Source of the DNA: Pseudomonadota bacterium
Lineage (GTDB): Bacteria > Desulfobacterota > Desulfobacteria > Desulfobacterales > JAHIVH01
DNA: 64,000 nt
Direction: 5' to 3'
NCBI GenBank assembly: GCA_018816735.1
Contig: JAHIVH010000052.1
Span: 44,131 to 108,130 of the forward strand
The first letter of the stretch is position 1; each line of letters starts with the position of its first letter. A program made the translations under genes and the position numbers. The notes below the pieces were generated by a model. It searched no databases, was not told the DNA's origin, and saw only the letters and a program-made list of their open reading frames with translations. This document shows, one piece after another, positions 1 through 64,000 of the stretch.

Positions 1-103
1 TGTGAGCCGGTCGAAAGGGTCTTTTGAGAATATATATTCAAAAGGATTCACGAATTTTGAATATGGGAAACACTAATTTATATATTTAAAACAGGAGATG
101 ACC

Positions 104-925
104 ATGAGCGAATACGAATTCTATATTGTAGAAAAAAAGCCGCCAATCGCATGGGTTTACCTTAACCGGGAAAAAAAGAAAAATGCCATGAACCCGCCTG
201 CTTGGAAGGAGACGCTGCCCATTTTTGAGGATCTGGATCAGGATGATGATATCCGGGCCGTGATTATTGCAGGCAAGGGACCCTGTTTCTCAGCAGGCAT
301 AGACCTTTTTGGCATGGTCAATGAAATGCCTGAGATCATGGATACAGACCAGAAAGGAGCGGTCAAGTGGAGAATGTTGAAAAAAATATATCCGCTTCAG
401 GATGCAATGAGCTGTATTGAATGGTGCCGAAAACCTGTTATTGCTGCGGTTCACGGGCATTGTGTCGGCGCAGGACTCGATATGATCACTGCGTGTGATA
501 TCCGGTTATGCTCTGAAGATGCTATTTTTTCTTTAAGAGAGGCGGCTGTGGGATTTGTCGCAGATGTCGGCGTCCTGCAGAGACTTCCCCATATTGTCGG
601 CCAGGGCATCACCCGTGAGCTGGCGTTCACGGCAAAAGATTTTGGTGCAAAACGGGCCAAGGAGATTCTTCTTGTCAATAACGTGTACCCGAATAAGGAA
701 ATTTTATTTGTGGAAGCGCAGAATATGGCGCTTGAAATTGCAGAAAAATCTCCGCTGGCTGTTCAGGCATCAAAGGATGTCCTCAATTATGGCATTGGAA
801 AATCGATTGCTGACGGTTTGAAGTATGTGGCATCTATGAGCACGAATATTGTGCCGTCAAACGATCTGATGGAGGCCGTATCTGCATTTGCCGAAAAACG
901 GGCGCCAAAATTTACAGGAAAATAA
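104..925 (+). CDS. Enoyl-CoA hydratase/isomerase (crotonase) family protein, dienoyl-CoA isomerase-like
   Basis: A single crotonase domain spans the whole protein. The oxyanion-hole segments SAGIDL and VHGHCVGAGLD are visible. The stretch REAAVGFVADVGVLQRLP is very close to the delta3,5-delta2,4-dienoyl-CoA isomerase (ECH1) signature, including the Glu and Asp that act as acid/base there. The likely role is cytoplasmic isomerisation or hydration of an unsaturated acyl-CoA in fatty or aromatic acid oxidation; the substrate is inferred only. The ORF track starts at 98, but the Shine-Dalgarno AGGAG (93-97) abuts that ATG and sits correctly for the ATG at 104, so 104 is preferred. The gene lies 6 bases ahead of rimO and is probably co-transcribed with it. 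Confidence 0.88.
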   Translation: MSEYEFYIVEKKPPIAWVYLNREKKKNAMNPPAWKETLPIFEDLDQDDDIRAVIIAGKGPCFSAGIDLFGMVNEMPEIMDTDQKGAVKWRMLKKIYPLQDAMSCIEWCRKPVIAAVHGHCVGAGLDMITACDIRLCSEDAIFSLREAAVGFVADVGVLQRLPHIVGQGITRELAFTAKDFGAKRAKEILLVNNVYPNKEILFVEAQNMALEIAEKSPLAVQASKDVLNYGIGKSIADGLKYVASMSTNIVPSNDLMEAVSAFAEKRAPKFTGK

Positions 926-931
926 TAATCC

Positions 932-2260
932 ATGAATATTCATCTCGTCAGTTTGGGGTGTGCCAGAAACCTGGTTGACAGTGAGATCATGATCGGCCGC
1001 CTTGCCGAAAGGAAAGGCTTTCAAATGATCGATGACCCCTCTTCAGCAGAGGTGATTATTGTGAATACATGCAGTTTCATCCAGGATGCCATTGAAGAAT
1101 CGATTGATACTATCTTGGAGCTTGCAGAGTATAAAAAGCAGGGAAAATTAAAAAATCTGATTGTGGCCGGATGCCTCCCTGAGCGATTTAAAAATGATAT
1201 TGAATCGACACTGCCCGAGGTGGACGCCTTTATCGGGACCGGCGCGTATGATCAGATTGGTGACATTCTTGAAAAACTGCAAAAAAAAGCGCTAGGGAAA
1301 AAAACAATATATCCTGACCCGGATATTCTGGCACTCCAGAAATATGAAACACCCCGTTTAAGAAGCACGATGCACATGGCGTATGTGAAAATTGCAGAAG
1401 GGTGCAGCAGCAGATGCACGTATTGTATCATACCGAAATTACGTGGGAGACACAGAAGCCGGGCGATTGAGGATATCAGAAAGGAATCGTTGTCTCTTGT
1501 ATCTTCGGGTGTAAAAGAACTTGTATTGATTGCACAGGAGTCTACATTCTACGGAAAGGATCTGGTTCCGCCGCAAGGTCTGGCCGGGCTCCTTGACACG
1601 CTTTCGGGAATTTCACCGCATATCTGGATCAGAGTCCTTTATGGCCATCCACAAAGCATGGCCAAGGATATGATTAAAACCATCAAGACCCATGATAACA
1701 TTTGTGCGTATTTTGATCTGCCTGTGCAGCATGCCAGTGGACGCATACTCAAAAAAATGGGCAGGCGGTATAATACGGAATTTCTCAAAGACTTGTTTCT
1801 GAACATCCGGTCGGAAATCCCGGCCGCTGCCTTGAGAACCACACTCATTACAGGATTTCCGGGCGAAACAGAGGAAGATTTCGATTGTCTGGTCGAATTT
1901 GTGAATGATATCCGGTTCGATTCTCTGGGGGTCTTTACGTATTCCGATGCAGATGACCTGCCATCGCATCACCTTCCAAACCCCGTTTCTTATAAAGTTG
2001 CCAGAGAAAGACAAGATCATATAATGGCCATGCAGGCTGAAATTTCTCTTGAAAGAAATCATAAACACCTGAATAAAACCTATACAGTTCTTGTTGAGGA
2101 AAATCCTGAAAAAGGATTATTCGTGGGCCGCACGGTTTTCCAGGCACCTGAGGTGGATGGCGTAACATTTATTCGGGGAGAAAGCTTGACAGTGGGTGAT
2201 TTTGTTGATGTGTGTATCAATGATGTTGAAGAATATGATATTTCAGGAGAGCTTATATGA
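932..2260 (+). CDS. rimO: Ribosomal protein uS12 methylthiotransferase RimO
   Basis: This radical-SAM methylthiotransferase modifies the conserved Asp of ribosomal protein S12. The N-terminal UPF0004 cluster cysteines are at about residues 10 (SLGCARN), 47 (NTCSF) and 81 (AGCLPER). The radical-SAM cluster is CSSRCTYC at about 158-165, followed by IIPKLRGRHRSR, which is typical of RimO rather than MiaB. A TRAM-like domain forms the C-terminus. The length of 442 residues fits the family. The stop codon overlaps the start of the next gene (ATGA), so the two are probably translationally coupled. Confidence 0.97.
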   Translation: MNIHLVSLGCARNLVDSEIMIGRLAERKGFQMIDDPSSAEVIIVNTCSFIQDAIEESIDTILELAEYKKQGKLKNLIVAGCLPERFKNDIESTLPEVDAFIGTGAYDQIGDILEKLQKKALGKKTIYPDPDILALQKYETPRLRSTMHMAYVKIAEGCSSRCTYCIIPKLRGRHRSRAIEDIRKESLSLVSSGVKELVLIAQESTFYGKDLVPPQGLAGLLDTLSGISPHIWIRVLYGHPQSMAKDMIKTIKTHDNICAYFDLPVQHASGRILKKMGRRYNTEFLKDLFLNIRSEIPAAALRTTLITGFPGETEEDFDCLVEFVNDIRFDSLGVFTYSDADDLPSHHLPNPVSYKVARERQDHIMAMQAEISLERNHKHLNKTYTVLVEENPEKGLFVGRTVFQAPEVDGVTFIRGESLTVGDFVDVCINDVEEYDISGELI

Positions 2261-3252
2261 CTGACTTGAAAAACAGAATTTTAAACTTTGTGAAAGATGA
2301 CCTTGAAAATATAGAAAAAGCTCTCACAGACAACCTGAATCCGTTTGTTGATATCATCACCAGTGTCGCCAATCACATCATGTTTTCAGGTGGAAAACGA
2401 ATCCGGCCGCTATTAACGGTTTTATGTGCAAAAATATGCGGGTACCATGGGGAAATTGACAAAACCATTTCAACTATTTTTGAATACATGCATACAGCCT
2501 CCCTGATGCATGATGACTTGGTGGATGAAGCGACCCTGAGGCGCGGCAAGCCAGTGACCCAGGCCGTCTGGAACAATGCCACGGCGGTTTTGATTGGAGA
2601 TTTTCTGCTCGCAAGGACGCTCTCCATCGCGCTTGCATATGAAAAAAGAGAGCTTATAGAAATTATCGCTCAAATAACGGAGAGCATGACTCAGGGAGAA
2701 ATTCTTCAGCTGATTAACAAGGGGAACCTCAACCTTACCGAAAAAGATTATATGGCCACTATTGAAAAGAAAACAGCCATTCTGATTCAGGGTGCCTGTA
2801 AAACAGGTGCAATGATAGCAGATGCAACGGAACACCAGGAAAAGGCCCTGACAGAATATGGTTACCATCTGGGTCTTGCTTTTCAAATGGCGGATGATCT
2901 TTTGGACTACACCTCTGAAACCAGTGATCTGGGAAAAAAGATCGGTGCAGACCTGAGAGAAGGCAAACTGACACTTCCTGTCATATATTCACTTCAGAAA
3001 GCACGTGGCAGCAAAAAAAACAATGACGTAAAAACCATGGAAGATATTATCCGGAAACGGGATGAATTCAGCGATGATGAGTTTGGGGTGTTCAAAAATA
3101 TGCTGAAGACATATGGCGGTATCGATTACACAAGAACGCTTGCCGAGGATCAGGTCAAAAAAGCAAAATGCGCACTTGACATATTTGATGCATCAGAAGA
3201 CAAAAGTATATTGATGGATCTTGCGGACTATACCCTTTTGCGAAAAACCTGA
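2257..3252 (+). CDS. ispB: Polyprenyl diphosphate synthase (octaprenyl/long-chain type)
   Basis: A trans-isoprenyl diphosphate synthase of 331 residues. The first aspartate-rich motif is MHDDLVDEA (Asp at about 86, 87 and 90) and the second is FQMADDLLDYT; both bind the Mg-diphosphate. GGKRIRP near residue 45 binds IPP. The residues upstream of the first motif are small (HTASLMHDD), which fits a long-chain product such as a menaquinone side chain; exact chain length cannot be read. It overlaps rimO by 4 bases. Confidence 0.9.
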   Translation: MTDLKNRILNFVKDDLENIEKALTDNLNPFVDIITSVANHIMFSGGKRIRPLLTVLCAKICGYHGEIDKTISTIFEYMHTASLMHDDLVDEATLRRGKPVTQAVWNNATAVLIGDFLLARTLSIALAYEKRELIEIIAQITESMTQGEILQLINKGNLNLTEKDYMATIEKKTAILIQGACKTGAMIADATEHQEKALTEYGYHLGLAFQMADDLLDYTSETSDLGKKIGADLREGKLTLPVIYSLQKARGSKKNNDVKTMEDIIRKRDEFSDDEFGVFKNMLKTYGGIDYTRTLAEDQVKKAKCALDIFDASEDKSILMDLADYTLLRKT

Positions 3253-3290
3253 TCTGTTTTTCCATATGCATAGGGTTTTGGAGAGATAAA

Positions 3291-4511
3291 ATGATAGTAA
3301 TAAAAAATATGCTCATGAAAAAAAGACTTTATAGTGGTCTGCTTTTTATAATTGTTTTTTTCCCGATAATGGGATCATCAGAAAACCTGACCAGGACAAC
3401 CATCGTTGCCACCATGGGAACCGGTGCCATTTTAAATGAAGATGATGCGGCAAACGCAAGGGATAGGGCCATATCAGACAGTCTGATATCCGCAATTGAA
3501 AATATTCTCTCAGGACTTCTCCCTGTTGAATCTCTTGTTGCAAATTTTAAGACGCTGAACAGTATTCTTTATGCGTATAAGGATAGTTTGATTCAGGACT
3601 ATAAGGTATTGACTGAAGAAAAATACAATAAATATTACAGGGTAATGGTTCAGGCCACTGTTTCGGTGAACAAACTGCAACAGCTCCTTTTAGAATCAGG
3701 AATTGTGATTGATAGAAAAACCATGCCCGGTATTTTATTTCTGATTTCAGAAGAGAATCTTGAAGATATTGCAAGCCAATACTGGTGGGGAAGTGGCATG
3801 AAAGATATCATCACATCAACAGAGCTTGCCCTTTCCGAAACGTTGCAGAAAAAGGGATTTTCTGTGATTAACCATAAAACCATGGATGCCAAGAATTTTG
3901 AGGGAGATACTGCTGCAGCATATGGGGCGGTTCTCGACCATCAGGCTGCGATGGAGCTGGCGTCAAAATATCAGGCAGACGTTGTGATTATAGGAACCGC
4001 ACAGGCGATTCGGGCATCCAATACCATGGGAAATGATATTAAGTCATTTATCGGAAAAATATCCCTTCAGGTGTATCGAACAGATACCGGCACAGAGATT
4101 GCTCGTGATGAGAAAACAGCTGTTTCTGTGGATGTGAATGAAATTTCGGGCGGCAGAGCCGCACTTACAAAAGTGGGTGTGCTGGCAGGAGAGGACATTG
4201 CTCCCATGGTTCTTTCAGGCTGGCGCAAGTCTGATAAAAAACCCACAGAGATCATAGTAACCGTGGCAGGGACAAACTATTTGTCCAATTTTGTCGTTTT
4301 CAGGGAGACCATGAAAAAAATTCCGGGTGTAAAGGGGAGCCAGGTTAAAGAGATGGAATCAGATAAAACCGTTCTCATTGTCCAGTACCAGGGTGACGGG
4401 AAAGAACTGGCCAATGCTTTATTATTGAATACGTTTGATAATTTTGGCCTGAATATTTCACTGGTATCCCAGAGTGCCATAAAAATTGAGCTTATTCAAG
4501 CCGCCCGATAA
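3291..4511 (+). CDS. Secreted FlgT/LPP20-like protein
   Basis: An N-terminal signal peptide (KKRLYSGLLFIIVFFPIMG) shows export to the periplasm or outer membrane. The following segment, with DAANARDRAISDSLISAIEN, resembles the N-terminal domain of flagellar assembly protein T and related LPP20-like proteins. A middle domain (about 190-310) contains a VVIIGTAQA strand, and the C-terminal about 80 residues form a separate small alpha/beta domain. There is no lipobox cysteine. RBS GGAGAG is 5 bases before the ATG. No flagellar genes are nearby, so a flagellar role is unproven; an envelope or lipid-related role is equally possible. Confidence 0.65.
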   Translation: MIVIKNMLMKKRLYSGLLFIIVFFPIMGSSENLTRTTIVATMGTGAILNEDDAANARDRAISDSLISAIENILSGLLPVESLVANFKTLNSILYAYKDSLIQDYKVLTEEKYNKYYRVMVQATVSVNKLQQLLLESGIVIDRKTMPGILFLISEENLEDIASQYWWGSGMKDIITSTELALSETLQKKGFSVINHKTMDAKNFEGDTAAAYGAVLDHQAAMELASKYQADVVIIGTAQAIRASNTMGNDIKSFIGKISLQVYRTDTGTEIARDEKTAVSVDVNEISGGRAALTKVGVLAGEDIAPMVLSGWRKSDKKPTEIIVTVAGTNYLSNFVVFRETMKKIPGVKGSQVKEMESDKTVLIVQYQGDGKELANALLLNTFDNFGLNISLVSQSAIKIELIQAAR

Positions 4512-4602
4512 TAGGGATGTATTTTTTTTATCAAATCGGATACAATATAAAATACAGAAAAGCAAAGGATGAGTTAAAATTACAAGCGAGTGACAATCTG
4601 TT

Positions 4603-5166
4603 ATGAATCTGCCGAACATTCTGACGATTTCAAGGATTTTTCTTGTACCTGTATTCATTATTTTCCTGATCAACCACATGTCATTTCATGCGCTTTTGAT
4701 TTTTATTTACGCAGGCATCAGTGATGGTCTGGATGGGTTTATTGCCAGGTATTTCAATCAGAAGACCTTGATTGGGGCCTATCTTGATCCCCTTGCAGAC
4801 AAACTGCTCATCACGTCCTCATTTATATGCCTGGCCATACTTGAAATCATTCCCGGGTGGATATCCGTGATCGTCATCAGCAGGGATATTCTGATTTTAA
4901 GCGGGATCATCATTCTCTATATGTGGGATGTGCCCTTTGAGGTCAAACCGTCATTTGTCAGTAAATGTACCACAACCATACAGCTCGTAACCGTATTTCT
5001 GGTTCTGGTTAACGTCACTTTGACTCAGCATTTTCTTCAGCATTTTATCATCTATTGTTATGTATTGACGGCCGGATTTTCGATTATTTCAGGATTTCAT
5101 TATACGTATAAGGGGTTGAACCTCCTCCAGGCTTACACCGAGGAATCAGGTAATAATAAAAGATAA
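4603..5166 (+). CDS. CDP-alcohol phosphatidyltransferase (PgsA/cardiolipin synthase-like)
   Basis: A 187-residue integral membrane enzyme of phospholipid synthesis. It begins NLPNILTISRI, as PgsA-type enzymes do. The catalytic CDP-alcohol motif D-G-x2-A-R-x8-G-x3-D-x3-D is seen as DGLDGFIARYFNQKTLIGAY followed by LDPLAD. About five hydrophobic segments follow. It would transfer a phosphatidyl group from CDP-diacylglycerol to glycerol-3-phosphate or a related alcohol at the inner membrane; the acceptor cannot be told from the sequence. The RBS is weak. Confidence 0.85.
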   Translation: MNLPNILTISRIFLVPVFIIFLINHMSFHALLIFIYAGISDGLDGFIARYFNQKTLIGAYLDPLADKLLITSSFICLAILEIIPGWISVIVISRDILILSGIIILYMWDVPFEVKPSFVSKCTTTIQLVTVFLVLVNVTLTQHFLQHFIIYCYVLTAGFSIISGFHYTYKGLNLLQAYTEESGNNKR

Positions 5167-5220
5167 TGCCAACGTTCTTCCATACCCCTAAATGAAAATA
5201 ATAAGCAGACCGCATTTGCC

Positions 5221-5249
5221 TTGACAGAAAATCAAATGATTGATAATGA
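5221..5249 (+). promoter_or_regulatory. Sigma-70-type promoter of tRNA-Val(GAC)
   Basis: TTGACA (5221-5226), a 17-base spacer and TAATGA (5244-5249) precede the tRNA by 13 bases. The TTGACAG..AAAATCAAAT block is also present ahead of tRNA-Val(UAC) at 41480. Confidence 0.6.
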
Positions 5250-5262
5250 CACCTAAGTTTTT

Positions 5263-5337
5263 AGGCGCGTAGCTCAGGGGTAGAGCGCTACCTCGACACG
5301 GTAGAAGTCGTTGGTTCAAATCCAATCGCGCCTACCA
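5263..5337 (+). tRNA. tRNA-Val(GAC), with encoded CCA
   Basis: The cloverleaf reads: acceptor AGGCGCG/CGCGCCT, D arm GCTC-AGGGGTA-GAGC, anticodon stem CTACC/GGTAG, loop TCGACAC, T arm GTTGG-TTCAAAT-CCAAT, discriminator A, then CCA. Anticodon GAC decodes valine. Position 33 is C instead of the almost universal U, while every other element is intact. A hairpin terminator follows. Confidence 0.9.
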
Positions 5338-5345
5338 AAAAAATC

Positions 5346-5378
5346 AAAGGGTTACAAGATTTAGCCTTGTAGCCCTTT
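5346..5378 (+). terminator. Stem-loop terminator after tRNA-Val(GAC)
   Basis: AAAGGGTTACAAG pairs with CTTGTAGCCCTTT (13 positions, one G-T) around a 7-base loop ATTTAGC, 9 bases after the CCA. The T tract is partly inside the stem. Confidence 0.65.
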
Positions 5379-5662
5379 CTTAATTGTGACCACTTTTTAA
5401 AAAACGTTTTTCGTTGTGGGAAGTATTATCCAATAATACCTTGTCTTTTCTGTTGTTTTTTATTTCTGTTTTCGTTCTTTTCGGTTTTCCGGATCAGTCC
5501 CTTCTGCAAAATTTATTTTGCCCCTCTCTGAAATCATTTATTCAATACGTTGGCTCAATTTTAAAACTAGCAACCAATACGGTGAATTATGCTTGACTAT
5601 TCATTTGTCACAATCTATTATGCAACCAATAAGTCCAAATTTTTAGACATAGTGGTTAATAT
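5379..5662. other. AT-rich spacer between tRNA-Val(GAC) and the AbiE pair
   Basis: No convincing gene. The 60-residue ORF at 5414-5596 lacks a ribosome binding site and recognisable features. A 10-base direct repeat GCAACCAATA occurs at 5570-5579 and 5622-5631, the second copy inside the putative AbiEi operator. Confidence 0.5.
5624..5657 (+). promoter_or_regulatory. Imperfect inverted repeat, candidate AbiEi operator
   Basis: AACCAATAAGTC (5624-5635) and GACATAGTGGTT (5646-5657) are inverted copies matching at 10 of 12 positions, separated by 10 bases and ending 5 bases before the AbiEi start codon. AbiEi antitoxins of characterised AbiE systems autoregulate by binding inverted repeats at the promoter, which makes this a good candidate operator. 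It is not proven. Confidence 0.45.
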
Positions 5663-6280
5663 ATGAACAGATTAATTTCATTTCCGGCAGAGTTTGATTA
5701 CAATTTGTTGTTACACGCATTAAAGGATTACAAAAAACCACGAGATAAAATCAGGGGGCTCATCCGGGGCAAGGATATCATAAGGGTAAAAAAAGGTCTT
5801 TATGTTTTAGGAAAGGACTACAATAAACCTTACAACAAGTATGTATTGGCAAATCTGATTTATGGGCCATCTTATATCACGGGTCAAACCGCTTTGGAAT
5901 TTTGGCACATGATACCGGAACGTGTTGAACTTATCATCAGCATGACAACGAAAAGAAAGAAGAAATTTGAAACGCCGGTTGGCAGTTTTTCCTATTTGTA
6001 TTGCCCTAAACCGGCCTTTAATATTGGAATTAAACTTGAAAACGCGGGAGACGGAAAAAATTTTCTAATTGCATCCCCGGAAAAGGCGTTATGCGACATT
6101 GTTGCAAACCAAACTCACATTAAGGCGAAAAAGGAAATGCAGGAATTCCTTGAATTAATGCGACTGGATTCAAGTTTTTACGAGAACCTTAATTACTCAT
6201 TATTAAAAGAAATAGAGACCGGATATCATAGGCAATCATTAAAGCTGCTCGCCAATTGTTTAAAGGACAGTTATGTTTGA
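5663..6280 (+). CDS. abiEi: AbiEi-family antitoxin (type IV toxin-antitoxin)
   Basis: This 205-residue protein has the AbiEi layout: an N-terminal winged-helix region (about 15-60, ending IIRVKKGLYVLGK) and a C-terminal antitoxin domain with YITGQTALEFWHMIPE and ASPEKALCDIVAN. Antitoxins of this family bind their own promoter and oppose the AbiEii nucleotidyltransferase toxin without a stable protein complex. The start overlaps the toxin gene downstream by 8 bases, a standard AbiE arrangement. It is AT-rich relative to the flanks and sits next to a tRNA, consistent with acquisition by transfer. Confidence 0.85.
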   Translation: MNRLISFPAEFDYNLLLHALKDYKKPRDKIRGLIRGKDIIRVKKGLYVLGKDYNKPYNKYVLANLIYGPSYITGQTALEFWHMIPERVELIISMTTKRKKKFETPVGSFSYLYCPKPAFNIGIKLENAGDGKNFLIASPEKALCDIVANQTHIKAKKEMQEFLELMRLDSSFYENLNYSLLKEIETGYHRQSLKLLANCLKDSYV

Positions 6281-7157
6281 TGAAAAAATTAACCAAATGC
6301 TAAAAAGGTATGAATTAAATACGATTCATGACCATGAAAATGCGCTAAAAGAGATCATACAAGAAGTCGTTTTGCTTGGTTTGTGGCGTTCCAAATTCTA
6401 TGAAAAGGCAGTTTTTTATGGTGGAAGTGCATTGCGGATTCTATATAAACTGGATCGTTTCTCTGAAGATTTGGATTTTTCGTTAATCGCACCAGAAAAA
6501 AAATTTGATATTAAAAAATATCTTGGTGCAGTTAAGTCTGAACTGGAATTATGGGGTTTTGAGGTTTCTAAAGAAGAACAAAATAAAAAGAATAAAAGTA
6601 CGATTGAATCCGCTTTTATTAAAGCGAACACATTGATTCATTTAATAAAAATTGATACCAATTTGAAAACGCATAAAAATGCTGTGATGAAAATCAAACT
6701 GGAAGTTGATATAGACCCTGCCGTTGGGTTTACAAGTGAAGATAAATATCATCTCCACCCTATACCCTTCACAATTAAAACCATGGCCTTGCCCAGTTTG
6801 TTTGCCGGAAAAATGCATGCATTGTTATGTCGGACAAGACAAACCAATATTAAAGGGCGGGACTGGTATGATATGATCTGGTTTATAAAAAATAATATCC
6901 CTTGTGATTTGATTTATCTTAAAAATAAAATGGTACAAACAGAGCATATTGATATATCTGAATCGTTGACCAAAGAAAAGCTTGCCAAACTTCTATATGA
7001 GAAAATAAAAGAAATCGATTTCGATCTGGCAAGAAATGACGTTGAACCATTTTTAAAAAATTCAGGGCAACGGGAAGAGTTAAGTCTGTGGTCTAAAGCT
7101 TTTTTTTCTGATTATCTGGTTCAGGAGATTCTTGTTCAAACGGAATTGTCAACTTAA
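6273..7157 (+). CDS. abiEii: AbiEii/AbiGii-family nucleotidyltransferase toxin
   Basis: A DNA polymerase-beta-like nucleotidyltransferase of 294 residues. The catalytic motifs are GGSALR (about 50-55) and EDLDFSL (about 65-71). The segment LPSLFAGKMHALLCRTRQTN followed by GRDWYD is the further conserved Lys/Arg region of AbiEii toxins. These toxins act in the cytoplasm, by nucleotide transfer to tRNA or other targets in studied members, to arrest growth and abort phage infection. Codons are strongly AT-biased. All catalytic residues visible are intact, so the toxin is likely functional. Confidence 0.87.
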   Translation: MFDEKINQMLKRYELNTIHDHENALKEIIQEVVLLGLWRSKFYEKAVFYGGSALRILYKLDRFSEDLDFSLIAPEKKFDIKKYLGAVKSELELWGFEVSKEEQNKKNKSTIESAFIKANTLIHLIKIDTNLKTHKNAVMKIKLEVDIDPAVGFTSEDKYHLHPIPFTIKTMALPSLFAGKMHALLCRTRQTNIKGRDWYDMIWFIKNNIPCDLIYLKNKMVQTEHIDISESLTKEKLAKLLYEKIKEIDFDLARNDVEPFLKNSGQREELSLWSKAFFSDYLVQEILVQTELST

Positions 7158-7247
7158 CCTGCCGAAATGTTGGTCAACTGTTGACCTAATTAAGGATATA
7201 TATGGGTAAAATTATCTGGAAACATCATCCGGCAAAGGATTTCGATT

Positions 7248-7400
7248 ATGGATCAGGACATTTACTATGGTACGACCCAATTATCGCGCTCTGAACAGGA
7301 AGCCATACTTCAAAAAGCATACACCATCTGTCAAAAATGGTGGTTTGATAAACTTGATTGTTCGATAAGTTTTGCAAGACAATGGGTGAAAAACATCTAA
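7248..7400 (+). CDS. Small ORF of unknown function, 50 residues
   Basis: The product MDQDIYYGTTQLSRSEQEAI... is preceded by AAAGGAT at a suitable distance, and the composition is protein-like. It is below the ORF-track cutoff. It may be a real small protein or the tail of a decayed gene belonging to the AbiE accessory segment. I recognise no family. Confidence 0.3.
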   Translation: MDQDIYYGTTQLSRSEQEAILQKAYTICQKWWFDKLDCSISFARQWVKNI

Positions 7401-7412
7401 TTTGAGGATACA

Positions 7413-7598
7413 ATGGATCACTTTGTCAAAAGTGCACGCTTGAATATAATCCACCGAAGACAAGTAGTTCCTATTGATCTCCTTCATTTGGAAGTCAGTT
7501 TTTGTTCGATGGAGTCTCCAGAGGACTACTTCCTCTGGATCATTGTCCCATTAAAATATGCGCCCGAAATTATTAACGGAATGAAGCAATTGGTTTAG
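7413..7598 (+). CDS. Small ORF of unknown function, 61 residues
   Basis: The ORF follows the 50-residue ORF by 12 bases and has a GAGGA element before its ATG. The product MDHFVKSARLNIIHR... matches nothing I know. It could be an expressed small protein or a gene fragment. Confidence 0.25.
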   Translation: MDHFVKSARLNIIHRRQVVPIDLLHLEVSFCSMESPEDYFLWIIVPLKYAPEIINGMKQLV

Positions 7599-7886
7599 TT
7601 ATTGATTCACTGGAGACATATCCTGGTCACGTTGTAACTATTTTTTCAGAATCTTCCTTCATACCTGCAGGCGGTTTCCTGATTACCCTGCCAAGCTACA
7701 TCACATGATTCACTGTTGTTGCGCTTATTTATTGATTTGTTGACAACTTTTTTGAGCCTCTAACTACCGACCAAAAGCGCTGACGCATAACCCTGTAAAA
7801 CTAACGGCTCAGAAGGACCCGGTTTTTAAATTTTCAGTAATGGTATTCCTTTAGGGAACATCTTGTATGCCTGCCTGATGCATATA

Positions 7887-8336
7887 TTATTGTTTGAATA
7901 AAATATCCTTAGAGAAATGATTCCCAGATTTTAGTTCTGAAATTAAGAAAGTAAAGGCACTCTCGGCTCTACTTCGTAATTCACCATCATGCCAAATTGT
8001 ATTAAATGAATCGAATGCCAGGAACTTTGCAACTTCAACACACCTTAACACAACTGATGGCAGCTCAATTAATTCTATTGACCATCCTTTCCGGCTAAAA
8101 TGAATAAAATCGTTTCTGGAATCAACGGTAAATGTCATCCAGAAAATGAAAAAAATCATCAAATTTTTTACCCTTCGGAAAAGCCGATAGCACAGCATCT
8201 TCATCATACTCAAGGGTTTGACGTAAAGTGCTACGACTTCACCCGTGAGCATGATGAAGCTACGGCACTCACAACTTTTGCAACAATAGATGAAATAGGG
8301 GCTTTTTCGTCCCTGATACGTCACGTTCAGTCTCAT
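7887..8336 (-). pseudogene. Possible decayed gene downstream of the methyltransferase
   Basis: A 149-residue ORF starts in an ATGA overlap with the methyltransferase stop, which would suggest coupling. Its product is odd, however. A second minus-strand frame across the same bases reads TLEYDEDAVLSAFPKGKKFD..., which is more protein-like and ends at a TGA after about 38 codons. The later half in the first frame (FIHFSRKGWSIELIELPS) also looks coding. This alternation suggests a frameshifted remnant, though it may be a real unknown gene. Confidence 0.3.
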
Positions 8337-9175
8337 GTTGAGGCCGTTATAACGTCCGTATCCCAGTTGATCACTGCCCAGCGCACTGGTTCTGCAGCGG
8401 GGAGCAGCCAGCAGCCATTTTGTTTTTCCAGGTTGTCCCTGAAATAACGCCGGAGGCGGTCTTCTTCGGCAGGTGTCATATCATCGAGCATCCATCTGCT
8501 TTCTTCCAGGGCATCGTCATGATCTTCATAGGTCCGGTTCACGGGATGGACGGTGAAATCAAGCCGGGCATGGATTCCCATGCAGTAAAGCTGGTTTAGG
8601 ATGAAGATGTAATCAGGGCCAGGGTGATGGGTCCGGCCCACAGCCTCAATGATTCTCCGGTCAAAGGGGCCGGGATTGACCATGGCCGATATATAGACCT
8701 TTCTTCGGGCAAACCGGTTGAGCTTGGCGAGCAGTCCCGAAAGATCAGAAGTCACCATGGAGCGGGACGCAATGACCACGTCATGGGGTTCTACCCCGTG
8801 TGCCTCCCAGTCGTCTTCCATGCTTGCCAGAACCGGAGAGATCCCCGTGACGCGTTGATCTGTCATGCGTTCTTTAAGGATGGACAGCATCTCTTCCGAG
8901 AAATCCATGGCGGTGATGGAAAAGTCACGTTTGGCAAGGGGAATGGCCAGCGTTCCCGGCCCGCATCCTGCATCGAGGACGCTCCAGTCCGGCTGAAGAT
9001 CAAGCATGCTGATGAATTGTTCCGGATAGTCGCTTTTGTGATTTTGATGGTCTGCAAATCCCCGGGCGCGTTTGTTCCAGAACGACGGCTCTCTGTATGG
9101 CTTCTTCGACCGGCTCTGTGTCTGGGCCTTGGCCCAGGCCGCGCTCCAGTCAATGGTTCGGACATCCGTTTCCAT
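8333..9175 (-). CDS. Class I SAM-dependent methyltransferase of the uptake locus
   Basis: The Rossmann methyltransferase core is visible: motif I VLDAGCGPGTLAIPLA, the acidic strand ITAMDFSEEML, and a later DVVIASRSMV. The 280-residue protein has extra N- and C-terminal segments. A strong AAGGAGG precedes the ATG. It is the last clear gene of the TonB/ABC operon, 23 bases after the receptor. The substrate is unknown; position suggests it acts on the imported ligand or on something needed to use it. It shares little visible sequence with the other methyltransferase of the locus outside the SAM motifs. Confidence 0.82.
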   Translation of the reverse strand: METDVRTIDWSAAWAKAQTQSRSKKPYREPSFWNKRARGFADHQNHKSDYPEQFISMLDLQPDWSVLDAGCGPGTLAIPLAKRDFSITAMDFSEEMLSILKERMTDQRVTGISPVLASMEDDWEAHGVEPHDVVIASRSMVTSDLSGLLAKLNRFARRKVYISAMVNPGPFDRRIIEAVGRTHHPGPDYIFILNQLYCMGIHARLDFTVHPVNRTYEDHDDALEESRWMLDDMTPAEEDRLRRYFRDNLEKQNGCWLLPAAEPVRWAVINWDTDVITAST

Positions 9176-9198
9176 GGTTTTTCCTCCTTCCTTTTCGA

Positions 9199-11214
9199 TC
9201 AGTAGCGATACATGAGGTTGGCGAAATAGGTGATGCCCGCTTCGGGGTAGCCTTCCTCAATCTCATAGTCCGTGTCGCCGATGTTATTCAGGCCCGCTTC
9301 TGCGCTGATGCTTTTGGTCAACTGATATAGCGCCTTGGCATCGGCAACAACATAACGTTCTGCCACACGAACGCCATCCGTTGAACCGTAGCGCCTGGAC
9401 ACATAGTCAATATTCGTCTGCAAATTTAACCGATCAAAAGGCTGGTATGCCAGATAAGCAAAAAATTTATGGTTGGGTATGTTGGTCACCTTGTCTGAGT
9501 TGCTCCGGTTGTCCCATTCAGTGTAGGTGTAATTCAGACCGGTTTCTATAGTTTCCGTGATTTTAACACCGGCTTCGGCTTCAGCACCATAAATCAGCAC
9601 CTTTCCCACGTTCTGATTCTGATTGAGAAGCGTATCCGGATCATTGGGATCAGGCACCCGGGCAAACTGGATGTAATCTCTGATATCGTTACAGAATATG
9701 GCGGCTTTGATTTGTATTCTTTCCACCAGCGTGTCCTTATATCCGATTTCATAGTTGACGGCCGTTTCCGGATCCAGGCCGGGGTTGGGCAGAGCAGTGC
9801 CAAATCTGTATGAATAGCGTGATTTCATATCCGGAAGCCGGGTTTTTCTGGCCACGGTGGTGTGGAGTACGCCATTATCTGAAATGGAATAGAACAGTCC
9901 CGCCTGAGCATTGGCGCCAGAGGCATCTGCATCGGGAAAAACACTCACCACATCTGTTTTAAAATCATACTCCTCAGCCCGGCCGGATTGTATTGTATCG
10001 TAACTGGCACCCGCCACTACGCGGAGTGAAGACGTCATATCCATGGTGTCTTCAACACCCAGGGAATAGATATCGTCTTCAAAGGTCCGCCAGGGCTGGC
10101 CCTCGTCGCGTTCTTTATGGGTGTCCTTTTTGTAATGAAATGCCAGTTTCAGGTCGTGGTCCTCAAAAAACCGGGCCCCGGCTTCCATGGAACCGCCGGA
10201 CGTATGGTCGTCATACCAGCTCCGGAATGCGTATGGCCTGCTGATGGTGCTGTAGGTATCGTCATCGTAACTGAACAGGGAATTGTTATAGGTATCGTAA
10301 TAAAGACGCATTTTGACGTAGCCTGTTTCACCGATTCCCGTTCTCGATGTAAAATAATAGCTTTCTTTATCCCACTGAGGCCACTGCCAGTATCGGACTT
10401 TTTGAGACGCATCTGCGCCGGCATAAGGGGGGGAGCCTTTTTCTCCCTCCTGCCGGATATAACTGAAAGCGTATTCGTCATCATTCCGGCCACCTGGCAC
10501 GTAGCCGATTTTCAGGTTGGCTTTCCAGTCTGTATGATATGAATTTTCCCGGCGATCTCCCCCTTCGGCCGATGCAGGATTGAAATTATATGACAACGGA
10601 AAGTAATCCTGATCCACATAAGCGCCGCCGCCCTGGATGTACCAGTTCCCCTGATTGCTGCCCAGATTGATATAGGCGTTGCAGGTATCGCCGCTTGCCG
10701 CACCCACGCCGGCATTCATTTCCAATGCATTTTCAGGCCGTTTTGATACCATGTTGATGGCACCGCCCATGGTGTTCGGGCCATAAAGCACGGATGCAAA
10801 TCCTTTGGACAGGATCACCCGGGACAGGTCGAATGTGGAAAAACGCCCCAGATCCGGATACCCGTCGTACATCACGTAAACAGGGATGCCGTCGATAAAA
10901 ATCGGAACATGCTTGATATCGAATCCCCTGACGTAAACCGTCTGCTCGTTTCGGGAACCGGTCCGGGACAGGGTCACACCGGGCAGCAGATCCAGTGCAT
11001 CGGCCAATGTGTCCCTGTTGAATTGCCGCAATTTTTGTTCGTCCACGTGGTTGTCAGTGTCAACAGGTGTTTCGCTGTCCGTTGCCACCACCACTTCTCC
11101 CAGTGTAAAGGTGCTCTGTTCCGATATACGGGTTTTCCCTTCCTCTGCATTCACTGCTTGAATGAATAGCACTGTCATGACTGTCAACATTACATAGACA
11201 TATCTCTTCCCCAT
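9199..11214 (-). CDS. TonB-dependent outer-membrane receptor
   Basis: A 671-residue receptor: signal peptide (MLTVMTVLFIQAVNAEE), then TFTLGEVVVATDSETPVDT, which probably contains the TonB box, then a plug domain with LADALDLLPGVTLSR and VYVRGFDIKHVPIFIDGIPV. A long beta-barrel follows, ending in YFANLMYRY with a terminal aromatic residue as outer-membrane proteins require. It resembles siderophore and corrinoid receptors, but the ligand cannot be read. Its start overlaps the end of the ATPase gene by 25 bases, so it is part of the ABC/TonB operon. Confidence 0.93.
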   Translation of the reverse strand: MGKRYVYVMLTVMTVLFIQAVNAEEGKTRISEQSTFTLGEVVVATDSETPVDTDNHVDEQKLRQFNRDTLADALDLLPGVTLSRTGSRNEQTVYVRGFDIKHVPIFIDGIPVYVMYDGYPDLGRFSTFDLSRVILSKGFASVLYGPNTMGGAINMVSKRPENALEMNAGVGAASGDTCNAYINLGSNQGNWYIQGGGAYVDQDYFPLSYNFNPASAEGGDRRENSYHTDWKANLKIGYVPGGRNDDEYAFSYIRQEGEKGSPPYAGADASQKVRYWQWPQWDKESYYFTSRTGIGETGYVKMRLYYDTYNNSLFSYDDDTYSTISRPYAFRSWYDDHTSGGSMEAGARFFEDHDLKLAFHYKKDTHKERDEGQPWRTFEDDIYSLGVEDTMDMTSSLRVVAGASYDTIQSGRAEEYDFKTDVVSVFPDADASGANAQAGLFYSISDNGVLHTTVARKTRLPDMKSRYSYRFGTALPNPGLDPETAVNYEIGYKDTLVERIQIKAAIFCNDIRDYIQFARVPDPNDPDTLLNQNQNVGKVLIYGAEAEAGVKITETIETGLNYTYTEWDNRSNSDKVTNIPNHKFFAYLAYQPFDRLNLQTNIDYVSRRYGSTDGVRVAERYVVADAKALYQLTKSISAEAGLNNIGDTDYEIEEGYPEAGITYFANLMYRY

Positions 11215-12104
11215 TTTCCTTTATCTCCTTTTTTCGATTTGATCAGGACGAATCCGGATTGCCGATTCCTTCCTTCTTTTGTTTGATCATTGGATGTGTC
11301 TGTTCTGCTTTTCTTCTTGATTTGGGATGTCAGGGCGTCGGGTACGCAGACCCGGATGCCCGAGCGGGTTTGCGTCACATCCATGTCCAGGTGATACAAA
11401 TCCGAAAGGGACGTCCGGGTAATGGCATTTTCCGCAGATCCTTCTCTCACCACTTTACCGTTTTTCAGCATAAGGACCTGACCATCCATCCACAGGGCAT
11501 GATCCGGAAAATGGGTGGTCTGGATAAATGTGTATCCTTCCTGGGCAAGGCTTTGAATGATGGTGAGCAAGCGTATCTGATTCCCGTAATCCAGGCCGCT
11601 CACCGGCTCGTCCATGACAAAGGTGCGGGCTCCCTGGGTCAGGGCGCGGGCAATCAGGCAGAGCTGCCGTTCTCCGCCGCTTACAGCCGTGTAGGGCCGG
11701 TTCTTCAGGTGAACGATACCCAGCCGAGCCATGGCCGATTCAGCCAGATGCTCATCCTCTTTCGAATACCTGAAAAAAAAGGGTTTGTGGGGAATCCGAC
11801 CCATCATCACCACATCCAGCATCCGGAAGGAAAAGGCCATGTGGTGGACCTGGGGAACATAGGCGATGTCTCTGGCCAGAATCCGGGAGGGAAGATTTAA
11901 AACCGGGCAGCCGTTTACCAATACGGTTCCGGCATCAGGCCGATAAAACCCCAGGATCAGTTTCAGCAGGGTGGTTTTGCCGCTGCCGTTCGGCCCCAGC
12001 ACCCAAAGGATTTCTCCCTTGGGAATCGCCACGGAAACCTGATCCAGAACGGATTTCCCATTGTAGGCAAAGCTGACCTGGTTCACCGATATAAAGGCCA
12101 TCAT
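11190..12104 (-). CDS. ABC transporter ATP-binding protein, FecE/BtuD type
   Basis: Walker A is GPNGSGKTTLLKL, the signature is VSGGERQLCLIARAL, and Walker B is TFVMDEPVSGLDYG. This is the ATPase for the FecCD-type importer upstream. The start chosen is the ATG at 12104, which overlaps the permease stop as ATGA and has AAGGA at the right distance. The ORF-track start at 12158 would add 18 residues inside the permease. After the ABC domain there is an unusual charged tail (KKKSRTDTSNDQTKEGRNRQ...), part of which lies over the receptor start region. Confidence 0.92.
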   Translation of the reverse strand: MMAFISVNQVSFAYNGKSVLDQVSVAIPKGEILWVLGPNGSGKTTLLKLILGFYRPDAGTVLVNGCPVLNLPSRILARDIAYVPQVHHMAFSFRMLDVVMMGRIPHKPFFFRYSKEDEHLAESAMARLGIVHLKNRPYTAVSGGERQLCLIARALTQGARTFVMDEPVSGLDYGNQIRLLTIIQSLAQEGYTFIQTTHFPDHALWMDGQVLMLKNGKVVREGSAENAITRTSLSDLYHLDMDVTQTRSGIRVCVPDALTSQIKKKSRTDTSNDQTKEGRNRQSGFVLIKSKKGDKGKWGRDMSM

Positions 12105-13117
12105 CCCCATCCTTTCCTGGCGTGTTTTAACACCAGCACGAAAAAGGGAATCCCGCAAAGGGCGGTTAAAATGCCCAACGGAATTTCCACAGTGAAAACC
12201 AGTCGTGACAGATCGTCCATAAGGAGAAGATACAACGCGCCGATCAGGGCCGATGTCGGGATAAGGATCCGGTTGTCCGGGCCGATGAGCATCCGGGCAA
12301 TGTGGGGCACCACAAGACCCACCCAGCCGATGATACCGGCCATGACTACGGTGAGCGCACTCATCAGCGTGGCGCAGGAAATCAGAACGGCCCGGACCAA
12401 CCCCACATGAACCCCCAGGGACCGGGCTTCCTCGTCCCCCATGCTGAGGGCGTTCATGTAAGGGGTCAGGGTCATGAGGGCAGCCATTGATGCCAGAATG
12501 GGAAGGCTTAGGTATATCAGCAGGTCGTTGGTCAGTGTCGACAAGCCGCCCATAAGCCAGAACACAATGGCGGGAAGCTGGTTGTAGGGATCAGCCAGAT
12601 ATTTCACGATAGAGAGAAGCGCGGTAAAAAAAGCGCCGCTTATGATCCCTCCCAGGATCAGCATCAGAAGACGGTCTCCGGTATTAAACCGAGCAAGAAC
12701 CATGGAAAGACTCACAGCGCCGCACCCGAATGCAAAGGCTAAAATCTGAACCCAAAGAAGGCTGTTGAAGAAAACCATGCCAAGGGCGGCTCCGAAAGAT
12801 GCACCGGCCAGAACACCGAGAAGCCCCGGAGACACAAGGGGGTTGATAAACATGGACTGAAAGGCGGTGCCGGAAACCGACAAGGCAGAACCCACCATCA
12901 CTGCCCCGATGATCCGGGGCAGGCGGATGTCAAGAAAGATATTCTGCAAAAGACCCATTTCCTGCTCTTTTCCCCCAGGGCAGCCGTGGAAAGACCAGGA
13001 GGTGAAATTCATCATATCGTCAAGACTTACAGGGTAACGACCCAGAAGCAGGGATCCCAGGCTCGCGACGGCAAGAAGGAGTGAAATGGCAAGGACCACC
13101 GGGAAACGTTTCATCAT
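12101..13117 (-). CDS. FecCD-family ABC importer permease
   Basis: This 338-residue membrane protein has about ten hydrophobic helices in the BtuC/FecD pattern. Family hallmarks include LGRYPVSLDD near the start, RLPRIIGAVMVGSALSVSGTAFQ, GGIISGAFFTALL, and MAGIIGWVGLVVPHIARMLIG. It forms the inner-membrane channel for an iron-siderophore, haem, corrinoid or similar metal chelate. It overlaps the binding-protein gene upstream and the ATPase downstream by 4 bases each, giving tight translational coupling. Confidence 0.93.
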   Translation of the reverse strand: MMKRFPVVLAISLLLAVASLGSLLLGRYPVSLDDMMNFTSWSFHGCPGGKEQEMGLLQNIFLDIRLPRIIGAVMVGSALSVSGTAFQSMFINPLVSPGLLGVLAGASFGAALGMVFFNSLLWVQILAFAFGCGAVSLSMVLARFNTGDRLLMLILGGIISGAFFTALLSIVKYLADPYNQLPAIVFWLMGGLSTLTNDLLIYLSLPILASMAALMTLTPYMNALSMGDEEARSLGVHVGLVRAVLISCATLMSALTVVMAGIIGWVGLVVPHIARMLIGPDNRILIPTSALIGALYLLLMDDLSRLVFTVEIPLGILTALCGIPFFVLVLKHARKGWG

Positions 13118-14163
13118 GGTTCGAAAATCTCCCGGAGTTCGGCTTTGGCGAGTGGTCGGTCCAGAAAAAGGGAATAAAACGCCTGGGTCTCTTCATCCGC
13201 GTTCCAGGGATAAACATCCGGGTAAAAATTGTGGGCAAGCCATCTTGCCCCAATGAGACGCATGAACGACGGCGGCCTGTCAAACCAGTTCATGGGTTCC
13301 CTGGGAATCAGGTAAACCCTTTTGTCCCTGACGGCCCGGATGGACTTCCAGCGTTTATCTGCAAACAGGCCGGTATAAAAGGGAACGGAGTGGGTAACGA
13401 TCACCTGGGGATCATAAAGGATCACCTGTTCCATGGACACTTTGTCCATGCCGTAGCCGTCCTTCGCCATGCAGGTGTGAACGTTGACACCGCTGCAGAG
13501 GGGAATCAGTTCCGCATGCATGGAACCTTCACATTCAGTGGAAAGGCCGTCGTCGTTTTCCGCATAGTAAACGGTCACCCGTTTTTTTTCAGGCACGGCC
13601 GCCCGCACCGATTTCATGTCCGATAGCGTTTTTTCGGCGTACCGGGCAAGAGCTTCCGTTTGTTTTTCCTCCTCCAGAAGCATGCCCATGAAGCGGAACA
13701 CTGCCGGATAATCTTTCACATGATCCAGAACAACAAATACCAGCGGTGCGTTCAAGGGTTTCAGCACTTTTTCGATATCCGTGTTTTTCATGGACTGTTT
13801 GGACTGCCATGCCAGAATCAGGTCGGGGTGAACTGCCAAGAGACTTTCCATGTTGGGCGTCTGGCCCTGGCCGAACCAACCTCCGACCACCGGGAGCTTC
13901 AGAAGTATAGGGTCCGTGAATTTTTTTTCCGCGTCGCGGATGGGGGTGTTGAGACCCGCGAGTTTTTCGGGGGCCACCGCGCAGATCAGGTTGGTGGCCG
14001 GCGGAGATGTACCATAGATTTTTTTGATTTTTTCCGGAACCGTCACCATGCGTCCGGCCATGTCTACAATATCTCTTGCCAGGGAGTGGCCGTGAAGGAA
14101 AAAGAAGGAAAGCAGAACAGTCATAGGTAGTATGCGTAATCTGTTTCGGGTGTTGTATGTCAT
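13114..14163 (-). CDS. Periplasmic substrate-binding protein, FecB/BtuF type
   Basis: A signal peptide (LRILPMTVLLSFFFLHGHSLA) without a lipobox is followed by a type III binding-protein fold: DMAGRMVTVPEKIKKIYGT, MESLLAVHPDLILAW, and a final lobe VYLIPREPMNWFDRPPS. It should bind the chelate and deliver it to the FecCD permease. The ORF-track start (14193) is a GTG; the ATG at 14163 overlaps the upstream methyltransferase stop (ATGA) and has AAGGA before it, so it is preferred. Confidence 0.9.
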   Translation of the reverse strand: MTYNTRNRLRILPMTVLLSFFFLHGHSLARDIVDMAGRMVTVPEKIKKIYGTSPPATNLICAVAPEKLAGLNTPIRDAEKKFTDPILLKLPVVGGWFGQGQTPNMESLLAVHPDLILAWQSKQSMKNTDIEKVLKPLNAPLVFVVLDHVKDYPAVFRFMGMLLEEEKQTEALARYAEKTLSDMKSVRAAVPEKKRVTVYYAENDDGLSTECEGSMHAELIPLCSGVNVHTCMAKDGYGMDKVSMEQVILYDPQVIVTHSVPFYTGLFADKRWKSIRAVRDKRVYLIPREPMNWFDRPPSFMRLIGARWLAHNFYPDVYPWNADEETQAFYSLFLDRPLAKAELREIFEP

Positions 14164-14870
14164 AAACTGTTTTCCTTTTTTATGGTAATCCACAACCCTT
14201 TTTCCGGATCCTGATTCACACGGCAGTCCGGGAGACCGGATTCATCAAGCAAACGCGCAAATCGTTGAACCGCATCCGGCCCCAAACGACCGGAAACTTT
14301 TTTCCGCCAGTTGTCCTTCCCATTATTGCGTTCTTCCATCTTCCGGATAATGTCATCGCGGATACGGGCGGACCCGAATCCCCCGCCAACCATTGCTTTT
14401 CCGGCGGGTTTCAGCACCCTGTATATCTCACGGAAGGCCATGACCGGATCGCTCCAGAAAAAAACCGACCCCCGGCTGACAGCCAGATCCACACAGTTTT
14501 CAGGTAAAGGTATGGCCTCGGCAGTTCCCGAAAGCACCTGGAACCGTTCTTTCAAACCTTTTTGAATCGCATTCCGGGCAGCCAGGTCGCGCATCCCGTC
14601 GGAAGGGTCCAGAAATCCCAGGTCAAAAGGACCCATATCGGCAATGGCCAGCCCCAGGTACCCGCCCCCGCAGCCGATGTCCAGGCAGAAGCCTTCCCTG
14701 ATTCCCGTCTCCTGGACAATCTGGGCTGCGATTACCGGATAGGCCGGAGCGAAAATGGTGCGGGCGATCTCATCGAATTCTCGGGAATCGGGCATGGCTT
14801 CTTTGCCTTTTGACGGTTGTTCAACCCGGGATTGGGGCAGACTGTTCGACGGGGCTTGATCGGGTTGCAT
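14160..14870 (-). CDS. Class I SAM-dependent methyltransferase inside the uptake operon
   Basis: Motif I is FCLDIGCGGGYLGLAIADMG, followed by the acidic strand GFLDPSDGM, AEAIPLPENCVDLAVSRGSVFFW and REIYRVLKPAGKAMVGGGF. This is the UbiE/SmtA-like group of small-molecule methyltransferases. The ORF track begins at a TTG (14897); the ATG at 14870 with AAGGAG is better. It lies between tonB and the binding-protein gene, overlapping the latter by 4 bases, so the cell makes it together with the transporter. The substrate is unknown. Confidence 0.83.
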   Translation of the reverse strand: MQPDQAPSNSLPQSRVEQPSKGKEAMPDSREFDEIARTIFAPAYPVIAAQIVQETGIREGFCLDIGCGGGYLGLAIADMGPFDLGFLDPSDGMRDLAARNAIQKGLKERFQVLSGTAEAIPLPENCVDLAVSRGSVFFWSDPVMAFREIYRVLKPAGKAMVGGGFGSARIRDDIIRKMEERNNGKDNWRKKVSGRLGPDAVQRFARLLDESGLPDCRVNQDPEKGLWITIKKENSL

Positions 14871-14893
14871 GGCAAAACTCCTTTTCAATACGT

Positions 14894-15643
14894 TCAAGTA
14901 TTCAAGCGAAAGGTAATTGTTAACGAACAGCGCGATTCCTTTGGCTGATGATTTTGGTATGCCGGTAGGAATCTGTATTTTCTGACTGCAGTTACGGCTG
15001 CCTTGTCCAGCCCCTTATAGCCACTGCCCTGAACGATCCGGATGTCTTCGGCCTGTCCGTTTTCACGAACGAGGAACCGGAGGATAACGGACCCCTGCTC
15101 CTTATTCATGCGGCTTGAACGCGGGTATCGTGGCCGGATGGGCGAGGTGAGCCCGGGAGGGGTGGCGGATTCCTCGCACGAGAGGTGATCAGATTCCGGA
15201 ATTTTTCTCAGGACCGGATGTGCGGCAACCTGCTTTGGAACATTTATCTCATCTACAGGGGAGGAGGATAAGGCTTCAGGATTTGCATCCTCCTTATCCT
15301 CCTCTTTGGAGGAGATGACGAGGGATTTTGTTTGAGATTTGTCATGGCCGGGTTCGGTATAACAGGTGGCAGGGCCTTTTTTTCTTTCTTTAGTCACGGT
15401 TTTCCGGACATGGGGGGGTGACGGTGTCTGCGATGCCGGTTTCGGAAGAACTTCTGGTGGGTGTGACGTTTCAATCCCATCCGAAAGCCGGATATCCACT
15501 TGCAGCAGGTCAGGACGGCCCATGTCAGGAAGGGCCTGCTGTGAGTCCCGGACTTCAGCAACCCATGCGGCAGCGTAAACATGAACAGCGCTTGCCAGAA
15601 CCATGCAGCAGATATTCCATATCCATTCCCGGTATCGTGTCAT
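14894..15643 (-). CDS. tonB: TonB energy transducer
   Basis: One N-terminal membrane helix (WNICCMVLASAVHVYAAAWV), a long proline- and charge-rich periplasmic linker (about 40-165), and a C-terminal TonB domain with SVILRFLVRENGQAEDIRI and GLDKAAVTAVRKYRFLPAY. It couples ExbB/ExbD proton-motive energy to the receptor of the same operon. The start overlaps the exbD stop by 4 bases and has GGAGG. Confidence 0.92.
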   Translation of the reverse strand: MTRYREWIWNICCMVLASAVHVYAAAWVAEVRDSQQALPDMGRPDLLQVDIRLSDGIETSHPPEVLPKPASQTPSPPHVRKTVTKERKKGPATCYTEPGHDKSQTKSLVISSKEEDKEDANPEALSSSPVDEINVPKQVAAHPVLRKIPESDHLSCEESATPPGLTSPIRPRYPRSSRMNKEQGSVILRFLVRENGQAEDIRIVQGSGYKGLDKAAVTAVRKYRFLPAYQNHQPKESRCSLTITFRLNT

Positions 15644-16044
15644 GGAACCTCCACAGCCAGGGTAACGAGTTCATACCCTGCATTTTTCAACAATCCCATC
15701 ACTTCCACAATCAGACCGGTCCGACTGTCACGGTCGGCCCGGATGATTATTCCTTTTGTCCGGTCAGCACCCATTGCGGAAGCCACCGCGTGCACCACAT
15801 GATCCGGACCCATCACCCGGTCATTCACATATATTGTCCCGTCTGCGGTGATCATGATGGCCAAAGGACGGGAAGTTACGGTATCCGCTTTTGCAGACCG
15901 GGGAAGGGATAGGGTTACCCCATTGATCTCGGCCATATGCATCACGGCATAAAGAAAAAACACCAGAAGAAGAAACACCACATCGATCAGCGGGGTCATG
16001 TCCGGTTTGAGAAGCCGGGGGGATGTGTCAGCGGGATGTTTCAT
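15640..16044 (-). CDS. exbD: Biopolymer transporter ExbD
   Basis: A single N-terminal membrane helix is preceded by the family motif PDMTPLIDVVFLLLVFF, in which the Asp is the proton-carrying residue. A periplasmic ExbD domain ends in ELVTLAVEVP. The track start at 16077 lies inside exbB. The ATG at 16044 has GGGAGG 5 bases upstream and gives the usual short N-terminus (134 residues). It overlaps the exbB end by 17 bases. Confidence 0.92.
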   Translation of the reverse strand: MKHPADTSPRLLKPDMTPLIDVVFLLLVFFLYAVMHMAEINGVTLSLPRSAKADTVTSRPLAIMITADGTIYVNDRVMGPDHVVHAVASAMGADRTKGIIIRADRDSRTGLIVEVMGLLKNAGYELVTLAVEVP

Positions 16045-16645
16045 CAATCCTCCCTGCATCCCCCAGTGCACATTCAAGTCGTTCGGCCCAAACCACCGTG
16101 GTATGATGCCAGCGGGTATGGAGCACGGAAAGAAGGTTATGCGGCAACAGGGCGCTCACAGCCACGATCAAACCGGCCGCCGTACTGATCAGAGCCTGGG
16201 CGATTCCTGCTGAAACCTCATGCATGGCTGCCATATCTCCTAACGCTGAAAAAGACTGGATAATGCCCAGCACGGTTCCCAGAATCCCCATGAGGGGAGC
16301 CAGGGCTGCAATGGTTGACAAAAAAGAAAGCGCGACCAGCCCTGCCTCCGGCAGGTTCTCTGAACCTGATCCTGAATTTTTCGTCATGTCCCAAGAAGAA
16401 AGGCGTTTGCGATACCACCGGGAGACCGGATCAACCCCCTGACTGAGCTGCCGGGCCGTTAAAAAATCTCCTGTTTCGACGGCTTCGAGTACCCGCGCCA
16501 TCTGTTTTGAATCCCAGGACTTATAAGAAAGCAGGAAACAACCGGTTTCACGAATGGTCACGCTCAGCCCCAATATGGAGGTCACCGCCAGGGGCCACAT
16601 CACAGGTCCGCCATCTGCCATCCACGTTCCCAGCTTATCCCACAT
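16028..16645 (-). CDS. exbB: MotA/TolQ/ExbB proton channel
   Basis: The protein has the ExbB three-helix plan: an N-terminal helix after GGPVMWPLAVTSI, then a cytoplasmic region, then two helices with APLMGILGTVLGIIQSF and ISTAAGLIVAVSALL, the conserved channel segments. I chose ATG 16645, which has AAAGGGG 5 bases upstream and gives the typical ExbB beginning. The ORF track extends to 16711, which is also possible. It is the first gene after a 280-base intergenic region and probably leads the uptake operon. Confidence 0.9.
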   Translation of the reverse strand: MWDKLGTWMADGGPVMWPLAVTSILGLSVTIRETGCFLLSYKSWDSKQMARVLEAVETGDFLTARQLSQGVDPVSRWYRKRLSSWDMTKNSGSGSENLPEAGLVALSFLSTIAALAPLMGILGTVLGIIQSFSALGDMAAMHEVSAGIAQALISTAAGLIVAVSALLPHNLLSVLHTRWHHTTVVWAERLECALGDAGRIDETSR

Positions 16646-16742
16646 CAGAACCCCTTTCATGCCGCCTGCCGCTGTGAACGTACCCTGTGAGGCCCCTGAT
16701 TGGCCTGTCATGAATGATTGAATCCTGCATATAAATCCAAAA

Positions 16743-16834
16743 TGACGTTTATAAAGTAAATTATGTATACTAAACGAGAAATATGGAAATACTATTTATG
16801 TCAGTAAACGTCAATATGTTTTTTTAAAACGTCA
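16743..16834 (-). promoter_or_regulatory. Three TGACGTTT-type sites ahead of exbB, candidate operators
   Basis: TGACGTTTA (16743-16751) is matched by its inverse TAAACGTCA (16805-16813), and a third copy AAAACGTCA lies at 16826-16834. The last two are direct repeats exactly 21 bases apart, about two helical turns. They sit about 100-190 bases upstream of exbB, between it and the LuxR-type regulator gene. This looks like an array of regulator sites over the operon promoter. Which protein binds is inferred, not shown. Confidence 0.5.
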
Positions 16835-16997
16835 AATTTTTTATGATATCCTTTTTTGAACCATCATTATCCGTTATTTGAAAACAGATGCCGGTCAGCG
16901 CGTCAGGCCCTGATTTGTCAATCACATGAAGTGGAGATGATAGAATTTTTAAAATAACTGCGGGAATCTTCTTTATCTGAGAGGAAAAAATTTGGGG

Positions 16998-17852
16998 TTA
17001 AATGAGATCATGCTTTGCAGCTAAAACCGCGGCCTGGGTTCTGTCATTAACACCCAGTTTATTAAAGATGTGAATGACGTGACTTTTTACCGTATGCGGG
17101 CTGATGCGAAGCATTTCTGAAATGTCGTTGTTGGTTGAGCCGCCAGATAGCAGGCGCAGAACTTGTTTTTCACGGTCAGTCAATGGCGGCTGTCCCAGCG
17201 CCTGTGTTTTTTTGGTGTCTCTGTTTTCATCATTGTTTGATCCGGTTTCAACCACTTCCAGAGCTCTATCAGGCATTTCTTTTTGTTTTTCAGGATCTTT
17301 TTCAATCGTGACGGTTTGTGTAAGTTTTCCGTCATTGTCATAAACCGGATAAACCGCATATTCATAAATTGGAGAAGCAAATCCCGGGCAATGGTCTGCG
17401 GTTGTTTTGCCCCGGGAAAGTGCTGCGGCAAAAGCCATGCAGGTCAGATACCCGCAATCCTGACAATTGTTTCCGGGAAGCAGACGAAAGATTTCAATGG
17501 CGGAAACAGGCCTGTATTTACGGTAATTCGGGATGATTTCATTTTGCCTGAGATGTAAATCATTTAAGAAATCAACTAGTTTTTGGGCGAAGGCATTTGC
17601 GGATTCCCTGCCATTGAATGGGGCGGCAACGACCTCTTTCGGGTAGAGCGTACAGTGAACGCCTTCAAATACAAATATGATGTATGCGGGCTGATCATGA
17701 TATCTGGCGCCCGCTATCATGGCATTGATATAAGGGAAAATTGCCCTGACATCCGACGTAAGCTCAAAGTGCGCCCCCCAGCTTTTTTGTCCTGCAAGCG
17801 ACAAGATACCTGCTTTTGCAATCGAAATTTCCTTATATCCTTCAATCAGCAT
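16998..17852 (-). CDS. LuxR-type transcription regulator with an iron-sulfur cluster domain
   Basis: The C-terminus (about 225-284) is a clear LuxR/NarL helix-turn-helix: LTDREKQVLRLLSGGSTNND then PHTVKSHVIHIFNKLGV. The centre holds C130-x2-C133-x4-C138-x16-C155 in NNCQDCGYLTCMAF...HCP. This is the four-cysteine 4Fe-4S pattern of corrinoid iron-sulfur/ACS-type proteins. The N-terminal about 110 residues are an unrecognised domain with one more Cys (67). No receiver domain is present. It is probably an Fe-S-dependent sensor of iron, redox or the imported metal. It follows the DUF3786 gene by 38 bases and precedes exbB. Confidence 0.85.
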   Translation of the reverse strand: MLIEGYKEISIAKAGILSLAGQKSWGAHFELTSDVRAIFPYINAMIAGARYHDQPAYIIFVFEGVHCTLYPKEVVAAPFNGRESANAFAQKLVDFLNDLHLRQNEIIPNYRKYRPVSAIEIFRLLPGNNCQDCGYLTCMAFAAALSRGKTTADHCPGFASPIYEYAVYPVYDNDGKLTQTVTIEKDPEKQKEMPDRALEVVETGSNNDENRDTKKTQALGQPPLTDREKQVLRLLSGGSTNNDISEMLRISPHTVKSHVIHIFNKLGVNDRTQAAVLAAKHDLI

Positions 17853-17890
17853 AGACCCTTATATCTCCGGGGAAGTCCGGATGTCAAAGA

Positions 17891-18505
17891 TTAACCATAA
17901 GTTTTTATCAACCCTTGTGCTAAAGCCATGCCTGTCATGGCTAAACACTCCATATCGAGGTAGCGGCCGGCTCTCTTTTCAAACAAGATGGAACAATCTG
18001 CAGGAAACTCATCGTCCTGATCATTGAATAACAAATAGACCGGAATTTTGGGAAGCGCCCTGAATACATATGACAATTGAGCAGATACGCCAATGTCTGA
18101 GGCATTACCCCCCAATTCCCCGCAGCATTTTTCAAGCGCTGCAATTTTTCCTGAAAAATGATTAATGATCGGTTTTTCCGCTGTATTTCGAAAGCCGCCA
18201 ACATAAGGTGCTGCGGCCCTGAAATCTTTGTAAGTAACCAGCTCACAATCCAAACTGACTGTTTCCTGGCACAACAGAAGATATTTGCAGAGAATGACGC
18301 TGACAGCATGGTGGGGCTTTTTCCCTTGAGGGTCTGAAATCCCCTCGGGCGTGATCGTGAATATCTTGTCAAAAAACGGAATTAGAATGGTTTTTTTATC
18401 AACCTTAATTCCCAGTAAAGACGCTTTCTCAACAAAATCAATTGAAGCGACTTCCGAAATGTAATCGTTATATATCTTTTCAAAAACCGGTGCCTCCAAT
18501 CTCAT
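17891..18505 (-). CDS. DUF3786-family protein
   Basis: A 204-residue soluble protein. Segments such as SVILCKYLLLCQE, VTYKDFRAAAPYVGGF and FPADCSILFEKRAGRYLDME fit the DUF3786 family of anaerobic bacteria and archaea. There is no signal peptide. Cysteines are present but not as an obvious cluster. RBS GGGGGG is just before the ATG. The function is unknown; its place directly ahead of the Fe-S regulator and the TonB/ABC operon suggests a partner in sensing or handling the imported metal compound. Confidence 0.72.
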   Translation of the reverse strand: MRLEAPVFEKIYNDYISEVASIDFVEKASLLGIKVDKKTILIPFFDKIFTITPEGISDPQGKKPHHAVSVILCKYLLLCQETVSLDCELVTYKDFRAAAPYVGGFRNTAEKPIINHFSGKIAALEKCCGELGGNASDIGVSAQLSYVFRALPKIPVYLLFNDQDDEFPADCSILFEKRAGRYLDMECLAMTGMALAQGLIKTYG

Positions 18506-18707
18506 ATTCCCCCCATTATTATTGAAATTTTCGTTTCATAGACCGCTGAAACATTTCGGTGGTCGTGAATTCATAGAAGCATATTTCAGGGTTTGATAAA
18601 TCGCCCATATGGGGGACAAGGTATTTTTTTTGATTATTTTTTCAAAAGAAAGTTGAAAATCTGTGGGTAAATGGACGGATGAATCACGTGCCTTACCCTG
18701 ATTGTGT

Positions 18708-20504
18708 CTAAGAGGCTTCAACAATACCCTTGGGCAGATGAATGGAGAACGTACTCCCTTTTCCAAAAATACTTTTCACAGACACATGGCCCCCGTGGAG
18801 AGATGCGATGTGTTTCACGATTGAAAGGCCCAGGCCGGTTCCGCCGAGGTTTCGGCTTCGGGCTTTATCGACGCGGTAGAATCGTTCAAAAATGCGTTGA
18901 ATATGTTTTTCAGGAATTCCCTGGCCGTGGTCTTCTATGCGGATAAAAAGTCCGCCGGAATCATCCATGCCTGATGAAATGAGAATGCTTGTGTTTTCCG
19001 GGCTGTATTTGACGGCATTATCAATCAGGTTTACCAGTGCCTGCTCGATCAGGTGAGTGTCCAGTCTGGCCATGAGGCTGTCATCCACATTGAGTCCTAT
19101 GGAAATTTTTTTCTCATTGGCTTTTGACTGAATGACCTGAAGGGCAGTCTCGATAATCTCCCGGATATTCTTCAGTTCAAAGGAAGTGTTTTCTTTTTCT
19201 TCGTTTTTTTGTTCGATTCTGGCCAGAACAAGGAGATCTTCAAGTATCGAACTTAACCGGTTTACATGTTTCATAATGATGCCCAGAAAACGTTGCTTGT
19301 TTTCCGGCGTTTCATCATCGTTCCCTATTAATGTTTCCACAAAGCCTTTAATCGCCGTAAGGGGTGTTCGGATTTCATGGGAGACATTGGCAACAAAATC
19401 CTTCCGGATATTCTCGAGATTTCTGATCTGGGTCACATCATTCAATACGATCAGGGTTCCTATTCGTTTATCTGACGAATCTTTCAGGGGGGCACTTCTC
19501 GCATTGATGATGCTGTTTCCCAGATCATAGATCATAAAGTCGTCTTCTTCCTGTTTGGGGCTCGAAACAGTAAGATGAACGAATTTATGAAAATCAGGGT
19601 CTCTGATCACTTCCTGGATACTTCGCCCTTTAATGTTTTTCCGGCTGAGTTTTAAAATATCGAAGGCCGTCTGATTGATATTCAAAATATTCTCATCACG
19701 GTCAATACCGATAACCCCTTCTGACATGCTCGATAAAACAGCTTCAAATTCATTGCTCTGATTTTTTACAGCATCGATTCTTTCCTTGAGTTGAGCGGCC
19801 ATGCCGTTCATCGCACTTGCAAGTCCTGAAAATTCAGAAATATTGGGATCGTGAAGCCTGTGTTCCAGATCGCCTTCAGCAAATTTTGCCGCCCCTTTTT
19901 TCATATCTTCAATGGGTTTGCTGATCAGCTTTGAAATCAGAAGACTCAACAACGAGGCCATAACGGTTACCAGAAACCCAACCATCATTACCCGTGTTTT
20001 AACGGTTTGGATGGTCTGTGTGATGGATGTAATAGGGATAGATACTCTTAAAACCGAAATGACCGAATTGTTTTCAAGTATGGGCATGGCCACATACATC
20101 ATTTTTATTCTTAATGTTTCACTGTCTCTGATGGATGAGCCGCTTGTTCCTTCCAGAGCCGCAAGGATTTCCGGACGATTTTTATGGTTGTCCATCGTAG
20201 ATATGTTTTTTTCCGAGTCCCCGATAACGGTTCCATCCGGTGCAATAATGGTGATTCGCGTATCTGATGTTTTGCCAATTTGTTTGCAAAGGCCGTCTAC
20301 TGCCGCTGTATTGGGTGCGGCCAAGAGTTGATAAATATGGCCTTTTAACAGGTTGCCTCTGACCAGAAGATTTTTTTCCGTTGTTTTCAGAAAAAACTGC
20401 TCAATGAAGCTTGACGTGTAAAGTGATACCGCCACCAATGCGGTGCAGATAATGATAAAATAGGACGGATAAAGATGCCAGATGAGACGTGTTTTTTTTT
20501 TCAT
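18708..20504 (-). CDS. phoR: Phosphate regulon sensor histidine kinase PhoR
   Basis: A membrane-bound kinase of 598 residues. It has an N-terminal helix, a periplasmic sensor region of about 135 residues, a second helix, a HAMP linker, and a PAS domain (DENILNINQTAFDILKLSR). The HisKA box is VANVSHEIRTPLTAIKGF and the ATPase carries NLIDNAVKYS and GGTGLGLSIVKH. It phosphorylates PhoB under phosphate limitation. The large periplasmic domain differs from the E. coli form and is typical of longer bacterial PhoR proteins. It overlaps phoB by 4 bases. Confidence 0.93.
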   Translation of the reverse strand: MKKKTRLIWHLYPSYFIIICTALVAVSLYTSSFIEQFFLKTTEKNLLVRGNLLKGHIYQLLAAPNTAAVDGLCKQIGKTSDTRITIIAPDGTVIGDSEKNISTMDNHKNRPEILAALEGTSGSSIRDSETLRIKMMYVAMPILENNSVISVLRVSIPITSITQTIQTVKTRVMMVGFLVTVMASLLSLLISKLISKPIEDMKKGAAKFAEGDLEHRLHDPNISEFSGLASAMNGMAAQLKERIDAVKNQSNEFEAVLSSMSEGVIGIDRDENILNINQTAFDILKLSRKNIKGRSIQEVIRDPDFHKFVHLTVSSPKQEEDDFMIYDLGNSIINARSAPLKDSSDKRIGTLIVLNDVTQIRNLENIRKDFVANVSHEIRTPLTAIKGFVETLIGNDDETPENKQRFLGIIMKHVNRLSSILEDLLVLARIEQKNEEKENTSFELKNIREIIETALQVIQSKANEKKISIGLNVDDSLMARLDTHLIEQALVNLIDNAVKYSPENTSILISSGMDDSGGLFIRIEDHGQGIPEKHIQRIFERFYRVDKARSRNLGGTGLGLSIVKHIASLHGGHVSVKSIFGKGSTFSIHLPKGIVEAS

Positions 20505-21193
20505 GATTGATCTTCCGTAAACCGATATCCAACCCCTCTGACGGTTTCGATATATTTGCCATACTCGCCAAGTTTCTTTCGGATTCCTGCGACCTGGACA
20601 TCAACGCTTCGATCGGTTACAGCATATCCTTCACCCCGAACGGCGTCAACAATTTGATTTCTGCTGAATACCCATCCGGGATTATTGGCCAGAAACTGAA
20701 GGATTTGAAATTCGGTGTATGTCAAATCCACAGTCGTACCATGAACAGTGACTTCTCTTCTACCCGAATCAATCAGGAATCCATGCACATCAATAATATA
20801 GTCTTTATCATTGGGACTTTTGTCCTTTCTTCTTAAAACGCTTTTAATCCTTGCAGTAAGGACCTTTGGTGAAAATGGCTTTGTCATATAGTCATCCGCA
20901 CCCAATTCCAAACCGGTCACAATATCGGATTCTTCTCCTTTGGCAGTGAGCATGATTATAGGCACATGTTCGGTCTTTGTATTTTTTTTCAGTTTTTTAG
21001 CGACTTCCAGGCCGTCAATCCCGGGAAGCATGAGGTCTAGAAGAATTATATCAAAAGAGGTTGAACCGGCAATCTTGACCGCATTTTCTCCTGAAGTGGC
21101 ACATGTAACAGCGTAACCATCCTTTTCCAGATTATATTTGATAAGCTCCAGAATATCTTCTTCGTCATCAACAACAAGTATTTTTTTTACCAT
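20501..21193 (-). CDS. phoB: Phosphate regulon response regulator PhoB
   Basis: The receiver domain has acidic residues VVDDEED, the phosphorylated Asp in ILLDLMLPGIDG, the Thr in IMLTAKGEE and the Lys in YMTKPF. The C-terminal OmpR/PhoB winged helix contains LTYTEFQILQFLANNPGWVF and RSVDVQVAGIRKKLG. It should bind the phased repeats upstream of pstS. Confidence 0.94.
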   Translation of the reverse strand: MVKKILVVDDEEDILELIKYNLEKDGYAVTCATSGENAVKIAGSTSFDIILLDLMLPGIDGLEVAKKLKKNTKTEHVPIIMLTAKGEESDIVTGLELGADDYMTKPFSPKVLTARIKSVLRRKDKSPNDKDYIIDVHGFLIDSGRREVTVHGTTVDLTYTEFQILQFLANNPGWVFSRNQIVDAVRGEGYAVTDRSVDVQVAGIRKKLGEYGKYIETVRGVGYRFTEDQS

Positions 21194-21254
21194 AGCGATT
21201 ACTTCAACACATTTGGGTTAGGGTCATCTATTTGACATGGACGTTTGATCCTTC

Positions 21255-21938
21255 TCATGCCGTCTTTCCATCATTGCCAGGGTCCAGGTTTTTACCATGT
21301 CTGACGATTTCACCTTCAACCAGATAAATGACTTCTTCCGCGATATTGGTTGCATGGTCTGCAATCCTTTCAAGGTGTCGTGAAATCAGGAGAAGGTTAA
21401 TCAGATATCCGATAATATTTGAATTTTCTGCCATTGCCTGTTTTATTTGATCATAGGCTGTTTTTTTAATCATGTCCACGTCGTCATCCTGAATAAGCAC
21501 CTTAAATGCCAGATCGATGTCAAGGTTCACAAATGCATCCAGACTCATTTTAAGCATGTTCTGGGCTTTGGCAGACATGATTGAATAGTCGAAGTCGAAC
21601 GATTTGCCATGCTTGGCCATTACTTCGACTCTCTGGGCAACGTTTACGGCCTCATCACCGATCCTTTCCAGCTCACCGTTTATTTTAATGACAGAGATGA
21701 GAAATCTCAAATCCACAGCTACCGGTTGATGGAGCGCCAGAATTTTCAGGCATTCCTCTTCGATTTCCACTTCCATGGCATCCACTTCATGGTCAGCCTG
21801 AACAACTTGCCGAGCCATTTCAGCGTCTCTTTCATAAATGGATTGGGATGCCATTCTAACACGCTCTTCTACCATCGCGCCCAGTGTCAGAATGGATTTT
21901 TTGATTTTCGTCAATTCTTTTTGTAAATGTATAGACAT
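21255..21938 (-). CDS. phoU: Phosphate transport regulator PhoU
   Basis: It has two PhoU three-helix repeats, with the metal-binding-type segments ELERIGDEAVNVAQR and HLERIADHATNIAEE. PhoU links Pst transport to PhoR and represses signalling when phosphate is plentiful. The track start (21962) is a TTG inside pstB; the ATG at 21938 with AAGGA is preferred and gives the normal length of 227 residues. Confidence 0.94.
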   Translation of the reverse strand: MSIHLQKELTKIKKSILTLGAMVEERVRMASQSIYERDAEMARQVVQADHEVDAMEVEIEEECLKILALHQPVAVDLRFLISVIKINGELERIGDEAVNVAQRVEVMAKHGKSFDFDYSIMSAKAQNMLKMSLDAFVNLDIDLAFKVLIQDDDVDMIKKTAYDQIKQAMAENSNIIGYLINLLLISRHLERIADHATNIAEEVIYLVEGEIVRHGKNLDPGNDGKTA

Positions 21939-21954
21939 AAAAATCCTTTCAAAA

Positions 21955-22728
21955 TCATCCAAAACGGCCTGTGATATATTGCTCTGTCTTTTTTTTGGCT
22001 GGTTTTGTAAAAATGGTGTCTGTTTCCCCTGCCTCTATCAGCTTGCCCATATAGAAGAATGCCGTGATATCAGATGTCCTGGCCGCCTGCTGCATATTGT
22101 GCGTGACAATGATAATGGTAAATGTCTCTTTCAATTGATGAATGAGTTCTTCTATTTTCTGGGTGGCAATCGGGTCCAGCGCCGAGCAGGGTTCATCCAT
22201 CAGAAGAACCTCCGGTTCCACGGCAAGGGCACGCGCAATACAAAGCCTTTGCTGCTGGCCACCTGAGAGGCCAAGCGCCGAATCATGCAGCCGGTCTTTC
22301 ACTTCATCCCAGAGAGCAGCCTGTTTGATGCTTTTTTCAACGCGTTCGGCAATTGAATTTTTATCCTTCATTCCGTTGACTTTCAATCCATAAGCAACGT
22401 TTTCAAATATCGTTTTGGGAAAGGGGTTTGGTTTCTGAAATACCATGCCGATGCGTCTTCTTAAATGGACCACATCAACGGACGGTGCATAAATATCGCT
22501 ATCATCTATGTTCACATGCCCTTCCACCCGTATGCCGGGAATCAGATCGTTCATGCGGTTCAAGCACCTTAAAAAGGTACTTTTGCCACATCCGGATGGT
22601 CCGATCAAAGCAGTTACCTGATTAAGCCGGAAGTCAATCGATATCGAATCAAGGGCCTTGAATTTTCCATAATAGAAATTCAGTTCCCTGGATGTGATTT
22701 TAGGTTTTTCGTTCATTTTATATTCCAT
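21955..22728 (-). CDS. pstB: Phosphate ABC transporter ATPase PstB
   Basis: Walker A is [13 protein letters not shown], the signature is [15 protein letters not shown], and Walker B is [13 protein letters not shown]. The PstB-specific block [20 protein letters not shown] is present. A second ATG at 22716 (MNEKPKI) is an alternative start. It powers phosphate import with PstCA. Confidence 0.96.
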
Positions 22729-22741
22729 CGTAACTGATTTT

Positions 22742-23593
22742 TTATTGCCGCATTTTTCTTCTGAGTCTTGCCCGCATAATAATCGCGATGATGTTCATTC
22801 CCAGCACGAGGCCTATCAGCACCAGTGCTGTGCCATATTGAAGGGGACGGGTGGTTTCTATTTCCGCACCTGCAGTTGCCAGTACATAAATATGATAAGG
22901 TAATGCCATAATTTCATCAAAAATGGAAGTCGGCAGATTGGGTGAGAAATAAACCGCTGCCGTAAACATGATCGGTGCTGTTTCACCTGCTGCGCGGCTG
23001 ATTCCCAGAATGCCCCCTGTTAAAATACCGGGCATGGCTGCAGGCAATACAACTCTCATGATGGTTTGAAGTTTTGTTGCTCCCAGGCCCAAAGATGCTT
23101 CACGATATGTATCCGGAACCGCCTTGAGCGCTTCTTCGGTTGAGCCTATAATTACCGGTAGAGACATCACGGCCAGCGTCAGCGCACCTGCTAAAATCGA
23201 TACCCCCATTTTGAGATAAATGACAAAGAAGGCCAGACCGAACAGGCCGAATACCACCGATGGCACCCCGGCAAGATTGTTTATTCCCAGGCGAATGATT
23301 CGTAATGCACGGCCTTTTGCGGCATATTCATTGAGATAAATGGCAGAGGCAACCCCAATGGGGAAGGCGATTACAATTGATCCTAGGGCAAGACACAGGG
23401 TGCCTATGATACAAGGGAGAATTCCCCCTTTGGTCATGGAATCCATGGGTGGTTTGGTTAAAAATTCCCATGAGATGGCTTTCCATCCGTTTGCAAGCAT
23501 GAAATAGATGATGATGGCAAGTGCCGCGGCATTTATAAATGCCGCGAACCGGAAAAGCAAAAAAAACGTCTGCTGGGTGATTTTCCGTTTCAT
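22742..23593 (-). CDS. pstA: Phosphate ABC transporter permease PstA
   Basis: About six hydrophobic helices. The binding-protein-dependent permease loop is [24 protein letters not shown] followed by [20 protein letters not shown], the standard PstA signature. It overlaps pstC by 4 bases. Confidence 0.95.
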
Positions 23594-24486
23594 AAGGTCG
23601 CATCCCCAACTTGCCTGTATTTATATGAAATATGATCGGCGATCAGATTGAATAAGAATGTAAAAATAAAAAGGACAATGCCAGTGGCAAACAGGGCGTG
23701 GTAATGATCGCCTCTGTACGGGGCTTCGGCCATTTCAGCGGCTATGCTTGCAGGAAGCGGTCTGACCGGATCAAATATGGAGCTGGGAACCATGGCTGCT
23801 CCGCCTGCAACCATCAGCACAACCATTGTTTCTCCTATGGCACGGGACATGCCTAAAATAATGGCTGTGCTGATGCCTGAAAGTGACGCAGGAATCGTTA
23901 CCCGGATGATCGTTTCAAGAGGTGTTGCTCCCAAAGCGAGGGAGGCCTCTTTTAAGCTGGAGGGTACACTGTAAAGGGCATCTTCAGAAATGCTGCAAAT
24001 CGTCGGTACCGACATGAAAGCGAGCATTAATGAGGCATTAAACATATTAAGGCCGGTTGCAATGCCAAACGTTTCCTGAAGAAACGGCGCCACAAGAACC
24101 ATTCCGAAAAAACCGATGACCACCGATGGCAGGGATGCCAGAAGTTCCACAACCGGTTTTACAATTTCCCTGACCCGGAAAGATGCAATTTCAGCAAGGT
24201 AAATGGCTGTCATGACACCCAGGGGGATTGAAATGATAGCGGAAATGAAGGTGACGGACAGAGACCCCATGATCAGTGGAAAAATACCGAAATCAGCGGG
24301 GTCAGATGTGGGATACCAGTAGTCTCCAAAAATAAAGGCCCTGATGCTGACTTTTTTTAAAATAGGCAGCCCTTCCGTAAAGAGAAAGATTGTAATCATC
24401 AAAAGAACGGCAACAGATGTTGTTGCGATAATAAAAAACACATATCGCATGAATTGTTCTTTTAATTTAGAGCTGGAAATGATCAT
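23590..24486 (-). CDS. pstC: Phosphate ABC transporter permease PstC
   Basis: A six-helix permease with the loop DALYSVPSSLKEASLALGATPLET and MSRAIGETMVVLMVAGG, matching PstC. It partners PstA. A stem-loop separates it from pstS. Confidence 0.95.
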   Translation of the reverse strand: MIISSSKLKEQFMRYVFFIIATTSVAVLLMITIFLFTEGLPILKKVSIRAFIFGDYWYPTSDPADFGIFPLIMGSLSVTFISAIISIPLGVMTAIYLAEIASFRVREIVKPVVELLASLPSVVIGFFGMVLVAPFLQETFGIATGLNMFNASLMLAFMSVPTICSISEDALYSVPSSLKEASLALGATPLETIIRVTIPASLSGISTAIILGMSRAIGETMVVLMVAGGAAMVPSSIFDPVRPLPASIAAEMAEAPYRGDHYHALFATGIVLFIFTFLFNLIADHISYKYRQVGDATL

Positions 24487-24551
24487 TGCTATAGCTGCCT
24501 TTTGATCTGAAACCTAAACATTAAAATTTTGTTCTAAGGTCTGGATTATCG

Positions 24552-24575
24552 CCTCTCCCAGTTGTCTGGAAGAGG
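24552..24575 (-). other. Stem-loop between pstS and pstC
   Basis: CCTCTCCCAG and CTGGAAGAGG pair over 10 positions (one mismatch) around TTGT. There is no T tract, so it is more likely an mRNA-stabilising or attenuating hairpin than a full terminator. It would allow more PstS than permease. Confidence 0.5.
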
Positions 24576-24589
24576 TTTGATAGTGTCAA

Positions 24590-25411
24590 TCAATACAAAG
24601 GAACAAATCCAGCGTCTTTTACTAGCTTTTGACCTTTTTCCGGATGAACGACATAATTCATGAATTTAGCCAGTTCGCCGGCAGGCCACTTGTTGGTAAA
24701 CATGTAAAGCGGTCTGCTTATCGGGAAAGTTCCGTCAAGTGTCGTCTCAGGAGAGCCAGCGATGTTTCCGACGGAAAGCGCCTTGACACTTTTATCAAGA
24801 TACCCCAGGCCGATATAACCGAGAGCATTCTTGTTTTTGCTTACAGCCTGGGCTACAGCACCATTTGATGCCTGAAGAAGCGCGCCGGGAAACACTCTTT
24901 CATTTTTCATGATTTTTTCTTCCCAGACTTCATAGGTTCCGGATGAGGTGTCTCTGGATATAACAACAATTTTGAGATCCGCGCCGCCAACCTGATTCCA
25001 GTTCGTCACTTCACCTTTATATATGGCTTTGAGCTGGTTCATAGTCAGATCTTTTATTGGGTTCGACGGGTGTACAACAGGGATGATACAGTCGTAGGCA
25101 ACGCTGAAAGGCACAGGATATTGTCCTTTTTCAACAGCCATTGTCACTTCACTATCCTTGATAAAGCGTGAGCTGTCTGCAATGTCGGTTGTGCCGTCAA
25201 CGATGGCTTTAATGCCATTCCCGGAGCCACCGCCTGAGATACTGATTTTAACGTCCGGATAGAGTGCCATATAGGCTTCTGCCACTTTCTGGGCAATGGG
25301 AAGTACGGTGGTTGATCCCTTGATAACGATGTTTTCCGCCCATGACAAGCTGGTGCTGATGATAAAGGTCATAAAAACAACCCATAATGTCAGTCTGTTT
25401 TTGTGTTTCAT
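24590..25411 (-). CDS. pstS: Periplasmic phosphate-binding protein PstS
   Basis: Signal peptide LTLWVVFMTFIISTSLSWAE, then the phosphate-binding fold with VIKGSTTVLPIAQKVAEAYM, SISGGGSGNGIKAIVDGTTD and VVISRDTSSGTYEVWEE, which carry the ligand Ser, Thr and Arg residues. At 273 residues it is the short PstS type. AAAGGAG precedes the ATG. Confidence 0.95.
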   Translation of the reverse strand: MKHKNRLTLWVVFMTFIISTSLSWAENIVIKGSTTVLPIAQKVAEAYMALYPDVKISISGGGSGNGIKAIVDGTTDIADSSRFIKDSEVTMAVEKGQYPVPFSVAYDCIIPVVHPSNPIKDLTMNQLKAIYKGEVTNWNQVGGADLKIVVISRDTSSGTYEVWEEKIMKNERVFPGALLQASNGAVAQAVSKNKNALGYIGLGYLDKSVKALSVGNIAGSPETTLDGTFPISRPLYMFTNKWPAGELAKFMNYVVHPEKGQKLVKDAGFVPLY

Positions 25412-25471
25412 TTTTTTATCTCCTTTATGTGTTTAGGTATTGTTAATTGTTAGAGCAATTTATATGTAATT

Positions 25472-25501
25472 TGTTAGAATTGTGTTAGAAAACGGTTAAT
25501 T
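25472..25501 (-). promoter_or_regulatory. Putative Pho box: three 11-bp-phased repeats ahead of pstS
   Basis: On the plus strand TGTTAGAAT (25472), TGTTAGAAA (25483) and GGTTAATTT (25494) recur with an exact 11-base period. A further TGTTAGAG lies at 25448. On the coding strand these read as TTAACC/CTAACA hexamers with 5-base gaps, the geometry of PhoB/PhoP-binding boxes. They sit 60-90 bases upstream of pstS. Confidence 0.6.
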
Positions 25502-25506
25502 TATTA

Positions 25507-26631
25507 TTAGAATACATATTGGCATTGAACAAAGACTTCATCACAGTCATTGTCTTTCTTGCCATCGAGATTCTTGCCCACACGGTAGGTGGTCTGAATT
25601 TTAATATCGTGCCCCTCAATAAAATAATTGGCACCGCCTGAGATACGCGTCCAGGGTTCGTCATAATTATCGGCATTCTGGTTCTCATATCCGGCAACCA
25701 CTTCAACGTTGATCGGGGAGATCATATAACCGGTTTCAACAGCATAATTGGTAAGCGTGGTTTCACTATCTTCATAAAGACCTGAAGTGATATTATCATC
25801 CATCAGTTTGGAGGTAAAGCTATTATATTCCAGATCCACTGAAAAGCCAGACCCTCTTAATGCAGCACTCAATTCAAAGCCGGTTATGGTGTCCACATCA
25901 TTTTTCGTTCTTGACGGATCTATATTATCTTTGTCATTTTGCCAGGTGAATGCGGCAAATCCGATAGCGGATTTTATTGCTCTGTCAAAGTCGCCCTGGG
26001 AAAATTTCATGTGGCCCATAGGGAAAAAATCGATTCGTCCACCAGCCATCAAACCTTCACTCCAGTCGTCACCCGCTTCTGTTTGAACCACGCTGTCAAA
26101 ATCGAGCTTTTTATTGTCCGGATCCACAGTACCCATACAAAGGGACGCACCCCAGGCAAGTTTTTTTTCCATGGCGTTTCCTTTTAAATGCACACCTGTC
26201 TGCTTATCAGGGGTTCCATAATTATGGTCGCCAACAAATGTTCTTTCGACGAGCTGTTGTGTTTTTGAGGAAGTCAGCAGTTCTCTTGAAAAAGGAAAAT
26301 CATGGTTTCCAATAATGATATCAAAGTATTCCAAACCTGAGTAGGCCATGTAGGCATCTTTTACTGCAAATTCGTTTTTTCCCATATCCCACTCAAATTT
26401 GCCTTTCCAGTTTTTATGCACGCTGCCTTCTATATAAGGACGGAATCGTCTGAATAAAAGTGTTTCTTCGCTTGGTCCTTCTTCAGGGGTCATCGTATAA
26501 TGCTGCAGCTGAATTCTCCCTCCTATGTTGAGATATTTATCACCATCCTTATAGGTTACACCTGCAAATGAAGGCATTGCAGTAATCAGGCAGGCGATGG
26601 CCAGTATTACGATCAATGGCATTGATTTCAT
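25507..26631 (-). CDS. Phosphate-selective (OprP/OprO-like) outer-membrane porin
   Basis: A 374-residue beta-barrel with signal peptide MPLIVILAIACLITAMPSFAG. The barrel begins KYLNIGGRIQLQHYTMTPEE and FRRFRPYIEGSVHKNWKGKFE, as in the OprP/OprO family, and ends in FVQCQYVF with C-terminal Phe. The place next to pstS and the Pho genes supports a role in phosphate entry through the outer membrane. Selectivity residues cannot be judged by eye. Confidence 0.85.
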   Translation of the reverse strand: MKSMPLIVILAIACLITAMPSFAGVTYKDGDKYLNIGGRIQLQHYTMTPEEGPSEETLLFRRFRPYIEGSVHKNWKGKFEWDMGKNEFAVKDAYMAYSGLEYFDIIIGNHDFPFSRELLTSSKTQQLVERTFVGDHNYGTPDKQTGVHLKGNAMEKKLAWGASLCMGTVDPDNKKLDFDSVVQTEAGDDWSEGLMAGGRIDFFPMGHMKFSQGDFDRAIKSAIGFAAFTWQNDKDNIDPSRTKNDVDTITGFELSAALRGSGFSVDLEYNSFTSKLMDDNITSGLYEDSETTLTNYAVETGYMISPINVEVVAGYENQNADNYDEPWTRISGGANYFIEGHDIKIQTTYRVGKNLDGKKDNDCDEVFVQCQYVF

Positions 26632-27122
26632 GATTATGTCGTTCCTTTTTGTTGTTGGTTATTTTATTGGCCCAGAATAATTTTGTTATCTGGGATTAAA
26701 ATGATTTGAAATAGAAATTCATCAGCCTCTTTCCCCGTATTATCAAATTTGCAACCACCTCCCTCAAAAATTGTGTAAATTTCAAATTAAGTTTGGTGAG
26801 TCGTATGAAAAAATTGTTAAGGAGTGATGTGGGAAAGATTAGAATCCTATTAAAATTGAAGGGGGACGGATTAATTTGAAAAACATGTTACGATTTTATA
26901 TAAAACTAACACAGACTGAATATTTCCCTAATATCGTACGTTTACTTTCTTAAGTAAAACGAGCCGTATCCGGTAACCATAACACTCTTGCCTTTCATTA
27001 AATTCAATCTTTGATTTTAACACATTTTTAACGGAATGCTCATTTGTTTTGAATAGAGTCATCGTAGAGAATAGAGAGAAGAAGTAAACGATTGGCAAAT
27101 TTAAAAAGTGGAGAATCGAAAA
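26632..27122. other. 491-base divergent intergenic region between the porin and a small lipoprotein
   Basis: No ORF of note. It holds a hairpin in the porin leader (CCCAGAATAA...TTATCTGGG, 26671-26694) and the phased TTAACA/TTAACG repeats at 27017-27033 facing the lipoprotein gene. The remainder is AT-rich and unassigned. Confidence 0.5.
27017..27033 (+). promoter_or_regulatory. Pho-box-like phased repeat ahead of the 39-residue lipoprotein
   Basis: TTAACA (27017-27022) and TTAACG (27028-27033) are 11 bases apart, the same hexamer and period as the repeats upstream of pstS. They lie about 90 bases before the small lipoprotein gene. Two repeats only, so the call is tentative. Confidence 0.35.
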
Positions 27123-27242
27123 ATGGTGTATATGCTGTTGCTGGCCATCCTGACATTCATCACAACCGGTTGTTCTTACCTGGTTGCATTAAAATTGATT
27201 GACTCGACAAATGACCTGGAACTGCCTTTTTCCGATGAATGA
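27123..27242 (+). CDS. Very small lipoprotein, 39 residues
   Basis: Missed by the ORF track because of its length. A signal peptide (MVYMLLLAILTFITTGC) ends in a lipobox TTGC, leaving a mature peptide of about 23 residues with an acidic end (NDLELPFSDE). GTGGAG precedes the ATG at a good distance. Mature peptides this short are plausible for small envelope lipoproteins. Function unknown; the site upstream hints at phosphate control. Confidence 0.55.
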   Translation: MVYMLLLAILTFITTGCSYLVALKLIDSTNDLELPFSDE

Positions 27243-27297
27243 CGCCATGTTCATTCACAGAGATAACTTTCTACAAATTGGCGCGTGTGTTGAGTGC

Positions 27298-27876
27298 TTA
27301 TCTGGTAGTTGTCATTATTCTTCTACCGACTTTCGGTGCGTAGGGCCAATTGGTGAGCGGTGTCACAATCACGCCTTTTTTCGAAACACAATGAATCATT
27401 TCTGTTTTACTGATCATGATTCCCACATGGTCAACCCCTTTACGCCTCATGGAGATATCGAAGAATACGAGATCGCCTGCCAGAAGATCATTGGTTGGAA
27501 TTCGTCTCCCCACCTCTGCCTGTTTTCTGGCGGTTCGGGGAAGTGTGATTCCTGCTTGTTCAAAAACCATTTTGGAAAATGCCGAGCAGTCCATTCCTTT
27601 TTTAGTCGATTCGCCACCAAACCGGTATGGAATTTTACCTGCATAGGCGATGGCTATATCAGGAATTTTTGGAGTGGTTGTAGGCGCATTTTTCGGGGTC
27701 AATTGACCCATGGGTTTTTTGTGATTGTCTTTTTGGACATTCTGCATGTTGTGCGGCGGTGGCATGGAACTGCCGGACGCAGTGGGCAGTATGGGTACAA
27801 TATAGATTGTCAGAAAGAAAAGAACAGCCGGTTTGTAAAGATTCAGGTGTTGTTTTGTCCGTAACAAATGCCACAT
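27298..27876 (-). CDS. NlpC/P60 family cell-wall peptidase
   Basis: A signal sequence or anchor (YKPAVLFFLTIYIVPILPTASG) and a Pro/Thr-rich linker precede an NlpC/P60 domain. The catalytic Cys lies in GMDCSAFSKMVFEQAGI, the His in VDHVGIMI, and a third polar residue near MIHCVSKKGV. Such enzymes cut peptide stems of peptidoglycan in the periplasm. RBS AGGAGGG. Confidence 0.88.
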   Translation of the reverse strand: MWHLLRTKQHLNLYKPAVLFFLTIYIVPILPTASGSSMPPPHNMQNVQKDNHKKPMGQLTPKNAPTTTPKIPDIAIAYAGKIPYRFGGESTKKGMDCSAFSKMVFEQAGITLPRTARKQAEVGRRIPTNDLLAGDLVFFDISMRRKGVDHVGIMISKTEMIHCVSKKGVIVTPLTNWPYAPKVGRRIMTTTR

Positions 27877-28002
27877 GTCGCCCTCCTGTGGAAGAAGTTT
27901 TTAAAAACAATATACAGGCAGCCTGTGTTCAGACCGTTGTTCTCTCGGAGCTGGCCTGAACGGTTTTGGCAGTAAAGTCAGCAATTCATTTCGAGGCGCG
28001 AT

Positions 28003-28788
28003 TCATTTCAATTCTATATTGAACAACCGGCAGGTATTGTCCCATAGTTTTTCAGCGAGTACCTCAGGGTGTTCATTTTTAATTTCAGCCAATTTCAGAA
28101 AGGTGGACTGCACAAACGCCGGTTCATTTCGTCGCGTCTGGTTTTTTTCAGGGGCCGGCGTAAGGTACGGGGCGTCAGTCTCGATCAGTATCCGCTCGTC
28201 CGGAATGTAGTTGCAGAGTTTTCTCAAATCTACACCACGGGTTTTAATGGTGAGGATGCCTGTGATGCCGATATAGAGGCCAAGGGAAAGATAGGTTTCC
28301 AGTTCTTTTCTGGTTCCGCTGAAACAATGCACCACACCTTTATTTTCAGGTCTGAAATTTGCTTTCAGGATATCCAAAAAACGTCCGTTGGAGTCTCGTT
28401 CATGAAAAATGAGCGGCAGGCCAAGTTCGTCAGCTGCCTCAAGTTGTCTGATCAAACATTTTTCCTGGACCTCTTTCGGGGAAAACATCCGGTTGAAATC
28501 GAGTCCTGTTTCTCCCCAGGCTCTCACCTTTGGATTCCTGGCAAGGATTTTCAATTGATTGATGATGTCATCCGAACATGCCTTGGCGTCATGGGGATGA
28601 ATGCCTACGGATGCATAAATGTTGCCTCTGGTTTCAGCTATCGCTATGGCTTGTTTTGCTGTTTCGAGGGTGACGCCTGCTATCAGGGCGGCATGCACAT
28701 CTCTTTCTTTCATACGCGTGAATACGTTATCCAGGTCCTTGTCAAAAGATGGATCGTCAAGATGGCAGTGGCTATCGAATAATTTCAT
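28003..28788 (-). CDS. tatD: TatD-family metal-dependent deoxyribonuclease
   Basis: The TIM-barrel hydrolase begins FDSHCHLDD (metal His pair). It has GETGLDFNR, then HERDSNGRFLDIL, HCFSGTRKE, and ILIETDAPYLTP with the last metal Asp. At 261 residues it matches TatD/YcfH proteins. AAAGGA precedes the ATG. Confidence 0.93.
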   Translation of the reverse strand: MKLFDSHCHLDDPSFDKDLDNVFTRMKERDVHAALIAGVTLETAKQAIAIAETRGNIYASVGIHPHDAKACSDDIINQLKILARNPKVRAWGETGLDFNRMFSPKEVQEKCLIRQLEAADELGLPLIFHERDSNGRFLDILKANFRPENKGVVHCFSGTRKELETYLSLGLYIGITGILTIKTRGVDLRKLCNYIPDERILIETDAPYLTPAPEKNQTRRNEPAFVQSTFLKLAEIKNEHPEVLAEKLWDNTCRLFNIELK

Positions 28789-28831
28789 CGATCATCCTTT
28801 CTTCTTTCAGCATAAAGTGAACTACAATATA

Positions 28832-30436
28832 TCATGGAGACAGGGTGTCAATAGAATTTTTTCCGTGCTGAAAGGAGAATATGTCCGGAAACGGTTGAAT
28901 AACAGACGTTCCCATGAATTCTTTTACATGACCTGCCTTAAAGGCCTCCGGGAGCTTCTTTTTGATCTGATCAAATGTCTCAGGTCTGCATGTAAACATC
29001 AATTCATAATCCTCTCCTCCCTGAAGCGCCATTTTTTCAGGAATCTGATTGTATTTTTTTGAGAAGGCGAAAAATTGTTCAGAAAAAGAAGCCTGGCTTA
29101 AATCAAGCTCGACAGTTACACCGGATGCCCTTGCGATGTGTGTAATATCGCCCAGCAGGCCATCGCTTATATCCATCACACATTTGATTTGATTTTCGAA
29201 AAGTATTCTGGCGGCATCAAATCTGGCGACCGGGTGTTTGAATGCATGAATCAGTTCCGGAAAATCAGGGTCATTACGCATCAGCGAAAAAAGTCCGGCG
29301 CGTGCTTTGCCAACCGGACCTGAAATGTAAATTCCTTCCCCGGGTAACGCCTGCGTACGGGCCGGGTAAACCGTGCTGTAACTCTCACCAATGGCAAAAA
29401 GATCTAAAGACAATTCCTTTGCGCGGGAAACATTTCCCCCGCCTAAGGCGCATCCATACCTGTCAAGGGCGGCTGCCATACCTTTATAGATCGTTTTTAC
29501 TGCATCTTCCGAAATTGTTTCGGTAAGAGAAAGGTTGACAAACACCGCCACGGGCGTTGCAAATGATGCTGCCAGATCACTTAAGGTGACGGATACCGCC
29601 TTTTCCCCGATTTCTTCATATGTCTGCCACTCTTTCCGGAAATGCACACCTTCTCTTTGGGTGTCTGTTGTGATGGTTGGTCTTGCAAGTGACGAAAGCA
29701 GGGATGCGTCATCTCCCGGTGGTATGACCAAGGCCGACTGACAGTTGATCGATTTTGAAGAAAGAAGAAGTTTTTCTATCAAATCAAATTCATCTTGCCA
29801 GGGTGTCAACAGGTCACGGGCATCAGAGCCTATAGCCAATCGTATTTTTTCTGCAGGCACCTGGGGAGTTCCTGATCGGGTAATATAATGGTCGATACAA
29901 ATACCTGCAGCCCCTTGCTCAATGCATTGTTTATAATTGGCATCGGTGATCCGGCCAAAACAGACCACAGGGAGACTTGTTTTTTTCAGAACAGTCTTCA
30001 GAAGTGTCAGATAATTTTCGTTTGGGGTTTTAAAAAAAGGACCAGAAAGAAAAAAATCATACAGATTCGATATGGCCTGCTTTGAATCGTTCGGCAACCG
30101 GATGGTTTTTCCAATGATGACATGTTCCCCCAGTAAAGATTTGATCAAAGGAATGGATGGTCCTGTTTTTTCCAGGATAATACCATCTGCCGATATGCTT
30201 TTGGCCAACAGGATATCATCAGAAACAATAAAGAGAATATGATTCGTTTTACATATATTTACAGCATGTTCAATAGGAATAAGCTTATCGGGTTCACGAC
30301 ATTTGTGTTTTAAGATAATTGTGGAGATGCCATTTTTTATGGCAAGGATAACCTGCTCCGGGATGGAAAGGGAAGAGGGGCCATCGTCCAGAATCAAACA
30401 GAGTCGGAGTTTTTTTTTAAGTATTTCCTGAAACAT
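28832..30436 (-). CDS. thiL: Fusion of a ThiE-like domain and thiamine-monophosphate kinase ThiL
   Basis: Residues from about 205 to the end are ThiL: EFDLIEKLL, VIPPGDDASLL, TTDTQREGVHF, GGNVSRAKELSLDLFAIG, CVMDISDGLLGD and LQGGEDYELMFT. ThiL phosphorylates thiamine phosphate to the diphosphate cofactor. The first about 200 residues form a TIM-barrel like ThiE (VSDDILLAKSISADGIILEK, LSGPFFKTPNEN), but several usual ThiE motifs are altered, so synthase activity is doubtful. The track start is a TTG (30451); ATG 30436 is preferred. The HD gene ends 4 bases upstream. Confidence 0.87.
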   Translation of the reverse strand: MFQEILKKKLRLCLILDDGPSSLSIPEQVILAIKNGISTIILKHKCREPDKLIPIEHAVNICKTNHILFIVSDDILLAKSISADGIILEKTGPSIPLIKSLLGEHVIIGKTIRLPNDSKQAISNLYDFFLSGPFFKTPNENYLTLLKTVLKKTSLPVVCFGRITDANYKQCIEQGAAGICIDHYITRSGTPQVPAEKIRLAIGSDARDLLTPWQDEFDLIEKLLLSSKSINCQSALVIPPGDDASLLSSLARPTITTDTQREGVHFRKEWQTYEEIGEKAVSVTLSDLAASFATPVAVFVNLSLTETISEDAVKTIYKGMAAALDRYGCALGGGNVSRAKELSLDLFAIGESYSTVYPARTQALPGEGIYISGPVGKARAGLFSLMRNDPDFPELIHAFKHPVARFDAARILFENQIKCVMDISDGLLGDITHIARASGVTVELDLSQASFSEQFFAFSKKYNQIPEKMALQGGEDYELMFTCRPETFDQIKKKLPEAFKAGHVKEFMGTSVIQPFPDIFSFQHGKNSIDTLSP

Positions 30437-30440
30437 ATTT

Positions 30441-30986
30441 TTAACAGCCAAACAGTTTCAGCCAGGCCAGAAATGTTTGGGACTGCTCATTTCCATACCG
30501 GCTGAGCATGGACACAATGTCATCAACCGATTTTTCGACCTGAAGCGACTCAGGTGTTTTTGAGTAAAATTTGTCTGCAAAGCATATGATCTGTTCCTCA
30601 ATGGATACGGGCAGCATGTCCCGTTCCGGAAGATCGAGTTGATGGGTTTTTATCGCTTCTGCAGAGATTCCTGTGCCAGGGTGTCGTTCACAAACCATGG
30701 CATGCCTGTTCAGCCCCTTTTCCTTAAGAATGTTGCCGCCAAGATATCCGTGCAGGATATATGCGTTTGCCCCGTAACAGCCAATCTGTGGCGCATGGGT
30801 TAAATAAATACCGATGTCATGGAGCAGGCAAGCTTCCTCGATAAATTCCAGATCCGGTTTCAGGTGCGGCACATTTCCTGCCACATGAAGGGCTTTTTTC
30901 GCCACCAACCTGCTGTGAGTGACGAGCGTTTTAAAGAGCGTTGACTCCGGATCATAGAATTCAGTTAAAATATCTATCGGATTCAT
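30441..30986 (-). CDS. HD-domain phosphohydrolase
   Basis: The 181-residue protein has an HD domain: H in LVTHSRLVAKKALH, the HD pair in ACLLHDIGIYLTHAP, then a further Asp in EQIICFADKFYSK. Metal-dependent phosphohydrolase activity on nucleotides is likely; the substrate is unknown. It overlaps prfB by 4 bases, in an operon with prfB and thiL. Confidence 0.85.
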   Translation of the reverse strand: MNPIDILTEFYDPESTLFKTLVTHSRLVAKKALHVAGNVPHLKPDLEFIEEACLLHDIGIYLTHAPQIGCYGANAYILHGYLGGNILKEKGLNRHAMVCERHPGTGISAEAIKTHQLDLPERDMLPVSIEEQIICFADKFYSKTPESLQVEKSVDDIVSMLSRYGNEQSQTFLAWLKLFGC

Positions 30987-32102
30987 GAAAGCGATACCCG
31001 GTTTTTATTATTGTCAGAAAGGAGTACCGCTTCGATAAATGAATCTATACCGCCATCCAGAACATTTCGGATATTTCCTGTCTCAAAATCAATGCGGTGA
31101 TCTTTTACCATCTGATACGGGTGCATGACGTAGGATCTGATCTGGCTTCCCCAGGCAATGTCATCTTTGCTGTCGTGCATTTCTTGAAGCTTGCTGTCCT
31201 GTTTTTGTTTTTCGTATTGATACAGTCTTGCCTTCAACACATTCATGGCGATTTCCCTGTTCCGGTGCTGGGAAGATTCCTGCTGGCATTGCACCACAAC
31301 ACCTGTGGGAATATGGGTTATCCGAACAGCACTGCTTGTTTTATTCACATGTTGTCCGCCTGCGCCGCTCGCCCTGAAAACATCGATCCGGATATCCTTA
31401 TCTGCAACCTCCACCTGGATGGTTTTATCAAGCTCAGGATACACAAAAACCGACGCAAAAGATGTCTGCCGTTTGCCATTGGCATTAAAGGGGGAAATTC
31501 TGACGAGCCTGTGCACACCGGACTCCACTTTCAGGTATCCATATGCGTTTTCGCCATTTGCTGTGAATGTAACGCCTTTAATTCCCGCCTCATCACCAGG
31601 CTGGAAATCAATAACGTTTATTTTATAGCCTTTTCTGTCACACCATCGGGAGTACATCCTGAAAAGCATTTCTGCCCAGTCCTGGGAATCTGTTCCGCCT
31701 GCACCTGCGTTGATGGAAACAATGGCATTTTTGTCATCGTCTTCTCCATCGAGCATCAGGCTGATAGAAAGCTCTTTGATTCTGTCCTCGATATTGTCAA
31801 TGTTTTTTTCAACATCCTTTAAGGTATCTGAATCAGACTCCTCAATGGCAAGCCCTAAAAGAATTTCATTCTCTTCTATGTCCTGGTTTAATTTTTCCCA
31901 ATTTGAAATGGCGTGGGTTAGAACCGTTCTTTCTTTTAAAACAGATGTGGTTGCATCAGGGTTGTTCCAGAAGTCCTTTTGGGCGATCATGGCCTCAAGT
32001 TCATTTAATCTGTGCTTTTTGTTATCCGGGTCAAAGACAGCCCTTCAATTGAGCCATTTTGATATGAAGGTCCTTGATGGATTGTTTGAGTTCTGTCGAC
32101 AT
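30983..32102 (-). CDS. prfB: Peptide chain release factor 2 with programmed +1 frameshift
   Basis: The track shows only the main frame. The true start is the ATG at 32102 with AGGAGG. Frame one (32102 down to 32034) encodes 23 residues, MSTELKQSIKDL... to CL, and runs into TGA. Reading slips by +1 at CTTTGAC and continues from 32032 to 30983, giving 372 residues. An internal SD-like AAGGG stands just before the slip, as in the classic prfB site. RF2 motifs SPF, GGQHVNKTSSAVRI and the catalytic GGQ are present. Confidence 0.95.
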
Positions 32103-32196
32103 GATGCCTGCCTCCTTGATTAACTTTGATAGATGGGCTGTGCATTGGTGCACATATCATCATAGGGTTCATTTATATTAATAAAGTAACGTTTAG

Positions 32197-33780
32197 TTAT
32201 GTGTCTTGTTTTGGTGTGGCAACCTCATTATTGATTCTCAACAGATATAACACCAAAGCGGCCACTATAGCAAGGTATATATAGGTCAAATGGCCACCAT
32301 GACGGGTGTAGAAACTTTTGATATGCAAAAGGGGGACGCGCCTTGTCAGAACTGCTTCCTGGTACAGGGCGGTGGTATCCAGAATCTGGCCGGTCGGACT
32401 GATAAAACCACTTATTCCTGTATTGGCTGCTCTTACAAGTGCCCTTCTGTTTTCTATGGCTCTGAATACTGTCATGGCAAAATGCTGGTAAGGCGCACTT
32501 GTTTTACCGAACCAGGCATCATTTGTTATATTAATAATTATTTCAACACCATTTTCCACCGTTGACCGGGATAGATTGGGAAAAATAATCTCAAAACAAA
32601 TTTGTGCGCCAATGGCATGGGAATTCCATGATATGGTTTGCCCCTTTGTACCGGGAACAAAATCACCTGCCTGTGCCACCATTTTTCCAAGAAATGGTAA
32701 CCATTCCTTGAATGGCACATATTCCCCATATGGGACCAGGTGAACCTTATTATATTGATCACTGATTTCACCCTTGGGTGTAATGATGACAGCACTGTTT
32801 AAATATTCAAAATTGTTTTCTGTATTCCTAAAAGATGGGCATCCGATTAAAAAATGGGCTCCTGTTTCCCGTATTCTCCGTAATGCCATTTTTGTAAGAC
32901 CGATATCGTGGTTAAAATAAAACGGGGCAGAGGTCTCCGGCCAGATAATCAAATCCGGATGGTCGGTCATGGCCTGCTGTGAGAGCTTCAGGTGCTTCAG
33001 TGTGGATGAATATTGAAAGGCATGATCCCATTTTACAGATTGATCGACATTGCCCTGAATCGCAGTCATTACAGCCTGGGGGGAGAGTTCTTCAATGCTT
33101 TTGATGGTTTGCATTCTCATGGCGCCATATCCGCCCGCCAGGCAAATGAGAAACAGGAAAATGCCCATTGAAAAAATAGCATCAGATTTTTTGATGGATT
33201 GGCCCTGCCATTTTTTTCCGGTAAAAAAAAGAAAGATCAGAAAAAAAGCAGAATTTGACAGCACAATTAAAAATGAAACGCCTAAAACCCCGGTGATATC
33301 TGAAAATTGAATCAAAAGCAGATTTTTATATTGGGAATACCCCAAAAGTCCCCATGGAAATCCCGATAAAAAGTAGGAGCGTATATATTCAAGTGTGACA
33401 AAAAGGGCCGGAGATATCAGAAGAATGGAGAGCGGTTTTTTGGCAAGTCTTGAAAGGAGGGCTGAAAAAAGGCCGATATAAAGTGATAGATAGGATGCCA
33501 GCAATAAAAGGATACAAACACTTGTATATACAGGCAGGTAGCCATACATTTTTAATGTGTAGACAAGCCAGTATAAAAGCGTCGTGTAATGGAAAAAGCC
33601 AGTTGTCATGCCCAATCTGAAGCTGTATTTAATAGAATGGTTGCGAATTGAAAACAGAAGAGGGATAAACGCAATCCACGCAAGGATAAAATACCCGGCT
33701 TTCGGGAAAGACAGGGTGAGGAGGGTGCCGCTTAAGACGGCCAATGCCAACCCTATAATGGTCTTTTTTATTTGGTTCAA
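32197..33780 (-). CDS. lnt: Apolipoprotein N-acyltransferase Lnt
   Basis: About six N-terminal membrane helices are followed by a nitrilase-like periplasmic domain. The catalytic triad is visible: Glu in IIWPETSAPF, Lys in YNKVHLVPYGEYVPF, Cys in GAQICFEIIFP. It adds the third acyl chain to lipoproteins, which fits the several lipoproteins in this window. The start is a TTG with a weak RBS; no better in-frame ATG exists upstream. Confidence 0.93.
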   Translation of the reverse strand: MNQIKKTIIGLALAVLSGTLLTLSFPKAGYFILAWIAFIPLLFSIRNHSIKYSFRLGMTTGFFHYTTLLYWLVYTLKMYGYLPVYTSVCILLLLASYLSLYIGLFSALLSRLAKKPLSILLISPALFVTLEYIRSYFLSGFPWGLLGYSQYKNLLLIQFSDITGVLGVSFLIVLSNSAFFLIFLFFTGKKWQGQSIKKSDAIFSMGIFLFLICLAGGYGAMRMQTIKSIEELSPQAVMTAIQGNVDQSVKWDHAFQYSSTLKHLKLSQQAMTDHPDLIIWPETSAPFYFNHDIGLTKMALRRIRETGAHFLIGCPSFRNTENNFEYLNSAVIITPKGEISDQYNKVHLVPYGEYVPFKEWLPFLGKMVAQAGDFVPGTKGQTISWNSHAIGAQICFEIIFPNLSRSTVENGVEIIINITNDAWFGKTSAPYQHFAMTVFRAIENRRALVRAANTGISGFISPTGQILDTTALYQEAVLTRRVPLLHIKSFYTRHGGHLTYIYLAIVAALVLYLLRINNEVATPKQDT

Positions 33781-34093
33781 TGGTATAACGATAACATAAA
33801 ATAATCGTAATAATAAGTTAATGCCGTCTGTAAATTAAAGTCAGTAATTAGCATCTGGGCGAATTCTGTCAACGGCTTTATGAATTATTTAACAGAGCGA
33901 ACAATTTGTTTGAGATTTGTTTTGAACTGTGTTAAAAAAGACAAAGATTTATAATTCTTAATTTTTCCTTAGTTATTTGATAATTATCCGGAAAATTCTA
34001 CGTTAAAATTTTCATTTCAAATGTGATATGATCAAAATTAGTTTACATGCAATTATATAATTAACTGTTAATTCGTTCACAGGGAGTTTTCAT
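33781..34093. other. 313-base divergent spacer between lnt and the STAS gene
   Basis: AT-rich and without an ORF. It must hold the promoters for both directions, but I see no strong -35/-10 pair or long repeat. AGGGAG (34081-34086) is the ribosome binding site for the STAS gene. Confidence 0.5.
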
Positions 34094-34402
34094 ATGAGTG
34101 AGATTATTAAAGAAAAGAATCATGTAATTGTAAAACCAGGGCAGGATGTTGTCGCATCTATGGCAAATGAGTTTAGGGCTGAGTTGAATTCCTTGATTCA
34201 GGAATCCTCCTGTGATCTGACAATAGATTTAACTGGTGTTGAAATGGTCGATTCTGTGGGAATTGGGGTGATTATTGCGACTCACAATTCATTGAATAAC
34301 AAAGGTCACAAATTAAAAGTTGTTAATATTGCAGATGATATTTATGGCCTTTTTAGCACAATGCGTTTGGATCGGCATTTTACGGTGGAAAAAAAGAAAT
34401 AG
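34094..34402 (+). CDS. STAS-domain anti-sigma factor antagonist
   Basis: A 102-residue stand-alone STAS domain of the SpoIIAA/RsbV type. The phosphorylatable Ser lies in GVEMVDSVGIGVIIATHN. It would be controlled by a partner-switching kinase/phosphatase not present in this window. It stands alone as a single-gene unit. Confidence 0.88.
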   Translation: MSEIIKEKNHVIVKPGQDVVASMANEFRAELNSLIQESSCDLTIDLTGVEMVDSVGIGVIIATHNSLNNKGHKLKVVNIADDIYGLFSTMRLDRHFTVEKKK

Positions 34403-34499
34403 CTGTCGGTCTCTATAGCTGAGTCTCATTAACGGCAGAAATGAAACTTGTCTATGGGAGTCGTTTTTAATTGAATATAGTAGATGATTTTAAAAAAGG

Positions 34500-34576
34500 T
34501 GGTCGGGGCGGAGGGATTTGAACCCCCGGCATCCTGCTCCCAAAGCAGGCGCGCTACCAGACTGCGCTACGCCCCG
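34500..34576 (-). tRNA. tRNA-Pro(TGG), with encoded CCA
   Basis: Read on the minus strand: acceptor CGGGGCG/CGCCCCG, anticodon stem CCTGC/GCAGG, loop TTTGGGA with anticodon TGG, T loop TTCAAAT, discriminator A and CCA. A T-rich run follows on the same strand. Confidence 0.95.
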
Positions 34577-34624
34577 ATTAATGTGCGGCCTACCTAACAT
34601 GCTTTTAAAATTCGTGCAAGATTT

Positions 34625-35416
34625 TTAGTTATTTTTTTTTAAATAGTTATCAATTCCAACGCCTATCAGTTGTGCATAGTTTTTTAAAGACGTGAGATCG
34701 CCCAATGATTGTTCTTCCACAGGGTTCGTGAGGAAACCAATTTCAATGAATATTGATGGCATATCAGCTCCTTCTAGAACTGAAAGAGGGGCTGTTTTTA
34801 TTTTAATATGTGTATCAGGCACAGGCATTGCCGGTTGCAAACAGTTGGCAATTGACTCTGCAAATAATTTGCTTTCAGGAATATGGGTTTTTTGATAATG
34901 TTTCCAGGGTATTTGCGGCTCATTGGCGTAAGATTTTGAATTTGCATTGAAAATAATGTCATAGCACGGTGGTTCAGCATAATAGCTGACTACGATACCT
35001 TTCTCCTGATGATAGAAACTTCCATTGGTATGGATGCTGATAAAAAGATCTGCTTTCTGATGATTGGCAACAGATGTTCTTTGGTAAATATCCAGATTGA
35101 CATCGTTTAGGCGGGTAAGAATGACTTTGTACCTGTCCTGAAGTATCTCTGCGATCAGCTGGCATAAGGCAAGACTCACATCTTTTTCAAATAAGCCCCC
35201 GCTTCCCTTTGCGCCGGTATCATACCCGCCATGCCCGGGGTCAAGAACAATGGTGTGCATTTTGTATTGGGCTTCCGGCTCGGCATATGCCATGATGGAA
35301 AGAATGGGATAGTACAGGAAAAATATGATGATTAGCAGGATTATTTGCTTGCGCCTGCTTTTTTGAAGTGAAGATGGTGTTCTGCCGGTTGTTTCTTTTT
35401 TCAATTTGCTTGACAC
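34625..35416 (-). CDS. N-acetylmuramoyl-L-alanine amidase (AmiC-type)
   Basis: A signal anchor (QIILLIIIFFLYYPILSIMAYAE) precedes an Amidase_3 zinc domain: HTIVLDPGHGGYDTGAKG with the first Zn His, GGLFEKDVSL with the Glu, SIHTNGS with a second His, and SIFIEIGFLTNP with the catalytic Glu. It cleaves the amide bond between MurNAc and the peptide. The start codon is GTG. Confidence 0.92.
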   Translation of the reverse strand: MSSKLKKETTGRTPSSLQKSRRKQIILLIIIFFLYYPILSIMAYAEPEAQYKMHTIVLDPGHGGYDTGAKGSGGLFEKDVSLALCQLIAEILQDRYKVILTRLNDVNLDIYQRTSVANHQKADLFISIHTNGSFYHQEKGIVVSYYAEPPCYDIIFNANSKSYANEPQIPWKHYQKTHIPESKLFAESIANCLQPAMPVPDTHIKIKTAPLSVLEGADMPSIFIEIGFLTNPVEEQSLGDLTSLKNYAQLIGVGIDNYLKKNN

Positions 35417-35609
35417 CTACATGGATTTAATATTATCTCATCGGGATATGTGAATGGAATAGTTAATTTATTTGGCAATAAAGTCAAGCTTTATGCGGTC
35501 ATAAAGTTAACAAATAGAGATAGAATGATAATTTTTAAACCAGGGATAAAATGATGCTGGCTGGTAAGTTCTAAAGCAGCTCGCACAATTGCCAACAGAA
35601 AGGGATGTA

Positions 35610-36938
35610 ATGCAAGTTACCATTGAAGATGTAAGTTCAGTAAAAAAGATACTTCATATTGAAGTGCCTGAGGAGACCGTTCAGTCTGAAATCGATTCAG
35701 CCTATCAATCTCTGAAAAAAACAGCTAAAATCAAGGGGTTTCGGCCTGGAAAAGCGCCGCGGTCCGTATTGGAAAGAATGTTTAAAAAAGACGTTCATGC
35801 AGATGTGGTTTCAAAATTGATTCAGAATTCACTCATTGAGGCCATTCAGTCAAATAATCTGAACGTAGTGGGTGATCCGATAATGGACCCTCCACATCTT
35901 GAAGAAAATAAGGTATATAAATTTGATACGACCGTTGAAATTAAACCGGAACTCCCAGCTGTCGATTTTAAAGGCTTGCAATTAAAAAAATCAAAATACG
36001 TTGTCAGTGAAGAAGAGATAGACACCCAGATTCAGATGCTCCGGAGAAACATAGCCAAGTATGATGAAATTGAAGAAAAACGACCTGCCAAACAGGGGGA
36101 TATTACACTGATTGATTATGAAGGCTTTAAGGATGGCAATCCTTTTGAGCATACCCCCAGGGTCGAAAATCAGTCCATGAGAATTGGTTCTGGGCGAATT
36201 ATTGCAGAATTTGACAATCAGATCGTTGGTATGTCCATTGGTGATGAAAAGATATTCGAAATTACATTCCCTGAAGATTATTTTAACACGAATTTCAGTG
36301 GAAATACAATACTCTATAAGGTGGTTTTACGGAGCATTCGGGAAGAAAGCCTGCCTGACCTGAATAATGATTTTGCCAAGCAGTTCGGCCCATATGAAAC
36401 CCTTGATGCCTTGAAACAGGAAATTCAGAATAACCTGACCAAGGGATATGAAAAGCGAATTGAACAGGAATTAAACGAGCAGATTTTTCAACAGCTCATA
36501 GAAAAAATGGATTTTGAGATTCCTGATACAATGGTGGATTATGAGCTTGAAGGTATTCTTGACGAGGCCGAACGGTCGTTTCATGCAAATAATGTAACTC
36601 TTGAGCAGATTGGTCAGACCCGTGAGTCTCTTGCCCAAAAATATCGAGGGGTTGCGGAGAAACAGGTCCGAAGGCACCTTATTCTTGATTCGATTATTAC
36701 CCATGAAAAACTGGCCATTTCCGAAGATGAACTTGAAAAAGGTTTTCAGGATCTGGCGGACAATTTTAATCAGACGGTAGCCGGTATTAAAGCCTTTTAC
36801 AAAGAAAATCCAGAGAAAATAGAATTTTTTAAATACACTTTACTTGAAAAAAAGGCCATAAAGCTTATAATGGAAACAGGTAACATTGAAGAAAAAGAGC
36901 CTGAACTACAAACAAATGAGGGTGAAAGTAAAGAATAG
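35610..36938 (+). CDS. tig: Trigger factor
   Basis: The ribosome-binding signature GFRPGKAPRSVLE is near residue 45, followed by a FKBP-type prolyl isomerase domain and a helical C-terminal chaperone domain. It is the nascent-chain chaperone. The track start (35589) is a TTG; ATG 35610 after AAAGGGA is preferred, giving 442 residues. It leads the conserved tig-clpP-clpX-lon order. Confidence 0.96.
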   Translation: MQVTIEDVSSVKKILHIEVPEETVQSEIDSAYQSLKKTAKIKGFRPGKAPRSVLERMFKKDVHADVVSKLIQNSLIEAIQSNNLNVVGDPIMDPPHLEENKVYKFDTTVEIKPELPAVDFKGLQLKKSKYVVSEEEIDTQIQMLRRNIAKYDEIEEKRPAKQGDITLIDYEGFKDGNPFEHTPRVENQSMRIGSGRIIAEFDNQIVGMSIGDEKIFEITFPEDYFNTNFSGNTILYKVVLRSIREESLPDLNNDFAKQFGPYETLDALKQEIQNNLTKGYEKRIEQELNEQIFQQLIEKMDFEIPDTMVDYELEGILDEAERSFHANNVTLEQIGQTRESLAQKYRGVAEKQVRRHLILDSIITHEKLAISEDELEKGFQDLADNFNQTVAGIKAFYKENPEKIEFFKYTLLEKKAIKLIMETGNIEEKEPELQTNEGESKE

Positions 36939-37033
36939 CAGAGGAAAATACGATAAATAAGATATGAACCTTTGTTTGAAAACCTGTTTAGATGAGTCAG
37001 GATATTTAAATTATTTTGGATAAGGAGTTATAA

Positions 37034-37648
37034 GTGCCTCTAATACCAATGGTTGTTGAGCAGACAAGCCGAGGGGAACGTGCGTATGATATTTACTCGC
37101 GACTTCTAAAAGACAGAATTATTTTTCTTGGGTCGGCAATAAATGATGATGTGGCCAATCTGTTGATTGCCCAGCTTTTATTTCTTGAATCTGAGGACCC
37201 TGATAAAGATATTAATTTTTATATCAATTCTCCAGGGGGAGTGGTTACAGCCGGTATGGCTGTCTACGACACCATGCAGTACATCAAACCGGATATAGTT
37301 ACGGTATGTATTGGCCAGGCAGCCAGTATGGGTGCACTTCTTCTTGCTGCAGGCCAGAAGGGGAAACGGTATTCCCTGCCGAACTCCCGCATTATGATCC
37401 ATCAGCCCTTGGGTGGGGCATCCGGGCAGGCCTCTGATATTGAAATTCAGGCAAGAGAGATCCTTCGAATGAAAGATGTTCTGAATAACATATTGTCTTT
37501 GCATACAGGCAGGAATTTGAATGAAATATCAAAGGATACAGATAGAGATCGTTTCATGTCCGGTATTGAAGCAAAAGAATACGGATTGATTGACCATGTG
37601 ATCAAAAACAGAGATGATCTTGAAAATCTTTCCGAAACGGAGGAATGA
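37034..37648 (+). CDS. clpP: ATP-dependent Clp protease proteolytic subunit
   Basis: The catalytic Ser lies in [14 protein letters not shown], the His in [10 protein letters not shown] and the Asp near SKDTDRD. It begins [19 protein letters not shown], as ClpP does. The start codon is GTG with AAGGAG at ideal spacing. Confidence 0.97.
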
Positions 37649-37649
37649 T

Positions 37650-38894
37650 ATGTCAAAACAGGGAGACATGAATGAAAAGCTTTTTTGTTCTTTTTGCGGT
37701 AAAAATCAGAAAGAAGTAAAAAAGCTTATTGCCGGTCCTGCAGTATATATTTGTGATGAGTGTATTCAGCTTTGCAGTGAAATCATTGAGGAAGAAGGCG
37801 AAAAAGAGGTCAGTACAGCCAAGAGTGTGATGACGCCTCAGGAAATAAAGGAGCGTCTTGATGAGTATGTGATTGAACAGGATTATGCCAAGAAGATACT
37901 TGCTGTAGCTGTAAGAAATCATTATAAGCGTCTTGATTCCTCAATCGTTTCAAGTGATGTGGAGATCCAGAAAAGCAACATTCTTCTCATTGGACCCACT
38001 GGTAGTGGAAAAACATTGCTTGCCCAGACGCTTGCCAGATTTTTAGATGTGCCTTTTACCATTGCAGATGCAACGACACTGACAGAAGCTGGCTATGTGG
38101 GGGAAGATGTTGAAAACATCATTTTGTCTCTCCTGCAGAATGCTGACTATGATGTGGAAAAGGCGAAGCGGGGTATTGTGTATATCGATGAAATCGATAA
38201 AATTGCCTTAAAGTCAGATAATCCTTCCATTACACGGGATGTATCTGGTGAGGGGGTCCAGCAGGCACTATTGAAAATAATTGAGGGTACAACAGCAAGT
38301 GTACCGCCTAAAGGCGGCCGAAAGCATCCCCAGCAGGATTTTGTAAAAGTTGATACGACGAATATTCTGTTTGTCTGCGGAGGGACATTTACAGGGCTTG
38401 AGAAAATTATTCAGCGGCGTATTAGTGATAAATCGATGGGATTTGGCGCCAATGTTATTTCAAAGCAAAGCAACCACGTAAATGATTTGCTCCATATGGT
38501 AACCACAGAAGATTTAACCCGGTTCGGACTAATACCGGAGTTTCTTGGGCGGTTGCCAGTCATCGCCACGCTTCAGGAATTGAATAAATCGTCATTGATC
38601 AAAATACTTACAGCACCTAAAAATGCACTGATTAAACAATTTCAGAAGCTTTTCGAATACGAAGGTGTACATTTGCGTTTTACCGATTCAGCACTTGAAG
38701 CGGTTGCAGAACAAGCTGTGAAACGAAAATCAGGTGCCCGTGGATTGCGAGCGATCCTGGAAGAAACGATGCTTGATATCATGTATGATATTCCTTCAAA
38801 AGAAGATGTAAAAGAATGTGTCATCAGTGAAGAAGTTGTTCTGAAAAAAGAAGAACCTATGCTGTTGTATGAGCAGACAAAGAAACAGGCATAG
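37650..38894 (+). CDS. clpX: ATP-dependent Clp protease ATPase subunit ClpX
   Basis: The N-terminal zinc finger is CSFCGK...CDECIQLC, then an AAA+ domain with Walker [13 protein letters not shown], Walker [11 protein letters not shown] and sensor regions. The ATG at 37650 follows CGGAGG and lies just past the clpP stop. The track start (37614) would lie in clpP. It unfolds substrates for ClpP. Confidence 0.97.
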
Positions 38895-38938
38895 CGAATA
38901 GCCGCTATTTTTTATTGGCCTTGAATGCACATGAGTGG

Positions 38939-38966
38939 GAAGGATTGGATATTTGGAATCCTTCCT
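38939..38966 (+). other. Stem-loop between clpX and lon
   Basis: GGAAGGATT (38939-38947) and AATCCTTCC (38958-38966) pair perfectly over 9 bases around a 10-base loop. No T tract follows directly, so it may be a weak terminator or a leader structure of lon mRNA. Confidence 0.4.
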
Positions 38967-39036
38967 GCATGTATTTTCTTAAATTGATAATCTTTCATTT
39001 TCTGATCCGTATCCCTAAATAAGTCAATATAAGTCG

Positions 39037-41451
39037 ATGATTAATATACAGAAATTTTTCAAACAAAATGATTCCGATTCGGGTAAACTGATTCTTCCCC
39101 TTTTGCCTTTGAGAGATATTGTTGTATTCCCTCATATGGTAGCGCCGCTTTTTGTTGGTCGCACAAAATCGGTAAATGCGCTTTCCGAAGCCATGAACAA
39201 GGATAAGCATATTTTTCTCGCCACGCAGGTAAAGGCCAACGTGGATAAACCCCAAGACAAAGATATTAGCCCGGTTGGTACCATTGGCACGGTGCTTCAG
39301 CTTCTTCGACTGCCGGATGGTACTGTAAAAGCTTTGATTGAAGGTAAAAACAGAGCGCGTATCACCCGTTTTTTAGATGAAGAGACTTTCTTTCAGGTAG
39401 AAATTGAAGAGATCGATGAGAATCTGGGGGAAAAATCCGAATCGGTCGCCTTGAGCCGCGCTGTACTTGAAAATTTCCAGGAGTACGGGAAACTGAACAA
39501 GGGCGTTCCAAAGGAAGTTATCAATAATGTCATTGCCATGACGGACTATTCAAAGCTTGCAGATACCATTGCCTCCCATATCGGTTTTAAAATTTCAGAT
39601 AAACAAAAGCTTTTAAATACCGGCCCGTTGAATGATCGACTGACGATTCTTCTTCAGCTATTAAAGAATGAAATTGAAATTTATTCGATGGAGCAAAAAA
39701 TAAAAGGGCGTGTTAAAAATCAGATAGAGAAGACGCAAAAGCAATATTATCTGAATGAACAGATGCGCGCCATCCGAAAGGAAATGGGAGATGAAGACGG
39801 GCTTGATGAAGAGCTTCAGGAACTTGAAAAGCGTATTCGAGCCAAGCGCATGTCAAAGGAAAGCGTAAAGAAGGCCAGGAAAGAATTTAGCAAGCTCAAA
39901 ATGATGTCACCCATGTCAGCCGAGGCTGCTGTTGTAAGAAATTACATTGACTGGCTGATAGAAATGCCCTGGTTTGAAAGAAGCAAGCTTTCTCATGATC
40001 TTGCAGAGGCCGAGAGGATTCTTGATGAGGATCACTTCGGCTTGGAAAAGCCCAAAGAAAGGATTATTGAATATCTCGCTGTCCAGATACTTGTCAAAAA
40101 AATCAAGGGACCTATTTTATGTCTGGTTGGCCCTCCGGGTGTCGGTAAAACGTCCCTTGCCAAATCTGTCGCAAGGGCGACAGGAAGAAAATATATTAGG
40201 CTATCTTTGGGTGGTGTGAGGGATGAAGCAGAAATAAGAGGGCACAGGCGAACTTATATAGGTGCCATGCCTGGAAAAATCATTCAAAGCCTTAAAAAAG
40301 TTGGTGCCAATAACCCCGTTTTCTGTCTGGATGAAGTGGATAAGATGAGTATGGATTTCAGGGGCGATCCTTCCTCGGCACTTCTAGAAGTCCTTGATCC
40401 GGAGCAGAATTACAGTTTTAACGATCATTTTCTGGATGTGGATTATGATCTTTCAGAAATTCTTTTTATTACAACAGCAAATACCCTTCATGACATTCCG
40501 GTGCCACTTCAGGACAGGATGGAAATTATTCGTATTCCCGGATACACGGAACATGAAAAGTATAATATCGCAAAAGATTTTCTTGTTCCCAAGCAGATCA
40601 AGACAAATGGATTGACGCCGGATAATATCCAGTTTGCTCAAAATGCGCTTTATATGATTATAAGGAGATATACAAGAGAAGCTGGCGTCAGAAACCTTGA
40701 AAGGGAAATAGCCTCTATCTGCCGTAAAACAGCACGAAAAGTCGTTAAGAAAAAAGGGGATGCCGCTTTTAAAATCACTCCCAAGGTTGTTCAGGAGTTA
40801 TTAGGCCCCTATCGATTCAGGATTGAAAGAAAGGAAGACAAGGATCAGATTGGTATTGTCACAGGCCTTGCTTGGACGCAAGTGGGTGGAGAACTATTAT
40901 ATATTGAAACCGTGTTAATGCCTGGAAAAGGTGAATTGATCGTTACAGGCAAGCTGGGCGACGTGATGAAGGAATCAGCACGCGCCGCAGTGAGCTATGT
41001 CCGTTCAAAATCAGATATATTTGGTATAGAGGAAGAGTTTTACAAGAATTATGACATGCATATTCATGTTCCTGAAGGTGCGATTCCAAAAGACGGACCA
41101 TCTGCGGGTATTGCGATGTGTACAGCTATTGTCTCCGCATTGATGAAGCGTCCGGTTGACAGGAATGTCGCCATGACTGGAGAAATCACCCTACGAGGAC
41201 GTGTGCTGCCTATTGGCGGATTAAAAGAGAAACTTCTGGCAGCCCATCGGGGCGGTATAAAGCGGGTTTTCATTCCTGCTGAAAATGAAAAGGACATCAT
41301 TGATGTCCCGGCAACAATTAAAAAACAGCTTGAGATTATTCCGGTTGACCACATGGATGAGGTTCTTTCTCGTGCTTTTGTCGGGGATGCCATGCAAATA
41401 CCAAAACCAGAAACACTTGATAATAATTCCAAGCGGTTTCCACAATCTTGA
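39037..41451 (+). CDS. lon: ATP-dependent protease Lon
   Basis: An 804-residue Lon: substrate-binding N-domain ([20 protein letters not shown]), AAA+ module with Walker [21 protein letters not shown], and the C-terminal protease with catalytic Ser in [11 protein letters not shown] and Lys in [13 protein letters not shown]. It is the cytoplasmic quality-control protease. The RBS is weak, but no better start is evident. Confidence 0.96.
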
Positions 41452-41479
41452 TGAATAAGTTAAAAAGATGCTTTTTAGC

Positions 41480-41508
41480 TTGACAGTAGAAAATCAAATT
41501 GGTAGGTA
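41480..41508 (+). promoter_or_regulatory. Promoter of the tRNA-Val(UAC)/tRNA-Asp pair
   Basis: TTGACA (41480-41485), a 17-base spacer and TAGGTA (41503-41508), about 27 bases before the first tRNA. The -35 region and start of the spacer repeat the pattern seen before tRNA-Val(GAC) at 5221. Confidence 0.5.
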
Positions 41509-41535
41509 TATTCCGTTTTTCGAGACGACGCAGAT

Positions 41536-41611
41536 GGGCGAATAACTCAGCTGGGAGAGTGCAACCCTTACAAGGTTGAAGTCACAGGTTCGAGCCCTGT
41601 TTCGCCCACCA
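41536..41611 (+). tRNA. tRNA-Val(TAC), with encoded CCA
   Basis: Acceptor GGGCGAA/TTCGCCC, anticodon stem CAACC/GGTTG, loop CTTACAA with normal U33 and anticodon TAC, T loop TTCGAGC, discriminator A, CCA. Confidence 0.95.
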
Positions 41612-41631
41612 TGTTAATCCAAATCGTCTTC

Positions 41632-41709
41632 GGGGGCGTAGTTCAGTTTGGTTAGAACGCCTGCCTGTCACGCAGGAGGTCGCGAGTTCGAGTCTCGTCG
41701 CTCCCGCCA
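41632..41709 (+). tRNA. tRNA-Asp(GTC), with encoded CCA
   Basis: Acceptor GGGGGCG/CGCTCCC, anticodon stem CCTGC/GCAGG, loop CTGTCAC with anticodon GTC, T loop TTCGAGT, discriminator G as expected for Asp, CCA. It is 20 bases after tRNA-Val(TAC), probably one transcript. Confidence 0.95.
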
Positions 41710-41716
41710 TTCTGAT

Positions 41717-41749
41717 AAAAAAAAGCCTGGTCCATGACCAGGCTTTTTT
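41717..41749. terminator. Strong bidirectional intrinsic terminator
   Basis: GCCTGGTC (41725-41732), loop CAT, GACCAGGC (41736-41743), flanked by eight A on one side and six T on the other. It ends the tRNA transcript and the converging HDOD gene. Confidence 0.9.
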
Positions 41750-41756
41750 ATTTGAA

Positions 41757-42626
41757 TCAGGGCATCAACTGATATACTTTTTGTTTAAATGCGTTGACAT
41801 CTTCCATTAAAACAAGAAATTCCTCTGATGAAAGGTTTAACGACGTCCTGATCTGGGAGGAAACAAGTTCTTTCAATTCTTCCTTGAGGTTGTTCTCTGC
41901 CAAGACCGCTGTTAAATTTCCTATAGAAATCATTCGAATAAAATCATCCGTTGCACTCTCACCCTTAATTTTTTTCAAATCATCCAGGCTATGGGCCTTG
42001 CAGGCATCTTTTATCCTGCCCGGAAGCCGCCATCTTTCGCAAAGGAGTTTGCCGAAGAATGCGCTTGATGGTAATGAAAAATGTTTTTCAGCATGGCTGA
42101 AGAGTTCCCCCTGGGTTTCACAGTATTTAATTAATATATTGAAATGTTTAGGAAAGAATTTCAAATAAATTAACTTCCCAATATCGTGAAGCATGGCCGC
42201 AGACCATAGCTTTTCGAGTGGTAGAAATGGCGCATATTTCTCTGTGATGAATTTGGTTAAAAGGGCTGTGTAGTTGGAATGAAACCAGAATTTATTAAAA
42301 TTGGCCGAATCATTTAAATCCAGGGTGTTGATGACGGAGAGAGAGAGAACGGTCCTGTAGACTTCATTAATACCTAAGTATGCAATGGCAAAACTGATTT
42401 CCACAATTTCTCTTGGAAAACTATAATATGCTGAATTGACAATTTTTAATATCTGAGCAACCAGAGCAGGGTCGGTTTTCACAAGATTGGAAACTTCAGA
42501 TACGTTAATTTCCTTTGAGCACATAATATCTTTCAGACGGTTGACCACAGCAGGAAGTGGCGGTAAGGCGCAGTGATGGTATAAAAATGATGATTCGTCA
42601 ATGATGATGGGTTCGATCTCACTCAT
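41757..42626 (-). CDS. HDOD-domain signalling protein
   Basis: A 289-residue HDOD protein: LPPLPAVVNRLKDIM, then DPALVAQILKIVNSAYYSF and an HD-like AAMLHDIGKLIYLKFFP that keeps the H-D pair. HDOD proteins act in signal networks with regulatory, mostly non-catalytic, roles. The track start (42785) would add 53 odd residues; ATG 42626 with GGAG is preferred. Confidence 0.85.
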   Translation of the reverse strand: MSEIEPIIIDESSFLYHHCALPPLPAVVNRLKDIMCSKEINVSEVSNLVKTDPALVAQILKIVNSAYYSFPREIVEISFAIAYLGINEVYRTVLSLSVINTLDLNDSANFNKFWFHSNYTALLTKFITEKYAPFLPLEKLWSAAMLHDIGKLIYLKFFPKHFNILIKYCETQGELFSHAEKHFSLPSSAFFGKLLCERWRLPGRIKDACKAHSLDDLKKIKGESATDDFIRMISIGNLTAVLAENNLKEELKELVSSQIRTSLNLSSEEFLVLMEDVNAFKQKVYQLMP

Positions 42627-42954
42627 TTGGTCTTCTCCAGTTTCCCTGTATTCATTAATGATCTTGAATCGTTTTCCATGAAAAGTGCGAGGTCTCATTC
42701 TATGCGAAAAATATATTTCAATAGTAAGCTGTGGAGAAATTTCGATTTTAAATACCGATATATACACAGGTTGGTTGAAAATCAAGTAAATAAAATCCTT
42801 GTATCTGATAGGAAATCTTTTCCGGTAATCGTGCTTTTAATAAAATGAATGCAGGCAATGCCTATGTCCAATTCAGGGCGGAAATTATCATGGTTGTCTT
42901 ATAATATCGGTAGTATAGATATATGGTTATTTTTTATGGTAATGATTAAATAAA
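42627..42954. other. Intergenic spacer before the sigma-54-type promoter
   Basis: AT-rich, without a convincing ORF. The HDOD promoter should lie at the left. No long repeat seen. Confidence 0.45.
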
Positions 42955-42971
42955 TTGGCTTAAATGTTGCA
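42955..42971 (+). promoter_or_regulatory. Sigma-54 (RpoN) type promoter
   Basis: TTGGCTTAAATGTTGCA matches the -24/-12 consensus, with the invariant GG (42957-42958) and GC (42969-42970) exactly 10 bases apart and TTGCA at -12. It lies 31 bases before the ATG, leaving room for transcription start and the AAGGAGG site. Confidence 0.7.
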
Positions 42972-43001
42972 AAATCTTACTCTGGAGACAAGGAGGTTGT
43001 C

Positions 43002-43475
43002 ATGCAGATTCAGGGGTTCACACAGTCACAAATTCAGACTTACACCCATCAGACCCTATCTAAGGATACGGGATTTCCTTCAGGAGCGTCTGAAAGTGGC
43101 AAGAAAACCTCATTGCCTGGTACCCTGCATATTAAAAATGTTTATACCGCAAAAAAAATAATGTCGGATTATGATATTGAACAAATGTCACCAAGAGAAA
43201 TGACTCAAATGAGCCAAGCGCTGCACATAGCCGGTATTATTTCCCAGCAGGATTATCAGATGCTGTCTTTTCAACCAGAACTTCATCAGGATTATAACCG
43301 GGCAATATTGGCAGAAAAAGGGATTGAAGCCAAACCGGATGAACAAAGGAACTATATCGAGATCTGGAAAAACAAGGTTAATACATACGAAAATGAAGGG
43401 GCGATCAGGGATACGTTCCACGCAAGTCAGATGTTGAACATTCTGGAAAACCTCACTGTCATAAAATCATTATAA
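43002..43475 (+). CDS. Unknown 157-residue protein behind a sigma-54-type promoter
   Basis: RBS AAGGAGG is strong. The first 50 residues are Gln/Thr/Ser-rich and look disordered (MQIQGFTQSQIQTYTHQT...). The rest is helical, with MSDYDIEQMSPREMTQMSQA and a second helical part near the end. There is no signal peptide, membrane helix or recognised domain. The RpoN-type promoter would place it under an enhancer-binding activator, as for flagellar or stress genes in these bacteria; that is inference. Confidence 0.7.
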   Translation: MQIQGFTQSQIQTYTHQTLSKDTGFPSGASESGKKTSLPGTLHIKNVYTAKKIMSDYDIEQMSPREMTQMSQALHIAGIISQQDYQMLSFQPELHQDYNRAILAEKGIEAKPDEQRNYIEIWKNKVNTYENEGAIRDTFHASQMLNILENLTVIKSL

Positions 43476-43526
43476 TCAGAAACTGCCCTGCCAAACTGTA
43501 TGGTTCAGGCTGGCGGATTTTTTTTA

Positions 43527-44381
43527 TTAAGATAAGGATTTTGTAAATTCTATTATTCTATTTGTACCCTGAATATCACCGAGGGCCATAATATGAATGC
43601 CGTCAATGTAAGGATAGATCGCTTTTATCATATCACAGGCAATGTCCACACCTGATTTCCCGTTTTCCATTTCTTCAATCACCTTATCGGGAACATCGAT
43701 TCCCTCAACGTTTTCCTTCATATATTTAGCCATCTTGAGGCTTTTAAGGGGCATGATGCCTGTGAGGATTGGCAGCCCCATTTTTTTTGCTTTTTCCGAA
43801 AACGCGATTGTTTTTTCAATATCATAGACCACCTGGGTCTGAAAAAAATCAGCACCTGCATTTTTTTTCTTTTCCATACGTTCGATTTCTCTTGCCAGAT
43901 CTTTTGACGTGGGCATTGCTGTACAGGCAATTTTAAAATCGGTTTGGCCGCCAAACGCCTTGTCGTTAAAATCAAGGCCATTATTCATTTTTTTAATCAG
44001 GCGTATGAGATCCAGGGTATTATAATCATAAACGGCCTTGGATGGGTAGGGGCCATGTTTGGGCGGGTCACCTGTGGTCACCAGAATATACCGGATGCCA
44101 AGCGCATGTGCTCCCAAAAGATCAGCCTGGGTGCCCAGAAGACTTCTGTCCCTGCAAGTAAAGTGAGGAATTGTTTCCATATCAAGGGTGCTTTGAACGA
44201 GGCTTGCCATGGAAATGGCGTTGATTCTTAAATTCCCCATGGGGCAGTCGTGGATGTTAATGCCATCCAGAAACAGGTAGTTTTTTGCTTTTTCAATAGA
44301 TACTTCGAACTGGGCGCCTTTTACCGGACCAAGCTCTGTGGTTATCACAAATTTGTTGCCGAGTTTTTCTGATAAACGCAT
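43527..44381 (-). CDS. Methylenetetrahydrofolate reductase family protein
   Basis: A MetF-type TIM barrel of 284 residues. It opens FVITTELGPVKG with the conserved Glu, and has the folate/FAD region RYILVTTGDPPKHG and the later FFQTQVVYDIEKT and PILTGIMPLKS. It reduces methylene- to methyl-tetrahydrofolate in methionine synthesis or the Wood-Ljungdahl methyl branch. No MetV or other pathway gene is adjacent. The ATG at 44381 with AAGGAGGG is preferred over the track start. Confidence 0.87.
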   Translation of the reverse strand: MRLSEKLGNKFVITTELGPVKGAQFEVSIEKAKNYLFLDGINIHDCPMGNLRINAISMASLVQSTLDMETIPHFTCRDRSLLGTQADLLGAHALGIRYILVTTGDPPKHGPYPSKAVYDYNTLDLIRLIKKMNNGLDFNDKAFGGQTDFKIACTAMPTSKDLAREIERMEKKKNAGADFFQTQVVYDIEKTIAFSEKAKKMGLPILTGIMPLKSLKMAKYMKENVEGIDVPDKVIEEMENGKSGVDIACDMIKAIYPYIDGIHIMALGDIQGTNRIIEFTKSLS

Positions 44382-44472
44382 GTTTCCCTCCTTGCTTCTC
44401 ATATTTGGCAGGATGATATCTCATTGCTTGTTAATTTTATGGGTATGATATAGCTTAAAACTTGTAAAAACA

Positions 44473-44488
44473 CATCATTTCAATGATG
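44473..44488. promoter_or_regulatory. Inverted repeat CATCATT-TC-AATGATG, candidate operator
   Basis: A perfect 7-2-7 inverted repeat lies in the divergent region between the MetF-like gene and the SRPBCC gene. A further half-site CAATGATGA occurs at 44510. The binding protein is unknown. Confidence 0.4.
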
Positions 44489-44573
44489 ATCTGTTTAATC
44501 ACTATATGACAATGATGAACGAAGCAAGTTGAAAAGGAAAAATTATAGGCGCCAGACAGGAAAGGGAGCATGT

Positions 44574-45251
44574 ATGAAACAGGTTATCCGAATAATAATC
44601 GCCTGGTTATATTTTATGATGGCTGGTGAAGTGTTTGCCGGGATTAATGACGGATTCACCATTGATATGGCAACACTGAAAGCTGGAAAACTTCAGATTT
44701 TTACGGAAGAATTTAAAGTAGAAGGTGAGGGGAAAAGAAAGCGTGTGATTGGCGTGATATTGATCAACAAGCCGCCAGGAGACGTTTGGGAGGTACTAAA
44801 GGATTGGGATAGCATGGGCCAATATGTGCCTGGCCTTAAATATTATAAAACCATTCATACGATTACACCCATAGATGACATGAATAATGGTGAAACATTA
44901 ATCGAGGGAGAACTTGATGTCCCGATTGTAACTGTAACCTATACAGTGAATGTAACATTCCGGGCCTCTGAAAATTATCGGGTGGAGTGGCATCTCCTCA
45001 GTGAAAAGCAAATACAAAAGTATTGTGATAGTAATATCCCAGTAAAAGCGAACAGTTCCGGATTGAAAAGCATCGAAGGATTTGGATACCTGGAGGCAGT
45101 TGATGATGGTTTGAAAACCGTTTATACGTATGCACCAATTGTTGAAATTTCCATACCCATTCCGGGATTCGTGGAGCGGTATATTTCAAAATCGAGTCTC
45201 AAGGGCTATCTTAACGCTGTCAAGAAACATGTGGAGTCAAAAGAAAAATAG
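44574..45251 (+). CDS. Secreted SRPBCC/START-like lipid-binding protein
   Basis: A signal peptide (MKQVIRIIIAWLYFMMAGEVFA) is followed by a domain of about 190 residues with the START/SRPBCC pattern: GVILINKPPGDVWEVLKDWD, then VPGLKYYKT and the long C-terminal helix VERYISKSSLKGYLNAVKKH. Such folds bind hydrophobic ligands. A periplasmic location is expected. The track start (44529) is a TTG; ATG 44574 after GGGAG is preferred. Confidence 0.78.
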   Translation: MKQVIRIIIAWLYFMMAGEVFAGINDGFTIDMATLKAGKLQIFTEEFKVEGEGKRKRVIGVILINKPPGDVWEVLKDWDSMGQYVPGLKYYKTIHTITPIDDMNNGETLIEGELDVPIVTVTYTVNVTFRASENYRVEWHLLSEKQIQKYCDSNIPVKANSSGLKSIEGFGYLEAVDDGLKTVYTYAPIVEISIPIPGFVERYISKSSLKGYLNAVKKHVESKEK

Positions 45252-45316
45252 CCATATGCATGACATATGGGCTTCAGAAATAATTCTTACCGATATTTAA
45301 GCGCAAAAAATCGTTT

Positions 45317-46837
45317 CTAATATCTCTCTATCGATTCCGCAATATAGTCTGACGTGCGTGTGGCAAAAGCCATGATTGTTACTTGAGGATTTACTCCCAG
45401 GGATGTGGGGAAGGGACTCCCATCAGGAATAAACAGACCCTTGATGTCATGACTCTCTAAATTCATGTCAACGACAGATTCCCCGGGATCATTTCCAAAA
45501 CGGCAAGTGCCCAGTGGATGAAATGCCGCAAGTTCAAAATGCCAGGCACGCACCGGCATGGTTTTAAATATTTCAAGGTCTTCTTTTGAATTCAGGATGG
45601 GCATTTTCGTACATCCTGTGAATACCCGCTTGGCGCCGGCTTCAAAAAAAATTTCTGCAGTGATCTCAATGCCTTTTTTTAGTTTTCCCGTATCTGTTTT
45701 ATTCAGTGAGTACCAGGAAGAAAAAGGGAACCCCGGAAGCAAGGGACGAAACACTCTTCCCCGTGTCGTATCCGACACCATAACGCCAAATGCAGCAAGG
45801 TTTTTGTAATGCTTGGCAATATATTTATGGTCTTCCCCTACACCAGGAAGAGACATGGTCATCAGTCCCGGTGGGAGAAATATACCTTCAAGCATGATGC
45901 CTTCACCGGCAAAGGCATCAATCTGTCCTCCCTGTGAAACGCCATGATGGCCATTTACCTCTTCCTCCATTTCAGCGACCACCCTGCCACAAGGATGAAT
46001 GGTAAGATTTTTGCCCACCTGTCCGGATGTATTGGCCAGTCTTTGTTTTAAAAGAAAGGCGGGTGTGATCATGGCACCCATGGCAAGGCAGACGATTTTT
46101 GATGTAATGTGAATATTATGTTTGGCTTTTCCGTTTGAGGGATCAATCACCTTCCCTTTCACACCTCTTATCCGGCCACTTTCTGTCAAAAGTTTTGTCG
46201 CCCGGCAGTTGGCAAATATCCGGGCGCCCGCCTGAATGGCCTTTGGAATATAGGATACATCTGTGGATTGTTTTGCACCTCTTGGGCATCCAAACTGGCA
46301 GATGCCGGCACCTTCGCAGTTTTTTACATTGTGCCTGAGAGGTTTTGCGGAAAGTCCTAATGCTTTGGCACCTCTTTTTACAACCTGGTACACAGCCCCC
46401 AGAACATCTTCTGATAGCTCGGTCACGGAAATTTCATTTTCCACTTTTTCAAAGTAGGGAAGAAGTTCCTTGTAATCGAGACCTTCACATCCATAGGACT
46501 TTCGCCATTTTTCGATAACAGTTTCTGGTGTTCTGAAACATGTGGCAGAGTTGATAAGTGTGGTGCCACCAATGGCTTTTCCGAGAGTTATGGAAACCGG
46601 TGGTAACCCCAAAGCAAGGGTTGTCCCACTGTCCCGCCACATCATTCCCATCATGTCGTTTGGGTCCTGGTTGTAATTTTTGCTGGTGAAATAACTGCCC
46701 TCCTCAATGAGGATCACGTCAATGCCTTTTTCCGCAAGCTCTTTGGCGGCCACAGCACCTCCTGCACCGGAACCAATCACTAAAACGTCTGCATGTTCAT
46801 TAATATCTCTTTTGATATCTTTGAATTCTCTGATCAT
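45317..46837 (-). CDS. GMC-family FAD oxidoreductase (sterol/long-chain alcohol oxidase-like)
   Basis: The N-terminal FAD motif is VLVIGSGAGGAVAAKELAEK. A GMC active-site block follows near the C-terminus: FHPLGTCRFGNDPGESVVD and GLFIPDGSPFPTSLGVNPQ, with the catalytic His and Asn. A cysteine-rich patch (NCEGAGICQFGCPRGAKQS) is typical of the membrane-associated alcohol/sterol oxidase branch. It would oxidise a hydrophobic alcohol, feeding electrons to an unknown acceptor. It is the last gene of a three-gene unit with two small partners. Confidence 0.88.
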   Translation of the reverse strand: MIREFKDIKRDINEHADVLVIGSGAGGAVAAKELAEKGIDVILIEEGSYFTSKNYNQDPNDMMGMMWRDSGTTLALGLPPVSITLGKAIGGTTLINSATCFRTPETVIEKWRKSYGCEGLDYKELLPYFEKVENEISVTELSEDVLGAVYQVVKRGAKALGLSAKPLRHNVKNCEGAGICQFGCPRGAKQSTDVSYIPKAIQAGARIFANCRATKLLTESGRIRGVKGKVIDPSNGKAKHNIHITSKIVCLAMGAMITPAFLLKQRLANTSGQVGKNLTIHPCGRVVAEMEEEVNGHHGVSQGGQIDAFAGEGIMLEGIFLPPGLMTMSLPGVGEDHKYIAKHYKNLAAFGVMVSDTTRGRVFRPLLPGFPFSSWYSLNKTDTGKLKKGIEITAEIFFEAGAKRVFTGCTKMPILNSKEDLEIFKTMPVRAWHFELAAFHPLGTCRFGNDPGESVVDMNLESHDIKGLFIPDGSPFPTSLGVNPQVTIMAFATRTSDYIAESIERY

Positions 46838-46851
46838 TTAGTCCTCCTTGA

Positions 46852-47289
46852 TTATGCCTTAATCCCTTCAAAATTTTTGGGATTTGGAAATTTTTCCTTG
46901 TAATCGATACTTTCCTTCACTTCTTTTAAGCCATAAAAAGGAGGACAGATAAGAACTTTCAGAAGAAGAATCAAGGCGGAGGAAAGGGTTCCTGAGCTTT
47001 CAGCACGATGGAAGAGGATGACCAGTTCGTCTTCCGGCAGATGGATCATTTGACTAAATTGTCTTAAATACACCATTGGCCAGAAGATATTGATCAGTTT
47101 GCCCAGAAAACGCATTCCTGTTCTTGAAAGTAAATTCATGCGGGATAAGAGATAATCCGTTCTGGGCAGCCATTTTTCTGAAAGGTCCCGAGCACCCATT
47201 TCAAAATGCTGGCCTCCTCCGGGAATAATTCCGCTTCCCAGCGCCTCAAAAATTTTTACGTCTTTATTGGACAGAATTTTATATGTCAT
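46852..47289 (-). CDS. Small partner protein of the GMC oxidoreductase
   Basis: The 145-residue protein opens LSNKDVKIFEALGSGIIPGG, resembling the small N-terminal or subunit-3-like helical domain that accompanies long-chain alcohol oxidases and gluconate dehydrogenases. It has a hydrophobic stretch (LGKLINIFWPMVYLRQF). It overlaps the upstream gene by 11 bases and precedes the oxidoreductase by 14. Confidence 0.6.
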   Translation of the reverse strand: MTYKILSNKDVKIFEALGSGIIPGGGQHFEMGARDLSEKWLPRTDYLLSRMNLLSRTGMRFLGKLINIFWPMVYLRQFSQMIHLPEDELVILFHRAESSGTLSSALILLLKVLICPPFYGLKEVKESIDYKEKFPNPKNFEGIKA

Positions 47290-47788
47290 GAAAGCCTCCT
47301 GCTGGGTATTTAAATACCTTCCCCCACCTCAACCTGAAAGAAAAGATAAACGGAATTATTTCCCGATAAGGGAAATAAACAACCGACGTGGATATATTTT
47401 TTCCTGTATCAAGATGGGTGACAGTTCCGTAGCATGTCACATGTGTTTTATGAAGGTTCCAGGGCCAGAGATTGATCTTTTCCCCAACATATCGATAGGG
47501 TGCGCCCTTGTTGTCCTTAAAAGTGAAATCATACCGAATTTTTCGTTCTGAGAAATAGAGCATTTGCAACGTCCCCTGACAGACAGCTTTATTGACGAGT
47601 CCCCCAATTGTGATGATGCCCTTTGTCTCGCTTGATAAAAATTCCTTTGAAAATGGATTCAGGAAGTTCAAAAGGTTTTGATTCCCCCAGGTAAGGCTGT
47701 AGTGAAAAGGGTGCATCCCCTTTGGCCAACCCACTTCTGAGAATTCATGAGTGCCTGTCATTACTTCATCAAGTTTGAATCCTATCAT
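47279..47788 (-). CDS. Conserved-looking unknown protein in the GMC operon
   Basis: 169 residues, no signal peptide. The beginning FKLDEVMTGTHEFSEVG and the alternating polar/hydrophobic strands suggest a beta-barrel lipid-binding type domain, like regions found fused to some GMC oxidases. I cannot name the family. It is the first gene of the three-gene unit, so probably an accessory to substrate delivery. Confidence 0.55.
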   Translation of the reverse strand: MIGFKLDEVMTGTHEFSEVGWPKGMHPFHYSLTWGNQNLLNFLNPFSKEFLSSETKGIITIGGLVNKAVCQGTLQMLYFSERKIRYDFTFKDNKGAPYRYVGEKINLWPWNLHKTHVTCYGTVTHLDTGKNISTSVVYFPYREIIPFIFSFRLRWGKVFKYPAGGFHDI

Positions 47789-47847
47789 GTTCTTATTTCC
47801 TTATTTTTTCACCCTTTTCACTTCAGCATGTTTTTTCATGTCCGACC

Positions 47848-48573
47848 TTATTCCTTCGGTAACATGGATTCGTAGACCATCATAAACTGTTTATTGCCAG
47901 TCTCAATCAGTTCAACACAATATGCCTTTGCTTTTTCCGGATCATTTATTTCCAAAGCTTGCAGTATTTTTCGATATAGGTGAGGCGATTTAATCGCATC
48001 TTTGAACATGGAAATAAAAAATTCAGGCATGCTAAAATAAATTTCTTTTACGGAATTATAGATCAGAATAAGTGCGATATTTTCACTGGCATGGGCAAGG
48101 GCGTAGTGGAAGTCCCAATCAAGAATCTGGAATAATTTGAAATCATCCGATGGACAGGTTTCTATTTTTTCCACAATACACTGAATGCTGTCCCGTTCAG
48201 ATTTCTGGATTCTCATAGCCGCCAGCCTCGCTGACTCTCCGCACAAAACCGTACGGATCTCAATAATGCTTCGGACACTGATGTAATTGATTTCTCCAGG
48301 TTGCATGGCAATATGGCTCAGCATATCAAAGCTGGCTGTATATTTGAAATCGAGTACTACTGATCCGTGTCCGTGCTTAATTTCGATAAGTCGGGCCTGT
48401 TCCAGCCGTTTTAGAGCTTCCCTTACCGAACTTCGATTGATCTTCAGCATATCGCAAAGTTCTCTTTCAGATGGAAGCCTGTCCCCTGGGGTATAGGTCT
48501 GATTCAATATGCCATCGCGAAGCTGCGAAAAGACCTGGTCTGATAAATTTTTTCTTTCTACGGGTTTTAGCAT
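47848..48573 (-). CDS. GntR-family regulator, FadR/FCD type
   Basis: An N-terminal winged helix (YTPGDRLPSERELCDMLKIN then RSSVREALKRLEQARLIEIK) is followed by an all-helical FCD ligand domain. The class senses acyl-CoA or organic acids. A FadR-like operator lies 20 bases upstream of its start codon, so it probably regulates itself and perhaps the lipid genes beside it. Confidence 0.87.
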   Translation of the reverse strand: MLKPVERKNLSDQVFSQLRDGILNQTYTPGDRLPSERELCDMLKINRSSVREALKRLEQARLIEIKHGHGSVVLDFKYTASFDMLSHIAMQPGEINYISVRSIIEIRTVLCGESARLAAMRIQKSERDSIQCIVEKIETCPSDDFKLFQILDWDFHYALAHASENIALILIYNSVKEIYFSMPEFFISMFKDAIKSPHLYRKILQALEINDPEKAKAYCVELIETGNKQFMMVYESMLPKE

Positions 48574-48591
48574 AAGTTATCACCTCATCTG

Positions 48592-48606
48592 ATGGTCGGA
48601 CCAGTT
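48592..48606 (-). promoter_or_regulatory. FadR-like operator
   Basis: ATGGTCGGACCAGTT contains the palindrome TGGTC-G-GACCA (48593-48603) and matches one half of the E. coli FadR consensus (AACTGGTCNGACCAGTT) perfectly and the other half nearly so. It sits just ahead of the FadR-type gene. Confidence 0.65.
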
Positions 48607-48734
48607 TAGTGGACAAAAAATACCATGTCAAGATTAAAATCATACTAATGGTTCATATTATCAGGAGCGGGCAATTCGATATTTTATGGATATTTATTAT
48701 AGCATATCAATCATTGTCTCGGGGAACACATGTT

Positions 48735-48992
48735 TCAGCTGATCATATCTTCGATTTTATCATAGCTTATTTCAATACTTTTTTTAAAGCTTTCAATACC
48801 CTTTTTGCTGGCTTTTGACCATTCACTGATCATATCCCTACCGCTGCCGGGCAACCATGTGGTCTGCTCCAGCATGGTGTTGGTGAAATTTTCGGTCTGC
48901 TGTTGGATCAGTGATATGCTCTGGCACATATTTAACATGGACCCCTTGTTAAAATCGATCATCTGTTTGAAAACTTCCTTTGCATTATTCAT
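48735..48992 (-). CDS. Phasin-like small helical protein
   Basis: 85 residues, all predicted helix, with the phasin-type amphipathic pattern (FKQMIDFNKGSMLNMCQSIS, then IQQQTENFTNTMLEQT, then KKGIESFKKSIEISYDK). Phasins coat polyhydroxyalkanoate or lipid granules. AAGGAG precedes the ATG. The lipid gene context supports the reading, but the protein is short. Confidence 0.55.
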   Translation of the reverse strand: MNNAKEVFKQMIDFNKGSMLNMCQSISLIQQQTENFTNTMLEQTTWLPGSGRDMISEWSKASKKGIESFKKSIEISYDKIEDMIS

Positions 48993-49229
48993 GACGTGTT
49001 TCTCCTTAAATAAATGATAGGTTGTTTAATTCAGATTTTGTTGTCGATAAAAAAAATATACATTTAAGAGATAGTTTTTTTCTGGTGTATTTTATTTGTT
49101 TTGTTTGGAATAGGGTATCGCACATTTTCGTGAACGATATAAATATAGAAATATTAGTAAATGAATCAGAGTTCGTCAAGAAATTTATAAGGGGACTCTT
49201 TTCTTCTCATCATCGGAAAAGATAATGGG

Positions 49230-49604
49230 CTATGTAAAGTAGAGCTTGTAAAGAATGATTCCGGAAATAGAAAAAAGGCCAACAAGGATGAGAGAAACAG
49301 GTCTTGCATCTGTTTTCCGGCGATGCCTTTTTGAGCCAATGAGAAGCCCTGCAATACTAAGACCTAAGCCTGCAAACATTAAATAATAGATTTGTCTTGC
49401 AAGTTCAAGATCCCATGAGGTTCTTAGCTTCAGATGATAATAGCGGTCAAAAAAGGTTTCAAACTCCGGTTTGGCAACTTCAAGTACAATCAGTATGCCC
49501 AGCATAAGAAACCAGGCTGAGACAGCAAGCCCTTTTAAAAATTTTATCCAGAAATCTGGTCCTTGTCTCCTGTCTTTTTCCGGATTTCTATCATATGAAG
49601 CCAT
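49230..49604 (-). CDS. Small inner-membrane protein, three helices, unknown function
   Basis: 124 residues from ATG 49604 (GGAGAAAGG before it); the track start would add 13 residues. A charged N-terminus (DRNPEKDRRQGPDFWIKFLK) is followed by three hydrophobic segments: VSAWFLMLGILIVLEV, IYYLMFAGLGLSIAGLLIG and VSLILVGLFSISGIILY. I recognise no family. Confidence 0.65.
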   Translation of the reverse strand: MASYDRNPEKDRRQGPDFWIKFLKGLAVSAWFLMLGILIVLEVAKPEFETFFDRYYHLKLRTSWDLELARQIYYLMFAGLGLSIAGLLIGSKRHRRKTDARPVSLILVGLFSISGIILYKLYFT

Positions 49605-49651
49605 GCCTTTCTCCGAGAAAATGTGTTGGGTTACGTTCTTCAATCATTTTT

Positions 49652-50041
49652 TTAAGGTTTTTTTCGGTAAGCCAGTCCCTGAAAAACAGCAATAGTATTA
49701 CCCTGTTCATCTGTAATGTTAATCATATAATTGGCTATTTTTGAATTCGCAGAAATTTCAGTGGCCGTCGCAGTCAGGACTGTACCACATTGAACTGCTT
49801 TGATATAGGAAATACTTACGTTCAGAGCAACTGCGGTAATGCCATGAGAGTTTGACGCTGCCGCAAATGCGTAATCCGCAAGAGCGAACACAGCAGCGCC
49901 ATGTGCGATATTGATGCCGTTCATATGATTTTCATTGATTTTAAGTGAGGTGACGGCCTTTCCTTTTTGAACTTCAATCAGTTCAATGCCAACGAACTTG
50001 GCAAAAACATCGTTCTTAACATTTGCATCGATAGTGTTCAT
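49652..50041 (-). CDS. Hotdog-fold thioesterase (PaaI-like)
   Basis: 129 residues with the PaaI/4HBT pattern: VTSLKINENHMNGINIAHGAAVFALADYAFAAASN, where the Asn/His and later Asp region forms the active site. It hydrolyses an acyl-CoA or aryl-CoA. It lies 12 bases after the DUF2804 gene, probably one operon. Confidence 0.88.
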   Translation of the reverse strand: MNTIDANVKNDVFAKFVGIELIEVQKGKAVTSLKINENHMNGINIAHGAAVFALADYAFAAASNSHGITAVALNVSISYIKAVQCGTVLTATATEISANSKIANYMINITDEQGNTIAVFQGLAYRKKP

Positions 50042-50053
50042 TTAATATCCTGA

Positions 50054-51052
50054 TTACCATTTTGCGTAATGATCTTCCGCCCAGCCAGGGCAGTTTTTCA
50101 GGGTAATAATTTCATTGGAGTTTGTTTTCAGGCTGCCTGCGAATTTTCCCATGAGTTGAGTGAATTTTGACGCAACAAGAAATGCATTGATATTTTCTGC
50201 ACGATGGGTTTCCGGAATAAATATCAGCGCCACTTTGCCGTCGTTTGACTGAATGTGCCAAGGGGCATGCATATCATTTTCATTAAATATGAAATTAACC
50301 GAACCTGTCGTGGTCATAGCGCCGTCTATCCAGAACGCATTCTCATTAAATCCGGTTTCATTTGTGCCACAGGCGAGATTAAACCCCAGATTTCTTCCAT
50401 CAGAAAGTGTGGTGGCACTTGCCGCCCAGTTCCAGAATGTGTCTCTTCTCATGAATCCGCCTGTCCAGTCCATTATCGCCATGGATGACGGGGAGGATAT
50501 GGGAATTTTATGGCCTTTAAATTGAATGAAACCAGAAATTTTTATCGGGCTTGTTTTTTGTGTATATGTCCATCCATTGTATCCGGACCGGGTGCATAAC
50601 CTTAAAGGCGTCGTGTGTGTTGAGCCTATAGCTGCATCAATTGCAATACCGTTTCCTTCCGCATATACTTTATTGCCTGTGATGGATATAGCAAGCCCTT
50701 TTGCTTTGAATTTGCTTTCAGGGTTTTCCGGAGAAGGGGATATATATATGTGCTTGTTCGGTAGAGTGGTTTTCTTGGTTTCCTCTATAATGGCATTCTT
50801 TATATCATATACATAGAAAAATCCATTGGTGGCATATTTCAGATCAACAATGGCAAGGCCTACCATCAGATCCGGCCCGGTAATACCCACAAAATGGAAT
50901 TGATTGAATTTTATTTTTTTAAGACACAGCGGTATTTTTAAGCCCCGTGGTGTCTTCAGATCAAAATCCATATAATTCAAACTTAAAACAGGATCGGCAT
51001 ACATACCAAAAGTGATTTTTCCATCCGGGTTAATCAAATGATTGATTACCAT
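50054..51052 (-). CDS. DUF2804-family protein
   Basis: The 332-residue protein carries the DUF2804 features: a beta-rich body, SSPSSMAIMDWTGGFMRRDTFWNWA, GRNLGFNLACGTNETGFNEN and the characteristic end CPGWAEDHYAKW. It resembles lipocalin/CrtC-type hydrolase folds, but the function of the family is not known to me. Its neighbours are a thioesterase and lipid-metabolism genes. Confidence 0.82.
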   Translation of the reverse strand: MVINHLINPDGKITFGMYADPVLSLNYMDFDLKTPRGLKIPLCLKKIKFNQFHFVGITGPDLMVGLAIVDLKYATNGFFYVYDIKNAIIEETKKTTLPNKHIYISPSPENPESKFKAKGLAISITGNKVYAEGNGIAIDAAIGSTHTTPLRLCTRSGYNGWTYTQKTSPIKISGFIQFKGHKIPISSPSSMAIMDWTGGFMRRDTFWNWAASATTLSDGRNLGFNLACGTNETGFNENAFWIDGAMTTTGSVNFIFNENDMHAPWHIQSNDGKVALIFIPETHRAENINAFLVASKFTQLMGKFAGSLKTNSNEIITLKNCPGWAEDHYAKW

Positions 51053-51100
51053 GGGTGATGCACCTTAAAAAATTGATGTTTAATTATCGACATATACAAA

Positions 51101-51697
51101 CTAATAGTCTTCAATAATATTGCCTTTATCAATATATTTTTCAATATTCTGATGCGCACCTAATGCAGCTTGTACAGCATTTTGAATATCATGGCAAACC
51201 GGATCTTCATCTCCCAGGTGTGCCAACGCCTTTCGTAGAATTTTTTTCCCCTGTTTACAATGAATTTCGAATTCTTCGAGAAGCGCTTTGCGAATCCTGT
51301 GTTTTTCTTTTTCAACAGTAATAATTGATTCCAGGCGGTTGATCGTGTACTCTACCAGACTATCCCTTGTTGCCGCTGAATTTTGGGTAATCGCTTCAAG
51401 TGCATTTAAGGTTTTTCGGCTGAGAACAAAGGTTTTTTGCACCCGCGGTAATCCGCTTGCCGTATCGGGGGTGAGCCCGCTTGCAATATGATTCAGGATT
51501 TGTGTATCTTCAAAAAGAAGGTCAAAAAGGGATTTCTGTTTGATGCCAAGGTGCACAGAGACGATGGTGATGGCATGAATTGCCTTTGTTGTCAGTTTGA
51601 ATGTTGCCCTGACAGATTGACGTCCTCTGATGTCAGCGCTAGAGGGCTGCTTGACAAAAATAATATCCGAGTGCTTGTTTTTTTCGTTATCTGTCAT
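51101..51697 (-). CDS. Unknown protein with two ribbon-helix-helix-like halves
   Basis: 198 residues. Two stretches align with each other: SVRATFKLTTKAIHAITIVS (about 28-47 onward) and RVQKTFVLSRKTLNALEAIT (about 84-103 onward). Each has the beta-strand plus two-helix pattern of an RHH DNA-binding unit. The C-terminal third is helical and charged. One chain could thus form the RHH pair that normally needs a dimer. A DNA-binding role is inferred. Confidence 0.55.
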   Translation of the reverse strand: MTDNEKNKHSDIIFVKQPSSADIRGRQSVRATFKLTTKAIHAITIVSVHLGIKQKSLFDLLFEDTQILNHIASGLTPDTASGLPRVQKTFVLSRKTLNALEAITQNSAATRDSLVEYTINRLESIITVEKEKHRIRKALLEEFEIHCKQGKKILRKALAHLGDEDPVCHDIQNAVQAALGAHQNIEKYIDKGNIIEDY

Positions 51698-51853
51698 TTG
51701 TGACCCTGGTTAAAACAGCTATGTTTTTTTAAAACCGATGTGGTTCATGCCATCATTACTTTTAGAAGACAGAATAATTAGTAATAGTCAGAAAATCAAT
51801 CGAAAAAAATATAAATGTAGTTGCCTGTAATAACAGTAATTCAAGCTTGACAC

Positions 51854-51864
51854 AACGGTCCGTT
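51854..51864. promoter_or_regulatory. Palindrome AACGG-T-CCGTT ahead of the HDOD gene
   Basis: A perfect 5-1-5 inverted repeat, about 100 bases before the chosen start at 51961. It is a possible operator, but short. Confidence 0.3.
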
Positions 51865-51960
51865 TTTGTAATGGTCTGTCAGTTGATCAAAAGGAGTAAG
51901 ACCAAATCAGATGATTTTCCTCATCAGTTTCAAAATCAATTCACGGGAAAAAGGGTTGTG

Positions 51961-53478
51961 ATGATAGAAAGGCAGCTTGACGGGATTTTGGAAGATCATA
52001 TTAAGAAAATGCTGGGAATACGGTCCCATCACATTCCACTTCCGCTTGACCTGGTTTCAATTGCCTGTCTTTTTTTGATGGCTGACCGTGAGACGGCAAT
52101 AGAAGGCCAGGATCAAAATCCACCGTCTCGCTACAATGGTGAGACGTTTTTGGATGCGTTGACCGATATAGGCATAAAGGTGAACGGTAATTCAATAACA
52201 AAATTTAACGCCCTGATCCAAAATGAATATTTATCTTCCGATGCGGATGAATGCTATTCCGCTGGACCAGCGTCCTTGATTCTTACAGGACTTTTGAACC
52301 GGATGTTTCCTAAAATGCAGGGATTGTTTTTTGTATCCTATTTTATTCAGACCATAGAGGAGGCATTATCCGGACGAAAGAATGAAAAGCAGGCATTGGA
52401 TCAGGCAGAACAGATGATTCTCTCACAGGGAAAAGAATTGTCGTTCGATTCATTTTCTACTGAAGAAAAGCAATTATTAAAAAAAATTGCATCTCAGGGT
52501 GCCAAGGCCCAAAAAGCGAATCCTAACGTGGGGGAGCTTGGACAGACATTTGAACAAAGAACCTCCAAGCGGGATAAATTATTTAGCGTTCTTGGTATTC
52601 GAATGAATAAAATGGGGAGAATTCTACCTCTTCCATATAATGTGGCGAAACTGAAAGAGGTTTTGTCACTGGATGAAAGGAGTATGATTAAAATCGTTGA
52701 TGCGGTTATGACCGATTTCCCATTGATACTGGCCTTACTTGAGTATATCAATAGTAAACATGAGCCAAAAGAGAAAACGGGAATTGTTTCTGTGTCCCAG
52801 GCGTTGATGGCCCTTGGATATGATAAGGCAAAAGAAGTGATGGAGGCGATTGTGCCATGTTCCGATACAGAAGAACCGCTATTAAAAGAAGAACTTGAAA
52901 AACTATTTCATTTTACCTTGTTGAAAAGTCTTGTGGCCAGGCAGATAGCTGTTCGTCTGGAGGCAGAAGGTATCGAGGAAATATGTGTCAATGTGATGTT
53001 TTACCATTTCGGGCAGATATTAATCATGAATTATCTGCCTGAAGCCTATAAACAAATTAAACGTCTGGCCATGAGTAAAAATGTGGATAATGCTTCTGCT
53101 GCCCGGGACATCCTTGGAGTGACATATGAAAATATAGGTGTCAAAATTGCGTCAGACTGGCGCCTTCCTTTTAATACCATTGAAAGTATGAGAATTTCTC
53201 AGCAAAAACGAATTGGTGTTTCCAAATTGACGATTCTTCAGACCATGCCATGCTATGTAAATGATATTTGTCTGGCGATCGGCCAGGTTGAAATGGATGA
53301 AGAAGAAGGTTACAATCATTTGAATTCGTTTTCAGAGTCTTTGAATATTCCAAGAAATGATTTGCTTAATATGTTTGATATGGCATGGGCTGAATTTGAA
53401 TTATATTTTTCTGATCATCATATATACATTGCGCGGGAATCCTTCTTAACGGAGATTATTCCGGCGGTTATACAATAA
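51961..53478 (+). CDS. Large HDOD-like protein
   Basis: 505 residues from the ATG at 51961, which has AAAAAGGG before it; the track start is a TTG at 51847. Residues from about 210 on show the HDOD plan: LPLPYNVAKLKEVLSLDERS, MTDFPLILALLEYINSKH, and MFYHFGQILIMNYLPEAY where the usual HD pair is replaced by HF. It is therefore unlikely to be a catalytic HD enzyme. The N-terminal about 190 residues are unrecognised. It is followed by a YfaZ-like gene after 18 bases. Confidence 0.72.
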   Translation: MIERQLDGILEDHIKKMLGIRSHHIPLPLDLVSIACLFLMADRETAIEGQDQNPPSRYNGETFLDALTDIGIKVNGNSITKFNALIQNEYLSSDADECYSAGPASLILTGLLNRMFPKMQGLFFVSYFIQTIEEALSGRKNEKQALDQAEQMILSQGKELSFDSFSTEEKQLLKKIASQGAKAQKANPNVGELGQTFEQRTSKRDKLFSVLGIRMNKMGRILPLPYNVAKLKEVLSLDERSMIKIVDAVMTDFPLILALLEYINSKHEPKEKTGIVSVSQALMALGYDKAKEVMEAIVPCSDTEEPLLKEELEKLFHFTLLKSLVARQIAVRLEAEGIEEICVNVMFYHFGQILIMNYLPEAYKQIKRLAMSKNVDNASAARDILGVTYENIGVKIASDWRLPFNTIESMRISQQKRIGVSKLTILQTMPCYVNDICLAIGQVEMDEEEGYNHLNSFSESLNIPRNDLLNMFDMAWAEFELYFSDHHIYIARESFLTEIIPAVIQ

Positions 53479-53496
53479 GGAGTAAAAAAAATAGCA

Positions 53497-54093
53497 ATGA
53501 AACATTACCTTTTTGGGGTTGTTGTGATCGTGTTTATGCTTGGGGGTATTTCTTTTGCAAGCCAGTATCAGATAGGGTTTAAGGCCAGTCATGAGGCCGT
53601 AGGCGCAGAGTTTAATTACATCAGGGAATCCGGTTATGGCTCATTGTCTACAGGCGTAAACATTTTATTTAATGATGATGAATATACAATACTAAAAGGG
53701 AATTTCATGCTTTCCGGAGATCCATTTCTTCCCGGATTAAGATATGGTGTCGGTTTTGAGCCGATTATCGGTAAAATAGAGAATCGTAAAGGGTCACGTG
53801 ATGGAGACCTCCTGGCATTCGGATTTCTCTTTCAGATGGCGTATGATCTTTACTCAAGCCAATGGAAAGTCCCTGTGGATGTGATTATGGACTTGTGCTT
53901 TGCACCCGATCCTTTAACTTCAAATGAATCCACCTTGTATACAGGTGTGAAAGCCTGCGTGGAGTACAGGATTTTGATTAATGCCAGTATTTCCTGTGAA
54001 TACCGCTATACGCGAGCCGATTTTGAATACTCCGGCAGGGATTGGGAATTGTCCGATCATATTTACCTTTTGGGGTATACCATGAGATTTTAG
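53497..54093 (+). CDS. YfaZ-like outer-membrane protein
   Basis: Signal peptide (MKHYLFGVVVIVFMLGGISFAS), then beta-strand alternation and a terminal YTMRF, as for small outer-membrane barrels. The opening QYQIGFKASHEAVGAEFNY and the length (198) resemble YfaZ. The Shine-Dalgarno AAGGAG is unusually far (about 14 bases) from the ATG. Confidence 0.65.
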   Translation: MKHYLFGVVVIVFMLGGISFASQYQIGFKASHEAVGAEFNYIRESGYGSLSTGVNILFNDDEYTILKGNFMLSGDPFLPGLRYGVGFEPIIGKIENRKGSRDGDLLAFGFLFQMAYDLYSSQWKVPVDVIMDLCFAPDPLTSNESTLYTGVKACVEYRILINASISCEYRYTRADFEYSGRDWELSDHIYLLGYTMRF

Positions 54094-54121
54094 ACCGGCC
54101 CCTCTATGAAACAATGAATCG

Positions 54122-55051
54122 TCATTTCCTGCGATGATATCTGTTTTCGATATCCTGTTTTGAAAAGTGATACAGCGTGTTACAGTTGTGGCATCTTGTT
54201 TCTACAGGGAAGGGGCCATTTTCGAGAATTTCTTCAACATCCTCAGCCGGCAGCATGGCTATATAGTCGAGGATTCTTTTTTCACTGCACCGGCAGAAAA
54301 ACTCGATGCGGTGGTCTGAAAGAATTACAGGAGAAAAATTTTGAAAAACCGTGCTGACCAGTGATTCCGGGTTCTCGCCAAGTGAAAATTCAGTACCGAT
54401 TGATGACAGATGCCGCACTTCTTTTTCAATTTCAGTTACAATTGATTCTTTTGCACCTGGCATGGCCTGCAGAAAAAGGCCACCTGCACCGGTGACGTCT
54501 CCTTTTTTATCAAAATAGATGCTCAGACTGAAAGCTGTGGGGATTTGCTCTGATTTGAGAAAATAATTGGCAAGGTCTTTTGCCACACTTCCGTATTCCA
54601 GAATGATTTTGCCTGTAAAAGGGCTTTTCCCGTCTTCAAGAAATTTTGTGACAGAGAGAAATCCTGCACCGAAATATGGAGATAACGTTAAGTTGTCATA
54701 AGGTTTGTCCAGGGGAATGGGATTGTTTTTAAGAAATCCTCTGATTTCTCCCATGGCATTGGCCTCTACGGATAAACCTTTTACAGGGCCTGAACAGTCT
54801 ATCTTCAAAGCAAGCTGATCCTGACCCTTTAACATCGATGACATAAGACTTGCACCTAAATATGCATGGCCAAGAATCAACGTTTCAAGAACACCCAGAT
54901 CGAAATTGGCTTTCATTTCATTAATCATTCGGGTGCCATGCACGACAGCCCCCTTTACCATTCCGTCTGCCATCAGAAAGCGGTAAAGCTTGTCTTTTGC
55001 ACTGGCTTTGAGCTGTTCTTTCAATGTTTTCCCGTAGTTTTTTTTTATCAT
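54122..55051 (-). CDS. hslO: Redox-regulated chaperone Hsp33
   Basis: A 309-residue Hsp33: the N-terminal domain has DGMVKGAVVHGTRMINEMK and an AYLGASLMSSMLKGQD segment. The C-terminal zinc centre is CRC...CHNC, here FFCRCSEKRI and ETRCHNCNTLYHF. Oxidation of these cysteines activates the chaperone. Confidence 0.94.
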   Translation of the reverse strand: MIKKNYGKTLKEQLKASAKDKLYRFLMADGMVKGAVVHGTRMINEMKANFDLGVLETLILGHAYLGASLMSSMLKGQDQLALKIDCSGPVKGLSVEANAMGEIRGFLKNNPIPLDKPYDNLTLSPYFGAGFLSVTKFLEDGKSPFTGKIILEYGSVAKDLANYFLKSEQIPTAFSLSIYFDKKGDVTGAGGLFLQAMPGAKESIVTEIEKEVRHLSSIGTEFSLGENPESLVSTVFQNFSPVILSDHRIEFFCRCSEKRILDYIAMLPAEDVEEILENGPFPVETRCHNCNTLYHFSKQDIENRYHRRK

Positions 55052-55160
55052 CGGGTTATCTCGATATTTGTCCAGATATTGAAGGTTATAAAAATTTTTT
55101 CATATAGGCCATTGTCAGCGGGTTTGTCAAATTATCATTTGGCCAACCGCTTAAAATCCT

Positions 55161-55907
55161 TTAACCGCTGCATGCAGGACAGTCTTTTCTCTGTTTTACT
55201 CTGACTGTTCTTGTGGTCATGTCAAAAGCGTTATAGATAAGGAGGTGATTTAGCAAGAGTCTGCCTTTTCCAAGCATGAATTTAATCGCTTCAGTGGCCT
55301 GAATGGCTCCCAATATACCAGGTATGGGGCCCAATATCCCCAATTGTTCAGATCCTTTCAGTTCTGACGGGGGAGGATTTCTGAAAACGCATCGGTAACA
55401 GGCCGATTGCCCCGGGACAATTGTCATGGCCTGCCCTTCATAGGCGACGACACCGGCATGAACAAACGGTTTGCCAATGGAAACACATGCGTCATTAATC
55501 AGGAATTTTGAACTGAAATTATCCGTTCCATCAATAATAAAATCGTACCTTTCAATAATATGGGTGATATTCTCGTAGCCTATGGCAAATTCATGGCAAA
55601 TGATATTTATGTCAGGATTTAAATCGTGGATTCTTCTTTTGGCAGCTATCACTTTTTTTTCGCCGATATCAGCTGTTGTATACAGGACCTGCCTTTGAAG
55701 ATTTGAAATATCCACGCTATCCGGATCTGCGATACCAAGAGTGCCAATTCCTGCTGCCGCAAGGTACAGAAGGGCTGGGGAGCCAAGACCCCCTGCGCCG
55801 ATCACGAGTATTTTTGCACGGGATATCTTTTTCTGACCTTTGGTCCCAAAATTTTCAAGGACGAGGTGCTGTTTGTATCTAAGTTTTTCGTCTTCGGTAA
55901 ATCCCAT
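55161..55907 (-). CDS. ThiF/MoeB/HesA-family adenylyltransferase
   Basis: An E1-like enzyme that adenylates the C-terminal Gly-Gly of a ThiS/MoaD-type sulfur carrier. The nucleotide site is LVIGAGGLGSPALLYLAAAGIG, with DSVDISNLQRQVLY and the zinc pairs CYRC and CPAC. Its length of 248 residues fits ThiF/MoeB without a rhodanese domain. Whether it serves thiamine or molybdopterin synthesis is not decided by the sequence. Confidence 0.92.
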   Translation of the reverse strand: MGFTEDEKLRYKQHLVLENFGTKGQKKISRAKILVIGAGGLGSPALLYLAAAGIGTLGIADPDSVDISNLQRQVLYTTADIGEKKVIAAKRRIHDLNPDINIICHEFAIGYENITHIIERYDFIIDGTDNFSSKFLINDACVSIGKPFVHAGVVAYEGQAMTIVPGQSACYRCVFRNPPPSELKGSEQLGILGPIPGILGAIQATEAIKFMLGKGRLLLNHLLIYNAFDMTTRTVRVKQRKDCPACSG

Positions 55908-55958
55908 AAATAAGTTCGAGGTGCATTTTTTATATGAAAAAATGAGAAACTCTGAAAG

Positions 55959-56993
55959 CTAATCAACAACCGGCAGCGTTTGCCCTTCTCTTGCGTGGTT
56001 TACAAACATTTCAAAAAGCCTGTCAAATTCAGGTCGTGTACTTCTCATGATTTCCGGGTGAAATTGAACGCCAATAACAAGATTCTCTCCTGCCCGCTCT
56101 ATGCCTTCTGTAAGATTATCCGGTGACACTGCTGAAACCGTGAAACCGGACGCCAGATCTTTTACTGCCTGATGATGCATGGAGTTGACGCTCAAAAGCA
56201 TTGCTTCCATCGTTTCAGATAACCAGGTTCCCGGAAGGATATCAATATCGTGAAAACAGTCGTTTTGCCGATCCCGATGGATCACGGAAGGTTCTGCCTG
56301 GTATTGTGAGGGAATGTCCTGGTAGAGCGTGCCACCGTAAAAAACATTGATGACCTGATGACCCCTGCATATGCCAAATATGGGGAGATGGTTGTCTTCT
56401 GCATAATCAAGAACAGTAAATTCCAGTTCATCCAGTTCCTTGTCAATTATTTCAAGATTTTCATGAGGTTTTTCGCCATATCTGGCCGGATCAATATCCA
56501 CCCCTCCGGGGATCAGCACACCATCTATTGTATGAAGCTTTTCACTGCGGATTGTTTTGCTATCAAAAACAGAGAAGGTGACAACAATGCCGTTATTCTC
56601 CTGTAAGGCTTCCCTGCAGTTTTTGTGTACATCTATTCCAAGGAGACGTGAAAGGGCCGGGCCGGCACCATATGTCAATCCAATCCGGGTGACGTTTGAA
56701 AAGACGAAGTCCACATTTTTGATATCAGAGTCGTGTTTTTCGATATCATAAGATTCAGGTGCACACGGGCCATAGTTGCCTGGCTGAATTGAATATGTGC
56801 CTTGGCTCATATTGGTGAATCGAAACTTGCCATCTTTATCGGTGACAGCGGTTTTTGTATCATTGCCCGTAAGATAGACGATGGCACCTTGTACAGGCGT
56901 ACCATTTGTGTCCTTTATCGTCCCGGATATATTGCAACCGGCAAGAACGATTAAAATAAAAATTTGAAATATGAAACCAATCGATCTTTTCAT
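55959..56993 (-). CDS. Lipoprotein with an Ig/carboxypeptidase-regulatory-like domain fused to a class I glutamine amidotransferase
   Basis: The signal peptide ends in lipobox LAGC (IFQIFILIVLAGC). Next is a small beta domain (GTIKDTNGTPVQGAIVYLTG and KDGKFRFTNMSQGTYSI), of the carboxypeptidase-regulatory type. The rest is a peptidase C26/PuuD-like glutamine amidotransferase with nucleophile Cys in GICRGHQ, an oxyanion/binding strand GVLIPGGVDIDP, and His and Glu in VQFHPE. All catalytic residues appear intact. The protein should be membrane-anchored outside the cytoplasm, odd for this family. ATG 56993 gives the normal signal peptide. Confidence 0.82.
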   Translation of the reverse strand: MKRSIGFIFQIFILIVLAGCNISGTIKDTNGTPVQGAIVYLTGNDTKTAVTDKDGKFRFTNMSQGTYSIQPGNYGPCAPESYDIEKHDSDIKNVDFVFSNVTRIGLTYGAGPALSRLLGIDVHKNCREALQENNGIVVTFSVFDSKTIRSEKLHTIDGVLIPGGVDIDPARYGEKPHENLEIIDKELDELEFTVLDYAEDNHLPIFGICRGHQVINVFYGGTLYQDIPSQYQAEPSVIHRDRQNDCFHDIDILPGTWLSETMEAMLLSVNSMHHQAVKDLASGFTVSAVSPDNLTEGIERAGENLVIGVQFHPEIMRSTRPEFDRLFEMFVNHAREGQTLPVVD

Positions 56994-57006
56994 TTTTTTC
57001 TTCTTT

Positions 57007-57654
57007 TCAATAGCCGAGTTCCTCATTGATAAGAATGACAGAAATATCTGTGAACATGGGCTTCCTGTGAAGTATTGTTGTAATGTTGCAGATTCTCATG
57101 GGCACATTGCAATCCACACAGATGCCTGTTTCTGCACACGGAGTGGGCATATTGAGACTTTTCGCTCTCATTGGCGCTGCGATTTCTTTGATCCTTCTGA
57201 TTGCAGAATCCAGATCCGGCACAACCTTGTTCATGCCTGCAACGAGAATAACCTTTCGGGGCCCGAAGCTCATGGCATTTGTCCGGTTTCCTACACCATC
57301 AACGTTCACGATCTCTCCTGTCAGGGAAATGGCATTTGCGCTCGCGAAAAAACAGTCGCATCGGCCTTGTTCCATCCTGTTTCTGATGGCGTCTTCAAAC
57401 GGGAGATCTTGAATGTTGTGGTCATAAATCGTTTTATTGTTTGCGGTCAATGCCTCGATGATGCCAAGAGAGCGTGTGGTGTCAGACCCGCCGAAACCAA
57501 ACGTATCATATGTGGCAACCATGCTTAATATCAAGGCCCTTGCTTCACCTGTTGACAGAACAAAATGTGCATCGAACCGGTGCTTTTTTAAATGATGAAC
57601 ACACGTGTTGCCCAGTTTTTCCCACAGCCATTTTTTTTGCTGTAAATTATCCAT
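57007..57654 (-). CDS. LUD-domain (LutC/DUF162-type) protein
   Basis: A 215-residue LUD domain of the LutC/YkgG family: GGSDTTRSLGIIEALTANNK, ASANAISLTGEIVNVDG and PRKVILVAGMNKVVPDLD. A cysteine group CAETGICVDCNVPMRICN is near the end and could bind metal. LutC forms a complex for lactate oxidation in other bacteria, but LutA and LutB are absent here, so it is an orphan. ATG 57654 (AAGGA before it) is preferred to the track TTG. Confidence 0.82.
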   Translation of the reverse strand: MDNLQQKKWLWEKLGNTCVHHLKKHRFDAHFVLSTGEARALILSMVATYDTFGFGGSDTTRSLGIIEALTANNKTIYDHNIQDLPFEDAIRNRMEQGRCDCFFASANAISLTGEIVNVDGVGNRTNAMSFGPRKVILVAGMNKVVPDLDSAIRRIKEIAAPMRAKSLNMPTPCAETGICVDCNVPMRICNITTILHRKPMFTDISVILINEELGY

Positions 57655-58019
57655 TGATAATCCTTTCAACACAAATGGTTCTAATCCTTGGGGGTTTTTG
57701 TTATTTTATTATTCTCAAATGTCATATGAAATTTAATGCACTATATACATGCAAGCCTATTCTGTCAAAGTGATTTGGCTAAAATATGAGCGTTTCAACT
57801 GCCATAAACCAACCAAACATTTAATCAATTTGATTGATAAAATTAATAATTAATTCAAATGGATCTCAGAGATAGAAATGTTGTTTGGCTTGTATATTTT
57901 GCTTGACACAGAAGAACGATATGTATTAAAATGTACGTAAGTTATCCAGGTAAACAGTGTTTTTTTTGATTGTGGTTTAAGGTGCTTGTGCCTGTGAATT
58001 TGGGGTATATGGCGTGTAT
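57655..58019. other. Intergenic spacer upstream of the TULIP-like lipoprotein
   Basis: AT-rich, with low-complexity AATTAAT runs near 57840. No gene or clear promoter. It is the left part of a 593-base gap. Confidence 0.4.
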
Positions 58020-58172
58020 ATGGAAAAGCGTGGATTTTTAAGCCAATTATGTAACAATGCTAAATTAATTAAGGCTGTTATGAATAAACGTTCGGCCATT
58101 AACGCATCATCGATTCCATATGCAGTATTTTCTTTATTTAGCATGATGTTTGATCATGGGATAAGACCTTAA
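58020..58172 (+). CDS. Possible small ORF of 50 residues
   Basis: MEKRGFLSQLCNNAKLIKAV... has a protein-like composition but no good ribosome binding site and no family I know. It may be spurious. Confidence 0.2.
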   Translation: MEKRGFLSQLCNNAKLIKAVMNKRSAINASSIPYAVFSLFSMMFDHGIRP

Positions 58173-58187
58173 AAAAAGATGGGAAAG

Positions 58188-58208
58188 GCATTCTTGGTGG
58201 AAGAATGC
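58188..58208 (+). other. Stem-loop ahead of the TULIP-like lipoprotein
   Basis: GCATTCTT and AAGAATGC pair perfectly over 8 bases around GGTGG, followed by TTTAG. It could be a weak terminator or leader hairpin 40 bases before the lipoprotein start. Confidence 0.4.
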
Positions 58209-58247
58209 TTTAGTACATTAATTTGAAAGAGTGTGAAAGGAGTGATT

Positions 58248-60140
58248 ATGAAGGCGTCAAAAGCTGTTTTCAGTATTTTACTGTTTCTTGCTTTTGGGGG
58301 GGTGATGGTTTTTACAGGTTGCGATCTCGGTGGAGTAGTTTCGAGTACGCTTCCAACAATTACTCTTAATACGACAGCAGGTCAGGTTATTGTTGGTGAT
58401 TCTGTCGTGATTACCGGTAAGGTAACCAAAGGTACAAACGACCTTAAAGATCTTGTGGTGTTAAATGACAATGAACAGAAAATTGCAGATGTTCCATTTG
58501 CTTCAGATGGATCATTTTCCTATGAATTCACTATGGGAGATGGCATATTGTCTACATGCAATTTCAGAGTAAGGGATGTGAACTACCTGTCAAATCGGGA
58601 ACGAATATCATTTATTCATGGCAGCAGTGAAGCAAACAAAGGGTACCCGGCTCAGTATGATACCGTAGAAGAAGCAGCCAATATTCTCATCAACGAAGAC
58701 TTCCTTAATAATATTCTTCAGGTGGCCATCGATGTTGTGAACAACGAACTTCCGGATGCTATTGATCAGGTTATTCCTTACACTCAAACCACATCGCTCA
58801 ATATGCTTTACGTCAGGGGAGTAACAACAACCATTCATGACCTCAATATAGGAAAAATGTCATTGGGACCTATTCTGCTTCAGGATGATGAAAAAATCAT
58901 TGCAACAGATGTTTCAATGGAAGGTGTTTCAATTGACGGAGAACTCGATATCCATGCATGGCTATTTGGCAGCTTTACCGTTCCTTTCCGACTGAGGGGC
59001 GGTGTTCAGAATATCGTTCTGGATCAATTCATGATGAAACTTCTTTATGATGAACCCACAAACGATATTGTACTTCAGTTTAATGTTGATGATCTGGACG
59101 AAGATTTTTTTGATCAGCTCAATATCAATGTCGAACTTGTTGGCCTGCCCTGGTGGTTGAACAACATCATGAACTGGGTGATTGATATCATTAAGGATAT
59201 GGTTGGATCTGTATTAAGGGCGATGTTTGACATTATCAGCATTCCCATTATGGATGTAAATGACCTTGCCATGTCGCTTGACTTGGCTGATTTGGGTATC
59301 GGCTTACCCAGTGCAGAAATTTATGGCGCCATCTGGTTCCCGACCGGTTATATTTATGAAAACAACCCGGCATGCTCCAATTGTGGTGAGATGTATATTC
59401 ATTCTGGTGTAGCATTAAAGCCTGTTTCCCAGAATAAATTAAACCCGGGGCTCGATCATTTTTATGCCACGCCTGACAGCGGTCTTCCGTCTTATGATGA
59501 GTTGAGTTTCAGATATGGAAACCACAATCTGTCCGTGGGTGTAAGCGATGATATGGTTAATATGACGCTGTTTGCAGCCATCCAGTCCGGTATGTTTAAC
59601 AAATTTGATGTGACGCCTATTTTTGAAGCAGTGGTGAAAGATTCGCTTGGCTTTCAACTTCCGAAGATAGAAGTCTCCATGAAAACGCCTCCGATAGCAG
59701 ACTGGTCCGGACCGACAGTGACTCATGTGGCATCAAGTGACGAGGATGAAGTGTATGCAGGAACATACCTTGTACGAAATCTGGTCATTGAGATATCAGA
59801 TCAGGCATCATCAGCCAATCTGATCCGGCTGAGTGTGGATGTGGATGTGGCCATGAACATGAAAATGAGCCAGGATGGAACTTATATTGAAGCGTTCATG
59901 GATCGGGCAAACAGCAATTTCAATATTGGCTACCTCTACCTTCTGATTGGTGATCTGACAGTTCTTGGCAATCTGGCAGAAGATATCACACTTTACCTCA
60001 TGGATATGATTATTGGTTCCATGATCAAGGTAGAAATTCCAAGTGCAGATATGTATGGCCATGAAATCACACCTCATGTCTACAAGGCAGAAGTGGGAAA
60101 TAACAACATGGTATTGTGGTTGGGAATGGAAAGATCCTAA
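58248..60140 (+). CDS. Large lipoprotein with BPI/TULIP-like lipid-binding fold
   Basis: Signal peptide with lipobox FTGC (about residues 20-25), then a beta-sandwich-like domain (about 40-105, IVGDSVVITGKVTKG). The rest reads like the two-barrel BPI/LBP plan. It has amphipathic strands SLGPILLQDDEKIIATDVSM, a long hydrophobic helix WWLNNIMNWVIDIIKDMVGS, a central segment LSVGVSDDMVNMTLFAAIQSG akin to the BPI [10 protein letters not shown] region, and SMKTPP as in SASTPP. A CSNCGE pair may form a disulfide. It likely carries lipid across the periplasm. ATG 58248 has AAAGGAG. Confidence 0.68.
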   Translation: MKASKAVFSILLFLAFGGVMVFTGCDLGGVVSSTLPTITLNTTAGQVIVGDSVVITGKVTKGTNDLKDLVVLNDNEQKIADVPFASDGSFSYEFTMGDGILSTCNFRVRDVNYLSNRERISFIHGSSEANKGYPAQYDTVEEAANILINEDFLNNILQVAIDVVNNELPDAIDQVIPYTQTTSLNMLYVRGVTTTIHDLNIGKMSLGPILLQDDEKIIATDVSMEGVSIDGELDIHAWLFGSFTVPFRLRGGVQNIVLDQFMMKLLYDEPTNDIVLQFNVDDLDEDFFDQLNINVELVGLPWWLNNIMNWVIDIIKDMVGSVLRAMFDIISIPIMDVNDLAMSLDLADLGIGLPSAEIYGAIWFPTGYIYENNPACSNCGEMYIHSGVALKPVSQNKLNPGLDHFYATPDSGLPSYDELSFRYGNHNLSVGVSDDMVNMTLFAAIQSGMFNKFDVTPIFEAVVKDSLGFQLPKIEVSMKTPPIADWSGPTVTHVASSDEDEVYAGTYLVRNLVIEISDQASSANLIRLSVDVDVAMNMKMSQDGTYIEAFMDRANSNFNIGYLYLLIGDLTVLGNLAEDITLYLMDMIIGSMIKVEIPSADMYGHEITPHVYKAEVGNNNMVLWLGMERS

Positions 60141-60173
60141 ACCATCATTCTTTGAAAACAGATAATACGTAGG

Positions 60174-60214
60174 AAAAGGGCTCTGTCAGCATAGCTGGCT
60201 GAGCCCTTTTTTTT
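60174..60214. terminator. Bidirectional terminator between the converging lipoprotein and hydrolase genes
   Basis: AAAAGGGCTCTGTCAGC and GCTGGCTGAGCCCTTTT pair with three imperfections around loop ATA, followed by eight T. It serves the lipoprotein; the A run on the other side serves the hydrolase. Confidence 0.8.
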
Positions 60215-61193
60215 ACTTTGCATGTGTCTCTACAATATCGACAATCTTTTTTTCATACCAGCATTGAAACGGAATTGTTTCGATAAAACCATTATGACCA
60301 CCAAAACGATGAATGATCAGCTCCGTTGATCCGTTCAGGACAAGTCTTTTAAAATCATCCACAGGTATAATGGGATCATCTTGAGCGGTGATTATCGTTG
60401 TGGAAATAGAAATGTCCTGAAGTGCATTTCCTGTGAGTGTATACCCCTTGAAGTAAGATAGCGTTTCACCATATTTGCTGTACCTTGCAAGCACGAGATC
60501 GGTCATCCGTCTCACCGTTTTTGCGGATAGCAGGTCATTGAACCGGTAAAGGTGCGGAAATATTTTTTCTTTTTTTTTGAGAGAGGTTCGCCATTTTTTC
60601 AGGAAGTAATGTTTCAGCAACAGGTCCTTGTCGATGGCCTCTGTTGACAGGGTTGGATTTAATCCTGGACTGATGGCAACGATGTGTTTCAGGTTGGGAA
60701 TGGGAGTAGAGATGCATTTCTTTGCAATCCGCAGAACGAAATTGCCTCCCAGAGAAAATCCGGCCAGAAATGCCGGCCGGCCATTTTCCATTTGTGCGGC
60801 CTGCCTGACCGAATTGAAAACCTCGTCAAGGATGATCGCGTAGAAAAGGCCTTCATTCAGGTGATGGCTGTTTCCGTGATCTCTTAAATTCAAACGAAAA
60901 ACAGAATATCCCATCCGGAAGAGATACCTGCCTGTACTCAGGATATATGTAGAAGACGCGCTGCCTTCCCATCCGTGAATCAGAATAATGATGCCCTTGG
61001 GTTGCATGCACTTTGGGCGTGAGAGGAATCCTTGGAGTCTTATCCCGCCGCCTGCATCGAGAATGATTTCTTTCTCGTTGTCAACCATGGGATTTTGTCC
61101 CATTACCCTTAATTTGCTGCTGGCCAGTATGGTTTGAACGTAGCTGTTTCTAAGATATATGGATGGTAGAAATGGTTGATTGTTCTGTTTCAT
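60213..61193 (-). CDS. YheT-type alpha/beta hydrolase
   Basis: A 326-residue hydrolase of the YheT/ABHD1-3 family. It has the oxyanion-hole HGWEGSASSTYI, the RLNLRDHGNSHHLNEGLFYA stretch typical of YheT, nucleophile Ser in AGFSLGGNFVLR, an Asp in TAQDDPIIPVDDF and His in HRFGGHNGF. It probably cleaves a lipid ester. AAGGAGG is present, though far from the ATG. Confidence 0.9.
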   Translation of the reverse strand: MKQNNQPFLPSIYLRNSYVQTILASSKLRVMGQNPMVDNEKEIILDAGGGIRLQGFLSRPKCMQPKGIIILIHGWEGSASSTYILSTGRYLFRMGYSVFRLNLRDHGNSHHLNEGLFYAIILDEVFNSVRQAAQMENGRPAFLAGFSLGGNFVLRIAKKCISTPIPNLKHIVAISPGLNPTLSTEAIDKDLLLKHYFLKKWRTSLKKKEKIFPHLYRFNDLLSAKTVRRMTDLVLARYSKYGETLSYFKGYTLTGNALQDISISTTIITAQDDPIIPVDDFKRLVLNGSTELIIHRFGGHNGFIETIPFQCWYEKKIVDIVETHAK

Positions 61194-61307
61194 TATTAGA
61201 CAGCTTGCCTCCTTGGTTTTGATATACGGTTTATGAGTTATTTTAAAGCAATACGCAAGGAGAAAGCATTTTGGACATAACTTGGGGTTGATGAAGGGGG
61301 CAGTCCA

Positions 61308-61327
61308 AAATAGTTAGCTAACTATTT
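61308..61327. promoter_or_regulatory. Perfect 20-bp palindrome, candidate operator
   Basis: AAATAGTTAGCTAACTATTT is a perfect dyad in the divergent region, 115 bases from the hydrolase start and 195 from the exporter start. The size and symmetry are typical of TetR- or MarR-type operators; no such regulator gene is in the window. Confidence 0.6.
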
Positions 61328-61420
61328 ATTTAATTATTTTGATGTTGAATATTTATTTTAGAATCGAATGGTTATCATGTTTTGAGTGGGCTTTCCCCTT
61401 GGCTTCCATATATTGAACGG

Positions 61421-61449
61421 TTGACACAGTCATTTCGTTTCATTATGTA
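61421..61449 (+). promoter_or_regulatory. Sigma-70-type promoter of the RND exporter
   Basis: TTGACA (61421-61426), a 17-base spacer and TATGTA (61444-61449), about 75 bases before the start codon. Confidence 0.5.
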
Positions 61450-61522
61450 TAGTGAGACTTGAAACAGTCTGCTGTCACAAAATCTGATTTCAGAGAATAT
61501 TTTTTTCCATCTCCGGTCATTT

Positions 61523-63853
61523 ATGATTCAGAAGGTACTCACGTATATGAAGATTATCGACGCCCTTGTTCGTCCAGTTGTAGCGCATTACAGAATCACG
61601 CTTTTTCTGATGTTCCTTGCCACTGTTTTTTTCCTGTATTTCATGGTTCAACAGGAACAGGACAACAATATCAGTGTTTTTTTCGAGAAAGATGATCCTG
61701 TTTACATGCAATATCAGAATTTTCTGAAGGAATACAGCAGTGAAGAGTTTGTCGTTGTGGCCTTGAGAGAAGACAATCTCTTCTCCATGCCGGTTTTGGA
61801 TGTAATACGGGAATTAACAGCTGGAATCGACAAAATAAATGGTGTTGAAAGAGTTATCAGTCTCGCAAATGTGGAAGAAATGAGGGGTGAAGATGATACT
61901 ATTATTTTTAAAAAATTGGTACCTGATGGGACATTGGCACCGGAGCAGCTGACTCAAATTAAAGAAAACATCACATCGAATATTCTGCTTCAGTCTAGTC
62001 TGATTTCAGGTGACGGATGCACAACGGCGATTTTTATCGAGCTTTTACCGATGGATCAGGCGGGTAAAAAGAGTGTTTTAAAAGAGATTACAGACGTAAC
62101 TCAACAGATTGCAAAAGGTAAAACCAGGCTCTATTATACAGGCATCCCTTTTCTTGAGATGGAAATCAACCGGTTGTCAAAAATCGATATCCGTACGTTT
62201 TCTCCCATCATTGCCTGTCTGATTTTTATCGTCACGCTGATGTTGTTAAAAAATTTTACACTGGCAGTTTTCTCGATGCTGACGCTTGTTATCACTCAAA
62301 TATGGGGCAGGGGCTTTTATGTCATGTGTGGTGAAAAATTAAACTATGTGACGAGTCCGATGACAGCGATTTTACTTGCCATTGCAATTGCCGATTCCAT
62401 TCATCTGATCACTCATTTTCAAAAAACATTTCCGTCAAAAGGTATGGATTACAGGGAATCTGTTATTGATGCAACAAAGACGGTATGGCTGCCTTGCCTT
62501 TTTACAACATTAACGACTGCTATTGGTTTTTTTTCATTTGTGTCTGCTCCGCTAAGGCCGTCACAGATGCTGGGACTCTATACTGCGATAGGTGTAATTT
62601 TTGCATTTGTGATCGATGTGACGTTTCTTCCCGCAGCCCTCATTCTTTTTCAAAAGCGTATAGAGAAGGTGTTAATATCCCGGAAGAATAGTGTTTTTGA
62701 TAATGAATCCGGGTATTTTTCTATGGCTTTAAATAGAATCGGCCGATTTTCAACCCGGTATATCTATGGATCGATGATTGTGTTTCTGGCGTTTTTCATC
62801 TTGTCCATCATGGGGATGATGCAGCTAAAGTTTGAAACCAATTCTTCAAAGCATATGCATGATTCCAATAAACTTAAACAGGACGCCATGTTCCTTGATA
62901 AAAACATTGGTGGAACCATACCCTTTATCCTTCTTTTAAATGCAGAAGGAAATATCGATTTTACACAACCAGAAGCACTGAAAAAAGTTGAAATCGTACA
63001 ACAGGTCATCGCCAATCATGACCGGGATTATATCACAAGCTCTACTTCGATCGTCGACTATGCCAAAGAATTCAACAAGGCGTTCAATAACAATGATGAC
63101 GCATATAGAACCATTCCCGACCTTCAAAGTGATATTGTGGATTTTTATGAAATGGCTGATCAGGATATTCTGCACAGAATGATTTCAGATGATAGAAAAG
63201 AAGTGTGCATGGCATTCCTGGCCAAATGGGGTGCGAATGAAACGGCAGTGGAATTGAGTAAATTTTATGACACCTATCTCAACGAGGAATTGGGTGAAGG
63301 TTACAATTTTAGGTTTACGGGGATTACCACGCTATATATCGCCATGGAGGAATTGCTAAAAATCAGTCAGAGAAGAAGTCTGTTTGTGGCGTTTGTCTTG
63401 ATTTTTATCATGATGTATCTGGTCTGCAGAAATTTGAAATTAACGATTATCAGCATGGTCCCGAATACTTTCCCCATTGCCATGACTCTGGGTATCATGG
63501 GCTGGTTAAAAATTCCCCTGGATGTGGCAACGATAATGATCGCAAGTGTCACGCTGGGGATCGCCGTTGATGACACGATTCATTTTGTTGCATGGTACAA
63601 ACGGAACTCCAAACCTGGCATTACACCCAGGGAAGCTATTTTAAAGACATTTGCCATGGTCGGAAAACCTATCGTCATTACAACGATCCTTTTGTTCATC
63701 GGGTTTGGTGTTCTTGTGCTCGGGAATTTCAGGCCCACGCAAGTGTTTGGGGTGCTGACCGCTTTTTCAATGCTTTTTGCCTTGATAGGGGATCTGTTCA
63801 TGCTGCCTGCCTTGATCATGATTTTTAAACCTCAAGTCGGGGGCGATCAGTAA
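61523..63853 (+). CDS. RND/MMPL-family exporter
   Basis: 776 residues with two repeats, each one helix, a large periplasmic loop and about five helices, giving about 12 helices in all. Channel helices carry ILLAIAIADSIHLITHF in repeat one and MIASVTLGIAVDDTIHFVAW in repeat two, with the Asp residues that carry protons. Each repeat also has a GFFSF/GFGVLVLGNFRPTQ segment. This matches the MMPL/HpnN-like lipid exporters rather than tripartite drug pumps. A second ATG at 61547 is possible. The TULIP-like lipoprotein and YheT hydrolase nearby suggest lipid transport. Confidence 0.9.
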   Translation: MIQKVLTYMKIIDALVRPVVAHYRITLFLMFLATVFFLYFMVQQEQDNNISVFFEKDDPVYMQYQNFLKEYSSEEFVVVALREDNLFSMPVLDVIRELTAGIDKINGVERVISLANVEEMRGEDDTIIFKKLVPDGTLAPEQLTQIKENITSNILLQSSLISGDGCTTAIFIELLPMDQAGKKSVLKEITDVTQQIAKGKTRLYYTGIPFLEMEINRLSKIDIRTFSPIIACLIFIVTLMLLKNFTLAVFSMLTLVITQIWGRGFYVMCGEKLNYVTSPMTAILLAIAIADSIHLITHFQKTFPSKGMDYRESVIDATKTVWLPCLFTTLTTAIGFFSFVSAPLRPSQMLGLYTAIGVIFAFVIDVTFLPAALILFQKRIEKVLISRKNSVFDNESGYFSMALNRIGRFSTRYIYGSMIVFLAFFILSIMGMMQLKFETNSSKHMHDSNKLKQDAMFLDKNIGGTIPFILLLNAEGNIDFTQPEALKKVEIVQQVIANHDRDYITSSTSIVDYAKEFNKAFNNNDDAYRTIPDLQSDIVDFYEMADQDILHRMISDDRKEVCMAFLAKWGANETAVELSKFYDTYLNEELGEGYNFRFTGITTLYIAMEELLKISQRRSLFVAFVLIFIMMYLVCRNLKLTIISMVPNTFPIAMTLGIMGWLKIPLDVATIMIASVTLGIAVDDTIHFVAWYKRNSKPGITPREAILKTFAMVGKPIVITTILLFIGFGVLVLGNFRPTQVFGVLTAFSMLFALIGDLFMLPALIMIFKPQVGGDQ

Positions 63854-64000
63854 CTCGAGGTGTTAATCACTTCGAAAAACATCCAATAAAATCGATAGGA
63901 TTTGCAAAGAAATCTGACTGGTGGTATATGCTCGGTCAAAATATATAGGTAGGAAATATACATCGATAATTTGACTGGGAGGAAAGAAGGAGGCCACCAC
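63854..64000 (+). other. Leader of a gene beyond the window
   Basis: No ORF begins here. The last bases hold GGGAGGAAAGAAGGAGG, a strong ribosome binding site, so a co-transcribed gene probably starts just after the window end. Confidence 0.45.

Follow-up and report, generated by a model that had tools for sequence, protein, structure and literature searches.

A comparative survey of prokaryotes lists ModABC, WtpABC and TupABC as the sole importers of molybdenum (Mo) and tungsten (W); some Mo users possess none of the three, and additional importers may exist (PMC6147048). In Haemophilus influenzae, the MolBC-A system (HI1470-1472), which combines a FecCD-type (type II) permease with a MolA-type binding protein and serves molybdate and tungstate, is reported to provide extra Mo uptake at high external molybdate (PMC4031551). 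ModABC is a type I importer of free molybdate that has neither an outer-membrane receptor nor methyltransferases. A different architecture, with a receptor, TonB-ExbBD, a binding protein, a FecCD permease and an ATPase, is found in FepA-Fep and BtuB-BtuCDF. Molybdate is small and passes through porins, and to our knowledge MolBC-A has no dedicated TonB receptor, ExbBD-TonB complex or methyltransferases. No description of TonB-linked molybdenum uptake or of an outer-membrane step for Mo was found in the open-licence literature.

The window (the whole stretch of 64,000 nucleotides that was analysed) contains a locus with the FepA-Fep and BtuB-BtuCDF architecture, from which it differs in that its regulation and neighbours point to Mo or W and in that methyltransferases belong to the unit. 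All eleven ORFs described in the initial annotation as one minus-strand run are present in the ORF list at the coordinates and on the strand given there. The features are as follows:

17891..18505, minus strand: DUF3786 protein (150.9 bits), an upstream neighbour outside the conserved system
16998..17852, minus strand: Fe-S (PF04060) and LuxR-type HTH protein, an upstream neighbour outside the conserved system
16712..16997, minus strand: operon promoter region, 286 bp from the LuxR-type gene to exbB
16028..16711, minus strand: exbB, MotA/TolQ/ExbB proton channel (Pfam PF01618, 81 bits), gene 1 of the operon and the first ORF past the 286-bp promoter region
15640..16077, minus strand: exbD (Pfam PF02472, 83 bits); the listed TTG start may be too early
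14894..15643, minus strand: tonB (Pfam PF03544, 79 bits)
14160..14897, minus strand: MT1, SAM-dependent methyltransferase (Pfam PF08241, 69 bits)
13114..14193, minus strand: periplasmic binding protein (SBP; Pfam PF01497), the defining family of the cassette
12101..13117, minus strand: FecCD-type permease, MolB-like (Pfam PF01032, 265 bits)
11190..12158, minus strand: ABC transporter ATPase (Pfam PF00005, 102 bits); the listed TTG start may be too early
9199..11214, minus strand: TonB-dependent outer-membrane receptor (TBDR; Pfam PF00593 and PF07715)
8333..9175, minus strand: MT2, second SAM-dependent methyltransferase (Pfam PF13649)

The families ExbB, ExbD, TonB_C, Peripla_BP_2, FecCD and ABC_tran were all assigned above the Pfam cut-offs, and Pfam also confirmed the plug and barrel of the receptor, the two class I SAM methyltransferases and the FeS and GerE domains. 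The receptor, TonB-ExbB-ExbD, binding protein, FecCD permease and ATPase are thus encoded at a single contiguous locus, as in TonB-dependent metal-complex uptake systems. The operon is made up of nine genes (exbB-exbD-tonB-MT1-SBP-FecCD-ATPase-TBDR-MT2, 16711-8333) and not of eleven, since 286 bp carrying a shared regulatory motif separate the DUF3786 and LuxR genes from exbB; of the eleven-gene run, the ORFs, their places and their strand stand, and the single unit does not. The joints from exbB on had been described as mostly overlaps or short gaps, and the measured joints agree with this: given the start codons adopted here, adjacent genes overlap by 4 to 58 nt from exbB as far as the receptor, and 23 bp separate the receptor from MT2. 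Some of the listed TTG starts are likely to be too early, and later starts would make the long overlaps smaller. The close spacing makes one transcript plausible.

Two other features of the window lie beyond the end of the operon. An AbiEi-like/AbiEii type IV toxin-antitoxin pair (5663-7157, plus strand) is convergent with it. An ORF of 149 aa (7887-8336, minus strand) overlaps the end of MT2 and starts with MR followed by LNVTYQGRKSPYFI; over 14 residues this sequence is identical to part of the plug of another type of receptor, found in related loci (L082), and the ORF may be what is left of a second receptor gene that was deleted.

Among solved structures in the PDB, the best relative of the permease is MolB (HI1471, 2nq2) with 211 bits, the next entry reaching 148, whereas two FecCD paralogues of the window's genome match BtuC first and MolB last. 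The nearest structures to the binding protein are 4pag (E 2e-84) and 4ovk, followed by MolA (3psa, E 2e-11). The relationship to MolA is only a distant one. Entry 4pag, named merely 'Periplasmic binding protein', belongs to the same protein family as the binding protein of the window and shares about 80% identity with proteins encoded beside ModE genes at two Sulfurospirillum loci.

When MT1 and MT2 were searched for in 116 related genomes, close orthologues (41-62% identity) were found in six of them (G081, G079, G010, G013, G095 and G077), always adjoining the same binding protein (45-64%) and permease (51-74%). MT1 orthologues beside the same importer show 36-61% identity. The receptor of G079, which is 55.7% identical to that of the window, is encoded near MoeA, MT2 and MT1. 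For a broader comparison, the best 80 loci found with a binding-protein profile in named genomes (L082-L161) were set against 40 other FecCD loci from related genomes, some of the 80 being paired within one genome, so that their independence is incomplete. The hosts of these target loci are Desulfobacterota, Geobacter relatives, Sulfurospirillum, Sulfurovum, Sulfuricurvum, Rhodocyclales, Pelosinus and Methanoculleus; the inner-membrane part of the cassette extends to archaea and Firmicutes. Among the carriers of the cassette are Sulfurospirillum cavolei, Trichlorobacter thiogenes, Desulfosarcina cetonica and Desulfobacter vibrioformis. MT1 was found in 36/80 target loci and MT2 in 46/80, each against 0/40 controls; the corresponding counts were 39/80 and 3/40 for FmdE, and 26/80 and 0/40 for DUF364. 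At a stricter score threshold, 62 of the 80 loci held MT1 or MT2, and 16 held both. The production of the importer together with methyltransferases, pointed out in the initial annotation, is thus a grouping kept in many anaerobes, and the sequence comparisons likewise support its wider suggestion of a metal-compound importer with a private TonB system and two methyltransferases.

Loci with the importer and a methyltransferase often also hold FmdE, DUF364 or radical-SAM proteins. In about 15/80 loci, an AmmeMemoRadiSam-like radical-SAM protein has a C-terminal part resembling a periplasmic binding protein (noted at L087:5036-6829, L067:15489-17279 and L066:10827-12689). A luciferase-like flavin monooxygenase is encoded inside the cassette in 17/80 loci (L123, L124, L133, L139 and other Campylobacterota) and in 0/40 controls. 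Distant MT2-like proteins (about 25% identity) occur in L072, L074, L075 and L076 beside ABC importers of the peptide/nickel type; TonB receptors are present there wherever the contig extends far enough, and L076 also has FmdE. These four loci may represent a TonB cassette that parallels the present one but is built on a different type of importer.

The initial annotation had also paired an Fe-S sensor with DUF3786 inside the system. Neither the Fe-S LuxR protein nor DUF3786 was found in any of the 80 target loci, and the best LuxR relatives (G047, G044, G014 and G009) have neither DUF3786 nor the importer adjoining. DUF3786 is present in five copies in the window's genome, the one at 17891..18505 included. 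The supposed sensor module therefore belongs to the local neighbourhood and is no conserved part; both proteins were rejected as members of the system. What recurs in other genomes is the importer with MT1, MT2 or both.

MT1 and MT2 are generic class I methyltransferases by sequence and predicted fold. Both models are of high confidence (pLDDT 89.7 for MT2), and the fold nearest to MT1 is 3dlc (mmp1179), an uncharacterised protein of Methanococcus maripaludis with 40% identity. Neither the sequence nor the fold comparison gave a substrate hint for MT1 or MT2, the fold of MT2 matching no specific substrate. In the Methanoculleus loci, MT1 and the binding protein are retained together with a radical-SAM protein that carries a fused binding-protein-like domain. 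As these archaea have no outer membrane, MT1 goes with the inner-membrane importer and not with the receptor, which weakly favours the processing of an imported ligand over the synthesis of a secreted one.

Molybdenum genes accumulate around the relatives of the operon. According to NCBIfam assignments of representatives, the neighbour clusters of the 80 loci include ModE, ModA, ModB, MoeA, ModD, formate dehydrogenase and Fe-only nitrogenase. With E. coli molybdenum genes as queries, chosen to avoid circularity, at least one of modE, modA, moaB, moaC, moaE, moeA and fdhD was found in 22/80 targets versus 1/40 controls (p = 5e-4), and modE itself in 13/80 versus 0/40; 58/80 target loci lack any Mo gene of the E. 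coli type within roughly 10 kb. Restricting the comparison to Desulfobacterota-like loci (as judged from their titles) gave 15/52 versus 1/40 (p = 7e-4). Unrelated E. coli genes showed no enrichment in targets over controls. The anfK gene of Fe-only nitrogenase, an enzyme typically used under molybdenum scarcity, lies near the cassette in L121 and L152 (Geobacter, Pelosinus). Besides modABC, the window's genome encodes a second modABC-like set and a TupA-like set for tungstate, so the nine-gene system is not needed for plain oxyanions. A DUF364 gene overlaps the end of modC as the last gene of the genome's own molybdate operon (L233:10177-10944; G000:C62). FmdE has earlier been recorded near metal-ion transporters, its function being guessed only as metal-related (PMC2954224); for DUF364, too, the only guess at a function is a metal-related one. 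DUF364 and FmdE would fit a set of accessory proteins handling Mo or W.

Counted from the start of exbB, the promoter of this gene carries TGACGTTT-N13-TGACGTTT, the two copies lying at -123 and -102, and further downstream AAACGTCA at -39. In the same genome, the modA promoter carries TGACGTTT-N12-TGACGTCT at -153 and -133 and AAACGTCA at -81. The pattern TGACGTYTN{11,14}TGACGTYT has exactly two matches in the 6.5-Mb genome, before exbB and before modA, against 0 matches in 6.5 Mb for the control pattern read backwards and about 0.07 expected from base composition. As the motif was picked after viewing both promoters, the match in the window comes at no cost, and modA served to fit the degenerate letters. 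The weight lies in the absence of a third site and in the longer layout that the operon has in common with the molybdate transporter promoter. This modABC promoter adjoins the gene of a PBP_like regulator. Regulators with HTH and PBP_like domains flank modABC, the second modABC-like set and the TupA-like set, and occur in 13/80 target loci versus 1/40 controls.

For other genomes, sites were scanned with the published ModE consensus (PMC2700814, PMC545781) at no more than two mismatches. This yielded 28 ModE-type sites in 20/80 target loci, compared with 1 site in the 40 controls and none in five first-order Markov shuffles. Most of the sites lie directly upstream of the receptor, MT1, the binding protein, DUF364 or MT2, and they come from several phyla. 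The likeness to ModABC/ModE systems thus consists in the operator common with modABC of the same genome and in the ModE-type operators of relatives. In the window's own promoter, the same two-mismatch scan found no ModE box; a ModE protein with the DNA-binding domain alone is encoded elsewhere in the genome. The direct-repeat operator of the exbB type was not above control in other loci and therefore seems lineage-specific. No Moco riboswitch was found in modABC and six relatives.

Two readings would assign the importer to other cargoes. Corrinoids, suggested as possible cargo in the initial annotation, would make it a vitamin B12-type importer whose methyltransferases act on corrinoids or corrinoid proteins. 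BtuC and BtuF do belong to the FecCD and Peripla_BP_2 families, and MT2 weakly matches CpaM, a corrinoid protein-associated methyltransferase (44 bits, where the cut-off is 180). However, the permease is closest to MolB and it is two of its same-genome paralogues that prefer BtuC; furthermore, cobT, cobS and cobU are absent from the 80 target loci (cobT 0/80 versus 3/40 controls), and a search of the window gave no cobalamin riboswitch. Corrinoid uptake is therefore the least probable of the readings weighed here. Iron-siderophore or haem import, with Mo genes as neighbours by chance, is very unlikely. Private TonB-ExbBD sets and FecCD importers are typical of iron uptake, and an ABC/exbB/exbD/tonB cluster has been predicted under Fur control in Desulfovibrio (PMC545781), but fur and feoB occur in 0/80 target loci, the Fur-box score of the operon promoter does not exceed that of shuffles, and the operator is common with modABC. 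B12, Fur, FeoB, Hyp and Nik genes were not enriched in the 80 target loci over the 40 controls. Both readings were rejected after comparison of the permeases, inspection of the genes nearby and scans for operators.

Very probably, the metal concerned is molybdenum or tungsten, given the operator common with modABC, the flanking Mo genes and ModE-type operators, and the MolB-like permease. The initial annotation had named both metals among those to be assayed, and the regulatory evidence now favours them, although they were not the cargo it proposed. Tungsten in place of molybdenum is unlikely: anaerobes commonly have tungsten enzymes, some loci contain formate dehydrogenase genes, and either oxyanion could be sensed by ModE and PBP-type regulators, yet the shared operator precedes modABC, with none found in front of the TupA-like operon of the same genome, and MolB is part of a molybdate system (PMC4031551). 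It is rather doubtful that, with the same metal and route, the methyltransferases make or mature a secreted Mo- or W-binding ligand instead of breaking down an imported one. Methyltransferases, radical-SAM proteins and luciferase-like monooxygenases are also known from biosynthetic clusters, and radical-SAM or luciferase-like genes occur in some target loci. However, the conserved neighbour clusters of the 80 loci included no recognisable NRPS, NIS synthetase, other chelator-making gene or exporter, and the retention of MT1 in Methanoculleus suits intracellular processing at least equally.

The reading preferred here, with a probability of roughly 0.75, is that the operon encodes a high-affinity uptake system for a Mo or W compound, co-regulated with modABC and working as follows. 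Under Mo or W scarcity, a metal-sensing repressor, from its position probably the HTH and PBP_like protein encoded beside modA, would leave the shared operator, so that the nine-gene operon and modABC would both be expressed. The receptor, energised by its own TonB-ExbB-ExbD, would then take up a Mo or W complex too rare or too large for porins; since molybdate itself crosses porins, a receptor that is supplied with a TonB system of its own would point to a scarce complex as cargo. The binding protein would pass this complex to the MolB-like type II ABC importer. The ligand would then be methylated in the cytoplasm by MT1 and MT2, which would weaken its grip on the metal, and Mo or W would be freed for cofactor synthesis. 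More tentatively, the cassette may provide Desulfobacterota, Campylobacterota and other phyla with a TonB-driven outer-membrane route for an organic or thio complex of Mo or W, intracellular methylation of the metal-binding groups being the release step.

Methyltransferase-linked TonB uptake of a Mo or W compound is thus the most likely role of this operon in its anaerobic host. In sulfidic, anoxic settings molybdenum is tied up. Uptake driven by a receptor would account for the ability of sulfate reducers and kindred anaerobes to compete for this metal, and it would give FmdE, DUF364 and the two methyltransferase families a testable role.
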